Source of the DNA: an uncultured Lachnospiraceae bacterium | Lineage (GTDB): Bacteria; Bacillota; Clostridia; Lachnospirales; Lachnospiraceae | Assembly (NCBI GenBank): GCA_947625755.1 | Contig: CANQPJ010000002.1 | Span: 1-64,000, forward strand | Length of the DNA: 64,000 nucleotides | Direction: 5' to 3' | In this document: positions 1-64,000 of the stretch, one piece after another | How positions within the stretch are numbered: position 1 is the stretch's first letter | Layout of the letters: every line of letters starts with the position of its first letter | Notes under the pieces: model-generated | Database searches by the model: none | What the model saw: only the letters and a program-made list of their open reading frames with translations | Told to the model about the DNA's origin: nothing | Position numbers and translations under genes: made by a program

Positions 1-92
1 GCTGTACCTTGAATTCAACCTGTATAAAATTTTCAATGTTCTTTAATCTAGCCTTGACTTTTTATTTGCAGGCTTAAATAATTTCTTTCAGC

Positions 93-3000
93 CTAATTTC
101 CCCTCTTATTTTTACCCATCAGTAAGAGCCACAATAATAGCGCTATCACTCCTAAAATTATGCCTATCGGCAAACTTAAATCATTATCAAAATCAAAGTC
201 ATATCCTGTCTTTGGCGAAATCATGGATTTATTTCCCGGTGTTTGTTTCACTGTGGTCACTGGAGTTGTCGTTTCCGGCGCTTTTGTTGTACTTTCCGGT
301 GTGCTTTCTTCCGTTTCTTTTTCCTGAAGAGTGTTCGTAATCGTGGTGGAAAGCCCTGTCAACTCTGTCTTTGCATTGTAACCATCCGGTACATTGACCT
401 CCCCAAAGGTGTATACGACTTCTATTCCGTTTTCATACCTGTACAAATCCGGTATGGCTGCTTCCCAGTTGTTTTCTTCGGACAGGGTTACGGTCTGGCT
501 GCTCTTTACTCCGTTTATAAATAATGCTGCCTGAATGTTTTTTGGACGAAGCCCTGATGAATTATCATGATCTTTCCAGATTTTTTTGACAGTGGCAGTT
601 ACTTTTTCCGGAATATGTTTATCCATGATTTCCACAGTCCGGTTTTTGCTGTCGTAGGTAATGCTATATTTATCAGGATTGCCTTTCTGGACGAAATCGT
701 ATTGAATCGGTTTTCCGTTTTTGTTTTTCGGAAGTCCCTTGACATCAACGCTGTCATTCGCTTCCGACAGGGTGTAGGTTCCTATTTCCTCACCGTCTGC
801 AAGCAGTCCGACGGTGACTTCATCCGGTCGGATTCCGTCCCTGTTATTATCGTCTTCAAATTGCAGGCGGACATGGAAATCTACCGTTTCCTGTGAATGC
901 GTGTTTGTAATCTCTGTCAGAGAACCCTTGATATTCTTCTCGGACGTGTAGCCTTCCGGTACGTTGATTTCTTCCCATGTGTAGGAAATCTTCTTGCTGC
1001 CTTTATTCATGTCCAGATTATCTATGGCAACCTGCCAGTTATTTTTCTCTGATAAGGTATAGGTTCCTATTTCCTCACCATCCGCATTTAATCGGAAATC
1101 AATGCTTTCCGGACGGATTCCATCTGCATTATCAGCATCGTCAAAGATTTTTTTCAGGGTGGCGTTGGTTAAATCATGTTTATGCGTGTTCGTAATCACT
1201 GTTTTATCACCCTCTGCCTTATACGATACACTGTATCCTTCCGGTATGCTTTCCTCCTGCCAAGTATAATCAATCGGATTACCTTTCTTATTTTTAATTA
1301 AGTTCCTGACGGTAACTTTCCATTCATTCGCCGAAGATAGCGTATGTGTATCGGCTTTTTCTTTGTCTGCAAACAAAACAATGTTGATTCTTTCCGGTCT
1401 CAAGCCGTCTGCATCATCATGATCATTCCACTGCTTTTCGACCGTAAGGTTTACTCTTTCCGGCTCATGCACGCTGGTAATGACAAACGTATCACTGTCC
1501 ATGCTGTATCCGGTTGTATAACCATCCGGCACCGGTTCCTGCACAAAACTGTATTCAATCGGTTTTCCATCCTTATTCTTTAATACGTCAAGAACCGTAT
1601 CGTTCCAGCCGTCTTTATCGGCAAGATTTACCGTAATCGGATTGCCGTCCTGATCTTTGGCTGGCTTTCCGTCAGCATAAAGTACGGCGGTGACACTTTC
1701 CGGACGGATCCCGTCTGCATTGTCATAATCCTCCCATTCCTGCCGGACTTTCAGATGAATCCGGTCTGCCTGATGGATATTTGTCAGAACCACATCATAG
1801 GCGTTATAGTCAAATACAGGCGTATAGCCGGCAATGCTTTCTTCCTGCCATGTGTAGTCAATCGGTTTTCCTTTTTTATTCTTTAACAGATGATCAACTG
1901 TCAGTTGCCAGCCGTTTTCTTTTGTAATGGTGTAGGTATTCACTTTTTCTTTATCGGCAAACAAGCTGACATTTACTTTTTCTGTACGGATTCCATCTGC
2001 ATCATTATCGTCATTCCAATTCTTTTTAATCTGAATAGAAATCCTATCGGGCTCGTGTGTATTAGTGATTGTGGTGACATTATTCACTGTTTCCTGTGCA
2101 GATATATAGCCTGTAACAGCCTTTTCTTCCCATGTGTAATCAATCTCATCACCCGAATCATATTTATTCAGTTCTTCTGTGGTGACAGCCCAATCATTCT
2201 CTTTAGAGAGTGTATAAGTGTTTACCGTTTCTCCATTCGCCTTTAATGTTACTTTTACTGCTTCAGGCTGAAGACCGTCTGCATCATTGCCGTCATTCCA
2301 TACTTTTTTGACTGTCAGTTTGATTTTTTCAGGTTCCCTAGTATTTGTAATTTTCCATTCATCTTCAATTTTCTCATAGGAAGCGGAAGATGTATAACCA
2401 TTTCCCACATTATGTTCACGAATGGTATAGTGAATCGGATTTCCGTTCTTATTTTTGATAAGGTCACTGACGGTAACCTTCCATTCATTGGCTGCCACCT
2501 CATCTGTCTCGTTTACGGTAACAGTCCTTACTACATTTTCCCCGTCTAAAACATCAACCTGAATGGATTTCGGTCGTTTTAAGTCCCTGTTATTCTCATC
2601 GTCCCAGACTTTGCAAAGTGTTAATGAGGTCATCTCCGGAATGTGCGTGTTTGTGATTGTGGTGATATTGTTTTCCGTCGCAGAAGATGAGACATAGCCA
2701 TCCGGTATGCTCAATTCTTTCCAATGGTACTCGTATATGCCGTTGGAATACGATACTTCGCTCGTATAATCCGGATCATCTATCCAGACAAATCCCGTCC
2801 AGTCATTTGCCTCCGATAAAACGACAATTCCTGATGTTATATCTTTAACCACAGGTGTTCCTAACACGTAATAATCTGCCAAAAGCGTTGCTGTGATATT
2901 CTCCGGTCTTAAAGCGTCTGCATCATCAGCATCATTCCACTGCTTTTTGATGATCAGTTTTTTCCGAACCGCTTTTACAGTTACATCGTTGCTGTCTCTG

Positions 3001-4520
3001 ATTTCTGCGTTCAGTGAATGATACGGCGTGATGGACGCCTGTGCGGTATTCACCAGTTTTTCCGATGCGGTTGTCTGGTTCTTCCAGAGAAATTTAAAGC
3101 TGATTCGCAGGATATAGGTGTTGTTATAAAATCCGTCCTGATTTAAGGATTCTTCTTTTGCCGTTGCCGTTACTGTTCCGTTTTCTTCCTTGATGACAAA
3201 TTTATCCGTAACATCTGTCCGGTTCAAATCAATCACATTGGCTGATACATACTCGGCTTTTGCATTTTCATTTTCCGGGAGCGTGTCGGTGATGCTGAAA
3301 GTCTTGTAGTAATGTCTGGAGGCATATTCCGTATTTAGAGGTGGAACATACTGCATGATTGCAAAGGTATTTGTTGCCGTCCCCTCATTGCCGATGCTGC
3401 TTACATAGGCATCCGTAATATCATACGCATATGTTAAGGGATGTGCATTTGTCATTTTTTCTAATCCTTTTGTCGGTTTTGGCACATCATAACTCCCGAT
3501 TGGCGTTGCGTCATAAAAATACCAGCCGTAAGCGATATTTTTTTCATCTTCCTCCGGCGTGGCGTATGTATAACAGGTGCCGCCTGATACATATTGGGAT
3601 GTGATTGTGTTTACGGCGCGGTCAAAAATATCGCATTTCTGCTTATTATGCTCGATAAGTCCGTCCCAGCCGGCGCCGGTCGGCAACGCTGCCCTTTTTC
3701 CTGCTTCCGTATAGTTGTAATTGTCGTAATAAAAAATATAACGCTGACTAAATGAGGATACATTATCCAGCTCAAAACGGAGGGATCCGCTAAGCCGGTC
3801 ATTACAGACGCTTTTTCCGTCTCCGTACATATAGTGCCAGTCACCTGATTTAACATAATTAACATTACAGTTGTAAACATCATCTGCCTGTTTATCGTTA
3901 TAGTAGCACGCAAGGGACTGGATACTCCCATCATTCAGCTTCATGCCGCACGTCTCATTGCCTTCTACATCACCTATGGTCGCGGACATGTTGACTTTGA
4001 TTGGATTCCCGTCGTGCAATAGTTCCCATTTCGCTTCATAGGACATGTTGGCGTAATAGTGCGATATTTGTCCGGAAATTCTGCTGTAATACGGGTGGAT
4101 AATCGGTGTTATGGATGTCCCCTTGTGGGAGATATTGTTCCAGTAATATGTAATCTTTACGTCAATTTTTTTGCCTTCATATAATCCCACGTTTGTGATA
4201 TATGCACCTACCTTTCCGGAGAGCGTGCTGTTTGGATGAATGGCTGGTGACGTTACAAATTCGTTCTCCAAAAGAATAATTTTTCCTTGATAAGCTTTTT
4301 CCGTTCCGGAGTCGCTTTGCTGCCAGAACCGGATTTTCGTTTCGCTGCCTGCGCGTAGACTAAATGCATATTTCGCATCATGTACTGTGTCTTCATTTTG
4401 ATGTTTAATTCCCGCTGTATCTTTTGCAAGTACGTCCGCAGCGTTTACGCTTACGGAACTGTTTACAAACGATAATATAAGTAATAATAATGTCGTTACA
4501 GATAATAAAAATCTTTTCAT
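93..4520 (-). CDS. Cell-surface adhesin with nine Cna-B type repeats and C-terminal SPKTG sortase motif
   Basis: ORF 1475 aa; N-terminal signal peptide; nine repeats of form (L/I)xVKKxWxDxxDADGxRPExVxVxLxADG...YTLSxxNxWxxxxxxLxxxxxGxxIxYTWxExxVPxGY; C-terminus SPKTG + hydrophobic TM + KNKRGN tail. Confidence 0.9.
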   Translation of the reverse strand: MKRFLLSVTTLLLLILSFVNSSVSVNAADVLAKDTAGIKHQNEDTVHDAKYAFSLRAGSETKIRFWQQSDSGTEKAYQGKIILLENEFVTSPAIHPNSTLSGKVGAYITNVGLYEGKKIDVKITYYWNNISHKGTSITPIIHPYYSRISGQISHYYANMSYEAKWELLHDGNPIKVNMSATIGDVEGNETCGMKLNDGSIQSLACYYNDKQADDVYNCNVNYVKSGDWHYMYGDGKSVCNDRLSGSLRFELDNVSSFSQRYIFYYDNYNYTEAGKRAALPTGAGWDGLIEHNKQKCDIFDRAVNTITSQYVSGGTCYTYATPEEDEKNIAYGWYFYDATPIGSYDVPKPTKGLEKMTNAHPLTYAYDITDAYVSSIGNEGTATNTFAIMQYVPPLNTEYASRHYYKTFSITDTLPENENAKAEYVSANVIDLNRTDVTDKFVIKEENGTVTATAKEESLNQDGFYNNTYILRISFKFLWKNQTTASEKLVNTAQASITPYHSLNAEIRDSNDVTVKAVRKKLIIKKQWNDADDADALRPENITATLLADYYVLGTPVVKDITSGIVVLSEANDWTGFVWIDDPDYTSEVSYSNGIYEYHWKELSIPDGYVSSSATENNITTITNTHIPEMTSLTLCKVWDDENNRDLKRPKSIQVDVLDGENVVRTVTVNETDEVAANEWKVTVSDLIKNKNGNPIHYTIREHNVGNGYTSSASYEKIEDEWKITNTREPEKIKLTVKKVWNDGNDADGLQPEAVKVTLKANGETVNTYTLSKENDWAVTTEELNKYDSGDEIDYTWEEKAVTGYISAQETVNNVTTITNTHEPDRISIQIKKNWNDDNDADGIRTEKVNVSLFADKEKVNTYTITKENGWQLTVDHLLKNKKGKPIDYTWQEESIAGYTPVFDYNAYDVVLTNIHQADRIHLKVRQEWEDYDNADGIRPESVTAVLYADGKPAKDQDGNPITVNLADKDGWNDTVLDVLKNKDGKPIEYSFVQEPVPDGYTTGYSMDSDTFVITSVHEPERVNLTVEKQWNDHDDADGLRPERINIVLFADKEKADTHTLSSANEWKVTVRNLIKNKKGNPIDYTWQEESIPEGYSVSYKAEGDKTVITNTHKHDLTNATLKKIFDDADNADGIRPESIDFRLNADGEEIGTYTLSEKNNWQVAIDNLDMNKGSKKISYTWEEINVPEGYTSEKNIKGSLTEITNTHSQETVDFHVRLQFEDDNNRDGIRPDEVTVGLLADGEEIGTYTLSEANDSVDVKGLPKNKNGKPIQYDFVQKGNPDKYSITYDSKNRTVEIMDKHIPEKVTATVKKIWKDHDNSSGLRPKNIQAALFINGVKSSQTVTLSEENNWEAAIPDLYRYENGIEVVYTFGEVNVPDGYNAKTELTGLSTTITNTLQEKETEESTPESTTKAPETTTPVTTVKQTPGNKSMISPKTGYDFDFDNDLSLPIGIILGVIALLLWLLLMGKNKRGN

Positions 4521-4589
4521 GCTGAATCTTCCTCCTGAAATACTATTTTATGCCCTGAACGGACATCCTTTTTTAATGTACCGAGGAGA

Positions 4590-4608
4590 AATCACCACAT
4601 CCACCACC
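4590..4608 (-). promoter_or_regulatory. Motif copy 1: GGTGGTGGATGTGGTGATT followed after 9 nt by TACATT
   Basis: Shared by four sites (4590, 8852, 10222, 10973), upstream of minus-strand genes. Confidence 0.55.
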
Positions 4609-4636
4609 CTGTAAAAAAGTTTTTCGGAAATTTACA

Positions 4637-4675
4637 AAAAAATAAGACCACCAAAGTGATCTTATTTCATATAAC
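4637..4675 (-). terminator. Rho-independent terminator after fic gene
   Basis: Minus strand AAATAAGATCACTTTGGTGGTCTTATTTTTTT hairpin with U-tract. Confidence 0.75.
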
Positions 4676-4700
4676 AAAACACATGAACTAACAAAACCAT

Positions 4701-5768
4701 TTAATCTTCATACGCATCTGCGTTTGCATAATGTGTTTTCCTGCCGGCACCCAGTTTCTTTAAAGTTCCATCCTCAACAAGTTTCTTTAAAGCTGATTCT
4801 ACGGATGAACTCCCCAGACTTGGGCAATGTACTAAAACATCTTGTTTCGTAAATGTTCCTATTACATTAGTTGTATACTCTTTCACTATGTCATATGATG
4901 TGCTTTTTACTCCGACCTTCTCTGTAATGGTAATTCTGTTTTCAAACTCTTTATAGCATGACAGGATAATGCCCAGCATGTACTTAATAAATGCTTTAGG
5001 GTTATTTTCATTGCTATGCCACCCTTGGTCTGAAATTGCAAGCGCATCATAGTAACTGTTTTTTGTATCTGAAATAGCTTTCTCGATACTTATATACTTT
5101 CCAACATGGTATCCGCTTCTATATAATAACAGCAATGTCAGCAACCGGCTCATTCTTCCATTGCCATCATTAAATGGGTGAATACAAAGAAAATCTAAAA
5201 TAAATATAGGAATCAGTATCAGCGGATCAACAATTTCTTCCTTGATTGCTTTACAAAATTGCTCACATAATTCCTCCACAGCAGCCGGAGTCTCATAGGG
5301 CTTTAGAGGTGTAAATATCGTTTCCTTTTCTCCGTTTGGAAGTGTTTTTGCTATCTCATTCACTGTCGTTTTGAACTTTCCGCCATATGAAAAGGTTGTA
5401 TACTTTAATAACTCGCCATGTAGCTGCAAAATATATGATGGTCTCACCGGAATTGCTTCATAACTATCATGTATTAACTCTAATACTTGTCTGTATCCCA
5501 AGATTTCTTCTTCGTCCCGGTTTCTAGGAGTCGTCTTATCCTTCATGAGTTCTCTCATTCTTGGCTTTGTAGTAACGATTCCTTCTATACTGTTAGAACT
5601 CTCTGTGCTCTGGATTTTTGCAATTTCGACCAACCGTTTTAATTCAACTGGTTTTTGGCAGACATACAAATCCTGCTTTCCGCGAAATTCATGAATCTGT
5701 GAAACATATGATAATATCTCATTGTCCCATGTATGCTCTTTATACTTTTCATAATTAAAACTACGCAT
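4701..5768 (-). CDS. Fic family protein with C-terminal winged-helix-like domain
   Basis: Motif HPFNDGNGRMSRLL; inhibitory-type N-terminal segment SSNSIEG; C-terminal helix-turn-helix-like region. Confidence 0.9.
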   Translation of the reverse strand: MRSFNYEKYKEHTWDNEILSYVSQIHEFRGKQDLYVCQKPVELKRLVEIAKIQSTESSNSIEGIVTTKPRMRELMKDKTTPRNRDEEEILGYRQVLELIHDSYEAIPVRPSYILQLHGELLKYTTFSYGGKFKTTVNEIAKTLPNGEKETIFTPLKPYETPAAVEELCEQFCKAIKEEIVDPLILIPIFILDFLCIHPFNDGNGRMSRLLTLLLLYRSGYHVGKYISIEKAISDTKNSYYDALAISDQGWHSNENNPKAFIKYMLGIILSCYKEFENRITITEKVGVKSTSYDIVKEYTTNVIGTFTKQDVLVHCPSLGSSSVESALKKLVEDGTLKKLGAGRKTHYANADAYED

Positions 5769-5791
5769 TTCTTTTCTCCCAACGCCTTTCT

Positions 5792-5826
5792 GTTTCTCCC
5801 AATTATATCAGTAATTTGGGAGAAAC
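5792..5826. promoter_or_regulatory. Inverted repeat operator overlapping the -10 of the fic promoter
   Basis: GTTTCTCCCAA-N13-TTGGGAGAAAC surrounding TATAAT on the minus strand; third half site TTTCTCCCAA at 5773-5782 overlapping the RBS. Confidence 0.65.
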
Positions 5827-6032
5827 GCAATCGTTTTTAGGAGAATCCTGTACTATTATCTTCAACACTTCTATATTTCATACGCAAAAAAACTGCAACT
5901 CCAAACAGTAATTTTCCCTAACAATCTTTCCTATGTATATATCCGTACCCAACAGAATGGTCTGCAAAACAATACAAGTTATCCTAAACTGTAAACGGAA
6001 GTTGTTTTGTTTTTCCATATAATTTTATATTT

Positions 6033-6181
6033 CTATCGGTAACTTTCCAATACTTCTTTTGCAGATTTTTCCTCAAATATCCAACGGAGCCTGTTTACTA
6101 TCTTGTCTTTGGTTGTATCGTCAAGATCTACATTCTCAAGCCTTTTTGTCTTGCGTAAAAATCATACTCCTCTGCCGTCAT
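6033..6181 (-). pseudogene. Short frameshifted ORF translationally coupled to upstream gene
   Basis: ATG overlaps the stop of ORF 6178-6666 (ATGA); MTAEEYDFYARQK in one frame continues as RLENVDLDDTTKDKIVNRLRWIFEEKSAKEVLESYR* in another. Confidence 0.4.
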
Positions 6182-6666
6182 GCGGAAATCTGTTTTGCAT
6201 GTGTTATTACATACCTGTCATCTTTTATTAAATAATAAATTTTGTATCTGCGGTCTTTCTTCAGTCTGATGTCTGATTCCATGATAAATTCCATATTTTT
6301 CTCGTCATCCGTTACCGCTTCTATTTTTTTTGAAAAGTTAATTTTTTTGGCTGAAATAACAGTAATAACCGCCTGTTTCAAATTGCCCTTTCTGATTTCA
6401 TTTTCTATTTTTATCCCTGATACTGTTGCAAACCCTATTGTAAGCAGACAAAGGACATGAATCGTTAGGATTGTTCCCGTAATAGAGGATTTAATGATTA
6501 GAAAATAAATTAAGAGAAACGCGGTAAACACGAATCCTGCAATACTAACCCACCATGCCTTTCTGCATTTTCCAAGCGGCTCATATGTTTCATTGTCAGA
6601 GAAGATAAAATTTACAAAATTCACCGACAAATTTCCAAAAAAGTTTTTAAGAAAATTTTTAAACAT
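6178..6666 (-). CDS. Hypothetical membrane protein
   Basis: 162 aa ORF with two hydrophobic segments. Confidence 0.6.
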   Translation of the reverse strand: MFKNFLKNFFGNLSVNFVNFIFSDNETYEPLGKCRKAWWVSIAGFVFTAFLLIYFLIIKSSITGTILTIHVLCLLTIGFATVSGIKIENEIRKGNLKQAVITVISAKKINFSKKIEAVTDDEKNMEFIMESDIRLKKDRRYKIYYLIKDDRYVITHAKQISA

Positions 6667-6744
6667 TGCTACCTCAACTTTCTTTTATAAACACAAATCT
6701 CATGCTGAACACATTGATAGCTTTCAAATTGGTTGCTGCAATTA

Positions 6745-8418
6745 CTAAAAAGGCACTCTGACTGCTTTTGACGCTTTTCCGTAATAAATCTTTTTTCCGT
6801 ATTTCTTATAGTTTTTTATCTGAATGTACTTGCCTTTTAACGGTATGCTGATTTTTATCAGTTTTTTCTTTACGGTTTTAATTTTCTTTGTCTTATTTTT
6901 ATGATTCCCGCAATATAAAACAAAGCCGGTATATTTTCTTCCTTTAATCCTGATTTGATAAGTATTTCCTATTTTCCCAACGGTTTTAATGCTGGATTTT
7001 CCAAATCTGGCTTTGGCTTTAATCGTCGGACTGAAAGAGGAATATTGACCGTTTACTTTTACCCGGCACCTGTAAAAAAACTTCTTTCCCACTTTGGCTT
7101 TTTTATCCAGATAAGAGACTGTTCCTGCTGTTAATGTCTTAATCCTTTTAAATTTGCTCTTTTTGGAAGTTTTGCGGTAGATGATTGTCTTACATTGATA
7201 TGGTGTTGATACAGTTAAATTTACTCCTCGCGCAGTTGATTTTGCAGATAATTTCGGTGTCTTGATTGAGGTATCGTCTTCCTGACCGCCCTTCTGTTTA
7301 TCTTTCTGATTGCTTGCATCTTCTCTTTTCGTTTCCGTATCCTCTTCATACAGTCTGACCGGCAGTTCTTTAATGATAACCTGCGTACCGTTATGGTTGC
7401 TGACATTATCGCCTGAATAGACAGTAAGGCTCATAGAAACATATGCTGTCTTTTTTGCATCAAACCCATTTTTGGCTCTTATCGTATAAACGCCATCGTC
7501 TTCGCTGACTTCCAGATAATCCTCCGAGGACGGTTTTACATAAATATCCTTTTCTATATCATCTGACACGATATGGTTATTTTTGATTTTAATTTTCGCC
7601 TCTCTGGTTTTTGAGGAGATAGCAAGAACGGAAAGATCGTCCCCTGCGGCGGTGGTAGCTGAAAGGTACGGCTGCTCTGTAAGATGAATTGTCCACCAGT
7701 CCCAGCAATGGATTGTACCCCATTTTTCGCCATCGTTATACTGATATGTATGACAGCGCAGTTTAAAGTCTCCCGCTTTGGAACCGGTTGTAATATTTGT
7801 TACTGAAGTGTTTTTACTTGAAAAAGAAAAATTGTTGGCACCGTTATCATCCCAACTGTAAGCATCTGTTTCCGACATGTTTTTAAACCACTGCGAAACC
7901 CAAACACCGTTTAATTGATTGTCTTCATCAAATCTGTGCGACTGGTTGGTATAAAGCCAAAGTTCATCCGCTTTCCCTGTCTGTTCATAATAAGTATTGT
8001 TTCCTTTTAGCTGACCGTCCGGATAGGAGGATACGGGATCGCGCACAACTAGGTTAATCCGTTCCATGAACGTACTTCCATTCCACAAATCCACTGTTCC
8101 ACTGCCCTTTTTCCCAACATTGGCACTAATCGAGAAGCCATTCAGGATTTTAATAACCGATACGGGCGATAAATAATAAGCACTATTGGTATTGTAAGTA
8201 AAATTTGTCGGCAGCGTACTCAATTTCGCATTCTGCGAGGTGTACTGGTTTGTAGAGATTACGGCATGATCCCCATATTGAGTGGCAACTCCTCCGGAAT
8301 TTCTTGTTTCAGCCACCGTGTTTACTAAATGAATGGTTCTTGCACTGACTGAAAGCATTGACGTCTGGGATATGGCTATTGCCGCTACAATTATCATAAA
8401 TTTTTTAAACTCTTTCAT
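6745..8418 (-). CDS. Secreted surface protein with basic Fn3-like C-terminal domains
   Basis: 557 aa ORF with signal peptide; Ser/Thr/Trp-rich ectodomain; Lys-rich C-terminus. Confidence 0.7.
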   Translation of the reverse strand: MKEFKKFMIIVAAIAISQTSMLSVSARTIHLVNTVAETRNSGGVATQYGDHAVISTNQYTSQNAKLSTLPTNFTYNTNSAYYLSPVSVIKILNGFSISANVGKKGSGTVDLWNGSTFMERINLVVRDPVSSYPDGQLKGNNTYYEQTGKADELWLYTNQSHRFDEDNQLNGVWVSQWFKNMSETDAYSWDDNGANNFSFSSKNTSVTNITTGSKAGDFKLRCHTYQYNDGEKWGTIHCWDWWTIHLTEQPYLSATTAAGDDLSVLAISSKTREAKIKIKNNHIVSDDIEKDIYVKPSSEDYLEVSEDDGVYTIRAKNGFDAKKTAYVSMSLTVYSGDNVSNHNGTQVIIKELPVRLYEEDTETKREDASNQKDKQKGGQEDDTSIKTPKLSAKSTARGVNLTVSTPYQCKTIIYRKTSKKSKFKRIKTLTAGTVSYLDKKAKVGKKFFYRCRVKVNGQYSSFSPTIKAKARFGKSSIKTVGKIGNTYQIRIKGRKYTGFVLYCGNHKNKTKKIKTVKKKLIKISIPLKGKYIQIKNYKKYGKKIYYGKASKAVRVPF

Positions 8419-8433
8419 ATCTGTTTTTCTCCT

Positions 8434-8790
8434 TTATTCAAATTGTATCCATTTTTCTTCGGCTTTTGTTGCTTTTGGAACATGCGCCCTTGTCGGCTCC
8501 GGGACATAAACCGTTGCTGGCTCTGTTTCTTTTATGGATGTTGTATGCTCTTTCTTCTTTTTCTTTTTTACTGTGGTTTCCTCTGATTTTTTTAGTGCTG
8601 TGCTTTCTACTGCCTGCATTGTGGTTGTTTCCGGTATCACAGAAGTTTCCGGAACGGAGACGGTTTCTACCGATTCCAGTTCAAGGGTATAATCCTCATT
8701 ATCCGCAGCAATGTCTGCTCTGGTCATCGCTGTAATAAACGCAGCACCAAAAAAAATAAGTGTCAGACTGGTTGTGATGATTTTTCTCAT
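8434..8790 (-). CDS. Small secreted Thr/Glu/Lys-rich protein
   Basis: 118 aa ORF with signal sequence and good RBS. Confidence 0.6.
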   Translation of the reverse strand: MRKIITTSLTLIFFGAAFITAMTRADIAADNEDYTLELESVETVSVPETSVIPETTTMQAVESTALKKSEETTVKKKKKKEHTTSIKETEPATVYVPEPTRAHVPKATKAEEKWIQFE

Positions 8791-8851
8791 GCTTTTTATC
8801 TCCTGTTATGCTATATCCTTTCTGCATGTTTACTTCAGAATATCAAAGGAT

Positions 8852-8870
8852 AATCACCACATTCACCACC
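8852..8870 (-). promoter_or_regulatory. Motif copy 2: GGTGGTGAATGTGGTGATT-N9-TATTCT
   Basis: Same motif and spacing as copies 1, 3 and 4. Confidence 0.55.
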
Positions 8871-8889
8871 CTAGGATAATTTTTTATAC

Positions 8890-9909
8890 TTATTTTAAAT
8901 CGGCATCCCGTTTCATTACTTTAAGAAGATATAAATACTTATTTGCAATGGTTTTGTCTTTATCTCTTCGCATAATTTCGCGAACCTTTTGATCCAGATA
9001 ATGAAACCTCATCAGAGCCATATTCCCGTATGAAGCCGGTGAATATGGAATTTTACACTCCGGTATTGTTACTATGATTGAATACAACTCCTCCATTTTT
9101 TCTTTGCTTAATTCGATGCCTAATGGGGAAAGCGCCTCCTTCCATAGTTCCTCGAAATCACTATCCTTATAGTTTTCCTCGTCAATTTCCTCATCCTCCA
9201 TGATATACCTGTTGTTTGATTCTACATTAAACTTAATTGCCACCACGGATTTTCCCTTCGTTACTGTTTCGTAATTATATTTGCAATCCGTTTTTTCATT
9301 GATTTCCTTGTGAACGTTTTTTAATACTCTTTGATTAAAGTATTTGAACTCTCCATAGAGTTCTTCTTTGTCACAATGCAGCATTTTTTTTAATTCAACC
9401 AGCGAAATTTTCCACTCCTTCCTGAAACGGTTATCCTCCAGATAAAGAAACATGACATATGAATACCTGCTTTTTAATTTTAATATGTTATGCAGACGGT
9501 ATTTGATATATCCTATTTCCTCAATATTGAAAATATATTTTCTTGCCGCATTCGTACAGGTCATCTCAACCGTCCAAATGCCGTTTTCATCCACTCGCAG
9601 GTGGGTTTTTTCAAATAATGCAATTTTGCTGTATCCTTTGGGTGAATCATCGGGAATGTTTATGTTTGTCATCAGGTTATCCATTCTCTTGTCCAGAACT
9701 TCAGCCCGTATTCTTTTTACCCCCAGCAGTTCTTCCAGCTCTCCTTTTTCAAAGCATACGGTTCTGTCTTCCGGATTTCTGCTGTTGATGCGGCTTAAGT
9801 ATACATCTAAAATCTTAAATTCTGCTAAAGAAAGTTCAGACAATTTCATCAAGGGATGACTTTTCTGTACCAGTAAATTGTTTTGTTTCTTCCCCGATCC
9901 GTTTATCAT
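8890..9909 (-). CDS. Plasmid-type replication initiator protein (Rep_3 superfamily-like)
   Basis: KSHPLMKLSELSLAEFKILDVYLSRINSRNP N-terminus and double winged-helix-like sequence; adjacent iterons. Confidence 0.8.
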   Translation of the reverse strand: MINGSGKKQNNLLVQKSHPLMKLSELSLAEFKILDVYLSRINSRNPEDRTVCFEKGELEELLGVKRIRAEVLDKRMDNLMTNINIPDDSPKGYSKIALFEKTHLRVDENGIWTVEMTCTNAARKYIFNIEEIGYIKYRLHNILKLKSRYSYVMFLYLEDNRFRKEWKISLVELKKMLHCDKEELYGEFKYFNQRVLKNVHKEINEKTDCKYNYETVTKGKSVVAIKFNVESNNRYIMEDEEIDEENYKDSDFEELWKEALSPLGIELSKEKMEELYSIIVTIPECKIPYSPASYGNMALMRFHYLDQKVREIMRRDKDKTIANKYLYLLKVMKRDADLK

Positions 9910-9927
9910 TATCTATACTCCTTGGTG

Positions 9928-10068
9928 TGGATTTCATGGTCACCTTTGTTCTTTTTCGTGGATTGCGTGGTCACCTTTCGTGGATTTCATGGTCACTTTC
10001 ACTGGATTTTATGGTCACCTTCATCGGATTTCATAGTCACTCCTGTTGGATTTTGCAGTCACCTTTGA
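9928..10068. repeat. Six 22-bp iterons (TGGATTTCATGGTCACCTTTNN)
   Basis: Copies at 9928, 9959, 9981, 10003, 10025, 10047; the last five in exact 22-bp register, directly upstream of rep. Confidence 0.9.
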
Positions 10069-10108
10069 CTTGAAACAGCTCTGTTAAATAAGGGCATTGC
10101 CAACCTCC

Positions 10109-10168
10109 GTAATCAAGAGAATAATCAAGTAAGTAATCAGGTATATAATCAGGCTATCAATCAAGAAA
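10109..10168. repeat. Five tandem 12-bp repeats (RTAATCARGNNN)
   Basis: gtaatcaagaga/ataatcaagtaa/gtaatcaggtat/ataatcaggcta/tcaatcaagaaa. Confidence 0.85.
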
Positions 10169-10221
10169 GGCAGTTTTCAGCCATCACCCACATCTTTCCT
10201 GTTTTCATGATAATTTTATGA

Positions 10222-10240
10222 AATCACCACATCCACCACC
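10222..10240 (-). promoter_or_regulatory. Motif copy 3: GGTGGTGGATGTGGTGATT-N9-TATCAT
   Basis: Same motif and spacing; upstream of the 12-bp repeats, iterons and rep. Confidence 0.55.
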
Positions 10241-10525
10241 TTGCATCAGGTTTTTATTACATAAAAAAAACACAGCTTATTACGGTGTTTTCATATATGC
10301 AATCCTGAATGTATAAACAGATATGCGACACCCACTGTGATGATAAGGAAAAGATCAATTATTCTTTTTTTACTTCCATGCGACTTATTTTCCTTTTTCT
10401 TAAAGCCATGCATTTACTTTTATTCCAAAAATTCTATTGCTTATAATTGCCGGTTCTTCAAATAATCCCTCATGAAAGACATCTTCGTATTCCTCCTACT
10501 GTAAATTTTTCTATGGTAAGCCTTT

Positions 10526-10864
10526 CTACACAACCTCAAATTTTTGCCTCTTTGCTCGCTCAAGCATTCTGTCATAATCGCTCATTTTGGGCTGAAGAAA
10601 ACACTTATCGTGTTTTTCAATATAATCAAGTATATTATCTACCTGAAAATTCCAGAGCTTTTGTTCATGAAAGCCGGATTTGAAATTACCATTATTATAT
10701 TGAATCCCCCTGTAATTCTCATGAAGAACCTTATAGATTTTTCCATTCCGATGCAGAATCCTCCAATTTGATTTCGCGGAATTAATATAAATTACTCCGG
10801 CACCAAATCTGCACTTTAATCCTCTTGCTTCACATTTTTTCCCAAAGTTGTGTTCATTTAACAT
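10526..10864 (-). CDS. Hypothetical protein
   Basis: Start chosen at MLNEHNFG with upstream GAGGAG; the listed ORF extends to 10927. Confidence 0.55.
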   Translation of the reverse strand: MLNEHNFGKKCEARGLKCRFGAGVIYINSAKSNWRILHRNGKIYKVLHENYRGIQYNNGNFKSGFHEQKLWNFQVDNILDYIEKHDKCFLQPKMSDYDRMLERAKRQKFEVV

Positions 10865-10972
10865 TTTAATCACTCCTCTATAATTTTTTTGATTGCAGTA
10901 TACCTTGACTATGTTAAATTTTATCAAATCTGTATGCGAAAATTGTCATTTCCGTTTATCCTATATATACAG

Positions 10973-10991
10973 AATCACCACATCTACTGCC
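10973..10991 (-). promoter_or_regulatory. Motif copy 4: GGCAGTAGATGTGGTGATT-N9-TAGGAT
   Basis: Same motif with minor changes, same spacing. Confidence 0.5.
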
Positions 10992-11091
10992 TTCACTTAA
11001 TTTTTCTCGTAATTTTTACTGTTTCGTCCGCAGTAATACCGCTTGTTATTGTTTTGCTAATGAATTTCTTTTTATTTTTACACCAAAAAAG

Positions 11092-11124
11092 GCATACCGC
11101 CGCAGCGATATGCCCCCATCTTCT
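11092..11124 (-). terminator. Terminator downstream of the DUF2442/DUF4160 pair
   Basis: Minus strand GGGGGCATATCGCTGCGGCGGTATGCCTTTTTT. Confidence 0.6.
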
Positions 11125-11214
11125 AACATAAAAGAACGACAGATTTCTCTATTGTTCTCTGTTGCAAATATATGTTTACATCTACTCACTTTAATTTTTT
11201 ACCTTGCAAAGTTT

Positions 11215-11457
11215 TCAACCTAAACATGTACTTAATTCATACAACTCGTCCGGACATATATCCTGCCCATGTTTCCATTGAACCGTAATTCCATCTGTTT
11301 TGACAGTATTAAAATATTCCGGATCTTTTAATTCACCGTACCATTCTCCTTTAATGTATGGTTTTACGTCAAATATCCTTAATTCATTGTTTGTAAACAG
11401 AATTTCCAAAAGATAATCATCTTTTGCTTTTACTTTTACAGCAGTTGGTCTTATCAT
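11215..11457 (-). CDS. DUF2442 domain protein
   Basis: 80 aa; VKVKAKDDYLLEILFTNNELRIFDVKPYIKGEWYGELKDPEYFNTVKTDGITVQWKHGQDICPDELYE pattern. Confidence 0.8.
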   Translation of the reverse strand: MIRPTAVKVKAKDDYLLEILFTNNELRIFDVKPYIKGEWYGELKDPEYFNTVKTDGITVQWKHGQDICPDELYELSTCLG

Positions 11458-11467
11458 ACGATCACTC

Positions 11468-11734
11468 CTATCTGATTGGTTTGATTTTAAAATAGCGTTT
11501 TCCTGCTTTGAGAAGTTCCCAGTTCTTAATCAGTTCATCTTCATGGATTGCCATCCAGCCTTCAAGAATTTTTAACTGTTTATTTGGAAATCCTCCCTCC
11601 AAAATCAATCCATCAAGAGATATGACAATTTCACAGTCTCCATATATCGCATGGATATGTGGTTTATTATGTCGATTACCCCTTTCACTAAACATTCTTA
11701 CAATTATTCCGTAAAATCTACACAATTCCGGCAT
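11468..11734 (-). CDS. DUF4160 domain protein
   Basis: MPELCRFYGIIVRMFSERGNRHNKPHIHAIYGDCEIVISLDG...; start placed after AAAGGAGAACAAAAG. Confidence 0.8.
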   Translation of the reverse strand: MPELCRFYGIIVRMFSERGNRHNKPHIHAIYGDCEIVISLDGLILEGGFPNKQLKILEGWMAIHEDELIKNWELLKAGKRYFKIKPIR

Positions 11735-11920
11735 CTTTTGTTCTCCTTTCATTTTATCACAAGTCAATTAAAACGCAACAGGCTTTGTATTACACAAAGC
11801 CTGTCGTTCTCCTTTAATATTTAATTACAAAAAAACGGTGGATATAAAACCATTTTCCCTGCTGGTCTTTTTCTTTTGATATAAACACCTTCTTTCCGCA
11901 ATCAGGCAATTACCACCTGT

Positions 11921-12889
11921 TTAGATATAGAGCCTTTCCTTTTTTGCAATGCTTACCTCATTGTTTTTCCGGGAATAAAAATACACGCTCCCGGATAATC
12001 TTTCCGCCGCTTTGACATCGTTTTCATTAACGTGTTTTATCATTTCGGCTATTTGGTCAGCATTTATTCCTCTATTTACCGGAAGAACCAATAGTTCATA
12101 AATACTTGATGGTATGATATATAAATCCGAGTCCAACTTATCAGCCAGTTTTTTTAACACCTCATCTTTATATAACAGCGCATTCGATCCATAGGTTCTG
12201 CTGGCATTTGTGATTACATATAACGGCTCTATTTCTTTCGCCGGGATGCTTATGAGATCTTTTATCACCTCTTTGCATATATCTTCCTCGTTGTCAAACA
12301 TTGATTCCGCCTTCATCTTTGCCAGTGCCAGCACGATATTTTCAACGGTAAATGGTAATTGCTCTTTTACATTTCTGTATGCAGTTTTAAACAAATCTTC
12401 TTCCGTTATGTCAAGGTTTTGGATCATTGCGTTTGTAATGGTTGCTGAATACATCCCTACGGAATCTTTCATGATACAAATTCTGTATATTACGGATAGA
12501 TCCTCAAACTCCCGATGCGGAACACTCTCCAGCAGTTTTCTGTTTACCTCTGTGTTTACAAGTTGGAAAAAGATTTTATCGCTTTGCACCCGCAGACTGT
12601 GATTTACGTTTTTAAAACACTCTTCCGGATTTATTGATACTTTTTTAATACTGTCTACCGTTTCATCAAGAATAGATTTAAGATCACCTCTGGAACAGTA
12701 TTCCTTATATGTGTCATCAACATAGATTGTCGGTGATGCACAGCCTAATCCTTCAATGTTACAAATAATAAGAGCATCCTTTTCTACATTTACTTTCAAA
12801 ATTTTTTCTTCCTTGATTTCAATGTTTTCCCAGCCCTTATACTTTCTTAATTCTCTTTTCACATTTTCTTTAAAATCATTATAATTCAT
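11921..12889 (-). CDS. DUF5688-like hypothetical protein
   Basis: 322 aa; family assignment from recall of sequence style (SPTIYVDD...), unverified. Confidence 0.6.
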   Translation of the reverse strand: MNYNDFKENVKRELRKYKGWENIEIKEEKILKVNVEKDALIICNIEGLGCASPTIYVDDTYKEYCSRGDLKSILDETVDSIKKVSINPEECFKNVNHSLRVQSDKIFFQLVNTEVNRKLLESVPHREFEDLSVIYRICIMKDSVGMYSATITNAMIQNLDITEEDLFKTAYRNVKEQLPFTVENIVLALAKMKAESMFDNEEDICKEVIKDLISIPAKEIEPLYVITNASRTYGSNALLYKDEVLKKLADKLDSDLYIIPSSIYELLVLPVNRGINADQIAEMIKHVNENDVKAAERLSGSVYFYSRKNNEVSIAKKERLYI

Positions 12890-12910
12890 TCTAATTCCTC
12901 CTTCACGTAA

Positions 12911-12943
12911 AAAGGCGAAGGGATATATCTACCTTTCGCCTTT
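12911..12943 (-). terminator. Intra-operon terminator-like hairpin directly upstream of RBS
   Basis: Minus strand AAAGGCGAAAGGTAGATATATCCCTTCGCCTTTTT then GAAGGAGG and ATG. Confidence 0.7.
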
Positions 12944-13355
12944 AAATACTATTATTTTGTTTTTTCTGTTTCTCCGCTTCAAGCAGCGTAATGCATTCAA
13001 GGAACACATTTGTTGCATAGTCTTTTAGAAACCTGTTTCCTTCGTCTTCATTGGAAATCTCCATGATCCTTCTGTCAACGTCTTCGCAGATTTCCTTCCA
13101 GAATGCATCTTCTGTTTCAGGAGTGCTTATCGGAACTTTACCGCAATAATGATGTAAAAATTCTGCGGATTGTTTCATGCACAGGTATATATTTTTAAAA
13201 TCAAGATTCCTGTACCCGATATATGCCCTGAATAATGGATTTGTAAACTTACCTTCCAGTCCGTTTACGGTCTCGTTAAGCAGATCAAAATTTTTTTCTT
13301 TGATGCCTAAATACAGCCCATTAATTAAATTCCTGACCTGCTCAATAGACGTCAT
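12942..13355 (-). CDS. Hypothetical protein
   Basis: 137 aa ORF overlapping the upstream ORF by 4 nt. Confidence 0.6.
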   Translation of the reverse strand: MTSIEQVRNLINGLYLGIKEKNFDLLNETVNGLEGKFTNPLFRAYIGYRNLDFKNIYLCMKQSAEFLHHYCGKVPISTPETEDAFWKEICEDVDRRIMEISNEDEGNRFLKDYATNVFLECITLLEAEKQKKQNNSI

Positions 13356-13612
13356 TCCACCTCCCTGAAACGTGAATCTACATATATTGTTGATTCTGTT
13401 TCAACGTAGGTCTGGCTGCCGAGCAGAACTCCTACAACCCTCGAAGTCCTGATCTGCCTTCCATCCGGCAATAAAAGCAGTGCCGGCTGATGAACTCTTG
13501 GAACCGTTATATAAGCCGTAATTTGTATTATTGGTTTCTCAATTCCACTCCGGCTTAACGACTTCATTCTTCCGATTACGAGTTCTTTTTTGTCAAACGC
13601 TGAATTTCCCAT
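13352..13612 (-). CDS. Small beta-rich hypothetical protein, first gene of leader-1 operon
   Basis: 86 aa ORF with strong RBS GGAAAGGAGG. Confidence 0.65.
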   Translation of the reverse strand: MGNSAFDKKELVIGRMKSLSRSGIEKPIIQITAYITVPRVHQPALLLLPDGRQIRTSRVVGVLLGSQTYVETESTIYVDSRFREVE

Positions 13613-13640
13613 AATGCAACCTCCTTTCCATCCAGCATAT

Positions 13641-13668
13641 AAAAAAGACGCACTTTTAGCGCGCCTTT
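13641..13668 (-). terminator. Second terminator-like hairpin between leader 1 and RBS
   Basis: Minus strand AAGGCGCGCTAAAAGTGCGTCTTTTTT. Confidence 0.7.
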
Positions 13669-13687
13669 CCTATAAAAATAAGTTATT

Positions 13688-13750
13688 AAAAAAAATAAGA
13701 CCAATAAAGCCATAAACATACACGAAATGCTGATGCCTCTATCAATCTCT
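13688..13750 (-). ncRNA. Conserved leader RNA, copy 1
   Basis: AGAGATTGATAGAGGCATCAGCATTTCGTGTATGTTTATGGCTTTATTGGTCTTATTTTTTTT; hairpin with U-tract. Confidence 0.75.
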
Positions 13751-13756
13751 GTTTAT

Positions 13757-13785
13757 ATCATATAATAAATATTGAAATTAGTCAA
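13757..13785 (-). promoter_or_regulatory. Sigma-A promoter for leader 1
   Basis: TTGACT-17-TATGAT. Confidence 0.8.
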
Positions 13786-13799
13786 TAAAAAGCGTATCT

Positions 13800-13822
13800 G
13801 TACGGATACGCCTTTCTGTCAT
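13800..13822 (-). terminator. Terminator-like hairpin after PIN gene
   Basis: Minus strand GGCGTATCCGTACAGATACGCTTTTT (approximate limits). Confidence 0.6.
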
Positions 13823-13823
13823 G

Positions 13824-14237
13824 CTATTTAATTTCTGCAACAAATTCCTCTGATGAGCAGACGGGAACTCTTGATTTTGAATAATCCTTTAAATTTCTGG
13901 TTATGATAAAATCCATTTCCGTCCTATCCGCTGTTTCAACCATTACGGCATCTTCGTAATCTGCCATATCGGATGTAATTGCTTTCCTGACATCCATTTC
14001 CGTTGTGTCCAAAATATCAAACAAGGAAAGTAAATTCATAATTATTTTTCTGGTTTCCTTGTCACTATGGGTACATCTGTGTGTAAGATAATATATATCT
14101 GTTACGGATTTTGCTGCAATATATCCTTCACATTGATGATTCGCTACGGCTAAAAAAATTTGTTCTGCACTGGAATTAAAGGGTTGTCTGCATTGCAATG
14201 CATCTATGATAATACAGGTATCCAATAATATCTTCAT
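13824..14237 (-). CDS. PIN domain toxin (VapC-like)
   Basis: MKILLDTCIIIDAL, DYEDAVMVETA, FIITRNLKDYSKS motifs. Confidence 0.88.
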   Translation of the reverse strand: MKILLDTCIIIDALQCRQPFNSSAEQIFLAVANHQCEGYIAAKSVTDIYYLTHRCTHSDKETRKIIMNLLSLFDILDTTEMDVRKAITSDMADYEDAVMVETADRTEMDFIITRNLKDYSKSRVPVCSSEEFVAEIK

Positions 14238-14449
14238 ATATTACCCAGCCTTTCTTCTTTTGATTTTTCCAGTGTTATTTCGCTTGGAACCGAACCAAAT
14301 AGGGATTTTGCAATATCTACTCGGTTCTGAAAAGGATTTGTCAGTTTTGCAACAACTTTTCCATTTTTTGTTATAAACACATCTTCGGATTCTGCAAGCA
14401 ATAAATACTTACTTAAATTTTCTTTTAGTTCCGTTGCTGTTATAGACAT
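14234..14449 (-). CDS. Phd/YefM-like antitoxin
   Basis: MSITATELKENLSKYLLLAESEDVFITKNGKVVAKL; overlaps the PIN gene. Confidence 0.85.
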   Translation of the reverse strand: MSITATELKENLSKYLLLAESEDVFITKNGKVVAKLTNPFQNRVDIAKSLFGSVPSEITLEKSKEERLGNI

Positions 14450-14496
14450 ATAAACACCTTCTTTCCGTTTGTCTTTATATATTTATTATATTTCAA

Positions 14497-14530
14497 TCGT
14501 ACGATTTTATCAATGTTTTCGTACTATTTT
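14497..14530. promoter_or_regulatory. Palindromic operator in the toxin-antitoxin promoter
   Basis: Perfect 12-bp palindrome AATCGTACGATT in the 17-bp spacer of TTGATA-17-TATAAT; related AATAGTACGA about 22 bp upstream. Confidence 0.65.
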
Positions 14531-14572
14531 TTTAATAAAAAAGACATTCCGAAATAAAACACCATGAGCCGG

Positions 14573-17119
14573 CTAACACTTTTTCTTGAATGTTACATTG
14601 AATTTAATCGTTGATGGATTATTTTGCATGTTTTCGTCCTTCTCTCCTGCTTTATTTTCTGTTTCCTCTCCCCCGTCAGAAAGAAGCGTAGAATGATTGG
14701 ATTGCTTTGTTGTAACGCTTCCATGCCCTGACAGCTCCTTTGTTCTTTTTTTCATTTGTGTATGAATATCCCCGTCGATTACCTTTTCCTGTTCGCCGCT
14801 GATGATTTGTGCTGTTTCCATCCCAATTTCCTTTAACGTCCTATTCATTTCATCTTCCGCTGTTTTTGTAAACCGTATGTTTTGAAATTTTGTCATTTTT
14901 GTCTGCTTTTGTCCTCCTGTAATTTTATCCGATGCTGCGCAGGCATATTCCTCTGTCGATGCATTTATCAATTTGTCTATATATTGCAGAAGAATATCTC
15001 CCTGTTTTCGGTTTAATTGTTTTACTTTTTCTGAAACCATAAACATTGCTTCGTATGTAATGGGCATTGTTTCGTCACTTATAAACACTCCGCTTCCCCT
15101 GTTAAATTCTTCTTTCCATTGATCTATCAGTTTAATAATACGCTCGGGCAGTTCATTAATTCTTCCCAGTTTATACACTCCTCCGTACTCCGTTCTGAAA
15201 TTTGTAATGTTCTTTAATTTTAACAGCCATAACGGAATATTTTCAAAGGTTGGTTTTTGGGGCATGTTATAATACTTCGTTTCATTAAATCCGACTTTTT
15301 GAAACTTAAAAGGCTTTGATGAGCCGATTGTGACAAACATCTCATTATTTAGAATCAGCTCTTTCACTTCATTTGGGTAAATTGCCTGTGCCTGCTGATA
15401 ACTTTCCGTTTTATCGAGCTGTATCATTGCTCTTGCGTCAATCGGATTTAACCGGTTAAGATGCCTTCGCTCGGAATCTATTACGATTGTTCCCACGCCG
15501 CCCATTTTTGCATAATGTTCCGCTGTAATATCCCCGTCCTCATACGCGCCTAGACAGACCTGTATGGAACAGGCGGCTAAAATTTCATTCCATACATTAT
15601 CCGGATACCGATTCATGAGCTGGGGAATATTTTGAAAGATAATTGTCATATCAATTCCATAGCCTCTCCATGTTCCAAGCCCTCTTTTAAAATCCGGAAT
15701 ACGCCCTATGGTTGGAAACTCATCTAACATAAAGTGGATTCTTATGTCCGTCTGACCATTGGCTTTACTCTTTGCGAAGCTCACTGCTTTTTCAATTAAA
15801 AGTTTGATAAAGACTGAACTGATACAGGAATATGTCTGGTTCTGGTCATCAAGAATAATGAAGTATGCGCATTTCTGTTTTCCCGGAAGGGAAATGTCAA
15901 TATCCTCCACGCCCGTAACTTCTTTTAATGCCTGCTTTTGGAAAATCTGCATTTTAGACGACAATGTCGCAAGAGCATTGGTCTTCAGCCTTCCGCCAAG
16001 TGCCCAGTTCATATAGGTCTGTTTTGCTTTGGATGAATTTGACAGGGGAAGAAATTTATCGTCCAACTCCTGTTCGGACAATGTGGTTGAAAGCATTTCA
16101 TATACCTTTCCTAATGTTTTTTCTTCTTCGCTAATATCTTTATCCTCATAAATAACATATAAACACAAGGCTTTAAACAGCATTATTTTCATGTCAATGA
16201 ATGTCTGTTCTTCCTTATCGTCCGACAAATTTTCGACAAAAGTTGTTGCAAACAAATCAATATTGTCTTCATTTACATCTTTTAATACATTCCAACTGTC
16301 TGAAGCGTATAAATCGAAAAGGTTTAACTGTTTTACCAGATAACCTTCCTGCTCGAAAAACGGTGACATGTCTCTATACATTTCGCCTTTCGGATCACCG
16401 ATGATTGCGGACTGACTGTTTTTTGCCAGCTGCGTTAAATTCGTCTTTACGTATTTGAATGATTTACCGGACTGCTGGGGTCCGCAAACTGCCGAAAAGT
16501 GATTGACATCCACTTCCGGATTTAATCCTACCCATTCCCCGTCCTTCTTTCCAAACACGATATACGGCTGCTCATCCAATGATTTTGATTTGATCAGCAG
16601 TTTTTCCTCATCTTCGGAGGTTGCCCTTCCGCCTGAACCTAAAGCATTGGAATGTCCAAATTCCCTCTCTGTCGCTGTCAGTCTGTGTCCTTTCCCCAGA
16701 ACGGCTGCAAACAGTGCGATAACTGCAATTACAACTACCATTAAAACTGCAAAGGGGATAAATCCGCTGCTTGTAAACGCAATGCGTATTGCCCGAAACG
16801 GATTTACGGTTGCAGGATATTTAACTGAAATGAGGCTTGCAGACACGCCGAATAAGTATGCCGCCAATAATATAATGATTCCTCCGCCGATAATATACCG
16901 ACCATTTCCCCTCCGTATGAAGCTGACCACATTATCGCTTGCTATCTTTTTTCTATTCAGGACTTTACTTGTTACGGATTCTGCCTGATTCGGTTTCTGC
17001 TCTGCTTTTTGGTTTTCTCCACTATCCGTAAATGCATGATTGTTTGTTTCGCTTTTCTCTCCGCGGAGAGCTTCTTTCCGCATTTTCAGTATTGCCTCCA
17101 TGCTTAACTTTTTTGCCAT
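14573..17119 (-). CDS. VirD4/TraG-type conjugative coupling ATPase
   Basis: Two N-terminal TM segments; Walker A-like CGPQQSGKSFK; IIGDPKGEMYRD; MLDEFPTIGRIPDF. Confidence 0.93.
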   Translation of the reverse strand: MAKKLSMEAILKMRKEALRGEKSETNNHAFTDSGENQKAEQKPNQAESVTSKVLNRKKIASDNVVSFIRRGNGRYIIGGGIIILLAAYLFGVSASLISVKYPATVNPFRAIRIAFTSSGFIPFAVLMVVVIAVIALFAAVLGKGHRLTATEREFGHSNALGSGGRATSEDEEKLLIKSKSLDEQPYIVFGKKDGEWVGLNPEVDVNHFSAVCGPQQSGKSFKYVKTNLTQLAKNSQSAIIGDPKGEMYRDMSPFFEQEGYLVKQLNLFDLYASDSWNVLKDVNEDNIDLFATTFVENLSDDKEEQTFIDMKIMLFKALCLYVIYEDKDISEEEKTLGKVYEMLSTTLSEQELDDKFLPLSNSSKAKQTYMNWALGGRLKTNALATLSSKMQIFQKQALKEVTGVEDIDISLPGKQKCAYFIILDDQNQTYSCISSVFIKLLIEKAVSFAKSKANGQTDIRIHFMLDEFPTIGRIPDFKRGLGTWRGYGIDMTIIFQNIPQLMNRYPDNVWNEILAACSIQVCLGAYEDGDITAEHYAKMGGVGTIVIDSERRHLNRLNPIDARAMIQLDKTESYQQAQAIYPNEVKELILNNEMFVTIGSSKPFKFQKVGFNETKYYNMPQKPTFENIPLWLLKLKNITNFRTEYGGVYKLGRINELPERIIKLIDQWKEEFNRGSGVFISDETMPITYEAMFMVSEKVKQLNRKQGDILLQYIDKLINASTEEYACAASDKITGGQKQTKMTKFQNIRFTKTAEDEMNRTLKEIGMETAQIISGEQEKVIDGDIHTQMKKRTKELSGHGSVTTKQSNHSTLLSDGGEETENKAGEKDENMQNNPSTIKFNVTFKKKC

Positions 17120-17126
17120 TTCTTTT

Positions 17127-18993
17127 TTACCTTTCTATTCCAGCCTGTTTCATTGTGTCTTTCAATTCGTTTATTGTGATTAAATTCACAGTATGGTTAT
17201 ACAGTTCATTAAAAAATTCTTCATACTCCGACAAAATGATTGCTGTTACATTCTTTCCATCGTCTGCATAGTACCTTACCTGCTTTATCAACCCCATGTT
17301 TAAATCCAATAAATTTACCACTTTTCCATTGTCGTAATCCGTAATCTCACGATTGCTGATTCTTTTTAATCCCGGCAGAACATCCGAAAGGGATTCTTCC
17401 AATCTTCTGTTTAGTATTAATTCCGGAAGGCTTTTTTTTGAGTGTTTCCTTCAATTCGTTTTGTAACGCTTTAGAATATTTCAAAACACCTTTTAAAGCG
17501 GCATAATTCCTGATGTCTTCATCATTGATGGCTATGTGGCGAAACACTTTGAAGTTTACTCCCTTATGGTTATCTGTAAACGGAATATCCAAAACTTCAC
17601 TCACTAATTCCTGCTGGTTTTTTGCTAAAAGTTTTCTGTTTACAGTTTCTTCAGCACATTCTTCAAGCGATTTTGCAATTTTTCTACCGATTCCATCATT
17701 GGTAGAAAACTCTAGATCTTCAAATGTTATTTTTCCACCTTGGTCAAAATCGCCATCCGCTGATCCGACAGTTTCGGAAAATCTTGGTGAATTTTCTAAT
17801 TTCTTTCTGATTGTGTTCCTTGACTCCTGTATTTCCTCCGGCAACTGTTCTTCACTGCATTTTGCCTTTTCAAAATTGGATTGTTCAGAATTATCCTGCA
17901 TTTCCGATATTTTCCCATTTTCTTTTAAAGAATTTATCCTGCTTTCTTCCGGCTGCTTTTCTGACTTTTGACCGCGATAATATTCGGATGTGCAAGCCTC
18001 ATCATTTTTCGCTGAAGATTTTATAGCTTTTTTCTCCAGTTTTTTGGACAGCCTTTCTGCAACAGTATTACGAAGATCAGATTTATTATTTCCACCCGAC
18101 TGCTGGTCATCCTGACCATCATTTTGATTCTTTATCCTCTGTTTTTTTTCTTCCTCTTCTTTTTCTTCAATTTCTTCCTGAATAATCTGCCACATTGACA
18201 GCAAAACATTAACCGACTGGGTAATTCTTTCCCATACACTGTCACTGGAAATGCCTTTGTTAATATATGGTTTTGCCATTTCTAATGCATCTGTATGAAC
18301 AGTTTGAAAGTGATTTGGATTTGGAATCATTCCTGACGATGCATAACATAGAATTAAGTTATACATAATTGCCGTTTTAGAAAACTGATTGTCAATCATT
18401 CTTTTCAGGGTTGGACATTCATCTAATACCTTAATCCGGTTAATTGTAATGGCATTTTTTACCGTTCCGGAAAATTCTTCAACAATCTTATTTTCCATAA
18501 ATATGTCTTCAATCACATTCAAAATGTAACTGAAAATCATCAAGACATAATTTCGGTATTCAGGTCTGATTTCAAGAAAATACTCTAAATCTTTCCATTC
18601 ATCTTTTAGAATGTCCTCAACTCTTACACTTAATTTTCCTTCTTCCTTCATTCTTTTCTTAAAATCCTGTGTGGTATCAAAATCCGTATACAGTATATGC
18701 CCTACTTCATGGTAAAACATGCCTAGTACACTTTGAACCTTCAATTTTAATGTTGGAAAAGTCTTTTGGATGGGATTATTCCAATTTAGAAACAATATTT
18801 TTCCGTCTGTTCCGGCTGTCATGCCATTATTCATGTTTTTAACGTGAATCGTGACATTATTCTCGCACCTTGTCATGAATTTAAACACTGCTACAAGATG
18901 TTCAGAAAATGACTTGGATTCAAAATATTCTTCCTCTGTCATTTCTGCTCTGGCATCTGCCAGAAGTTTTGTTTTTGGCAATTTTCTTTTCAT
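17127..18993 (-). CDS. HExxH metallopeptidase/vWA-like protein, reading frame interrupted at an A8 run
   Basis: ORFs 17347-18993 and 17127-17402 join with a +1/-2 shift at minus-strand A8 (17432-17439); MFYHEVGHILYTDF motif. Confidence 0.65.
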
Positions 18994-19016
18994 TTAAACC
19001 ACTCCTTTCTTTTAAC

Positions 19017-19053
19017 GAGAAAAAGGCACACCCTTTTGGGGTATGCCTTTCTC
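19017..19053 (-). terminator. Terminator-like hairpin between leader 2 and RBS
   Basis: Minus strand GAGAAAGGCATACCCCAAAAGGGTGTGCCTTTTTCTC. Confidence 0.75.
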
Positions 19054-19071
19054 ATAAATATAGATAATTGC

Positions 19072-19131
19072 AAAAAAATAAGACCGGTAAAGTCATTAAA
19101 GCAGAAATGCTAAACGCCTCTATCAATCTCT
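19072..19131 (-). ncRNA. Conserved leader RNA, copy 2
   Basis: AGAGATTGATAGAGGCGTTTAGCATTTCTGCTTTAATGACTTTACCGGTCTTATTTTTTT. Confidence 0.75.
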
Positions 19132-19138
19132 AAATAAT

Positions 19139-19167
19139 ATATTAAATTATCCGGTGTCGTTTGTCAA
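19139..19167 (-). promoter_or_regulatory. Sigma-A promoter for leader 2
   Basis: TTGACA-17-TAATAT. Confidence 0.85.
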
Positions 19168-19226
19168 ATAAAATGATAAGTTTTATGAGATTCATAGGCG
19201 TATCACATGTGGTACGCCTATGATTA

Positions 19227-19829
19227 CTACAATTCTTCTGTTTTATATTGATAATACCCTTCGTATTGATAACTTGCATCAATCCCTTTCATGAATATCT
19301 GCCTGTCATTAATTTTGTCTGTCAACGCCTGTTTTAAAAGGTATTTTATTTCAATATCCTTAACCGGACTGCGTTCCATTGCAAGCAGATAATCTTCTTT
19401 GTCAACTTTACTCCAGTCAATCACCTGTTTCAGTTCTTTTTTCAGGATACAGTCTAACCAAATACGGGTACTTCTGCCGTTGCCCTCTCTGAATGGATGC
19501 GCAACATTCATTTCAACATATTTTTCCACAATCTCATCAAGAGTGGATTGTGGCATCTTTTCAATATTAGAAAGGGCTGTTTCTAAATACATGACCGGTG
19601 CAAACCGAAAATTTCCTTTTGCAATATTTTCTTTGCGGATTTCTCCGGCAAATTCATAAATTTCCTCAAACAAATACCTGTGTATGGCAGATAATGCTTT
19701 AAAGGTGCCCGCTTCCAGCGTATTGATTTTACCCGTATCATACAATTCAAGAGCTTTTTTCTTACTAATTTCTTCCTCTTTTTTTGCCAGTTCAGAAGAA
19801 TTTGTTATTCCTAATTTATTCTTTAACAT
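19227..19829 (-). CDS. Fic/DOC family protein
   Basis: HPFREGNGRSTRIW motif; C-terminal MKGIDASYQYEGYYQYKTEEL. Confidence 0.9.
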   Translation of the reverse strand: MLKNKLGITNSSELAKKEEEISKKKALELYDTGKINTLEAGTFKALSAIHRYLFEEIYEFAGEIRKENIAKGNFRFAPVMYLETALSNIEKMPQSTLDEIVEKYVEMNVAHPFREGNGRSTRIWLDCILKKELKQVIDWSKVDKEDYLLAMERSPVKDIEIKYLLKQALTDKINDRQIFMKGIDASYQYEGYYQYKTEEL

Positions 19830-19861
19830 CCAAAAACTCCTTTCGTTCTGCTTTACTGATA

Positions 19862-20875
19862 TTATACCATAGCTTCACTGGTTTTTGTATTAATTTTCCA
19901 GATTCCTCTATCTGTGTTTACCACCAACCCGGAATCCCGAAGCTGCTGTAATGTCTGCCGGATTTTTTCCTTATAATGTTTATTATTCCGGGCTTTTTTA
20001 TGTCCCGATAATTCATTATAAATCCGCTCTAGGGAACTTTCACTTTTTAATCTGTTCAGCGCAGCAAAAACAACATCCTTCCATGTTGCAACTGTTACAC
20101 TGTCTCTTACATCACAGTGATACTTTTGCGGAATAACGACAGCCATTTCATAGCCTGAAGGTTTTTTAATCACTACAATAAATTCATGCTCAATCAAGAA
20201 AAAGTTTCTTTTGGCATTTGTATTTAATCCGCTCCTGCCTGAAACCGTATTATGCTGCACCTTAATAAGTATCTGTTGCAGATTTCCAACGATATTTATA
20301 TCTGCAAGCATTGATTTAAAAGTGCTTACTCCGTTTACTTTTCTTCTTATGTCTCCAATTACATAAGCCTGATAAGAACCCGGAGCCATTGCCATATATC
20401 CTCTTAAAATGGATTTATTGATTGCAGCAATACCGTCCTCCCAGTTCATCTCCTGTATATCACTTTTAGTTAATCCAGAAGAATCTTTCCACATAGCATT
20501 ACTATAATGTATTCCATTTATAGATGGGTATGGCGGGTGCAATATCTGCAAATCTGAATGATAGAATTGATCCGGTAACTCCATGCTTTCATCAAGAATA
20601 TTCATGGATACAATATTATTCCTTACAGGATTGGGGTTTAAGTCGATTCCAATATAAGGGATATTCATATCTTTACAGACATCTGATGTGGTTCCGCTTC
20701 CCGCGAAAATCTCTGCTACGCTTTTTGCATCATATCTGTATATCAGCGATGCAGGAATCCAGCCAGAAAAATTTCCTCTGTATTTTGAATCTCCCCATGC
20801 CCCTCTGTCTTTAAACGACAATATTGTCCCAGTTGCATTTTGACTTACATATGCTATGATTTCATTTCTATTCAT
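19862..20875 (-). CDS. DNA methylase-like protein with C-terminal winged-helix-like segment
   Basis: AEIFAGSGTTSDVCKDMNIPYIGIDLNPNP (motif I), HPPYPSI (motif IV-like), HKKARNNKHYKEKIRQTLQQLRDSGLV C-terminal segment. Confidence 0.75.
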   Translation of the reverse strand: MNRNEIIAYVSQNATGTILSFKDRGAWGDSKYRGNFSGWIPASLIYRYDAKSVAEIFAGSGTTSDVCKDMNIPYIGIDLNPNPVRNNIVSMNILDESMELPDQFYHSDLQILHPPYPSINGIHYSNAMWKDSSGLTKSDIQEMNWEDGIAAINKSILRGYMAMAPGSYQAYVIGDIRRKVNGVSTFKSMLADINIVGNLQQILIKVQHNTVSGRSGLNTNAKRNFFLIEHEFIVVIKKPSGYEMAVVIPQKYHCDVRDSVTVATWKDVVFAALNRLKSESSLERIYNELSGHKKARNNKHYKEKIRQTLQQLRDSGLVVNTDRGIWKINTKTSEAMV

Positions 20876-20902
20876 AATTTATCACCTCTTTCCTTTAAAT
20901 GC

Positions 20903-20930
20903 GTAAGAGGGGCATTTTAGCCCCTCTTAC
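20903..20930 (-). terminator. Intra-operon hairpin upstream of RBS
   Basis: GTAAGAGGGGCTAAAATGCCCCTCTTAC, perfect arms, weak U-tract. Confidence 0.6.
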
Positions 20931-20997
20931 AAATAATTCTTCCTTTTCTTCGATGCTTCCTATTTCTTCCTGCTTTTCTTTACCTGAAAAACTCGCT

Positions 20998-22866
20998 TCA
21001 ACGAACAACTTCCGGTATTTTTGTCTTAATCATATTTCTAATATCTTCCTTGGTTTCCGGATCTCCTGAAATATGGGTAATAATTGTTTTTTCGGCTGCC
21101 TTTCGCGCATCACCTGTATATAGCCACTTTTTAAACCATCCGGCAAACTCTCTGTATCCAAAAACCGCACCTGAAATATATTGCTCATGCACATAAGTAT
21201 CAATCATTGATCTTGTTGCAGCCATCAGTTTTGCCATTTTTCTCGCTTGCGGAATTTTAATATTATTTTCACTCATCAGGATTTTTGTATCGCTTCTTGA
21301 TAAAACCCTGTTTACCATTTCAGCATCACTCAACTCATCAAAGTCAATAATTGTAGTGGCTCTTGATTTCAGGGACTCGTTTAAATCCCTGCACCCTGCA
21401 TAATCCATATTTGTTGTAAACACAATTATGGAATTTGGATCTAAATCAATTACCGTTCCGTCCACAAGAGTTGTTTTTCCGGTTTCATCCAGCAAAGAAT
21501 TTAAAGCCGGAAGCACGCCGGCATTTGCAATCAGTGTCGGCTCAAAAATTTCCACCACACTGGGCTTTGATATGCCTTCAATCAACTGTGATTTTACAAG
21601 TTTAAAGTCTTTTTCTGATCCTTTCTTTCTGTCGCACAATGCGTTTACAACTTTTAACAAAGCCTCTCCCTCGGAAATATCTTCAGAAGTATCTTCTCCA
21701 GTTAAATTTTTTATTGTAGCAGCCGCATCAAATTCTAATCCCATACAAATGTCCGTTGCCTCCTCCAAAGTTATAAATTCCTTATCAGAGTCCATATTCG
21801 GAACCATATTGGATAAAAGTGATGCTTCATCTGTTCCATTGGAACAGTTAAGAAACCTATAAGGCATTTGCAATGCTGTTGCAAGATTTTGCACCACAGT
21901 GCTTTTTCCCGTTCCTGCATCTCCGCGGAGAATAAATACTCTCTCGTGTCCTTTGATAACTGCTGATAATAAATCTTCCAGTTGCTCGGTCACGAGAAAA
22001 TCTCCATTATCCGGTATCAGTTTTCGTTCATTTGGATCATTGATGGAAACATATTTTCCTTGGAAATCATTAATAATATCCTTTACCAGCGTAGTAATAT
22101 TTCTTTTTTTATTCTTCTCTTCCACAAATACCTTGAAATTTTTACCATTGTGCGTTGTCGGAATGTACATTTCGCTTTCCAAAGCCTGAAGCGAAATGCT
22201 GTCTGCCTTTGCCATTGTTGTATTGAATAATAGCGGCAGCCTTGAATCTTCCATTAAATCCCATAGTTTTTGTTGAAATTTATAATGTGTCATTGTCTGA
22301 AGTTTCGTTTCACATGGGGAAATCTTTTCATCCAACAAAGCAACAAGATCTGCATGAATCTCGTTTGCAAACACATCTCCTCCAAGGTCTTTTATCCATT
22401 GTCCATCCATGTCATCAACATAAAGAATCGTTATCAGTAAGGATAACCACACTTCTGTGCCGTCCCCGTCTGTTCCATTGATATTTCTTGAACCTTGAAT
22501 TGCCTGTGTTGTCGGGGATTTCGTACAACTGCTGATCCTTCCCGAAGCCGGACTGTATGCGGTAGCAATAATCAGATTTGTAGCTTCATCCAAAAATTCC
22601 GAAAGAATATAACTTATTCCGCCATTTTCCTGTATTCCAAACGCCACTTTATCTTTTCTTAATAAGTCCAACGCATTAATAAATGCCGGATTAAGAGTTA
22701 TCTCGGTTGTCTTCTTATTTTCAAACAACTCATCAGCGATAAGAATCTTCCAACTATTGATTATATACTCCTTTCCTCTTTTAGCACGCTTTTCAAATTC
22801 TTCATAGCCTTTGTTTAAAGGCTTATTAAGAATTTTAATATTATTCAACATCGCTCTTGTACTCAT
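20998..22866 (-). CDS. MoxR-like AAA+ ATPase
   Basis: Walker A LRGDAGTGKSTVVQNLA; PYRFLNCSNGTDEASLL; IIVFTTNMDYAG sensor-1-like. Confidence 0.85.
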   Translation of the reverse strand: MSTRAMLNNIKILNKPLNKGYEEFEKRAKRGKEYIINSWKILIADELFENKKTTEITLNPAFINALDLLRKDKVAFGIQENGGISYILSEFLDEATNLIIATAYSPASGRISSCTKSPTTQAIQGSRNINGTDGDGTEVWLSLLITILYVDDMDGQWIKDLGGDVFANEIHADLVALLDEKISPCETKLQTMTHYKFQQKLWDLMEDSRLPLLFNTTMAKADSISLQALESEMYIPTTHNGKNFKVFVEEKNKKRNITTLVKDIINDFQGKYVSINDPNERKLIPDNGDFLVTEQLEDLLSAVIKGHERVFILRGDAGTGKSTVVQNLATALQMPYRFLNCSNGTDEASLLSNMVPNMDSDKEFITLEEATDICMGLEFDAAATIKNLTGEDTSEDISEGEALLKVVNALCDRKKGSEKDFKLVKSQLIEGISKPSVVEIFEPTLIANAGVLPALNSLLDETGKTTLVDGTVIDLDPNSIIVFTTNMDYAGCRDLNESLKSRATTIIDFDELSDAEMVNRVLSRSDTKILMSENNIKIPQARKMAKLMAATRSMIDTYVHEQYISGAVFGYREFAGWFKKWLYTGDARKAAEKTIITHISGDPETKEDIRNMIKTKIPEVVR

Positions 22867-22890
22867 AAATACACTTCCTTTCCATCTTTA

Positions 22891-22927
22891 AACAAAAAAA
22901 GGAGAGCCGAAACCCTCCTTTTTTGTT
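22891..22927 (-). terminator. Terminator between ssb and AAA+ gene, upstream of RBS
   Basis: Minus strand AACAAAAAAGGAGGGTTTCGGCTCTCCTTTTTTTGTT. Confidence 0.75.
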
Positions 22928-22952
22928 ACACTTATTTCATTTTAATGCCATT

Positions 22953-23396
22953 TTAGAAACTAAACGGTAATCCGGATTCTTCCATGCTGTCTGGAATATT
23001 TATAAATCCATCACCTACTGGCTGCGGTTCCGGATTTTGTTGCGACTGTGAATCTCCTGTGTTTCCACTTGCAGATTTACTTTCAGCAAATTCCTGATTT
23101 TCCACAACAACCTGTGTCGTATATACAGTCTGACCATCTTTGTTCTGATAGCTTCCTGTTTGAATACGACCTTCAAGCACAAGTTTTGTACCCTGATGGA
23201 AATACTTTTCAGCAAACTCGGCACTTTTACTAAATGCAATACATCTGATAAAATCTGCTGTCGGTTGACCATCTTGCTTAATCCGCCGGTCTACCGCCAA
23301 TGTATAATTTGCGATTGCCATCTGACTGTCTGCACCATTCTTATAACGCACTTCTGGATCCCGGGTTAATCTCCCCATTAAAATAACTTTGTTCAT
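22953..23396 (-). CDS. ssb: Single-stranded DNA-binding protein
   Basis: MNKVILMGRLTRDPEVRY OB-fold signature; acidic/hydrophobic tail ending GLPFSF. Confidence 0.93.
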   Translation of the reverse strand: MNKVILMGRLTRDPEVRYKNGADSQMAIANYTLAVDRRIKQDGQPTADFIRCIAFSKSAEFAEKYFHQGTKLVLEGRIQTGSYQNKDGQTVYTTQVVVENQEFAESKSASGNTGDSQSQQNPEPQPVGDGFINIPDSMEESGLPFSF

Positions 23397-23457
23397 TCTT
23401 CTACCTCCTTATGAACCGGACAAATAAGCACTCCTCTGCCCTATAATATATTTTTAC

Positions 23458-23514
23458 AAAAAAATAAGACCGATAGCGCATGAAAGTTAAGTGCTTATGC
23501 CTCTATCAATCTCT
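23458..23514 (-). ncRNA. Conserved leader RNA, copy 3
   Basis: AGAGATTGATAGAGGCATAAGCACTTAACTTTCATGCGCTATCGGTCTTATTTTTTT. Confidence 0.75.
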
Positions 23515-23520
23515 ATTGTT

Positions 23521-23549
23521 ATATTAAAATATAAATTTATATTTGTCAA
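23521..23549 (-). promoter_or_regulatory. Sigma-A promoter for leader 3
   Basis: TTGACA-17-TAATAT. Confidence 0.85.
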
Positions 23550-23590
23550 CAAAGAATAAAAAGTATATAATAGTGTATTATTTATAAAAA

Positions 23591-23663
23591 TTGACACAGA
23601 ATCACCCCATATTTTTTGACACAATACCGGATTTGGTGTCAAATTCGTGTCAAATTGTGTCAA
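23591..23663. repeat. Cluster of five TTGACAC/GTGTCAA half sites
   Basis: TTGACAC at 23591 and 23616; GTGTCAA at 23636, 23647 and 23657. Confidence 0.7.
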
Positions 23664-23684
23664 AATCACATTTTTGCACAAAAA

Positions 23685-23712
23685 AAGAGGCATCTTTCAA
23701 CACCTCTCTTAA
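23685..23712 (-). terminator. Terminator of GGGtGRT gene
   Basis: Minus strand AGAGGTGTTGAAAGATGCCTCTTTTTTT. Confidence 0.65.
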
Positions 23713-23758
23713 CTATTTTTCTGATTGTCAAATATATCGCAATCCTTTTATTTATAGG

Positions 23759-24769
23759 CTAAAACTTACCGTCTCTTGCCGCTTCTTCAACAGATACTGC
23801 GACTGCAACAGTCATACCGACCATAGGATTGTTGCCCGCGCCGATCAGTCCCATCATTTCAACGTGTGCAGGAACAGACGAAGAACCTGCAAACTGTGCA
23901 TCAGAATGCATACGTCCTAATGTATCTGTCATACCATAGGAAGCCGGGCCGGCTGCCATATTATCCGGATGAAGTGTACGTCCTGTACCACCACCTGAAG
24001 CAACTGAAAAATATTTCTTTCCCTGTTCGATACACTCTTTCTTATATGTACCTGCTACCGGATGTTGGAATCTTGTAGGATTTGTTGAGTTACCTGTAAT
24101 TGATACACCAACATTTTCCATATGCATAATTGCAACACCTTCCTGAACATCGTCAGAACCATAACATTTTACAGAAGCACGAAGACCATCTGAATATGCC
24201 TTTTCATATACAACATTTACCTTTCCTGCTTTGTAATCATATTTTGTCTCAACATATGTAAAACCATTGATTCGGGAAATAATCTGCGCTGCATCTTTTC
24301 CAAGACCATTTAAGATAACTCTTAAAGGTTTTTTACGAACTTTATTTGCCTTTTCAGCAATACCTATTGCTCCTTCTGCAGCTGCAAAGGACTCATGTCC
24401 TGCTAAAAAGCAGAAACACTCTGTCTCTTCTTCCAATAACATTTTTCCTAAATTTCCATGTCCTAAACCAACCTTTCTGTGGTCAGCAACAGAACCGGGA
24501 ATACAGAAAGCCTGAAGACCTTCGCCAATTGCTGCGGCAGCATCAGCAGCTCTTCTGCAATTTTTCTTGATAGCAATCGCTGCACCTACTGTATAAGCCC
24601 AGCACGCATTTTCAAAACAAATTGGCTGAATACCTTTTACCATATCGTAAACATTTAATCCAGCATCTTTTGTAATTTTTTCAGCTTCTTCAATAGAAGC
24701 AATACCATAACTATTTAAAACAGAATTAATCTGATCAATTCTTCTCTCATATGATTCAAATAATGCCAT
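23759..24769 (-). CDS. GGGtGRT family protein
   Basis: SVASGGGTGRTLHPDNMAAGPASYGMTDTLGRMH. Confidence 0.85.
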   Translation of the reverse strand: MALFESYERRIDQINSVLNSYGIASIEEAEKITKDAGLNVYDMVKGIQPICFENACWAYTVGAAIAIKKNCRRAADAAAAIGEGLQAFCIPGSVADHRKVGLGHGNLGKMLLEEETECFCFLAGHESFAAAEGAIGIAEKANKVRKKPLRVILNGLGKDAAQIISRINGFTYVETKYDYKAGKVNVVYEKAYSDGLRASVKCYGSDDVQEGVAIMHMENVGVSITGNSTNPTRFQHPVAGTYKKECIEQGKKYFSVASGGGTGRTLHPDNMAAGPASYGMTDTLGRMHSDAQFAGSSSVPAHVEMMGLIGAGNNPMVGMTVAVAVSVEEAARDGKF

Positions 24770-24781
24770 TATCGTTACCTC

Positions 24782-25471
24782 CTATTCCTTTCTTGGGTCA
24801 ATAATCTTAACAGCGTCATCAACACGGCCATACTGACCTTTTGATTTTTCCCAAGCTGTTGTAGGATCATCACCCGCTTTAATAAAGTCCGTCATCTTTC
24901 CAAGATTTACAAACTGGTAACCAATTACTTCATTATCTGCATCAAGAGCAATGCCTGTTACATAACCTTCAGCCATTTCAAGGTATCTGACACCTTTTGC
25001 CTTGGTAGCATACATTGTACCAACCTGTGAACGAAGACCTTTTCCCAAATCTTCAAGACCGGCACCCACTACTAATCCATCATCTGAAAAAGCACTTTGT
25101 GTTCTACCATAAACAATCTGTAGAAATAACTCTCTCATAGCTGTATTAATAGCATCACAAACCAAATCTGTATTTAATGCTTCAAGAATTGTTTTTCCCT
25201 GAAGCACTTCAGCAGCCATAGCCGCAGAATGTGTCATACCGGAACATCCGATTGTCTCAACTAATGCCTCTTCAATGATACCTTCTTTAACATTTAATGT
25301 GAGCTTGCAGGCACCCTGCTGTGGAGCACACCAGCCAACACCATGTGTAAAGCCTGAAATATCTTTGATTTCTTTTGAATAAACCCACTTTCCTTCTTCC
25401 GGAATTGGAGCAGGTTCATGCTTTGCACCCTTTGCAACCGGGCACATCATTTCAACTTCTTTTGAATAAAT
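24782..25471 (-). CDS. Iron-sulfur cluster assembly scaffold (NifU-like N-terminal) protein
   Basis: CAPQQGACKLTLNVKEGIIEEALVETIGCSGMTHSAAMAAEVLQGK; start placed at MIYSKEVEMM after GAAGGGAG. Confidence 0.75.
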   Translation of the reverse strand: MYSKEVEMMCPVAKGAKHEPAPIPEEGKWVYSKEIKDISGFTHGVGWCAPQQGACKLTLNVKEGIIEEALVETIGCSGMTHSAAMAAEVLQGKTILEALNTDLVCDAINTAMRELFLQIVYGRTQSAFSDDGLVVGAGLEDLGKGLRSQVGTMYATKAKGVRYLEMAEGYVTGIALDADNEVIGYQFVNLGKMTDFIKAGDDPTTAWEKSKGQYGRVDDAVKIIDPRKE

Positions 25472-25522
25472 CATTTGAATATACTCCCTTCGAAATATGT
25501 AATAAAATTGCTCTATTGGCAA

Positions 25523-25563
25523 CTATGGACTATTTTCTCATAAATTGACAAAATAGTCCATAG
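25523..25563. promoter_or_regulatory. 14-bp arm palindrome CTATGGACTATTTT-N13-AAAATAGTCCATAG
   Basis: Perfect arms; no U-tract; upstream of the NifU-like gene. Confidence 0.6.
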
Positions 25564-25584
25564 CAAAAAACAGAAAATTATTAA

Positions 25585-28137
25585 TTATAATTTTATTCTT
25601 TTAATTTTTGAATAATTACCATATATTTTTCCCCCACCGTTTAATTTATACGCTCTTATTTTAAATCTGTAAGTAATTCCTTTTTTTAGTCTTTTCTTTA
25701 TCAGCTTTATTTTGTTTGGACTCTTAAAAGTTTTAATTCGTTTATATTTGCCTTTCCCCTTCTTCATATAAATCTGATAACCATTGGCATCCGCTATCTT
25801 CTTCCACTTGAGAGTTACTTTCTTTTTTGATTTTTTCAATGATTTAATTATCACTCTTGCAGGTTTTTTCACGGATGGAGCCGCTTTTACATACACAATG
25901 CATTTTGCAGTGTACTGCCCGTCTGAACTTATTGCTGATATGACAGTTGTTCCTTCTTTAAATGCAACGACTCTTCCGCTTGCTTCTACATCAGCAATCG
26001 TTGGATTTGAGGATACCCAGTTGTATTTTTTATTTGTAGCATTTGCCGGATGGATTACAGCATATAGAGTTTCAGCAGAACCGGGCTGGAGTGTTAATGT
26101 TGTTTTATTTAATGTTATTTTTGTTACATTTATTTTGACGGTAATATTACATTCTGCTTTTATTTCCGGCTGTTTTAAGGAATGTACTGTAATTTTTGCA
26201 TTACCCGGAGCCACTGTTTTGACTACACCATTTTGGCTGACTGTTGCGACACTTTCATTCGATGAACTCCACACCAGAGTCTGATATGTAGTGTTTAAAG
26301 GATAGATAGTTGCTGTCAGCTTTACCTCTCTTCCCGGTTCTACAGTATCGCTGACTTTATTTAAAATCAAATCGGTCATAGGAACCGGCTTACAATGAAT
26401 ATAGGCATAGGCTTTTAGGTTTTCATTGTCCACAGAGGATGCTGTAATAATAGCCGTTCCTTCTTTTTGTGCTGTAACCAGACCATTGCTGTCCACCGTT
26501 GCAATATCTTCATTGCTGCTTTCCCATGTAAGTCTTGTATCCGTTGCATTATTTGGAGTTACATGTGCACTAATATATACACTGTCTCCCACAAAAATAT
26601 CTTCTGTTGTATTACTGATTTCTACATTTTCTACACGGATAGGAACGACAATTTTTTCAGATGCCACTATTTTGCTGTCACATATATATTCTTCCTCTCC
26701 CGCTTTTGCGACAAGATAATAAATATATGTATTGTGCTCTAAATTTTTATCTGTATAGCTGGTTTGAGTTCCTGAATAAACTTCTATTTTTGACTGATCG
26801 ACAACTGCTCTCTCGAGAACATATTTTTCAGCATTGGCGACCGGGTTCCAGCTTGCAACGACACCATCTTTGTTTTCTGTAAGAGATACGGAAAGTTTTG
26901 GTGTATCAAGTCCTTTTGCTACAGTTACATCACATGTTTTCTTTACATTTGAATTACTTTGGGAGGTTGCAGTAATCACTGTTTTGCCAACACTTTTTGC
27001 CGTAACCAGACCATTTTCATCTACACTTGCTACATTTTCATTGGAAGATTTCCAATCAACTGCCTTATTTGCAGTATTGGAAGGATTAATTGCCACATAT
27101 AACTGTTCCGTAGAAGTTGTATCTCCCGTAAGATTTAGCTTTATGCTATCTCTACTGATATACATGTCTTCTGCAATAATTGATGACTCATCATATACTT
27201 CAAGTTCTTTAATTTCAAAACGATAATTTCCAAATACCGTTCCTTGTAACCTCAAATAAGAAGTTGTGACAGCCTTATCCAGCTTAATTGTTTTGTAATC
27301 ATTTGCTTTTCCATCACTGACATAAGCTACATCTTCCCAGCTTCCGCCATCATTAGAAATCTGTAATTTATATCCTTCCATATACCCACCGGACCATAAA
27401 ACTTTTACAGTATCAAAATGCTGCGGTGTTTTCCAGTGTAATTCGATATACTGATTTGCACGCTCCTCATGACTCCCCTGATCCGGTGTCTGCCAGATAG
27501 AATTCTTATTACCATCAATAGCATTATCAGCAGTATTTTCACCGTCAAATGCGGAAGCACCTGCTGTAGCATTTAAAGCAAGATTATCTGTTGTTTTCTC
27601 TTGTGTACTCCCCACTGTAAGCACTTCTAATTCATATAGATAATAACCATAATCCATGGCTCTGTACTTTAAATCCAGTTTTAAAAATTTTGCTTTCGTT
27701 GGAGTGAAGGTATATCTGTTTTTCCCTGATGTACCATTATTTTCAGTGGCAATCTTCGTCCAGTCACCATCTTCTCCGGTTTCTGATACATACACATCAA
27801 AAACTTTTGCACATGCTGCTTCCCATACTAACCCAATGGTGTCAATGGTATATACATCATCAAATTGAAAGAACCATTCCTGTGGATCGTATAGAGAATC
27901 GGAAGGGTCCGGTTTGTTGACAGATGCCTGCCAGCCGGTATTTTCATCCCCATCTACAATTTTTAGTGCATCGCCTGTTGAGTCCGGAATCAGAACTCTG
28001 CAATTTTTTGCCACATCTATTCCGAGTGGCTGTGCGGTCCCATAAATATCAGCATTTACCGAAATATCTAACGTAGATATTGTCAGACAAACCGATAAAA
28101 GGAAAATAAATAAGGACCTTGTTGTTTTTCGTTTCAT
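25585..28137 (-). CDS. Secreted protein with discoidin (F5/8 type C)-like and Big_2 Ig-like domains
   Basis: Signal peptide; two discoidin-like N-terminal regions; repeats of V.W.SSN..IA.VD..G.V.A...G.A.ITA; C-terminal Fn3-like region. Confidence 0.85.
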   Translation of the reverse strand: MKRKTTRSLFIFLLSVCLTISTLDISVNADIYGTAQPLGIDVAKNCRVLIPDSTGDALKIVDGDENTGWQASVNKPDPSDSLYDPQEWFFQFDDVYTIDTIGLVWEAACAKVFDVYVSETGEDGDWTKIATENNGTSGKNRYTFTPTKAKFLKLDLKYRAMDYGYYLYELEVLTVGSTQEKTTDNLALNATAGASAFDGENTADNAIDGNKNSIWQTPDQGSHEERANQYIELHWKTPQHFDTVKVLWSGGYMEGYKLQISNDGGSWEDVAYVSDGKANDYKTIKLDKAVTTSYLRLQGTVFGNYRFEIKELEVYDESSIIAEDMYISRDSIKLNLTGDTTSTEQLYVAINPSNTANKAVDWKSSNENVASVDENGLVTAKSVGKTVITATSQSNSNVKKTCDVTVAKGLDTPKLSVSLTENKDGVVASWNPVANAEKYVLERAVVDQSKIEVYSGTQTSYTDKNLEHNTYIYYLVAKAGEEEYICDSKIVASEKIVVPIRVENVEISNTTEDIFVGDSVYISAHVTPNNATDTRLTWESSNEDIATVDSNGLVTAQKEGTAIITASSVDNENLKAYAYIHCKPVPMTDLILNKVSDTVEPGREVKLTATIYPLNTTYQTLVWSSSNESVATVSQNGVVKTVAPGNAKITVHSLKQPEIKAECNITVKINVTKITLNKTTLTLQPGSAETLYAVIHPANATNKKYNWVSSNPTIADVEASGRVVAFKEGTTVISAISSDGQYTAKCIVYVKAAPSVKKPARVIIKSLKKSKKKVTLKWKKIADANGYQIYMKKGKGKYKRIKTFKSPNKIKLIKKRLKKGITYRFKIRAYKLNGGGKIYGNYSKIKRIKL

Positions 28138-28247
28138 AATTCATCCTTTCCCATAATAACGGCTAAACCTTTTCATTTTAATTTTAAATCTTTTACCATT
28201 TTTTTCAACCTTTTTATGGATTGTTTTATAATTTAATAAAATGTACA

Positions 28248-28299
28248 CAAAAAGAGCATCTTAATATGTGTAAATTCCACATTAAAATGCTCTTTCATA
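28248..28299 (-). terminator. asd terminator
   Basis: AAAGAGCATTTTAATGTG...CACATATTAAGATGCTCTTTTT. Confidence 0.75.
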
Positions 28300-28320
28300 A
28301 TTCATTATATATTACATAAA

Positions 28321-29415
28321 TTATTTTGCTTCTATATATCCTTTTGCTACAAGCAATTCTGCAGACAATACAGCTCCGCCCGCAGCGCCTCGGAGTGTAT
28401 TGTGTGACAGTCCGACAAACTTATAATCATATACACTGTCTTCCCTCAAACGTCCTACAGATACTCCCATACCATTCTCAAAATCAACATCCAGAGATAC
28501 CTGTGGTCTGTTATCTTCTTCCAGATACTGAATAAACTGTTTTGGAGCGCTTGGAAGTTCTAATTTCTGTGGTTCGCCACTGAAATTAACCATAGCATCA
28601 ATTAACTCTTCTTTTGTCGGCTTCTTTGCAAATTTAACAAACACAGCTGCAGTATGTCCGTCCAATACAGGAACTCTGATGCATTGAGTCGTAATAATCG
28701 GAGAAGCTGCCTTTACTATTTCACCATTTTTTACTTCACCCCAAAGTCTAAGCGGTTCCTGCTCGGATTTTTCCTCTTCTCCGCCAATAAACGGAATAAT
28801 ATTTCCAACCATCTCGGGCCAATCTTTAAATGTCTTTCCTGCACCTGAAATTGCCTGATATGTGGTGGCAACAACTTCTATCGGTTCGAACTTTTTCCAT
28901 GCAGTAAGAACCGGTGCATAACTCTGAATTGAGCAATTAGGTTTTACAGCAACAAAACCTTTCGTTGTGCCAAGCCTTTTTTTCTGTGCATCTATTACTT
29001 CGTAGTGTTCAGGATTAATTTCCGGAACTACCATCGGAACATCCGGTGTCCATCTATGGGCACTGTTATTAGAAACAACCGGCGTTTCCGTCTTTGCATA
29101 ATCCTCCTCGATTTTTTTAATTTCTTCTTTTGTCATATCAACAGCGCTAAATACAAAATCAACTGTGGAAGCTACAGTTTCTACCTCATTGACATTATGT
29201 ACAATGAGTTTTTTTACACGCTCCGGCATTGGAGCTTCCATTTTCCATCTGTCTCCTACAGCTTCTTCATAGGTTTTCCCTGCAGAACGAGGACTTGCCG
29301 CCAGCGTTACGACCTCAAACCATGGATGATTATCTAAAAGAGTAATAAATCTCTGACCAACCATTCCTGTTGCGCCTAATACACCTACTTTTAACTTCTG
29401 ATCTAATTTCATCAT
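28321..29415 (-). CDS. asd: Aspartate-semialdehyde dehydrogenase
   Basis: KVGVLGATGMVGQRFITLL; VAVKPNCSIQSY; TYQAISGAG. Confidence 0.93.
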   Translation of the reverse strand: MMKLDQKLKVGVLGATGMVGQRFITLLDNHPWFEVVTLAASPRSAGKTYEEAVGDRWKMEAPMPERVKKLIVHNVNEVETVASTVDFVFSAVDMTKEEIKKIEEDYAKTETPVVSNNSAHRWTPDVPMVVPEINPEHYEVIDAQKKRLGTTKGFVAVKPNCSIQSYAPVLTAWKKFEPIEVVATTYQAISGAGKTFKDWPEMVGNIIPFIGGEEEKSEQEPLRLWGEVKNGEIVKAASPIITTQCIRVPVLDGHTAAVFVKFAKKPTKEELIDAMVNFSGEPQKLELPSAPKQFIQYLEEDNRPQVSLDVDFENGMGVSVGRLREDSVYDYKFVGLSHNTLRGAAGGAVLSAELLVAKGYIEAK

Positions 29416-29432
29416 TTTTATCCTCTCTATTT

Positions 29433-29948
29433 CTATTTATTCATATACACTATATTTTTCTCAAAATTATAAGACAGCTTTTTCGTTGTTTCTGACTTTG
29501 ATTCAATTTCTGTTTGTTTTTCTGTATTCTTTTGTTTCTTTAAAATTTCCTGTTGTTCCTGTTCTAACTGTTTTAAATATTGATTTTTTGATTTCACCCA
29601 TGTATCTGACATACATAAGATATTTACCTGTGCCATAAAATAACAGAACATCCACACGATAATCAATCCTATCAGAGAAGAACTGGTTGTATGTTTTTTA
29701 AAAAATGGAAGCTTTTCCCTGTATTTAAAATCAGAAAGGAAAAGCAAAGGGCTAAAAAACATAATGGCAAAAAATATATATTTATATGCCATAAGTACAT
29801 AATCCATTGCTTCAAACTGATAATACCTAATCTCTCCATAGACAGAAGCTCCTATGAAAAATATCATAAATGCATAATATAACAATGCCGGTATCATTTT
29901 GTAAGATTTACCTGAACGAAATCCAAAAACTTTTATACCATCCTTCAT
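29433..29948 (-). CDS. Hypothetical membrane protein
   Basis: 171 aa with three hydrophobic segments. Confidence 0.6.
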   Translation of the reverse strand: MKDGIKVFGFRSGKSYKMIPALLYYAFMIFFIGASVYGEIRYYQFEAMDYVLMAYKYIFFAIMFFSPLLFLSDFKYREKLPFFKKHTTSSSLIGLIIVWMFCYFMAQVNILCMSDTWVKSKNQYLKQLEQEQQEILKKQKNTEKQTEIESKSETTKKLSYNFEKNIVYMNK

Positions 29949-29992
29949 TTATTATCACCTCTAAAACAATGTATCATGGTAAATTTGAAAAA

Positions 29993-30065
29993 AGCTCCCG
30001 GCGTGACTCGAACACGTGACCTGCTCATTACGAGTGAGCTGCTCTACCAACTGAGCTACGGAAGC
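29993..30065 (-). tRNA. tRNA-Thr (anticodon CGT)
   Basis: GCTTCCGTAGCTCAGTTGGTAGAGCAGCTCACTCGTAATGAGCAGGTCACGTGTTCGAGTCACGCCGGGAGCT cloverleaf; no encoded CCA. Confidence 0.95.
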
Positions 30066-30207
30066 ATAATGCGTTCTCTTTAATTTACTATAAGGTTCCA
30101 AAAAAGTCAATGAAGAAAGAAGTATTTACTCTATTTATTTATAATATTTATGTCAAAATAATATTTATGCAATTGAATATCAGACCTTCCTCTGGTATAA
30201 TTTTTTT

Positions 30208-30699
30208 ATGATTAGTTTAAAGATAAAAGATATTAACAATTTTATGCACAAACTCCTTATTTCCAATACTTTTGATGATTTTTTATTATGTGATGGTGAG
30301 ATTGCCACTGCCGGAACTGTTCTCCTGAAAGGGAAAATCAATCAAAATTTCTTTGATATGGATGAACTTGCCTCCCTTAAAGATGAATTTATATATTGGA
30401 AAGAGATAAAGCATATTGCATATGAAACAATTAGAGGCAATAAAGTTCCATGTAAATTGAAACTGATTTTTGCATTGTCCAAAACAAAATATGAAGAAAT
30501 AATAAAAAAATCCGGTATGGATATTCATCCCTCTGAAATTGGCGGATTGTATATTCATATTCTTTATGAAAAGAATCAGATTGTAATTATCACAGGAACA
30601 TCCCTAAATACCTTTACAATGGATAAGACACTGGATAAATATTGGGACAATGCTGTTACTTCGTTTCTTGCGCAGCATTTTGACTGCAGTATAATGTAA
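30208..30699 (+). CDS. Conserved hypothetical protein (DUF5721-like, tentative)
   Basis: 163 aa ORF; family assignment from recall only. Confidence 0.6.
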   Translation: MISLKIKDINNFMHKLLISNTFDDFLLCDGEIATAGTVLLKGKINQNFFDMDELASLKDEFIYWKEIKHIAYETIRGNKVPCKLKLIFALSKTKYEEIIKKSGMDIHPSEIGGLYIHILYEKNQIVIITGTSLNTFTMDKTLDKYWDNAVTSFLAQHFDCSIM

Positions 30700-30760
30700 T
30701 TTTCATTGATGCAGAACACATTTCTAAATTGTTATTAAAATATGAACAAAAAGTAAATTT

Positions 30761-30787
30761 TTAGCACTCTTGCAGATGGAGTGCTAA
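30761..30787 (+). promoter_or_regulatory. CIRCE element (HrcA operator)
   Basis: TTAGCACTC-N9-GAGTGCTAA, perfect. Confidence 0.95.
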
Positions 30788-30889
30788 TTTTTTATTGACA
30801 TTTTTCTTTCTTGCGTTAAAATTGTCATTGTTGGTGATATTTACCATATATGTTTGTAAATAATTATTTAAGATAAAGGAGTGAAGATT

Positions 30890-32878
30890 ATGTCAAAAAA
30901 TGGAAGTTTATCAATTAATAGTGAAAATATTTTTCCTATTATTAAAAAATGGCTTTATTCTGACCACGACATCTTTTTTAGAGAATTAGTTTCCAATGGT
31001 TGTGATGCCATTACAAAATTAAAAAAACTGGATATGATTGGAGAAGCCAAAGTCGACAGTGATGAAGAATTTAAAATTCAGGTTCTTGTTAACCCTGAAG
31101 AAAAAACTCTTACATTTATTGATAACGGTATTGGTATGACTGAAGATGAGGTAGATGAATATATCAATCAGATTGCTTTTTCCGGTGCGGAAGCATTTTT
31201 GGAACAATATAAGGATAAAACTTCAGAAGACCAGATTATTGGACATTTCGGTCTTGGATTCTACTCTGCTTTTATGGTAGCAGACAGAGTTACCATCGAA
31301 ACATTATCATATAAAGAAGGCGCAAAAGCTGTTCTTTGGAATTGTGAAGAAGGAACAGAATTTTCTATGACAGATTCAGACAAATCGGATAGAGGTACTG
31401 TTATTACCCTTTATTTAAATGAAGACAGCGTAGAATTTTGTAATCTCTATCGTGCACAGGAAGTTTTAAATAAATACTGTTCGTTTATGCCGGTGGAAAT
31501 ATTTATTTCGGATCCGACAGCTGAAACCGAATATGATACCATTCCGGAAGATGAAGTGACAGAGAAAGATACGGTCGTAGAACATATTGTTGAGCCTGCC
31601 AAGACGGAAGAAAAAGAAAATGAAGATGGAACCAAAGAAACCGTTGAGACAGAGCCGGAAAAACATATGGCAAAAATTGTAAAGCGTCCGGTAAGTATAA
31701 GTGATACTACACCTCTTTGGACAAAACATCCAAATGAATGCAGCGATGAAGAATATCGCGAATTTTATCACCGCGTCTTTATGGATTATAAGGAACCTCT
31801 GTTCTGGATTCACTTAAATATGGATTATCCATTTAACTTAAAAGGTATTTTATATTTTCCAAAAATCAATATGGAATATGAATCCATTGAAGGAACAATT
31901 AAACTATATAATAATCAGGTATTTATTGCTGATAATATTAAAGAAGTCATTCCTGAATTTTTAATGTTGCTGAAAGGTGTGATTGACTGTCCGGACCTTC
32001 CATTGAATGTATCCCGTTCTGCACTTCAAAATGACGGATTTGTCAAGAAGATTTCTGACTATATTACGAAGAAAGTCGCAGATAAACTTTCCGGAATGTG
32101 TAAAACAGATAAAGAAAACTATGAAAAATACTGGGATGATATTAGTCCATTTATTAAGTTTGGCTGTTTAAAAGACGAAAAGTTCTGTGAAAAAATGACA
32201 GACTATGTACTATTTAAAAATTTAGATAATAAATATCTTACATTTACAGAGGCTTTGGAGGAAAATAAGGAAAAACATGAAAATACAATTTTCTATACCA
32301 ATGACCCTGTACAGCAAAGCCAGTATGTAAATATGTTTCAAGCGGAAGGTATTGATGCAGTTATTTTAAAAGATAACATTGACCAGCCATTTATCTCCCA
32401 GTTGGAAGCAAAAAACGAAGGAATAAAATTCAAACGTATCGACGACGAATTAAGTGATTCCTTTACCGAGGAATTAAGTGAGGATGATGAAAAGAATCTG
32501 AAAGAAAAATTATCAGAAAGCTTTAAAAAAGCCCTTGGTCGTGAAATAGATATTAAAGTCCAGAAATTAAAAGATGAAAAAGTATCCTCCATGATTACAG
32601 TTTCAGAGGAAACACGTCGTATGCAAGATATGATGAAAATGTATGGAATGTCGGGTATGGATCCGTCCATGTTTGGCGGTGCCGGAGAAACTCTGACACT
32701 GAATGCCAACAATGCTTTAGTTAAGTATATTCTGGCATCTCCGGATGGAGAAAATACAGAGCTTATCTGCAAGCAGCTCTATGATTTGGCATTAATCAGC
32801 CATACACCATTAAATCCGGACAGCATGACTGCTTTTATTGAAAGAAGCAACAAAATACTGGAAATTTTAACAAAATAA
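30890..32878 (+). CDS. htpG: Molecular chaperone HtpG (Hsp90)
   Basis: FRELVSNGCDAITKLKKL; IDNGIGMTEDEV; GHFGLGFYSAFMVAD; DLPLNVSRS. Confidence 0.96.
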   Translation: MSKNGSLSINSENIFPIIKKWLYSDHDIFFRELVSNGCDAITKLKKLDMIGEAKVDSDEEFKIQVLVNPEEKTLTFIDNGIGMTEDEVDEYINQIAFSGAEAFLEQYKDKTSEDQIIGHFGLGFYSAFMVADRVTIETLSYKEGAKAVLWNCEEGTEFSMTDSDKSDRGTVITLYLNEDSVEFCNLYRAQEVLNKYCSFMPVEIFISDPTAETEYDTIPEDEVTEKDTVVEHIVEPAKTEEKENEDGTKETVETEPEKHMAKIVKRPVSISDTTPLWTKHPNECSDEEYREFYHRVFMDYKEPLFWIHLNMDYPFNLKGILYFPKINMEYESIEGTIKLYNNQVFIADNIKEVIPEFLMLLKGVIDCPDLPLNVSRSALQNDGFVKKISDYITKKVADKLSGMCKTDKENYEKYWDDISPFIKFGCLKDEKFCEKMTDYVLFKNLDNKYLTFTEALEENKEKHENTIFYTNDPVQQSQYVNMFQAEGIDAVILKDNIDQPFISQLEAKNEGIKFKRIDDELSDSFTEELSEDDEKNLKEKLSESFKKALGREIDIKVQKLKDEKVSSMITVSEETRRMQDMMKMYGMSGMDPSMFGGAGETLTLNANNALVKYILASPDGENTELICKQLYDLALISHTPLNPDSMTAFIERSNKILEILTK

Positions 32879-32906
32879 ATCTGTTCATTAATATTTATAT
32901 AAAATA

Positions 32907-32955
32907 AAAGGTATTAAAACTCCCAATATCACAAGAGGTAGTTTTAATACCTTTT
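32907..32955. terminator. Bidirectional terminator between htpG and MBL gene
   Basis: AAAGGTATTAAAACT...AGTTTTAATACCTTTTT. Confidence 0.8.
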
Positions 32956-32998
32956 TAAATTAAAAAACATTTATATGCCGCAAAAGATAATCAGGATA

Positions 32999-34606
32999 TT
33001 AACGGTCCCATTTATCGCATAAAGACTGAATCTGGCTGGTAAACTTTGCAATATCTTTGTTTGCTCCACCTTCATTCCGCTTGATGACTGCCATTAATCT
33101 GTGTCCGGCATTTACAAGATTATCATATAGTCCCGATGCCCTCTTCTGTTTTGCTTTTTGGCTTATTTTAATTGGAACTCCTTCTTTTATCAGCTCTCCT
33201 GTCGCCAGATTAAATTGTGTACCGCTAAAAGGAGCATATGTATCATATCCGTATTCTTTGCTTAACAATTCGGCAAATATATCACATACATGGTCTTCTC
33301 CATGTACTACAAAAACCTTTTCCGGTTTTTGTTTCATTGCATTCAGCCATTTTATCAACTCTCTTTGGTCACCATGCCCGCTGATTCCCTTGAGGTTTTC
33401 AATATGCGCATTCACTGCAATTTCTTCACCAAACAATTTAACTGTCTTTGCTCCCTCCAGAATTGCTCTCCCCAAAGTACCCGGAGTCTGAAATCCTACA
33501 AAAAGAATTGTGTTATTTTCCCTCCATAAATTATGTTTCAAATGATGCCTGATACGCCCTGCCTCACACATTCCCGATGCAGACAAAATAACTTTTGGCT
33601 TTGTATCTTCATTAATTGCCACTGATTCATTACTGGTAACTGCCAATTTAAGTCCCGAAAATTGCAGTGGATTAATTCCATTGTTAATTAATTGCATTGT
33701 CTCATCATCAAAACATTCTATAACATCTCCATGAAAAATATTCGTTGCTTCAACAGCCAGAGGACTGTCTACAAAAACTTCAAAATCAGGATAATTGACC
33801 ACCATGCCTTCATCTTTTATTTTCCGCATAAAATATAACATTTCCTGTGTTCTTCCCACAGCAAAAGATGGAATGACAACATTTCCACCTCTGGCAAAGG
33901 TCTCATTCAGTATACGCACTAACTCCCCTATATAATCCGGTCTCTCACCATGAAGTCGGTCACCATATGTAGACTCGATTAAAACATAATCGGCACCCGT
34001 TAAAAACACGGGATCCTTTATAATCGGCTTATTAATATTACCAATATCACCTGAAAAAATAATCTTTTTTGTTATTTGATTCTCATTTAAAGTCATTTCA
34101 ATACTTGCGGAACCTAACAAATGACCTGCATCATAAAATTTAACGGATATTTCATCACATATGGAAACTTCCATGTCATACTCAAGTGGTACCATCAATT
34201 CACATGCAGACACAGCATCATCCATCGTATAAATCGGCTCCACCGATTCTTTTCCTGCCCGTTTTGCCTTTCTGCTCTTCCATTGAGACTCAAATTCCTG
34301 AATATGTGCGCTATCACGCAACATAATATTGCATAATTCGCAGGTAGCTTTTGTCGCAAAAATCTGACCTTTAAATCCTCTTTTCACCATCAACGGTATC
34401 AATCCGGAATGGTCAATATGTGCATGTGTTAAGAATATATAGTCAATCTCTCCCGCGGCAACCGGTAGTTCCTGATTGACATATATGTCCTTTCCCTGTT
34501 CCATGCCGCAATCTACAATGGCTTTTTTATCTCCTATTTCTAAATAATGACAACTCCCTGTCACCTCATGGTCGGCTCCTAAAAATGTAAGAATCACATC
34601 AATCAT
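32999..34606 (-). CDS. MBL-fold beta-CASP RNA-processing-type hydrolase
   Basis: FLTHAHIDHSGLIP; ESTYGDRLH; PSFAVGRTQEML; VFVVHGE. Confidence 0.9.
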   Translation of the reverse strand: MIDVILTFLGADHEVTGSCHYLEIGDKKAIVDCGMEQGKDIYVNQELPVAAGEIDYIFLTHAHIDHSGLIPLMVKRGFKGQIFATKATCELCNIMLRDSAHIQEFESQWKSRKAKRAGKESVEPIYTMDDAVSACELMVPLEYDMEVSICDEISVKFYDAGHLLGSASIEMTLNENQITKKIIFSGDIGNINKPIIKDPVFLTGADYVLIESTYGDRLHGERPDYIGELVRILNETFARGGNVVIPSFAVGRTQEMLYFMRKIKDEGMVVNYPDFEVFVDSPLAVEATNIFHGDVIECFDDETMQLINNGINPLQFSGLKLAVTSNESVAINEDTKPKVILSASGMCEAGRIRHHLKHNLWRENNTILFVGFQTPGTLGRAILEGAKTVKLFGEEIAVNAHIENLKGISGHGDQRELIKWLNAMKQKPEKVFVVHGEDHVCDIFAELLSKEYGYDTYAPFSGTQFNLATGELIKEGVPIKISQKAKQKRASGLYDNLVNAGHRLMAVIKRNEGGANKDIAKFTSQIQSLCDKWDR

Positions 34607-34682
34607 CCCCTTTTCTATCTCAATACAACCTTATCAGAAGCTCTTGTGTGCCTTCGATTTGTTCAGTTTACGGTGATTACTA

Positions 34683-35630
34683 TTATACAATATTTTCAAA
34701 AATATCATCTACTGCCTGTTCATATTTATGAATATTCTGTGCTTTACGAATCATTTTTGCAGCTTTATGTTGATTCGTAGTCATAAAAGACAGATAATTC
34801 CATATTTCAATCATTTTATTCAGCAAATGTCTTTCCGAGCTCATCTCTTTCATATAATCTGCATATAACCGGTCATGAAAAGCCCTTATTTTTTTAAAAA
34901 GCTCATCACCTTTTTCCTCTTTCTTTTCTTGGAATTTGATTTCATTTACCAAATTAGGATTCCTCAAGAGTCCCCGTCCGAGCATAACAGAGTCAATCTG
35001 ATATTTTGAAGTTATCTTTGCATAGTCCTCAACAGTAAATATATTTCCATTATAACACAAAGGATTCTTACTTGTATAATAAATATAATCAAAGGTTTCC
35101 ATATCAGGTTCTCCCCGATATAATTGAACTCTTGTTCTTGGGTGTACAATGATTTCATTAAAAGGAAACTTATTGTATACTTCCATAATTTCCGTAAACT
35201 CTGATGCATCCGTCATACCAATTCGGGTTTTTACAGATATTTTCATATCTAATGTTGAAAACACTTCATCAAAAAACTTTTCCATCAGATATGTATCTTT
35301 CAAAAATCCGGCACCACGCCCTTTAGAAACTACAGTTCCGGAAGGACAGCCTGCATTTAGATTAACCTCTGTATATCCCATATCTGCAATTTGTCTTGCA
35401 CCTTTTATAAAATATTCTGCACTATTTGCCATAATCTGTGGAACAAGATAGACTTTTTTACTATTGTTTTCTGGTAATAAATCTTTTATTTCTTTTCCTT
35501 TTAATTTTGGGTTATGGCAGGGAGAAATAAAGGGCGAAAAATATTTGTCCGGTCCGCCGAAAAAATCTGCAAAGGCATTTCTATATATAAATCCTGTAAC
35601 ACCATCAATTGGTGCAAAATAAATTTTCAT
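34683..35630 (-). CDS. tRNA-dihydrouridine synthase family protein
   Basis: NLNAGCPSGTVVSKGRGAGFLKD; VKTRIGM; GRGLLRNPNL. Confidence 0.9.
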   Translation of the reverse strand: MKIYFAPIDGVTGFIYRNAFADFFGGPDKYFSPFISPCHNPKLKGKEIKDLLPENNSKKVYLVPQIMANSAEYFIKGARQIADMGYTEVNLNAGCPSGTVVSKGRGAGFLKDTYLMEKFFDEVFSTLDMKISVKTRIGMTDASEFTEIMEVYNKFPFNEIIVHPRTRVQLYRGEPDMETFDYIYYTSKNPLCYNGNIFTVEDYAKITSKYQIDSVMLGRGLLRNPNLVNEIKFQEKKEEKGDELFKKIRAFHDRLYADYMKEMSSERHLLNKMIEIWNYLSFMTTNQHKAAKMIRKAQNIHKYEQAVDDIFENIV

Positions 35631-35688
35631 GTTTTTCTCCTAACAGCTTCCAATACCAGCCATCAGCTTCCGCTTATGGCTTCCACCA

Positions 35689-35828
35689 ATACAGTTCAGC
35701 CATCAGCTCGAAAATCCTACGGATTTCCTCGCTGTGATGGCTCACCATATGATATAGGAGATATAGGACAAATATTCTGCAAGCAGCCTTTTGTCCTATA
35801 TCTCCTATATCGCATGGCTGAACTGTAT
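35689..35828. repeat. Long nested inverted repeat between dus and argH
   Basis: Outer arms 35689-35703/35814-35828 (15 bp perfect); inner arms 35751-35772/35790-35811 (22 bp perfect). Confidence 0.85.
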
Positions 35829-35944
35829 ATCATTATATCAAAAGATGATTTCAAAAACTACTGTTATATGTTATACTTTTAGAGGTATATAACCGAATAG
35901 ATGAAAAAATATATACAAATATATCAATTAAGTGAGGTATACAT

Positions 35945-37318
35945 ATGAAATTGTGGGGAGGTCGTTTTACCAAGGAAGAAAACCAGTTAGTTCATAATTT
36001 TAATGAATCTCTTTCTTTTGACCAAAAATTTTATGCACAGGATATTCGTGGCAGTATTGCACATGTAAAGATGCTCGGAAAACAAAATATTATTACTAAA
36101 GATGAAATGAATCAGATTATTGATGGATTAAACGGTATTAAGACGGATATTGATACCGGAAAATTAAGGTTTTCGAAAGAAAGTGAAGATATTCATAGTT
36201 TTGTGGAAGCAAATCTTATTGAACGGATTGGAGATGCCGGTAAAAAACTTCACACCGGACGCAGCCGTAACGACCAGGTCGCTCTTGATATGAAACTTTA
36301 TACAAGAGATGAAGTTGTTGAAATAAACACTTTATTAAAAACACTGCTTTCTTCTCTTTTAAAAGTAATGGAAAAAAATACGGAAACTTATATGCCGGGC
36401 TTTACTCATTTACAAAAAGCCCAGCCAATTACATTGGCACACCATTTTGGAGCATATTTTGAAATGTTTAAACGTGACAGAGACAGACTGGATGATATTT
36501 ATGAGCGGATGAATTATTGTCCGTTAGGCTCCGGTGCATTGGCTGGTACAACTTATCCTCTTGACAGAGAATACACAGCCTCTCTTTTGGACTTTAAAGG
36601 CGTAACACTCAACAGTATGGATTCTGTATCAGACAGAGATTACGTTATTGAACTGTTAAGTTGTTTATCTACAATTATGATGCATTTTAGCCGGTTTTGT
36701 GAAGAGATATGTATTTGGAATTCAAACGAATACCGGTTTGTAAATATTGATGATTCATACAGCACAGGCTCCAGTATTATGCCGCAAAAAAAGAATCCTG
36801 ATATTGCTGAATTAATTCGTGGAAAGACAGGTCGTGTATATGGCGCCCTTACTTCCATTCTTACAACAATGAAAGGAATTCCACTGGCATACAACAAAGA
36901 TATGCAGGAAGATAAAGAATTGACTTTTGATGCCATAGATACTGTCAAGGGATGTATTGTTTTGTTTACAGGTATGATAGATACAATGACCTTTAACAAA
37001 GATATTATGGAAGCAAGTACAAAACATGGTTTTACAAATGCAACAGATGCCGCAGATTATCTTGTAAACCACGGGGTACCATTTAGAGATGCACATGGAA
37101 TTGTCGGAGAATTAGTTCTCTTTTGCGAGGAAAAGGGAATTGCTTTAGATGACATGACATTAGAAGAATATAATGCTATCAGTCCTGTATTTGAAAATGA
37201 TATTTACGAAGCAATCAGTCTTGAAACATGCATTAACAAACGTATGACCATTGGTGCTCCGAGTCCGGAAGCAATGAACAATACGATTAAAATATATAGG
37301 GAATATCTGAATAAATAG
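35945..37318 (+). CDS. argH: Argininosuccinate lyase
   Basis: MKLWGGRFTKEENQLV; HTGRSRNDQVALD; GSSIMPQKKNPDIAELIRGKTGRV. Confidence 0.96.
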   Translation: MKLWGGRFTKEENQLVHNFNESLSFDQKFYAQDIRGSIAHVKMLGKQNIITKDEMNQIIDGLNGIKTDIDTGKLRFSKESEDIHSFVEANLIERIGDAGKKLHTGRSRNDQVALDMKLYTRDEVVEINTLLKTLLSSLLKVMEKNTETYMPGFTHLQKAQPITLAHHFGAYFEMFKRDRDRLDDIYERMNYCPLGSGALAGTTYPLDREYTASLLDFKGVTLNSMDSVSDRDYVIELLSCLSTIMMHFSRFCEEICIWNSNEYRFVNIDDSYSTGSSIMPQKKNPDIAELIRGKTGRVYGALTSILTTMKGIPLAYNKDMQEDKELTFDAIDTVKGCIVLFTGMIDTMTFNKDIMEASTKHGFTNATDAADYLVNHGVPFRDAHGIVGELVLFCEEKGIALDDMTLEEYNAISPVFENDIYEAISLETCINKRMTIGAPSPEAMNNTIKIYREYLNK

Positions 37319-37331
37319 TTGAAATTATAAT

Positions 37332-37392
37332 AAGAGAATGACAGAATTTACACTTTCAGAAAAAATGCTATCCTTCTGTCATTCTCTTTTTT
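37332..37392 (+). terminator. argH terminator
   Basis: AGAGAATGACAGAA...TTCTGTCATTCTCTTTTTTT. Confidence 0.85.
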
Positions 37393-37539
37393 TATAATAT
37401 ATTTGGAATGTTAAAAAAGCCTCTGGTTAGCAGAACCTGCATCCGCATTAGCGACGCAGGTTCTGTCTTTCTATATTTATTGGATAATTATTGATTTTAG
37501 TGTAAGTTCTAAAATTACACTTTTCATTTTCTGCCATAT

Positions 37540-37889
37540 TTATAATTTACATATATTAATATTTTATAATTTTATATAGATATGTAATATATTTTCACTT
37601 GCTATGAATTTCTCAATAATTTACATATATATTTGCCTTGTTTTGTAAAAAATATATGTAATTCATTCTCACCAGTTATAGATTTCTCAAAAATTTACAT
37701 ATATATTTGGATTGTTTTGTAAAAAATATATGTAATTTATTCTCACCAGTTATGGATTTCTCAAAAATTTACATATATTTTTAGCTTGTTTTGCATAAAA
37801 TATATGTAATTTATTCTCACCCATCATGAATTTTCCATAGATTTTACACGTATATCTGGCAGCTTGACAAAAACTTTTTTACAGTTCCC
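37540..37889. repeat. 74-bp-period repeat element, copy A
   Basis: TTACAT/TTACAC anchors at 37547, 37621, 37695, 37769 and 37844. Confidence 0.85.
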
Positions 37890-37890
37890 T

Positions 37891-39171
37891 CTAAATTAAA
37901 TCTTTAAAATGAAACTGCCTCTTACCTTTTGCATAGTCATCAACAATATTTCCACTGCCATATAACTTGTATTTGTAACTCACAAGCCCTTCTAGTCCTA
38001 CCGGACCTCTGGCATGGATTTTACTTGTGCTGATTCCCACTTCGGCGCCAAATCCATATCGGTATCCGTCCGCAAACCTTGTAGAGCAATTCTGGTATAC
38101 ACCTGCCGAATCTACATATTTCATAAAATATTCCGCTGTATCGTCATTTTCTGTAATAATACAGTCTGTATGATGGGAACCAAAATAATTGATATGCTCT
38201 ATTGCTTCATCAACAGAATTTACTTCTTTTGCAGATAGAATCAGGTCCAAATATTCCGTATAATTGTCTTTTTCACTGCTCTCACTGCATCCTGTTAAAT
38301 GGACAATCTGCTCACTGCCACGCAGGGTAACGTTATTTTCTTTCAAAGCACTATATAATTTAGGAATAAATGTATCTAAAACCTCCTGATGTATCAAAAG
38401 TGTTTCCACTGCATTACATGCTGAAGCATACTGTGTCTTTGCGTCAATGATAATTGGAACTGCTTTGTCCAAATCTGCCTCTTTGTCCACATAGATATGA
38501 CAGATTCCATCTGCGTGTCCCATCACAGGAATTTTTGTATTATCCATGATATATTGAACAAAAGAATTGGAACCTCTTGGAATCAATAAATCCACATACG
38601 CATTACAGGTGAGAAGTTCTGATATTTCCGAACGTGCCTCCAACTGCAGCATACAGTTTTCAGGCATGCCTGACTTTCGTACAGCATCATAAATAATCTG
38701 AAACAATACTCTGTTACTGTTTATAGTCTCGCTTCCGCCTTTTAAAATTACACAATTTCCGCTTTTTATACAGAGGGAGGAAATCTGTATCAATGCATCA
38801 GGTCTTGCCTCGAATATAACGCCAATGACACCGATAGGACAAGTCTCACGCACCAATATCATTCCTTCATCTAACTGCCTTTTCATCTGTTTTTGAAATA
38901 AAGGATCCTTTAGTCCAATTAAATCATTAATTCCTGCAATTACATCTTTTAACTTTGTTTCATCAAATTTCAGTCTCTTTATAATGGGTGCAGCAACACC
39001 GTCTTTTACTGCCTGCTCCAAATCTTCTTTGTTTGCAGCAAATATTTCATTTTTATGCTCTTCTAATGCTTTTACTATCGCCATTAATGCCTTATTTCTC
39101 TGTTCTTCGCTGCTTCCCGCCATTATTGGTGAAGCCAGTTTGACTAATTCTGCCTGTTCTTTAATACTCAT
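37891..39171 (-). CDS. proA: Gamma-glutamyl phosphate reductase
   Basis: VRETCPIGVIGVIFEARPDALIQISSLCIKSGN; VETLLIH; TSKIHARGPVGLEGL. Confidence 0.95.
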   Translation of the reverse strand: MSIKEQAELVKLASPIMAGSSEEQRNKALMAIVKALEEHKNEIFAANKEDLEQAVKDGVAAPIIKRLKFDETKLKDVIAGINDLIGLKDPLFQKQMKRQLDEGMILVRETCPIGVIGVIFEARPDALIQISSLCIKSGNCVILKGGSETINSNRVLFQIIYDAVRKSGMPENCMLQLEARSEISELLTCNAYVDLLIPRGSNSFVQYIMDNTKIPVMGHADGICHIYVDKEADLDKAVPIIIDAKTQYASACNAVETLLIHQEVLDTFIPKLYSALKENNVTLRGSEQIVHLTGCSESSEKDNYTEYLDLILSAKEVNSVDEAIEHINYFGSHHTDCIITENDDTAEYFMKYVDSAGVYQNCSTRFADGYRYGFGAEVGISTSKIHARGPVGLEGLVSYKYKLYGSGNIVDDYAKGKRQFHFKDLI

Positions 39172-39207
39172 TATTTTTTCTCCTCTCATAGCATTATAAA
39201 ATATTTT

Positions 39208-40152
39208 TTACGGTTTACAACTCCCACAGGGTTCATAGCCCTGCTCAATCAAATCTTCTCTTGTTCCTGTATATATTCCTTTATTCGATTCACTCATAAC
39301 TTTTACACTATTACAATCAGGATAATGAAATTTATGAGAATTTAAATTCAAAATATACTGTACACTGCCAGTAGAAGGATTTGTTTTATTCTTCTCTGTG
39401 ATAATATCTTTTGTTATATCCTTATCTGCTGTTTTGCTTATTTCACTGTCACCGGTAGAATAATCTATTGTAATACCCGGCTGGACATTATAACAGTATA
39501 CATGAAAAGATATTCCTTCGCCATAGTCTTCTACGGAATATCCTTCCATTATTACACCACTTGCAACTAAATTATCCCCTTTATACACAGGTGTTACTCT
39601 GTATAACACATGATTGTTGGTTTCTTTGACGTAATCAGCTACCATATCTTCAAAAGGCAGCATCCCCTCCACATTCATGTAGCGGGTTCCGGTAATTAAG
39701 TTTTTATCATTAGCATTTTCCCCTGTCAACTGATATGCAATTAAATGGCATCTGTTATATAAATACTTTCCGTCCACAAAATCATATTTTACAGTATGCC
39801 ACCCCGTTGGTTTTATCATTCCAATTCCTTCCCTTTTTCCGGTAGGCATAATATTCTTTCCAATGCAGGTCATTGCCACACCACATCTCCCAAGAGAATC
39901 TAATTTACTATACTTTTCAAAGGATTTCTTTGTGAGTTCACTTTTGGAAAAATCCGGCTGATTATTTTTTAAAACTACATATGGCGTATGATGAAACTCT
40001 GGAATTGTATTCAATACTGCTGTATCTGATTTCGCTGTTGATTTGCCGCATCCTACAAGAAAAGCCGTTATACAAAGTAATATCATGTTTAAAAATATAA
40101 TATAAACAGCATTATTTAATTTTGCAGCTCTATTATGATTTTTCTGTTTCAT
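39208..40152 (-). CDS. Lipoprotein-like DNA/RNA non-specific endonuclease with C-terminal Ada-like Cys/His motif
   Basis: LLCITAFLVGCGKS lipobox; YNRCHLIAYQLTGENANDKNLITGTRYMN; C-terminal HKFHYPDCNSVK...GYEPCGSCKP. Confidence 0.85.
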   Translation of the reverse strand: MKQKNHNRAAKLNNAVYIIFLNMILLCITAFLVGCGKSTAKSDTAVLNTIPEFHHTPYVVLKNNQPDFSKSELTKKSFEKYSKLDSLGRCGVAMTCIGKNIMPTGKREGIGMIKPTGWHTVKYDFVDGKYLYNRCHLIAYQLTGENANDKNLITGTRYMNVEGMLPFEDMVADYVKETNNHVLYRVTPVYKGDNLVASGVIMEGYSVEDYGEGISFHVYCYNVQPGITIDYSTGDSEISKTADKDITKDIITEKNKTNPSTGSVQYILNLNSHKFHYPDCNSVKVMSESNKGIYTGTREDLIEQGYEPCGSCKP

Positions 40153-40543
40153 TTTTGATATATACCTCTTTTGTAATTTTCTCATGGGAATATCCGGTAA
40201 ATTCTAAAGTACTTATTAATGTCCATCCGGAAAGATTTATTTTATAATCCGCAGGATATACTTTATCCCAGCGGTATACAATTAATTTTTCAGTTCTGTC
40301 CTGATCCAGGATATGATTTTCCACAAAACAATAATCCCTCTCACTGGAACCACTGAAATAATCATCGCAGATAATATAACTGTTCTCATTAGAAGCAAAG
40401 AGTTCTTCGGAATATGAATGAATATACAAATTTCCATCTTTTGTCATGTTCAGAATATCTCTTATCACATATCTGTCTCTGCTCTGTCTTCTCTCATTAA
40501 AATACATTCCGTTGTTTTGATCCAGACAAACAATTCCTATCAT
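40133..40543 (-). CDS. Hypothetical protein, possibly degenerate DHFR-like fold
   Basis: 136 aa; MIGIVCLDQNNGMYFN... and W...F.GYSHEKITKEVY pattern. Confidence 0.5.
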   Translation of the reverse strand: MIGIVCLDQNNGMYFNERRQSRDRYVIRDILNMTKDGNLYIHSYSEELFASNENSYIICDDYFSGSSERDYCFVENHILDQDRTEKLIVYRWDKVYPADYKINLSGWTLISTLEFTGYSHEKITKEVYIKNETEKS

Positions 40544-40659
40544 CCCATACCTCTCTTTCCAACCGGATTATATCAATTATTTTTTTTAAAAATAACAAAT
40601 GGGACTATTAAATTAACAGCCCCATTATGATAAACACAATATCTTCCATATATTGAAAT

Positions 40660-41832
40660 CTATTTTACCACTCTTACCTTAATAACACCTTCAACTGCAC
40701 TGAGCTTTTCTATCAGAGCATCTGTTGCTTCATGATCTAAATCCATAATGGCATATGCAAAATCACCTCTTGACTTATCAACCATATCTGCAACATTAAT
40801 TCCTTCCACAGCCACTGTGGATGAAAACTGACCAATCATATTAGGAATATTCTTATGACAGATTGTAACACGACCTGCTTTGTCACAAACGCCAAGCGAT
40901 GCTGCCGGATAATTTACGGAATTTACAATATTTCCATTTTCCACAAAATCCATAATCTGCTCTACTGCCATAACCGCGCAATTATCTTCTGACTCCTCTG
41001 TGGAAGCTCCCAAATGCGGTGTGGCAATAACACCCTTCATATTTGCTGTTTTTGCATTTGGAAAATCTGTTACATATTTTTTAACTTTACCGCTCTGCAA
41101 AGCCTTTTCCATATCATCATCACAAACCAGCAAATCTCTGGCAAAATTTAATATAACGACTCCATCTTTCATCATAGCTATGGATTCTTTATTAATCATT
41201 TCCTTTGTATCGTCAAGAAGAGGCGTGTGTACGGAAATAAAATCACACTCTTTATATATCTCTTCTCTTGTTTTAACAATCTGCACAGTTCGCTTAATGC
41301 TTAATGCTCCCTGCACAGAAAGATATGGATCAATACCATATACTTCCATTCCCATGGAAACACCGATATTTGCTACCAGTCTTCCAATGGCTCCAAGTCC
41401 GATTACACCTAACTTCTTTCCTTTTAACTCATTTCCGGCAAAATTTTTCTTTGCTTTTTCCATGGTCTTATTAATGTTTGCATCAGACTTATTATCAGCA
41501 ACCCACTGATTTCCTCCAATAATATCTCTTGATGCTAAAAGCATTCCGCAAAGTACCAGTTCCTTCACACCATTTGCATTAGCGCCCGGTGTATTAAACA
41601 CAACAACACCTTCCTTGGAACATTTATCCAACGGAATATTATTGACACCGGCTCCTGCTCTTGCAACTGCCATCAAAGTATCAGGAAACTCTAAATCGTG
41701 CATGGAAGCACTACGAACAAGTGCCACATCGGCATTACCAAAATCATCTGTTATTTCATAATTATCATTTAATTTATCCAGTCCTAAATTTGAAATAGGA
41801 TTTAAGCATTTTACTTTTATCATTTTACGCAT
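40660..41832 (-). CDS. serA: D-3-phosphoglycerate dehydrogenase
   Basis: GKKLGVIGLGAIGRLVANIGVSMGMEVYG; ATPHLGASTEESEDNCA; C-terminal ACT region. Confidence 0.94.
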   Translation of the reverse strand: MRKMIKVKCLNPISNLGLDKLNDNYEITDDFGNADVALVRSASMHDLEFPDTLMAVARAGAGVNNIPLDKCSKEGVVVFNTPGANANGVKELVLCGMLLASRDIIGGNQWVADNKSDANINKTMEKAKKNFAGNELKGKKLGVIGLGAIGRLVANIGVSMGMEVYGIDPYLSVQGALSIKRTVQIVKTREEIYKECDFISVHTPLLDDTKEMINKESIAMMKDGVVILNFARDLLVCDDDMEKALQSGKVKKYVTDFPNAKTANMKGVIATPHLGASTEESEDNCAVMAVEQIMDFVENGNIVNSVNYPAASLGVCDKAGRVTICHKNIPNMIGQFSSTVAVEGINVADMVDKSRGDFAYAIMDLDHEATDALIEKLSAVEGVIKVRVVK

Positions 41833-42907
41833 TCTCCTTCTCGAATTTTTCCATAAATTCTACCAATGCCTGAACGCCCTCAATTGGCATAGCGTTATAA
41901 ATACTTGCTCTCATCCCGCCAACTGTTCTGTGACCTTTCAGGTTTTCAAGACCGGCTGCCTTTGCCTCTGCCACAAATTTGGCATCTAATTCTTCATTAC
42001 CTGTCACAAACGGTACATTCATCAGCGATCTGTCTTCTGGAACCACAGTTCCCTTAAACAACTTACTTTTATCCAGAAAATCATAAAGAATTTTAGCTTT
42101 CTTCTCATTATGCTTCTTCATGGCGTCCAAGCCGCCCATTTTCTTAATCCATTTAAACACTTTGCCACAAATATAGATACCATAACATGGCGGTGTATTA
42201 TAAAGGGAATTTGCATCTGCCTGTGTTTTCCATGTAAGCATTGTAGGCACTGAAATATCAACCTTTTCAGGAATTAAATCCTCTCTGATGATGGCAATCA
42301 CCACGCCTGCCGGTCCGACATTTTTCTGAACCCCGCCATAAATTACACCATACTTTTCAACATCAACAGGTTCGGATAAGAAACAGGAAGAGACATCAGC
42401 CACCAAGGTATGTCCTTTTGTATTTGGTAATGTGTGGTACTTGGTACCATAAATTGTATTATTTTCACATATATATACATAATCTGCATCATCATCAATG
42501 TCCAAATCTGAACAATCCGGAATATAGGAAAAAGTCTTATCTGCAGATGAAGCAACCCTTTGTACCTCTAAATACTTTTCTGCTTCTGCTGCAGCTTTTT
42601 TTGCCCACTGTCCGGTAATAATATAAGCTGCCTTTCCATTTTTCTTCAAATTCATAGGTATCGCAGCAAATTGCTGGGAAGCACCTCCCTGTAAAAATAA
42701 GACCTTATAGTTATTAGGAATATTCATTAATTCTCTAATATCCTGTTCTGCTTCATCAATAATCTGCTGAAATGCTTTGGAACGATGACTCATTTCCATG
42801 ACACTCATTCCTGTTCCCTTGTAATCAAGCATTTCTTCGGCTGCCTCTTTTAATACTTCTTCAGGCAAAACTGCCGGACCCGCTGAGAAATTGTATACTC
42901 TAGCCAT
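41825..42907 (-). CDS. serC: Phosphoserine aminotransferase
   Basis: YNFSAGPAVLPEEVL; VADVSSCFLSEPVDVEKYGVIYGGVQKNVGPAG. Confidence 0.96.
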   Translation of the reverse strand: MARVYNFSAGPAVLPEEVLKEAAEEMLDYKGTGMSVMEMSHRSKAFQQIIDEAEQDIRELMNIPNNYKVLFLQGGASQQFAAIPMNLKKNGKAAYIITGQWAKKAAAEAEKYLEVQRVASSADKTFSYIPDCSDLDIDDDADYVYICENNTIYGTKYHTLPNTKGHTLVADVSSCFLSEPVDVEKYGVIYGGVQKNVGPAGVVIAIIREDLIPEKVDISVPTMLTWKTQADANSLYNTPPCYGIYICGKVFKWIKKMGGLDAMKKHNEKKAKILYDFLDKSKLFKGTVVPEDRSLMNVPFVTGNEELDAKFVAEAKAAGLENLKGHRTVGGMRASIYNAMPIEGVQALVEFMEKFEKENA

Positions 42908-42993
42908 TTTAATAATACCTCCATATTTTAACTGATTTTATCTGCGTCATACCCTTTCTATTTTCCACAATGATTGAATATTACAATAAAATA

Positions 42994-44685
42994 TTAGCAA
43001 TCATAACCCTTTTCTGATAAATCTTCTGCAGAAAATGCCTCGCTTATTGATGTATTTGCAGGAACCATAGGAAATACTTTATCATCTTCATCAATCTGTG
43101 CGTCAATAACGCATGGAATATTCATCTCAATGGCATCCTTTAGTGCACTTTCAAACTCTTCAATTGTAGTAACACGGTAAGCCTTTGCTCCCATACCTTC
43201 AGCAATCTTCACAAAATCTACAGCATCATTTAAAACCGTATTGGAATATCTCTTTCCATAAAACAATGTCTGCCACTGTCTTACCATGCCAAGTACGTGG
43301 TTGTTAATAACAATCTGTATAATTGGAATATTATATCTTGTTGCCGTTGCAATTTCATTCATATTCATTCTGAAACATCCATCACCGGCAATATTAATAC
43401 ACAGCTTGTCCTTATTTCCCATTTTAGAACCGATACATGCACCTACACCATATCCCATTGTTCCAAGACCGCCTGATGTAATAAGCTGTCTTGGTCTGCT
43501 GTAGCTGTAAAACTGTGCAGCCCACATCTGATGCTGTCCGACATCTGTAGTAATAATTGCATCTCCATTTGTAATACAATAAAGAGAATCAATAACTGCC
43601 GGACCTGTCAGTCTTGACTTATCAAGGTCTAATGGATACTGCTTCTTCATCTCTTCAATATGAGCCATCCATTCCTTATTGTCCTTTTGCTTAACCTGCT
43701 GATTTAATCTTGTCAGAACTTCTTTAATGTCACCGATAATACTTGCATCAGCATGTACATTTTTGTTAATCTCCGATGGATCTATATCGATATGAACAAT
43801 GTTTGCATTTTTTGCAAAAGAATTGGCATTACCAATTACCCTGTCACTAAATCTGGCACCTAGTACAATCAGTAAATCACATTCTGTAACACCAAAGTTT
43901 GATGTTTTTGTACCATGCATACCAATCATTCCCGTATATCTTGGGTTTGTTCCCTCAACTGCACCTTTTCCCATAAGAGAATCACAAACCGGTGCATCTA
44001 CTAAATCTGCAAATTTTCTAACCTCTTCATGCGCCTCGGAGATAACTACACCGCCGCCTACCAGAATAAACGGTTTCTCTGATGCTGCAATCATCTCTGT
44101 AACCGTATGAATATCATCATCTGTAATATCATCTGAATATCTTTTAATTTCCTCCGGCTTTTGAGGCGTAAAATCAATTTCATTGGCTGTAACGTCTTTT
44201 GTAATATCAACCAAAACCGGACCCGGTCTTCCACTCTTTGCAATCTTAAATGCTTTTCGAATTGTTGGAGCTAAATCTTCAATCTCTTTTACAATAAAAT
44301 TGTGCTTGGTAATCGGCATTGTTGCACCAACAATATCTATTTCCTGAAAAGAATCCTTTCCAAGTCCTGACTTTGCAACATTAGCTGTAATCGCCACAAT
44401 TGGAACAGAATCCATATACGCTGTCGCAATACCTGTTACAAGGTTTGTGGCGCCAGGTCCTGACGTTGCCATGCAAACGCCGACTTTTCCTGTAGAACGG
44501 GCATATCCATCTGCCGCATGAGCTGCTCCCTGCTCATGGGAAACAAGGATATGTGTAATATCATCTGTATTTTTGTAGAGCTCATCATATATATTTAAAA
44601 TTGTTCCTCCAGGATAACCAAATACTGTGTCAACACCCTGTTCTTTTAAACATTCCATAACTATCTGCGATCCGTTTAAAATCAT
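42994..44685 (-). CDS. ilvB: Acetolactate synthase large subunit
   Basis: VFGYPGGTILNIYDEL; HEQGAAHAADGYARSTGKVG; GDGCFRMNMNEIATA. Confidence 0.95.
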   Translation of the reverse strand: MILNGSQIVMECLKEQGVDTVFGYPGGTILNIYDELYKNTDDITHILVSHEQGAAHAADGYARSTGKVGVCMATSGPGATNLVTGIATAYMDSVPIVAITANVAKSGLGKDSFQEIDIVGATMPITKHNFIVKEIEDLAPTIRKAFKIAKSGRPGPVLVDITKDVTANEIDFTPQKPEEIKRYSDDITDDDIHTVTEMIAASEKPFILVGGGVVISEAHEEVRKFADLVDAPVCDSLMGKGAVEGTNPRYTGMIGMHGTKTSNFGVTECDLLIVLGARFSDRVIGNANSFAKNANIVHIDIDPSEINKNVHADASIIGDIKEVLTRLNQQVKQKDNKEWMAHIEEMKKQYPLDLDKSRLTGPAVIDSLYCITNGDAIITTDVGQHQMWAAQFYSYSRPRQLITSGGLGTMGYGVGACIGSKMGNKDKLCINIAGDGCFRMNMNEIATATRYNIPIIQIVINNHVLGMVRQWQTLFYGKRYSNTVLNDAVDFVKIAEGMGAKAYRVTTIEEFESALKDAIEMNIPCVIDAQIDEDDKVFPMVPANTSISEAFSAEDLSEKGYDC

Positions 44686-44703
44686 ATTATATCCCTCTCT
44701 TTT

Positions 44704-46371
44704 TTACTTATTTATCTCTAATGTGGCACCTTTATTTCCTGAAGTAACCATTGAGGCATATCTTGCAAGATAACCTGTGGTAACCTTTGGTTCTCTAGGC
44801 GTCCATGCTTTTTTCCTTTTAGCCATTTCTTCATCCGATACGTCCACATTTAATGTCATTTCAGGAATATTAATCTTAATAATATCCCCTTCTTTAATTA
44901 AAGCAATCGGTCCGCCTACCGCTGCCTCCGGTGAAACATGACCAATCGAAGCACCTCTGGATGCACCGGAGAATCTGCCATCTGTAATTAAGGCAACTGT
45001 CTCTCCAAGTCCCATCCCTGCAATGGCTGATGTAGGGTTGAGCATCTCTCTCATACCCGGTCCGCCTTTTGGTCCTTCATATCGGATGACAACAACATCG
45101 CCATCTACAATCTTACCACCTTTTATTGCAGCAATGGCATCTTCCTCACAGTCAAATACCCTTGCCGGACCTTCATGTACCATCATTGCATCTGCTACTG
45201 CTGAACGTTTTACCACGGAACCATCCGGTGCAAGATTTCCTTTCAGCACTGCAAGTCCTCCCGTGGTACTATACGGATGATCCAGTGGTCGGATAACTTC
45301 CGGATTTCTGTTGATACATCCTTTTATATTTTCTCCAATCGTCTTACCGGTTACCGTCATACATTCTTCATTCAATAAACCAAGCTCACTCAATTCATTC
45401 ATTACTGCATATACTCCGCCTGCTTCGTTAAGGTCTTCCATATATGTCGGACCTGCCGGTGCAAGATGACATAAATTCGGAGTTTTTGCGCTAATTTCAT
45501 TTGCAAAAGAAATATCAAAATCAAATCCAATTTCGTGTGCAATCGCCGGCAAATGAAGCATACTGTTCGTTGAACATCCAAGTGCCATATCTACCGTTAA
45601 TGCATTTAATATTGCCTCTTTTGTAATAATATCTCTCGGACGAATATCTTTCTTCACCAGTTCCATAACAGCCATACCGGCATGTTTGGCAAGTTTTAAT
45701 CTTTCTGAATAAACTGCCGGAATGGTTCCGTTTCCTTTCAATCCCATGCCGAGCGCCTCTGTTAAGCAATTCATGGAATTTGCTGTATACATTCCAGAAC
45801 AGGAGCCGCATGTAGGGCAGACTTTTTCTTCAAATTCTTTTACCTGCTCCAATGTCATCTTACCTGCGGCATGCGCTCCCACCGCTTCAAACATAGATGA
45901 AAGACTTCTCTTTTGACCACTCACATGACCTGCCATCATTGGACCACCGGAAACAAAAACAGTTGGAACATTCACTCTTGCAGCTGCCATTAATAATCCG
46001 GGAACATTCTTGTCACAGTTTGGAATCATTACTAATGCATCAAACTGATGTGCTTTTGCCATGCACTCTGTAGAGTCAGCAATCAAATCTCTTGTTACAA
46101 GAGAATATTTCATTCCCTCATGTCCCATTGCAATACCATCACATACAGCAATCGCCGGGAACATAACCGGCGTACCGCCTGCCATAGCAACTCCCATCTT
46201 TACTGCCTGTGCAATCTTATCCAGATTCATATGACCCGGAACAATTTCATTATAGGAACAGACAATACCAACTAATGGTTTTGAAAGTTCTTCTTCAGTC
46301 ATCCCCAGAGCATTAAACAATGATCTGTGCGGTGCCTGCTGTATCCCTGTTTTTACTGAATCACTTTTCAT
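44704..46371 (-). CDS. ilvD: Dihydroxy-acid dehydratase
   Basis: [56 protein letters not shown]. Confidence 0.97.
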
Positions 46372-46375
46372 GATA

Positions 46376-47467
46376 CTACCTCCATTCAATGCGTTTTATA
46401 ATTTCATCACCCATTTCCTTACATCCGACTAATGTCATTCCTTCAGACATAATATCAATTGTACGGATACCATCCTCTAATACTTTTTCTACAGCTGCCT
46501 CCACCGCATCTGCTTCTTTATCTAAATCAAATGAATATCGAAGCATCATTGCAGCTGAAAGAATGGTTGCCAATGGATTTGCCTTATTCTGCCCTGCAAT
46601 ATCCGGTGCTGCTCCATGACTTGGTTCGTAGAGCCCGAATTTGTCTTCTCTAAGCGATGCTGATGAAAGCATTCCTATAGAGCCTGTTATCATACTTGCT
46701 TCATCGGATAAAATGTCACCAAACATGTTTTCCGTAACAACCACATCAAACTGTGCCGGATTCTTCACCAACTGCATTGCACAATTATCGACCAGCATAT
46801 GTGTAAGTTTAACATCAGGATAATCCTTCGCTACTTCGTTTACAACCTTGTCCCACAGTCTGGAACTATCTAAAACATTTGATTTGTCAACACTGATAAC
46901 TTCCTTGCGTCTTTTCATTGCTATCTCAAATGCCTTCACCGCAATTCTTCGAATTTCATTCTCGTTATACGTTAATGTATCTGTTGCAGTAAGAACGCCG
47001 TTTACTTCCTCGGTCTTTCTTTCTCCAAAGTAAAGCCCTCCGGTAAGCTCTCTTACAATAATCATGTCAAATCCCGCATCAGCCACTTCCTTTTTCAGTG
47101 GACAGGCATCTTTTAATTCTTTATAAAGATATGCCGGTCTGAGATTTGCAAATAGATTTAATCCTTTTCTGATTGCCAGAAGTCCGGCTTCAGGTCTTAA
47201 ATTAGGTGGCAGGTCGTACCAGCTGTCTTTACCGACTACGCCGCCGACGGCTCCAAGTAAAACAGCATCATTTTTCTTTGCTGTCTCTAAAGCTTCATCT
47301 GTCAGTGGAACACCATGTCTGTCGATAGAAATACCGCCCATATCCACCTCTGTATAGTGAAAACTGTGCCCATATTTATCTCCGACCGCATTTAACACCT
47401 TCGTAGCCTCAGCGATTATTTCAGGTCCGATACCATCACCCGGAATAACTGCAACATTAAAATTCAT
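46376..47467 (-). CDS. leuB: 3-isopropylmalate dehydrogenase
   Basis: [44 protein letters not shown]. Confidence 0.95.
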
Positions 47468-47676
47468 TGTAATTTCCTCTTTCTTTTTCAATCTGTGTGA
47501 ATGTAAATCTTTTTCGCATACAAAAACCCACATTAACTTGTAAATTATAACCTAAACAGCGCTTTTTTTCAACCATACAGATATAATTATTTATTGATAA
47601 AATTTAACATTTCTTTTAGCAAAGAAAAATACTGCTGCACATACAATGCAACAGTATCTTTCAAAATATTATTCAA

Positions 47677-47976
47677 TTATACGTTTGCCTTTTCCACATC
47701 AACAATAGCGGTCTTCTGCATTGGTATACGGCAGTTCTTATTTCCGCCAAATTCAACGATAACTGTATCATCTGTCACATCAATAATCATACCGTAAAAT
47801 CCACTGCTTGTTAAAACGCTGTCTCCAATCTCTACACTGTTCATCAGTTCCTGTTGTTTCTTTTCCTGCTTTTTCTGTGGTCTGATAGCTATAAAATACA
47901 TGAATCCTACAATAATTAGCACGTATAAAATAAGAACTACCCAGCTCGCAGATTGCTGTGCTGCTAAAAGTGTCAT
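47677..47976 (-). CDS. yajC: Preprotein translocase subunit YajC
   Basis: FMYFIAIRPQKKQEKKQQELMNSVEIGDSVLTSSGFYG. Confidence 0.93.
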   Translation of the reverse strand: MTLLAAQQSASWVVLILYVLIIVGFMYFIAIRPQKKQEKKQQELMNSVEIGDSVLTSSGFYGMIIDVTDDTVIVEFGGNKNCRIPMQKTAIVDVEKANV

Positions 47977-47977
47977 C

Positions 47978-49123
47978 CTAATACCTCCTGTTTTGGTCAT
48001 TTTCTTGAAATCCCTCTAATTTCTTCTTTTTATACTCATTAAATTGCCCTGCCTCTATGGCATCTCTGATTTCCTCCATCATTGTATTATAAAAGTACAA
48101 ATTATGCAAGACACATAAACGCATTCCCAGCATTTCTTTTGCCTTTAACAAATGACGGATGTATGCCCTGCTATGATATTTACATGCAGGACACTGGCAC
48201 CCTTCTTCAATCGGTTCTGCATCAGTCTCATATTTTGCATTGAACAGATTCAGTTTTCCCCTATTCGTGTATACATGTCCATGGCGTCCGTTTCGGGCAG
48301 GATATACGCAATCAAAAAAATCAACGCCTCTTTCTACTGCTTCTATTATATTCGCAGGAGTTCCTACCCCCATCAGATAAATTGGTTTATTGTTAGGCAA
48401 ATACGGCTCTACTGCTTCAATAATACGGTACATTTCATCATGGCTTTCTCCTACAGCCAAGCCGCCGATAGCATACCCGTCTAAATCCATTTCAGAAATT
48501 ACTTTGGCATGTTCCATACGAATATCATCATATATGCCGCCCTGATTAATACCAAACAGCATTTGTTCTTTATTAATGGTATCGTCTAATGTATTCAGAC
48601 GTCGCATTTCTACTTTGCATCGTTTCAGCCATCTGGTTGTTCTGTCCACTGAATGTTTAATATATTCCTTCGATGCCACACTGGATGGACATTCATCAAA
48701 TGCCATCGCTATCGTGGATGCCAGATTGGACTGTATCTGCATGCTTTCTTCCGGTCCCATAAATATCTTTCTGCCATCAATATGAGAGCGGAAATGCACA
48801 CCCTCTTCTTTAATACTTCTCAAACCGGCAAGGGAAAATACCTGAAAGCCACCGGAATCTGTCAGTATCGGTCTGTTCCAATTCATAAATTTATGAATTC
48901 CACCCATTTTTTTAACAATCTGATCACCCGGTCTTACATGTAAATGATAAGTGTTAGATAATTCTACCTGCGTTTTTATTTGATATAAATCTTCTGCGGC
49001 AACCGCTCCTTTAATTGCTGCGGCTGTTCCCACATTCATAAAAACCGGGGTTTGAATTTTTCCATGTATGGTAGTAAATTCTCCCCGCTTTGCATTTCCA
49101 TCCTTCGCTAAAATTTTAAACAT
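47978..49123 (-). CDS. tgt: Queuine tRNA-ribosyltransferase
   Basis: LSNTYHLHVRPG; TDSGGFQVFSL; CPACKYHSRAYIRHL. Confidence 0.96.
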   Translation of the reverse strand: MFKILAKDGNAKRGEFTTIHGKIQTPVFMNVGTAAAIKGAVAAEDLYQIKTQVELSNTYHLHVRPGDQIVKKMGGIHKFMNWNRPILTDSGGFQVFSLAGLRSIKEEGVHFRSHIDGRKIFMGPEESMQIQSNLASTIAMAFDECPSSVASKEYIKHSVDRTTRWLKRCKVEMRRLNTLDDTINKEQMLFGINQGGIYDDIRMEHAKVISEMDLDGYAIGGLAVGESHDEMYRIIEAVEPYLPNNKPIYLMGVGTPANIIEAVERGVDFFDCVYPARNGRHGHVYTNRGKLNLFNAKYETDAEPIEEGCQCPACKYHSRAYIRHLLKAKEMLGMRLCVLHNLYFYNTMMEEIRDAIEAGQFNEYKKKKLEGFQENDQNRRY

Positions 49124-49320
49124 AATTTATCTCCTGATTATGGTATATATTCTATTTGATTTCATTTAGTATTGCAAGTTCTTTCATACACTTTCATCTT
49201 TCTAAAAAACACCCGGGTTGATAGAATCACTATGAGAAGGACGGCTGTCTGAATAACTTGCACTTATTCTTTCCAATTGATATACTGATAAAGATAAAGA
49301 AGATACATAAGGAGGTTATT

Positions 49321-50430
49321 ATGTCTGGTTCAACTTATGGCAATATTTTTAAAATCACAACTTGGGGAGAATCCCACGGAAAAGCAGTGGGGGTTGTTGT
49401 CGATGGATGCCCTGCCGGAATAAATTTGTCTGAAAACGACATTCAAAAATTTTTAGATAGAAGAAAACCAGGGCAGTCAAAATACACAACGCAAAGAAAT
49501 GAAGACGATAAGGTCGAGCTTTTATCCGGAATATTTGAAGGTAAAACAACCGGTTCCCCTATTTCAATGATTGTGCATAACAAAGACCACCATTCTGCCG
49601 ATTATAGCCAGATTGCATCCTATTACAGACCCGGACACGCTGATTATACTTTTGATGAAAAATACGGTTTCAGAGATTATCGGGGTGGTGGACGTTCCTC
49701 TGGTCGTGAAACGATTGGACGCGTTGCGGGCGGAGCCATTGCCTCCAAAATATTAGAGCAGTTAAATATTTCTATACTTACCTATTCCAAAGCTATTGGA
49801 AATATAGAAATTGATTACAATAATTTTAATCCATCAGAAATAAATAATAATTCTCTATATATGCCGGACCACAGTGCTGCTGTCAGGGCTGGAGAATTAT
49901 TAAAAGAAAAAATGGCTGAAAAAGATTCTGTTGGAGGTATCATCGAATGTCTTATTGATGGTATGCCTGCCGGTATTGGCGAACCAGTATTTGAAAAACT
50001 GGATGCCAATCTTGCAAAAGCGGTTATGTCGATTGGTGCTGTTAAAGGTATTGAAATCGGAGACGGTTTTGCCGTATCTCATTCTACCGGTTCCGACAAT
50101 AATGACGGTTTCCGAAGTGAGAATGGAAAAATTTTTAAAACAGCCAACCATGCAGGTGGCATTTTGGGTGGTATCAGTGATGGCTCGCAAATTGTACTCC
50201 GTGCCGCTGTAAAACCTACTCCTTCTATTGCCAAAACACAGTCTACAGTGACAAAATCCGGTGAGAACATTGATGTCAATATCAAAGGCCGCCATGATCC
50301 GATTATTGTTCCAAGAGCGGTTGTCGTCGTGGAATCAATGACTGCCATTACACTAGTTGATATGTTATTCAATGCCATGACCTCCCGAATGGATAAAATT
50401 ATTGAGTTTTGGAAAAATACAAATATTTAG
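49321..50430 (+). CDS. aroC: Chorismate synthase
   Basis: TTWGESHGKAVGVVVDGCPAG; RDYRGGGRSSGRETIGRVAGGAIA. Confidence 0.96.
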   Translation: MSGSTYGNIFKITTWGESHGKAVGVVVDGCPAGINLSENDIQKFLDRRKPGQSKYTTQRNEDDKVELLSGIFEGKTTGSPISMIVHNKDHHSADYSQIASYYRPGHADYTFDEKYGFRDYRGGGRSSGRETIGRVAGGAIASKILEQLNISILTYSKAIGNIEIDYNNFNPSEINNNSLYMPDHSAAVRAGELLKEKMAEKDSVGGIIECLIDGMPAGIGEPVFEKLDANLAKAVMSIGAVKGIEIGDGFAVSHSTGSDNNDGFRSENGKIFKTANHAGGILGGISDGSQIVLRAAVKPTPSIAKTQSTVTKSGENIDVNIKGRHDPIIVPRAVVVVESMTAITLVDMLFNAMTSRMDKIIEFWKNTNI

Positions 50431-50527
50431 ATAACAAAAACTTCGTAACCGAACTCTTGCAAAAACATGGGTTTTCAGGCAGGGCTGTCTTCCCGTGCCT
50501 CTGCGATTATTGTTGAACATTTTGATT

Positions 50528-50932
50528 GGAACTGTAAAAAGTCTTTTTACATGGAAGTTTTTGTCAAGCTGCCAAGTATATATGTAAAATTTTCGGGCAT
50601 TCATGATGCAGGAGAATGAATTACATATATTTTTTGCCAAACCAACCCATTATACATGTAAAATCTTTGGATATCCATGATGAGGGAGAATATATTACAT
50701 ATACTTTTTACCAAGCCAGCCAGGCATATATGTAAAATTTTCGAACATTCATGATGAGGGAGAATATATTACATATACTTTTTTGTCAAGCCAACCGAGT
50801 ATATATGTAAAATCTTGAGAAATCCATGCCAAGTGAAAATATATTACATATCTATATATAATTATAAAAAACTAATATATGTAAATTATAAATATGATTT
50901 ATGGCAGGGCTGCTTTATCTTTTTACAGTCCC
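50528..50932. repeat. 74-bp-period repeat element, copy B, with terminal inverted repeats
   Basis: ATGTAAA anchors at 50582, 50656, 50730, 50805 and 50879; ends GGAACTGTAAAAAG and CTTTTTACAGTCCC. Confidence 0.85.
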
Positions 50933-50944
50933 TTATACTATAAA

Positions 50945-50990
50945 AGAAAGGATTCCACCGAAAAAATTTCATTTCGGTAGAATCCTTCCT
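50945..50990 (-). terminator. Terminator of leucine-rich repeat gene
   Basis: AAGGATTCTACCGAAA...TTTCGGTGGAATCCTT hairpin. Confidence 0.75.
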
Positions 50991-50998
50991 TTTTTACT

Positions 50999-52339
50999 CT
51001 ACTTTACACGAATCTTTACTTTATAACTCTGTTTCGTTGTTCTGAGAGTTACTGTGATTGTAGCTCTTCCTTTCCTTAATGCTTTTATTTTCCCTTTTGA
51101 TGTAACCTTTACCACTTTCTTATTGGATGAAGCAAACTTGAGAATATTTGTCTTAAGGATACCACGCTTCTTAAATTTTGTATTTTTGTTATAAATGTAC
51201 GCTTTCGTATTTAACTTCTGGGTAGTTCCTCTTTTTAGAACAACTTTTCTCTTTTTCGCCTTAATCGTTTTAATATATTCTGCTCTGTAATCCTTTGTTT
51301 TATGATTGGCTGTTAACGTTGCTTTTGCAATATAAGTATTATATTTCTTGCCGTTATTTTTGTATTGCTTTTTCAGATAGGATGGCATAATCAACTTTGT
51401 TTTGCTGCGATTGAATGAATCTTTATGCATTTTAATAACACTGTCCGGTATTTTTACTTTTTTGATTTTTGTATTTTTTGAAAAAGCTAAAGCACTTATA
51501 ACCTGAAGCGAATTTGATAACTTTACAGAGGATAAATTACAATTCCGAAAAGCAGCATTTCCAATACTAATTACACTATTTGGTATAGCGACTTTTTCTA
51601 AAGAAGTGCATCCCTCAAAAGCTGAATTATATATTCTTTCCAACTGCTTGCTCCAGTTTATTTTTTTCAGTTTCTTACATTGCGAAAAACTAAATTCTCC
51701 AATAATTTTAATATTTTGAGGAAGTGTAATTTCTTCCAGATTTGAATTTCTATATCCGTAGTCTTCAACCATTGTATATTTTTCATTGGCAGAAAGTGTT
51801 AAATTTTTTAAATAAGAATTTTCGCTTATGCCATAGCTTTTTGTCACTGTAGATGGCTCGATATAGCTTGTTGTTTTTTTACCTCTTGGATAATTGAAAA
51901 GTGTAAGTTGTTTTTTATCAAATAACACACCGTCTTTCACTGAAAAATACTGATTTTCAGAAACCACATCATAGCTTTCTATTTCTATTTTATTATCTTC
52001 ACCGGAAATATTGGATAATTCCAGTCTGCTATTTACTGTTTTGATATTCTTACCAAGTGTCACTTTTTTAAATGACTTCATTTTGCCTTCCAGCGAGGCT
52101 AGAGATACGACATTATATCCACCCAAAGTTTCAGGAATACTGATTTCGCTTTCATTACCTAAATATCCACAAATTTCAACTTCACCAGCCGTACCGGAAT
52201 GATTAATTATTCTGTATTGGAAATTTCCCTCTGTTAATATTTGTTCAGCGGCACGTGCTGTACAATCTGCCTGTATAAATAGTGATATAATTAAGATAAA
52301 CGCCATTAATTTTTTAAAATACTTATAAGTTTTTTTCAT
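50999..52339 (-). CDS. Secreted BspA-like leucine-rich repeat protein
   Basis: Signal peptide; LRR_5 repeats (IGEFSFSQCKKLKKINW, IYNSAFEGCTSLEKVAIPNSVISIGNAAFRNC); C-terminal Big_2-like region. Confidence 0.85.
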   Translation of the reverse strand: MKKTYKYFKKLMAFILIISLFIQADCTARAAEQILTEGNFQYRIINHSGTAGEVEICGYLGNESEISIPETLGGYNVVSLASLEGKMKSFKKVTLGKNIKTVNSRLELSNISGEDNKIEIESYDVVSENQYFSVKDGVLFDKKQLTLFNYPRGKKTTSYIEPSTVTKSYGISENSYLKNLTLSANEKYTMVEDYGYRNSNLEEITLPQNIKIIGEFSFSQCKKLKKINWSKQLERIYNSAFEGCTSLEKVAIPNSVISIGNAAFRNCNLSSVKLSNSLQVISALAFSKNTKIKKVKIPDSVIKMHKDSFNRSKTKLIMPSYLKKQYKNNGKKYNTYIAKATLTANHKTKDYRAEYIKTIKAKKRKVVLKRGTTQKLNTKAYIYNKNTKFKKRGILKTNILKFASSNKKVVKVTSKGKIKALRKGRATITVTLRTTKQSYKVKIRVK

Positions 52340-52563
52340 TCTAATCCCTCCAATATTTTATTAATTGTTTTAAACCACTCTTCGCTATAGAATGTATGTA
52401 TTGCACATCCAATTCTTTTTATAATTACGCTATGTTACCATTCTTTTTCACCTCTTCCCCACATTTTCCGTTCATTTTTATTATTTATATTTTTTTTCAA
52501 CCACTTAATACATTTTTTAAGTAATTGATTGGTTCTTTATTTACAAATTTAACCGATATATAA

Positions 52564-52600
52564 AAAAATCCCCTTGCACCTGCAAGGGGAAATAAAACTA
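52564..52600. terminator. Terminator hairpin TCCCCTTGCACCTGCAAGGGGA
   Basis: GC-rich hairpin flanked by A/T tracts. Confidence 0.65.
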
Positions 52601-52752
52601 TTTTATTTTTTCATATTAAGAATTTAAGAATTTTTACTCGTCCCCTTACTATTTTAATATTAGCACTTTCCAAATTCTGTGTCAATGACATTTTTCACTT
52701 TTATGCGACATTATATGACATGTATTCTTCTTTACCTTAACTTTTGCTTTTA

Positions 52753-53172
52753 CTAACTTTTCATCAGCATCTTTTCATATGCTAATCCAACGATAAACCA
52801 TAATGGCGCATAGTCCCAACGGATTACACCCTTAACATTATATTTACTGTTGCTGTAATCCCACGGACATCTGTTCTTTTTCTTTAACATGGTTCCTGTA
52901 GTATATTCAGTAGCAAAAATACCCGCAGTATAAATTAATCCACGCTCTACTGTCTTCCTGTTATGCTTTTTTAACTGGTTACTGACAGGTTTTATCAATG
53001 CCGCCATCCCATATATCGGAAACATCCATATAGAAGTCTGTCCAATCAATTTATAATCTTTTTTCTTAATACAACAGGCTGATGTAAAGAGCACTTCCAT
53101 ACACCAGCCTGCGATTCCGCATTTTATAAAATTTTTATTCATTACACTCTTCATATGTGTAATTATTAGCAA
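52753..53172 (-). CDS. Putative ABC-transporter permease-like membrane protein (PF06541-like)
   Basis: GIAGWCMEVLF...SIWMFPIYG...CPWDYS...GVIRWDYAPLWFIVGLAYE. Confidence 0.7.
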   Translation of the reverse strand: MLIITHMKSVMNKNFIKCGIAGWCMEVLFTSACCIKKKDYKLIGQTSIWMFPIYGMAALIKPVSNQLKKHNRKTVERGLIYTAGIFATEYTTGTMLKKKNRCPWDYSNSKYNVKGVIRWDYAPLWFIVGLAYEKMLMKS

Positions 53173-53184
53173 TTCTGTATTCTT

Positions 53185-54426
53185 TTATTCATATAATGGA
53201 TATTTATCTGTTAAGCCTTTTACTTTTGCTTTTACTTTTTCACAGTTTCCACTCAAATCATTCGCAACATCTGACATACATTCTGCAATAATATCCATAT
53301 CTTCCGCTTTGAGACCTCTGGCAGTTACTGCAGGCGTGCCGATTCTTACGCCACTGGTAATTCCCGGTTTTTGAGGGTCATTTGGAATAGCATTTTTATT
53401 ACATGTAATATTTGCTGCATCTAATGCAATCTCAAATTCTTTACCTGTAATATTCTTACTTCTCAAATCAACCAGCATCAGATGATTGTCTGTTCCACCG
53501 GATACCAAATCAAATCCTCTGTCTGTCAGTCCCTTTGCCAATGCCTGTGCATTAACTAAAATATTTTTTGCGTATTCTTTAAAATCATCTGATAAAGCTT
53601 CCTTGAAACAAACCGCCTTTGCAGCTATCACATGCATTAAAGGTCCACCCTGAATTCCCGGAAATACTGCTTTGTTTAATTTATGTTCTAGTGCAAATTC
53701 TTCACTGGATAAAATAAGTCCTCCCCTTGGACCTCTTAACGTCTTGTGGGTAGTAGTTGTTGTTACATGGGCATAAGGAATAGGACTCATATGCTGTTCT
53801 CCTGCCACAAGTCCGGCAATATGCGCCATATCTACCATAAGATATGCTCCAACTTCATCTGCAATCTCCCTGAACTTTTTAAAATCTATTTTTCTAGGAT
53901 AAGCACTTGCTCCTGCCACAATGAGTTTTGGCTGATTTTTGATTGCAATATCTCTTACTTTGTCATAGTCGATAAATCCGTTATCATCAACACCGTACGG
54001 TACGATATTAAAATATGTACCCGACATATTTACCGGAGAACCATGTGTTAAATGCCCTCCTGCATCCAGACTCATTCCCATAACAGTATCACCCGGCTGA
54101 ACCAGTGCAAAAAATACTGCCATGTTAGCCTGGGCTCCTGAATGCGGCTGAACATTGGCATATGTACATCCAAACAACTTCTTTGCTCTATCAATTGCCA
54201 GCTGCTCTACAATATCTACATATTCACAGCCGCCATAATATCTCTTTCCCGGGTATCCTTCTGCATATTTATTGGTTAAATGACTGCCCATAGCAGCCAT
54301 AACTCCCCTGCTGACCAAATTTTCTGATGCAATCAGCTCAAGATGTGAACGCTGTCTTGCCAATTCATCTTCCATTGCCGAAAAAATTTCTGCATCTGCA
54401 TTTTTGACTTCATCAAATGAAAACAT
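53185..54426 (-). CDS. glyA: Serine hydroxymethyltransferase
   Basis: [53 protein letters not shown]. Confidence 0.97.
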
Positions 54427-54562
54427 CTGTATTCCTCCTAACATATATGTACTGCACCGGATTATCAGTGCAGTTGTAAATTTATTCTATCTTATCATAA
54501 GATGAATTATTTTCATATCGTTTTTTTTATTATTAATGCATTTTTCTAAAAACCGATGATGC

Positions 54563-55525
54563 TTAATCCTGATGATGTTCACATTCTTCTTCCTTTGCTC
54601 TTTCAGTACATTCTTTATCTTCACATAAGTTTTCAATTACAGTTGTACAGCTTTCATTATCGCATTTTATTTCTTTTTTTAATTTGCCCTCACACTTTGG
54701 CGGTTCTAACTCCAAAGGTTTGATTTCTCTAGACAGCAATCCGTTTTCTACAAATCTTTTGCATATCTTTTTTTCTTCATCCTCAATACTTGCCTTCGGT
54801 GGAACTGTACGTCCTATATAATCAATTTTATAAGCCTCATAATATACAGTTCTCAAAATAAGAGAAAGTCCTGCGGAAAAAGTTCCATCACAGGCATTAA
54901 AATTCATTGCTTTTCCTATTCCTGTAATATTAATGCCGTTTGCTACCTGATTTTTCCCTTCCGCAAGGCTTACAACATTAATATATTTTTTATCTTTATT
55001 CCCTTTTGTTCCTACTCCGTACGGTGTGTAAAGCTCCAATGATATAACGGACGGATTTGTCTTTTCGTTCATATACTTATAATCGGGACTGTATTTATCT
55101 GCCGGTAAATAATTCACTGTAATACCTGTCTCATCCAGATATTTATTACATCCGTCATAAAGTTTGACATTAAAGGTAACGTATACATTTGTCAAAGATA
55201 TTTTGCTGCAGTTTGGTTTATTCGTGCATGACACCCTTGTTTTTACATGGTGGCATGGCGGTACTTTACAGTTTTCCATATCTTTCTGTGAAATATCTGT
55301 TTTTTTAGATAAAGATATATCTGCTACATCCAATCTGATTTTCTCTACGGTAGGATTTTCTCTCAAAACTGATGCCGGAAGTGTAACTGTTCGACACACG
55401 TTAACTCCTATTTCATCATATATTACCGGAGCAAAAATCGACAAAACTTCCGGCTTGCCACATATTTCACGGTTGCATACATCAATCTCTCTACAACATT
55501 TTTTACAATTACAGGTTTTCAACAT
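54563..55525 (-). CDS. Cys-rich hypothetical protein
   Basis: 320 aa, clustered CxxC motifs at both ends. Confidence 0.6.
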   Translation of the reverse strand: MLKTCNCKKCCREIDVCNREICGKPEVLSIFAPVIYDEIGVNVCRTVTLPASVLRENPTVEKIRLDVADISLSKKTDISQKDMENCKVPPCHHVKTRVSCTNKPNCSKISLTNVYVTFNVKLYDGCNKYLDETGITVNYLPADKYSPDYKYMNEKTNPSVISLELYTPYGVGTKGNKDKKYINVVSLAEGKNQVANGINITGIGKAMNFNACDGTFSAGLSLILRTVYYEAYKIDYIGRTVPPKASIEDEEKKICKRFVENGLLSREIKPLELEPPKCEGKLKKEIKCDNESCTTVIENLCEDKECTERAKEEECEHHQD

Positions 55526-55674
55526 TTTTCCTCCTTTTGTTCCACACTATATCATATGCTTTTTGATATTTTTTGTTCTATTTTAAGAAGAAACAAAATA
55601 TATATTAAATAGTGTGAAATATTTCAAAACCACACAAGATTATTCACGATTAATCATTTGAAATGGAGAAATAA

Positions 55675-56433
55675 ATGTATAAAATATTAGCTTTTGAAAA
55701 CGGACAACCAATTATTTTATTTTTAGACAGCGGAAAAGTGTACATGTACACAGCCTCCGGAGGAAAAATTTTTTCAAGGGGACTATTGTTTAATGATGTA
55801 GGCAAAGATTTTGATGTATTTTCCGGAAAAGAAAAATACATATACTATATTTCAACAGATAAGAAAATCAAACTGGCAGTTTTAAACCGTGATCATTTTA
55901 CCGAATTTTTATCAATTCCAATGGAGGACCAAAAGCATAACATTGAAATCGTTAATGTATCACCACTGATGTGTCAGAATGAACTTTACATCTTTTACTG
56001 CAATCACAACAAAGAACAGGGAAAATATGAAATTTATTATATTTTGTCCTCCTTTCCAAACAAAAGCTGTCTGATTAAAAGAAATATTGATACCAATAAA
56101 GGATTTGATGTATTTAAAGCAAATAATACAATCGGTGTTGTTTTAAATTCTAATTATTATTACTTAAACAAAGATAAACAGCTCATTGATATAAAAAATT
56201 CCGCAGACAGTCAATTAGAAATTACTTCTCTGGAGGAAAAAATTGAAGATTTAAAGTCTGCATTGTCAGATAAAAGCGACAAACTTATAGAAGTTCAAAA
56301 ACAGCTGTGCGGAAAAGAGAACGAAATTGGAAAATTAAAGGCAACACAAAAACATATTACAGAACAATATAATGAACTGGCTGAATATGCCGGAAAATTA
56401 CAGGAAGAGCTGCGAAATATCCGATATATGTAA
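55675..56433 (+). CDS. Hypothetical protein with C-terminal coiled coil
   Basis: 252 aa; C-terminal heptad-like region ITSLEEKIEDLKSALSDKSDKLIEVQKQL... Confidence 0.6.
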   Translation: MYKILAFENGQPIILFLDSGKVYMYTASGGKIFSRGLLFNDVGKDFDVFSGKEKYIYYISTDKKIKLAVLNRDHFTEFLSIPMEDQKHNIEIVNVSPLMCQNELYIFYCNHNKEQGKYEIYYILSSFPNKSCLIKRNIDTNKGFDVFKANNTIGVVLNSNYYYLNKDKQLIDIKNSADSQLEITSLEEKIEDLKSALSDKSDKLIEVQKQLCGKENEIGKLKATQKHITEQYNELAEYAGKLQEELRNIRYM

Positions 56434-56464
56434 TATTTACCAAATTACTGCCCAAAAAACATTA

Positions 56465-56516
56465 AAATAGGATGTCCTCAAAAGCCGTTAGACTTTTGCG
56501 ACACCCTATTTTTGTT
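56465..56516. terminator. Bidirectional terminator
   Basis: AAAATAGGATGTCCTCAAAAGCCGTTAGACTTTTGCGACACCCTATTTTT. Confidence 0.75.
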
Positions 56517-58303
56517 TATTCTTCCGTTTTATTTTTTATATCAATCGATAACTCCTCTAACTGCTTTGCATCAACCGCACTTGGGGCTGATGTCATTAGG
56601 CATGAGGCATCTTTTACCTTCGGGAAAGCAATAACTTCACGAATATTATTTTCTCCTGCCATATGCATTATCAGTCTGTCAAGACCATATGCAAGTCCTG
56701 CATGCGGTGGAACACCATATTTGAAAGCATCCAGCAGAAATCCAAACTGTTCATGCGCCTGCTCCTCTGTAAATCCAAGCGCCTGAAACATTTTCTCCTG
56801 AATATCTGCCTGATGAATCCTTACACTTCCTCCACCCAGCTCCGTACCGTTTAACACAATATCGTAAGCCTTTGCACGAACCTTTCCTAAATCCGTTTCC
56901 AGATAAGGTAAATCTTCTTCCATCGGCATTGTAAACGGATGATGCATCGCAATATATCTTTCCTGTTCATCCGACCACTCAAATTGTGGAAATTCCACTA
57001 CCCATAAAAAGTTCCATTGATTTTTATCAATTAATTCAAGGGTCTCTGCAAGTTCTAAACGCAGGGCACCAAGGACATTCCAGACAATTTTATCTCTGTC
57101 TGCTGCAAACAATAATAAGTCCTTCGGCTGTCCTTCCATAGCGCTTACCAGATGATCCAACTCTTCTTCAGTCATAAATTTTGCAAAGGATGACTTGTAT
57201 GTACCATCCTCATTAATACAAAGATAAGCAAGTCCTTTCGCCCCATTTCCCTTGGCAGATTCCACTAACTTATCAATTTTCTTTCTTGGCATTGCGCCCT
57301 GACCTTTTACATTGATTCCACGGACAGTTCCACCATTTTTAATAGCACCGGTAAATACGCCGAATCCGCAATTTTTAACCACATCGGTTACATTAACTAA
57401 TTCCATGCCAAATCTGGTGTCCGGTTTGTCAGAACCAAATCTATCCATAGCCTCCTGCCATGTCAGCCTTGGCATTGGAAGTGGAATATCAACATTGAGA
57501 ATTTCTTTAAACATTGCCTGAAGCAGACGTTCATTGACATCAATAACATCATCAATATCCACAAAAGATAATTCCATATCCACCTGTGTAAATTCCGGTT
57601 GCCTGTCTGCTCTTAAATCTTCATCCCTATAGCATCTGGCAATCTGGATATAGCGGTCATATCCTGAACACATTAATAACTGTTTAAATAGCTGCGGAGA
57701 CTGCGGAAGCGCATAAAATTCTCCCGGATGTATACGGCTCGGAACAAGATAATCTCTGGCGCCTTCCGGTGTAGATTTGCAAAGTGTAGGCGTTTCTATC
57801 TCGATAAATCCTTCTTCTGACATAAATTTACGAATAAATGTAGTTACATCACTGCGGAGCTTTAAATTCTTCTGCAATGTAGGACGCCTCAAGTCTAAAT
57901 AGCGGTATTGCAGTCTTAAATCCTCTCTTGTATTTACATCATCTTCTACTGGAAATGGAGGGGTTTCAGATTCTGAAAGTATGACAAGATTGTCGACAGT
58001 CACCTCAATATCTCCGGTTGCCAAATCTTTATTCACTGCTCCGTCACGCTTTCTGACCTTTCCCTGTGCTGCAATAACATATTCACTTCTGAGTTCTTTT
58101 GCCTTTTCAAATACCTGCCCATCATTTTCGTCAAAAACCAACTGCAAAATACCCGTTCTGTCTCTCAAATCTATAAAAATTAGACTGCCTAGATTTCTTC
58201 TTTTCTGAACCCATCCCATAACAGTAACCGTTTCACCTATATTTTTACGGTCGACTTCTGTACATCTGTGACTTCTATGCAGTCCCTGCATTGATTCTGC
58301 CAT
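56516..58303 (-). CDS. aspS: Aspartyl-tRNA synthetase
   Basis: RDRTGILQLVF; YRYLDLRRPTLQKNLKLRS; CYRDEDLRADRQPEFTQVDMELSF. Confidence 0.97.
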   Translation of the reverse strand: MAESMQGLHRSHRCTEVDRKNIGETVTVMGWVQKRRNLGSLIFIDLRDRTGILQLVFDENDGQVFEKAKELRSEYVIAAQGKVRKRDGAVNKDLATGDIEVTVDNLVILSESETPPFPVEDDVNTREDLRLQYRYLDLRRPTLQKNLKLRSDVTTFIRKFMSEEGFIEIETPTLCKSTPEGARDYLVPSRIHPGEFYALPQSPQLFKQLLMCSGYDRYIQIARCYRDEDLRADRQPEFTQVDMELSFVDIDDVIDVNERLLQAMFKEILNVDIPLPMPRLTWQEAMDRFGSDKPDTRFGMELVNVTDVVKNCGFGVFTGAIKNGGTVRGINVKGQGAMPRKKIDKLVESAKGNGAKGLAYLCINEDGTYKSSFAKFMTEEELDHLVSAMEGQPKDLLLFAADRDKIVWNVLGALRLELAETLELIDKNQWNFLWVVEFPQFEWSDEQERYIAMHHPFTMPMEEDLPYLETDLGKVRAKAYDIVLNGTELGGGSVRIHQADIQEKMFQALGFTEEQAHEQFGFLLDAFKYGVPPHAGLAYGLDRLIMHMAGENNIREVIAFPKVKDASCLMTSAPSAVDAKQLEELSIDIKNKTEE

Positions 58304-58392
58304 AATAAATTCCTCCCACTATTCTACATCACTATGCAAAAACACTTGTTTTACCTGCTTGTATCACATTTGATAAAGTGACTCATAGCACT

Positions 58393-59652
58393 TTAATTCA
58401 GGGGATTTTTGAAAAACTCCTTAAAATTCTCATATCCCTGTGCTTTGAGCTGTTCCTTTTGAAACTTTTTATTTTTATTCATTCTGGTAACCAGTACTCT
58501 GGTACCTGCCTGCCTTTCTTTTTGCGCCTGTGCAATTACCTCACAAAGTCTGTCACTATCAACTCCTTTTTCAATGAGATATACAACCTTGTTCGAATCC
58601 TCTGGAATCTTAAATCCCTGTTCCATGAGTAAAAGAACAATTCTTTCAAATCCAATAGAAAATCCACATGCAGGAACATCATGCCCTGTAAACTTGCCAA
58701 CCATCTTGTCATAACGTCCACCGCCTCCGCAGCTTCCGCCAAACTCCGGAATAGCTATTTCAAAAATTGTTCCTGTATAATATGACATTCCTCTTACTAA
58801 TGTTGGATCAAATACAATTTCAAAATCAGATGCCTTTGTAGCTTTGACGCTGTCAATAATCTCATTCATCCACTGCTTTACATCATCGCCCATATATTCG
58901 CCCAAGATTTCAGCTAAATATCCAATCGGATCGGATTGTTGCTGAATTTCAGCAAAAAGCTGTGTATATTTTTCAACGGATTCCTGTGGGAAATCATTCT
59001 TCACCAGCTCTTCTTTTATACCATCCAGCCCAATCTTGTCCATCTTATCCAGTATAATAAATACACGGTCAAAACTTTCCTCCGGAAATCCACTGTAAGC
59101 AGCCATTGCCTTTAATATTCTTCTCTCATTGATTCGAATCTGAAAGTTTTTAAATCCTAATTTTTCAAGAGTGGTCGTTGTAGCTAAAATCAGCTCAATT
59201 TCAGCTAAATTGCTGGAATCTCCTAATATATCAATATCACACTGCATAAACTGACGGTATCTGCCACGTTGAGGTCTGTCGGCACGCCATACATTTCCCA
59301 TTTGAAGCGCCTTAAAAGGTGTAGGCAGGTCATTTGCATTCTTTGAATAATATCTGACCAGTGGAACTGTCAGGTCATATCTCAAACCATTGTCCACTAC
59401 ATCATTTTCTTCCTGTGCTGTCTGAAGATTTAACTTTTCCCCTCTTTTTAAGATTTTAAAAATTAATTTTTCGTTTTCTCCCCCCTGCTTGTTCGTAAGG
59501 TTTGAAATATTTTCTACGCACGGGGTTTCAATCTGGGTGAAACCAAATGCAGTATAAGTTTCTTTAATTACATTCTGTACATAATTTCTGATTTTCATTT
59601 CTTCAGGTAATATGTCTTTCATTCCGGTTACAGGTTTTTTACTTAAAGCCAT
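58393..59652 (-). CDS. hisS: Histidyl-tRNA synthetase
   Basis: GMKDILPEEMKIRNYVQ; LRYDLTVPLVRY; GRYRQFMQCDIDILG. Confidence 0.96.
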   Translation of the reverse strand: MALSKKPVTGMKDILPEEMKIRNYVQNVIKETYTAFGFTQIETPCVENISNLTNKQGGENEKLIFKILKRGEKLNLQTAQEENDVVDNGLRYDLTVPLVRYYSKNANDLPTPFKALQMGNVWRADRPQRGRYRQFMQCDIDILGDSSNLAEIELILATTTTLEKLGFKNFQIRINERRILKAMAAYSGFPEESFDRVFIILDKMDKIGLDGIKEELVKNDFPQESVEKYTQLFAEIQQQSDPIGYLAEILGEYMGDDVKQWMNEIIDSVKATKASDFEIVFDPTLVRGMSYYTGTIFEIAIPEFGGSCGGGGRYDKMVGKFTGHDVPACGFSIGFERIVLLLMEQGFKIPEDSNKVVYLIEKGVDSDRLCEVIAQAQKERQAGTRVLVTRMNKNKKFQKEQLKAQGYENFKEFFKNPLN

Positions 59653-59715
59653 CTTTTTGCTCCTTTTTATTTATAGTTTAATTATTTTACTATTAAATCA
59701 GGAAGAAAACAAGAT

Positions 59716-61194
59716 TTAATGCAAGGATTTGAATTCTTCCGCTTTCCTTTCAATCATCTCATCTATTCTGTCTATATACTGGTCGACATTTTTCAGCGTA
59801 TCAATTCTTTTAGCTTTTTTCATGTCAGTGGATAACAGCTTCGTAACAGCGCCGGCACCCACTGCCCAAACATCCTGATAATCTCCCATCATTAGAATAT
59901 TGTACAATCCTTCTTTTCCTGCCTTTGCATATCCTACGTTTTCCTGATTTCCTGCCATATTTTTCTGTCTGTATAAATAATAAGGTTTCATCCCCATTTT
60001 GCAGGCATATTCTTTTGTAATATTCATTAACCCGGTACTGTTTTCCATAGACATTCCCATAAATTTCTGTTTATTCATGCTAAAACGCGACGCACGCTTG
60101 ATTGCAAGTGAATGAATCGTCATACCGTCAGGTGAGAGCCTTACCGCTTCTTCCATGGAGTGACGAACCATTTCCGGAGTTTCTTCCGGAAGCCCTACAA
60201 TAAAATCCATATTAATATTATCCATACCGCACTCTCTTGCCAGAGTAAATGCTTTTTTCACCTGCTCTATCGTATGTTTTCTTCCAATCAGGTCAAGCGT
60301 CTTTTGGTTCATTGTCTGAGGATTAATGGATATACGCGTTACTCCCTGTCGATTAAGTACTTTTAGTTTTTCTCTGTTGATACTGTCCGGTCTTCCTGCT
60401 TCTACCGTAAATTCCTTCACTGTGTGAAAATCAAAGTTATTTTTCAATACACCCAGCAGTCTGTCCATCTGCTCCGGTGTTAATGTCGTAGGTGTGCCTC
60501 CGCCAATATATACTGTATTGAGTTCCCTTTTCTTTAATTTCCTGCCAAGAAACTTTATTTCTTTGACGAGTGCATCGATATAGCTGTCAACTTTATCTTT
60601 ATAAACATTCAGCGGATAAGATGTAAAGGAACAATATAAACATGTAGTGGGGCAAAACGGAATTCCGATATACAGACTGTATCCTTTTTTATAATTTATC
60701 CCGGACAGAACATTCTGCTCCATCTCTGCCACATCCATTGCTAAATCTAACTTGTCATCTGAAATAAAATAAGTATCTTTCATTTCTCTTCGCACTTCAT
60801 CTTCCGACATTCCCTGTTTTAACAACATTCTGGGAATTTTTGCCGGTCTGATTCCCGTTAAGTTTCCCCATGGAAGCGTTCGCCCGGTATCTTTTACCAG
60901 CACACAATATAAAAGCTTTTTAAGAGCATTTTTCGTGTTTCTTCTATCGGCAGCAGATAACACTGTAATCTCCTTATCCCCTAAAGACTCACACTCTATA
61001 TGCTCTTTAAAAAGCTCTCCATGTTCATCCATCAACCGGGTACAGATTTTCTTATCCGAAAATTCCACATATAAGATTCTGTAAGGATTTTTCACATCAG
61101 AATTAATCTTAAAAGGATGTCCCACATAAAAAGCCTGCACCATGGATTGAATATCATATTCAAATTGTCTTGGTTTTATCTGAATGTCTATCAT
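59716..61194 (-). CDS. hemZ: Radical SAM coproporphyrinogen dehydrogenase HemZ
   Basis: YIGIPFCPTTCLYCSFTSYP; YIGGGTPTTL; NMDFIVGLPEETPE. Confidence 0.9.
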   Translation of the reverse strand: MIDIQIKPRQFEYDIQSMVQAFYVGHPFKINSDVKNPYRILYVEFSDKKICTRLMDEHGELFKEHIECESLGDKEITVLSAADRRNTKNALKKLLYCVLVKDTGRTLPWGNLTGIRPAKIPRMLLKQGMSEDEVRREMKDTYFISDDKLDLAMDVAEMEQNVLSGINYKKGYSLYIGIPFCPTTCLYCSFTSYPLNVYKDKVDSYIDALVKEIKFLGRKLKKRELNTVYIGGGTPTTLTPEQMDRLLGVLKNNFDFHTVKEFTVEAGRPDSINREKLKVLNRQGVTRISINPQTMNQKTLDLIGRKHTIEQVKKAFTLARECGMDNINMDFIVGLPEETPEMVRHSMEEAVRLSPDGMTIHSLAIKRASRFSMNKQKFMGMSMENSTGLMNITKEYACKMGMKPYYLYRQKNMAGNQENVGYAKAGKEGLYNILMMGDYQDVWAVGAGAVTKLLSTDMKKAKRIDTLKNVDQYIDRIDEMIERKAEEFKSLH

Positions 61195-61814
61195 TAATAA
61201 TATACCTTTTCACTGTCAATATCTGTCATATCCATATGTCCCGGGTAGACCTCCGTTTTTCCCGGAAGTGTCAATAATTTTTCTCTGATAGAGCGGATAA
61301 TTGCAGCCTCACTGCCTCCCGGGAAATCTGTCCTGCCCCGGCTGGCATGAAACAATGTGTCACCACTAAATAAAACTTCGTTTTCAGCCAGATAATAACA
61401 TCCGCTTCCTTTTGTATGCCCCGGTGTCAAAAGAAACTTCATAGATATTCCGGCTACCGTCAGATTTTCTCCATCTTTCAAAAACCTGTCAGCGCAAACA
61501 GATACGGGCTCTCCAAACATGGCGGAAAGATTTGCTCTTTGGTCCAGCAAAAGCCTATCCTCCTCCTCTGATGCAATTACAGGAATATCATATCTTTGTT
61601 TTAAGGCATCCACCGCGCCAATATGGTCATAATGTCCATGCGTAAGAAGGATTGCCTTTGGAATCATTCCCAAATCACTGATATTGGTACTGATTTTTAA
61701 CTGGTCTCCGCCCGGGTCAACAATGAATCCCTCTTTGCTCTCTGTATTCATACACAAATAACAGTTTGTATAACATTCACTGACCAACACACTTCTAATT
61801 TTAATATCTGCCAT
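61194..61814 (-). CDS. MBL-fold hydrolase (glyoxalase II-like)
   Basis: ILLTHGHYDHIGAVDAL; LTPGHTKGSGCYYL; VYPGHMD. Confidence 0.9.
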   Translation of the reverse strand: MADIKIRSVLVSECYTNCYLCMNTESKEGFIVDPGGDQLKISTNISDLGMIPKAILLTHGHYDHIGAVDALKQRYDIPVIASEEEDRLLLDQRANLSAMFGEPVSVCADRFLKDGENLTVAGISMKFLLTPGHTKGSGCYYLAENEVLFSGDTLFHASRGRTDFPGGSEAAIIRSIREKLLTLPGKTEVYPGHMDMTDIDSEKVYY

Positions 61815-61868
61815 CTTTCTTCCTCTCTCTATTTCACCGGAACCATAATTCATCTGCTATTATAGCTA

Positions 61869-64000
61869 TTAACTACTGGTTCTCTCAATATCAATAATAC
61901 TGTCTATTGTCCGAATCTTCGAAATCAGACTATTTAATTCCTCTGTGCCCTGAATTGCAAACGTCATGGATATGGTTGCAATATCCGATTTACTGGTTCT
62001 ACTGTTAATACTATTTACATCAATGTTTCTCTCCGTAAATATCTTTGACAAATCAGTCAGAATACCAACCCGGTTATTCGCATATATAACGATTTCCGTC
62101 ATATATTTTCCATCATTTGACCCTTCATCTGCAGCCCAGCTTGCCTCAATCAATCTGCCCCGTTCAATATCCGGCAGGTTAATAATATTAATACAATCTG
62201 TCCGGTGGATAGAAACGCCTCTGCCTCTGGTGACAAATCCTACTATTTCATCCCCCGGAACAGGACTGCAGCATTTTGAAAAACGAACTGCCACATCATC
62301 CATTCCCTCAACAATAATCCCGCTTTTAGAGGCGCTTTTTCTGTCCTCATTATTTTTTGCAGTATTTGCCTCTCTGATAATATCTTCATCCGTCAATTCT
62401 GTTACATGGTCTTTTTCATATTCTGCCAAAAGTTTATTTACAATCTGACCTTCCTTTAATCCGCCATGTCCAACCGAAGCAATTAAGGATTCCCAGTTTT
62501 TATAACTGTATTTGAGACGAACCTTCTCCATATAATCCGGCTTTAACAGATTCGATAAAACAATTCCCTTTGTCTTACAGTATTTTTCAATCAGTTCCTT
62601 TCCCTTAATAATATTTTCTTCTTTATTCTGCTGTTTAAACCAAATATTAATTTTATTTTTTGCCTGTGTGCTTTTGACAATCTTTAACCAGTCCATACTT
62701 GGTCCTGTGGAATTGTTTGAAGTGACAATCTCCACTCTGTCGCCATTTTGAATTTTGTAGTCAATATTTACCATCTTTCCATTGACTCTGGCGCCCACCA
62801 TTTTATTGCCGACAGCGCTGTGAATACTGTATGCAAAATCAATTGGGGTTGAACCACTGGGCAGATTTTTTACGTCTCCATTTGGTGTGAAACAATATAC
62901 ACGTTCAGAGAACATGTTCAAATCATCCTTCAACAGATTAATAAATTCATGGTTATCCGACATATCCCTCTGCCATTCAAGAATCTGTCTCAACCATGCA
63001 ATTTTCTGCTCCTCATTATCACCATCACCCGTAATATTTTCTTTGTACTTCCAATGCGCAGCAATACCATATTCGGCAGTCTTATGCATTTCAAAAGTAC
63101 GAATCTGTATTTCAAAAGGCTGACCGTTCGGACCAATCAGTGTGGTATGAAGAGATTGATACATATTCTGCTTTGGCATGGCAATATAATCTTTAAAACG
63201 TCCCGGTACCGGCGTATATTTTTCATGAATAATACCAAGGGCACCATAGCAATCCATAACACTATCGACTATAATACGAACAGCAAACACATCATAAATC
63301 TGATCCAATGTTTTATTTTGCATTGTCATTTTTTTATATATGCTGAAATAATGCTTTACCCTGCCATCGATTGTCGCCTTAATTCCTGCTTTTTCTATAT
63401 ATCCTGCCACTTCAGCAATGAGACTGCTCATAAACTCTTCCCTATGTTCCAGTCTTTCATGGACACCTGTTACCAGTTCATTGTATTGTTCCGGTTGCAA
63501 ATATCTCAAAGCAAGGTCGTCCAGCTCTATCTTAATCTTGGAAATACCCAGCCGGTCTGCAATCGGAGCATAGATGTCCATCGTTTCCCTGGACTTCTCC
63601 TTCTGTTTTTCCGGTGTCATATACATCAGAGTACGCATATTGTGAAGTCGGTCAGCAAGTTTAATCAGAATTACTCTTATATCTTTTGCCATGGCAAGAA
63701 ACATTTTCCGAAGATTTTCTGCCTGTTTTTCCACTTTATCTACATCATAGTCTAATTTGGTCAGCTTGGTAACGCCATCTACCAAATCTGTTACCTCTTC
63801 ACCGAATTCCTCCACCATAATGGCTCTTGTAACAGAAGTATCTTCCATGACATCATGCAGAAGTCCCGCCATAATTGACTCCTTATCCAATTCTAAATCA
63901 GCCAGAATAATTGCAGTATGAAGAGGATGAATAATATATGGTTCTCCGGACTTTCTTTTTTGCTCTCCATGGGAAGCTCTTGCAAACTTATATGCCTTCT
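61869..64000 (-). CDS. relA: Bifunctional (p)ppGpp synthetase/hydrolase RelA/SpoT, 5' end outside the window
   Basis: HDVMEDTSVTRAIMVEEFGEEV; LADRLHNMRTLMYM; TGS and ACT domains; frame stays open to the window end. Confidence 0.94.
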   Translation of the reverse strand, partial: KAYKFARASHGEQKRKSGEPYIIHPLHTAIILADLELDKESIMAGLLHDVMEDTSVTRAIMVEEFGEEVTDLVDGVTKLTKLDYDVDKVEKQAENLRKMFLAMAKDIRVILIKLADRLHNMRTLMYMTPEKQKEKSRETMDIYAPIADRLGISKIKIELDDLALRYLQPEQYNELVTGVHERLEHREEFMSSLIAEVAGYIEKAGIKATIDGRVKHYFSIYKKMTMQNKTLDQIYDVFAVRIIVDSVMDCYGALGIIHEKYTPVPGRFKDYIAMPKQNMYQSLHTTLIGPNGQPFEIQIRTFEMHKTAEYGIAAHWKYKENITGDGDNEEQKIAWLRQILEWQRDMSDNHEFINLLKDDLNMFSERVYCFTPNGDVKNLPSGSTPIDFAYSIHSAVGNKMVGARVNGKMVNIDYKIQNGDRVEIVTSNNSTGPSMDWLKIVKSTQAKNKINIWFKQQNKEENIIKGKELIEKYCKTKGIVLSNLLKPDYMEKVRLKYSYKNWESLIASVGHGGLKEGQIVNKLLAEYEKDHVTELTDEDIIREANTAKNNEDRKSASKSGIIVEGMDDVAVRFSKCCSPVPGDEIVGFVTRGRGVSIHRTDCINIINLPDIERGRLIEASWAADEGSNDGKYMTEIVIYANNRVGILTDLSKIFTERNIDVNSINSRTSKSDIATISMTFAIQGTEELNSLISKIRTIDSIIDIERTSS

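What the first reader, a model, noticed from the sequence alone, without database searches (positions are those of the whole stretch)
50528..50932. Copy B has terminal inverted repeats, MITE-like
Copy B is bounded by GGAACTGTAAAAAG (50528-50541) and CTTTTTACAGTCCC (50919-50932), giving a 405-bp element with internal 74-bp repeats. Copy A keeps the ACTTTTTTACAGTTCCC end but its other end is diverged. Internally tandem, terminally inverted non-coding elements in convergent or 3' intergenic positions suggest a non-autonomous transposon or a structural chromosomal element.
Basis: partly seen in the sequence, partly recalled or inferred. Interest (0 to 1): 0.6.

Follow-up and report, generated by a model that had tools for sequence, protein, structure and literature searches.

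The report
Terminator-replacing mini-transposon with repeat array
The repeat after the aroC gene is one of about 42 copies of a small, gene-less jumping element that appears to be moved by a known type of transposase, lands on the stop signals at gene ends, and carries an unexplained, very regular array of 74-base repeats.

Summary
Copy B (50528-50932) has 14-bp terminal inverted repeats (13/14) around four 74-bp units. It belongs to a family of about 42 arrays (2-11 units), plus one zero-unit copy, dispersed through this 2.25-Mb Lachnospiraceae draft genome (51 contigs). Diverged relatives occur in some congeners.
The mini-transposon reading is supported by three tests. (1) The ends match an IS1182-family insertion sequence: its ends lie at four contig ends of this genome, its transposase gene was read in a congener, and its right end is homologous to the element's right end. 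(2) Two loci have empty sites in relatives with both flanks homologous. (3) At both, the element occupies the place of the relative's terminator stem-loop, between A- and T-rich flanks, without target duplication. This is the published "stem-loop-replacing" insertion of IS1272, an IS1182-family member. It also explains why elements follow stop codons (median 27 nt).
In 35 of 40 copies the gene at the right end points into the element. Most right ends carry a terminator-like hairpin, often preserved by paired base changes; copy B lacks it.
The function of the 74-bp array is unexplained: two inverted blocks at fixed phase, no RNA covariation. Known kind (MITE; compare BOX, BrickBuilt), new variant.

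The parts
50528..50932 (+). Copy B: complete 405-bp element (the variant without a terminal hairpin)
   Evidence: TIRs and four 74-bp units; one of about 42 arrays genome-wide
50528..50541 (+). left terminal inverted repeat GGAACTGTAAAAAG
   Evidence: 13/14 complementary to the right end; same motif at 19 left ends of the family at 79% match or better
50556..50851 (+). array of four 74-bp units, each with inverted blocks TATATGTAA and TTACATATA
   Evidence: genome-wide 146 of 173 unit spacings are exactly 74
50852..50918 (+). right tail with a last half-site (ATATATGTAAATTAT) and the type-2 end (GATTTATGGCAGGG...)
   Evidence: shared with other right ends of the family
50919..50932 (+). right terminal inverted repeat CTTTTTACAGTCCC
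37405..37889 (-). Copy A: element with four units and a terminal hairpin, between argininosuccinate lyase (35945-37318 +) and an aldehyde dehydrogenase-family gene (37891-39189 -)
37431..37465 (.). terminal hairpin of copy A (CAGAACCTGC...GCAGGTTCTG, slightly decayed)
   Evidence: homologous to the right-end hairpin of the IS1182-family IS
37580..37871 (-). array of four 74-bp units of copy A
49258..50430 (+). chorismate synthase gene aroC, which points into the left end of copy B
   Evidence: Pfam PF01264, E 7e-140
50999..52339 (-). BspA-type leucine-rich-repeat gene with Big_2 domain, which points into the right end of copy B; absent at this place in G014
   Evidence: Pfam; synteny

Best explanation
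Copy B belongs to a family of non-autonomous mobile elements (MITEs) moved in trans by an IS1182-family transposase. Shown from sequence: shared terminal inverted repeats, a right end homologous to that of an IS1182-family IS, dispersed copies, and two empty sites. Inferred by analogy with published IS1272/TnSha1: the transposase inserts the element in place of a transcription-terminator stem-loop, leaving the A-tract and T-tract of the terminator at its borders and making no target duplication. That would be why elements sit directly after stop codons. Many copies bring a replacement terminator-like hairpin at the right end. Orientation with that end against the upstream gene's stop codon is favoured, either by selection or by insertion; this is not resolved. 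The internal 74-bp array expands and contracts (0-11 units) as in BOX elements. It is best read as a set of phased, inverted DNA-binding half-sites rather than an RNA structure; that part is a guess.
For: Family: about 42 arrays in the own genome and a zero-unit 109-bp form. Partner: contig ends C1 (both), C12 and C25 carry GGGGCTGTAAAAAAAGTC plus an inward hairpin. In congener L180 the same left end is followed by a transposase ORF matching NF033551 IS1182 (E 5e-70, though 237 bits is below the curated cut-off of 270) and PF05598/PF01609/PF13751 above cut-off. The other end type reads into the transposase C-terminus. Element right end versus IS right end without the TIR: 0 of 1000 shuffles reach the score in five of eight copies tested and 2-3 of 1000 in two; copy B, which lacks the hairpin, shows none. 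Insertion: A/T footprint at 46 ends, p about 7e-12 against sequence further out. Empty sites with both flanks homologous and a terminator stem-loop at the insertion place: L031/G014 and L061/G002, predicted folds -14.5 and -13.9 kcal/mol. Placement: right-hand gene points in, 35 of 40, p 1.4e-6; left-hand gene 20 of 39; median 27.5 nt from right end to stop codon. Literature: PMC5678879 and PMC4923244 for IS1272/TnSha1.
Against: Strict empty sites come from other species, not strains. Copy B itself has no strict empty site. Copy A's argininosuccinate lyase keeps its own hairpin, so not every insertion next to a gene removed that gene's terminator. Many copies have only one recognisable end.
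Confidence: 0.85

Rival explanations
1. A structural or regulatory chromosomal element (BIME/REP-like) kept at gene 3' ends for the host's benefit, in which the mobile ends are only a remnant. Tandem half-sites phased at 74 bp (about seven helical turns) would bind a nucleoid or regulatory protein.
For: 146 of 173 spacings are exactly 74 although units differ by 27% between arrays; blocks TATATGTAAA and ATTACATAT are nearly invariant. Placement at gene 3' ends with an orientation bias. One locus is occupied in three species (L049, L073, L077). In G014 the array lies in a different repeat without IS1182 ends.
Against: The ends, A/T footprint and empty sites are fully explained by transposition. 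Most congeners searched lack the array. No binding protein is known.
Confidence: 0.2
2. A repeated non-coding RNA gene: the array is transcribed and works as a string of hairpins.
For: Each unit holds an inverted repeat; a promoter-like TTGTCA-18-TAAAAT occurs in both window copies; the terminal hairpin shows paired changes.
Against: No covariation in the unit stem: observed pairing equals that expected from the column composition. Folding z-scores are only -1.9 and -0.9. No Rfam match. Promoter-like matches are about as frequent as in shuffled sequence.
Confidence: 0.07
3. Ordinary tandem-repeat expansion at unrelated sites, with terminal inverted repeats arising by chance.
For: The unit number varies from 0 to 11.
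Against: Shared end sequences at dozens of loci, homology to an IS end, and empty sites.
Confidence: 0.01

Closest known systems
BrickBuilt MITE of Porphyromonas gingivalis (PMC4596501)
   Same: Non-autonomous element with short terminal inverted repeats, leader and tail modules and an internal tandem repeat of variable number; always intergenic; restricted host range.
   Different: Repeat unit 23 nt against 74 nt; here a partner IS with homologous ends and stem-loop-replacing empty sites were found; sequence relation to BrickBuilt was not tested.
BOX elements of Streptococcus pneumoniae (PMC3049150)
   Same: Modular A-(B)n-C build with variable tandem B modules, dispersed and intergenic.
   Different: Here the ends match an IS1182-family IS and insertion replaces terminator stem-loops; unit 74 bp. 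Sequence relation to BOX was not tested.
IS1182 family, in particular IS1272 and TnSha1 (PMC5678879, PMC4923244)
   Same: Short terminal inverted repeats, insertion into terminator stem-loops with loss of the loop, no target duplication, location just downstream of genes.
   Different: The element here has no transposase and carries a 74-bp tandem array; its ends match an IS1182-family member found in this genus.
BIME/REP arrays of enterobacteria (from general knowledge, not tested here)
   Same: Tandem inverted units at 3' ends and between convergent genes.
   Different: RAYT association was not tested; terminal inverted repeats and DDE-transposase-type ends here; different unit.

Membership tests
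MITE (non-autonomous DNA transposon) | Short element without transposase, bounded by terminal inverted repeats | tested here: met
   391-943 bp with both ends recognisable in ten copies; no gene inside
MITE (non-autonomous DNA transposon) | Ends match an autonomous transposon in the same or a related genome | tested here: met
   IS1182-family ends at four contig ends of G000 and a transposase in G013
MITE (non-autonomous DNA transposon) | Multiple dispersed copies and empty sites | tested here: met
   about 42 arrays; two empty sites
MITE (non-autonomous DNA transposon) | Target-site duplication | tested here: not met
   No direct repeats at the borders; flanks are A-tract and T-tract. Expected for IS1182/IS1272-type insertion, which makes none (PMC5678879, PMC4923244), so it is not a defining feature for a MITE of this family
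IS1182-type stem-loop-replacing insertion | Target is a stem-loop that is lost on insertion | tested here: met
   L031/G014 and L061/G002 empty sites; only two sites could be tested strictly
IS1182-type stem-loop-replacing insertion | Transposase acts on these ends | not testable with these tools
   needs a transposition assay
BOX element | boxA, boxB and boxC sequences | not tested
   No alignment to BOX sequences was made; only the modular build is alike
REP/BIME | REP palindromes and an associated RAYT transposase | not tested
   Y1 transposase search was not run
Structured RNA family | Match to a known RNA family, or covarying stems | tested here: not met
   No Rfam match in the window except one tRNA; no covariation in the unit

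The most novel reading that the evidence does not exclude
The 74-bp array is a module with its own function, a phased set of inverted binding half-sites for an unknown protein. It has been captured by at least two unrelated mobile elements in this genus (an IS1182-type MITE and a foldback repeat), which place it systematically at the 3' ends of operons in a fixed orientation.
Probability: 0.2. Interest if true: 0.75.

Novelty: new variant of a known kind. Interest (0 to 1): 0.45.

Why it matters
It suggests that the stem-loop-replacing insertion known from staphylococcal IS1272 also acts on a non-autonomous family in a Lachnospiraceae genus, where it has swapped terminators at many genes for element-borne sequence. 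It gives a natural set for asking how replacing terminators changes transcription, and why a strictly spaced array is kept inside a mini-transposon.

Tried and rejected
Exact-pattern scan of genome contigs for the right tail found nothing outside the own genome, so the exact sequence is narrow in range. Plasmid and phage collections: no match. Rfam: nothing but a tRNA. Covariation in the 74-bp unit: none. RNA folding of the array: unremarkable. Promoter and terminator scans of the two window copies: promoter-like matches close to shuffled numbers, no terminator by that scan's rules. Right-hand genes share no evident common function by eye, so linkage to a gene class was dropped. Empty sites for copies A and B: the relatives' neighbours differ, so no strict test. 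L055 against G002: the relative carries a foldback-like repeat at that convergent site instead of a plain terminator. The IS body could not be found in G000.

Full report
Observation. Such a pair at such a spacing occurs once in the window.

Family. A search of the own genome (2.25 Mb, 51 contigs) gave 71 matches. After taking the surroundings a profile of the unit found 41 arrays of 2-11 units; one more was found later (L093), 42 in all. A 109-bp form without a full unit lies at C22:14772-14880. The complete build is: left end GGGACTGTAAAAAAG(TTTTTGTCAAGCTGCCA), n units, an AT-rich tail, usually a 13-19-bp hairpin (CAGAACCTGCATCCGC-TAAT-GCGGATGCAGGTTCTG) 8-14 nt from the right end, and CTTTTTTACAGTCCC. 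A second form, with copy B among it, lacks the hairpin. The hairpin occurs almost only with arrays. In several copies both arms have changed together (L031, L039, L049, L058, L059, L062, L066), and L045 has a wholly different stem.

Partner transposon. The end motif also lies 59-73 nt from contig ends in G000 (C1 both ends, C12, C25) and near contig ends in G004, G007, G010 and G015, as expected for a multi-copy element that broke the assembly. There are two kinds. One is followed by a hairpin and then, in G013 (L180), by an ORF of at least 479 aa with IS1182 and DDE transposase domains; the NCBIfam match is strong (E 5e-70) but below that model's curated cut-off. The other kind reads in reverse into the transposase C-terminus (my reading of the translation). 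The element's right end aligns with the IS right end beyond the inverted repeat; shuffles do not reach the score in five of eight copies tested. Copy B, without the hairpin, shows no similarity beyond the repeat. The left ends share little more than the inverted repeat.

Insertion mode. The four bases outside the ends are A-rich on the left and T-rich on the right (mean 2.9 of 4 against 1.6 further out, p about 7e-12), with no target duplication. Two loci could be compared with both flanks homologous. L031 against G014: 83 bp separate the conserved flanks in G014 and hold the stem-loop AAGGGGGCACTTATCTGCCCCCCTT; G000 has the element there. L061 against G002: G002 has AAAAAGAGTCCCAAAAAGGAACTCTTTTT; G000 has AAAAA, element, TCTTTT. 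Both loops fold at about -14 kcal/mol. This is the 'stem-loop replacing' insertion published for IS1272, a member of the IS1182 family, which also targets terminators and makes no duplication (PMC5678879, PMC4923244). In L032 and L033 the relative likewise has a hairpin directly after the orthologous stop codon, though only one flank is comparable. In L036 the same convergent gene pair in G014 holds a degenerate array in the opposite orientation, which suggests independent insertion or inversion.

Placement. In element orientation the gene on the right points into the element in 35 of 40 cases (36 counting a tRNA next to L034), the gene on the left in 20 of 39. The right end lies a median 27.5 nt from the stop codon. 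Genes were called by a simple longest-ORF rule, so single cases may be wrong. The bias toward the hairpin end could come from selection for a working terminator or from the insertion reaction; I cannot separate these.

The array. Of 173 unit spacings 146 are exactly 74 and 23 are 73 or 75, although units of different arrays are only 73% identical. Two blocks, TATATGTAAA and ATTACATAT, are nearly invariant and mutually inverted. Pairing in this stem equals what the columns alone predict, so there is no sign of compensatory change, and folding is unremarkable. That favours constraint on DNA sequence and spacing over RNA. In G006 and G012 the unit is diverged but keeps the period; in G014 it lies in a ~1.1-kb repeat with nested inverted repeats and no IS1182 ends; in G008 an element with the same ends has another tandem unit, ACCACATA...TATGTGGT. 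What uses the array is unknown.

Range. Of the congeners searched, five (G002, G006, G012, G013, G014) have clear relatives; hits outside the genus are weak and short. Named relatives by aroC are Lachnospiraceae, Eubacterium and Butyrivibrio assemblies. No plasmid or phage match.

Conclusion. A terminator-replacing MITE family of IS1182 type with a BOX-like or BrickBuilt-like tandem core: known kind, new variant. Mobilisation by the IS1182 transposase and terminator function of the hairpin are inferred from sequence, not measured.

Noticed in passing
L083-L088, L092 (G014): Multi-copy ~1.1-kb repeat with nested inverted repeats at both ends (CACCGACTTCATCTTC...) that carries a 2-unit 74-bp array in the middle and lacks IS1182 ends.
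   Followed up: partly
L226 (G002), after the ortholog of the L055 right-hand gene: A foldback-like repeat of the same kind sits at the convergent site where G000 has the 74-bp element.
   Followed up: no
L174 (G008), 1501-1940: Element with the same terminal motif but a different tandem unit (ACCACATA...TATGTGGT).
   Followed up: no
L192 and L198 (G008): Roughly 90-bp minimal elements: terminal repeat, hairpin, terminal repeat.
   Followed up: no
L074 (G012) and L078 (G006): Arrays upstream of the same gene in two species with no recognisable terminal repeats or hairpin.
   Followed up: no
L077 (G006), about 3550-4010: Array interrupted by roughly 460 bp of other sequence.
   Followed up: no
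L101 and L102 (G000:C7, about 11 kb apart): Identical 550-bp stretches of a leucine-rich-repeat-type coding region, a recent duplication.
   Followed up: no
window 9954-10065: Tandem repeats of 22 and 44 bp in an intergenic stretch.
   Followed up: no
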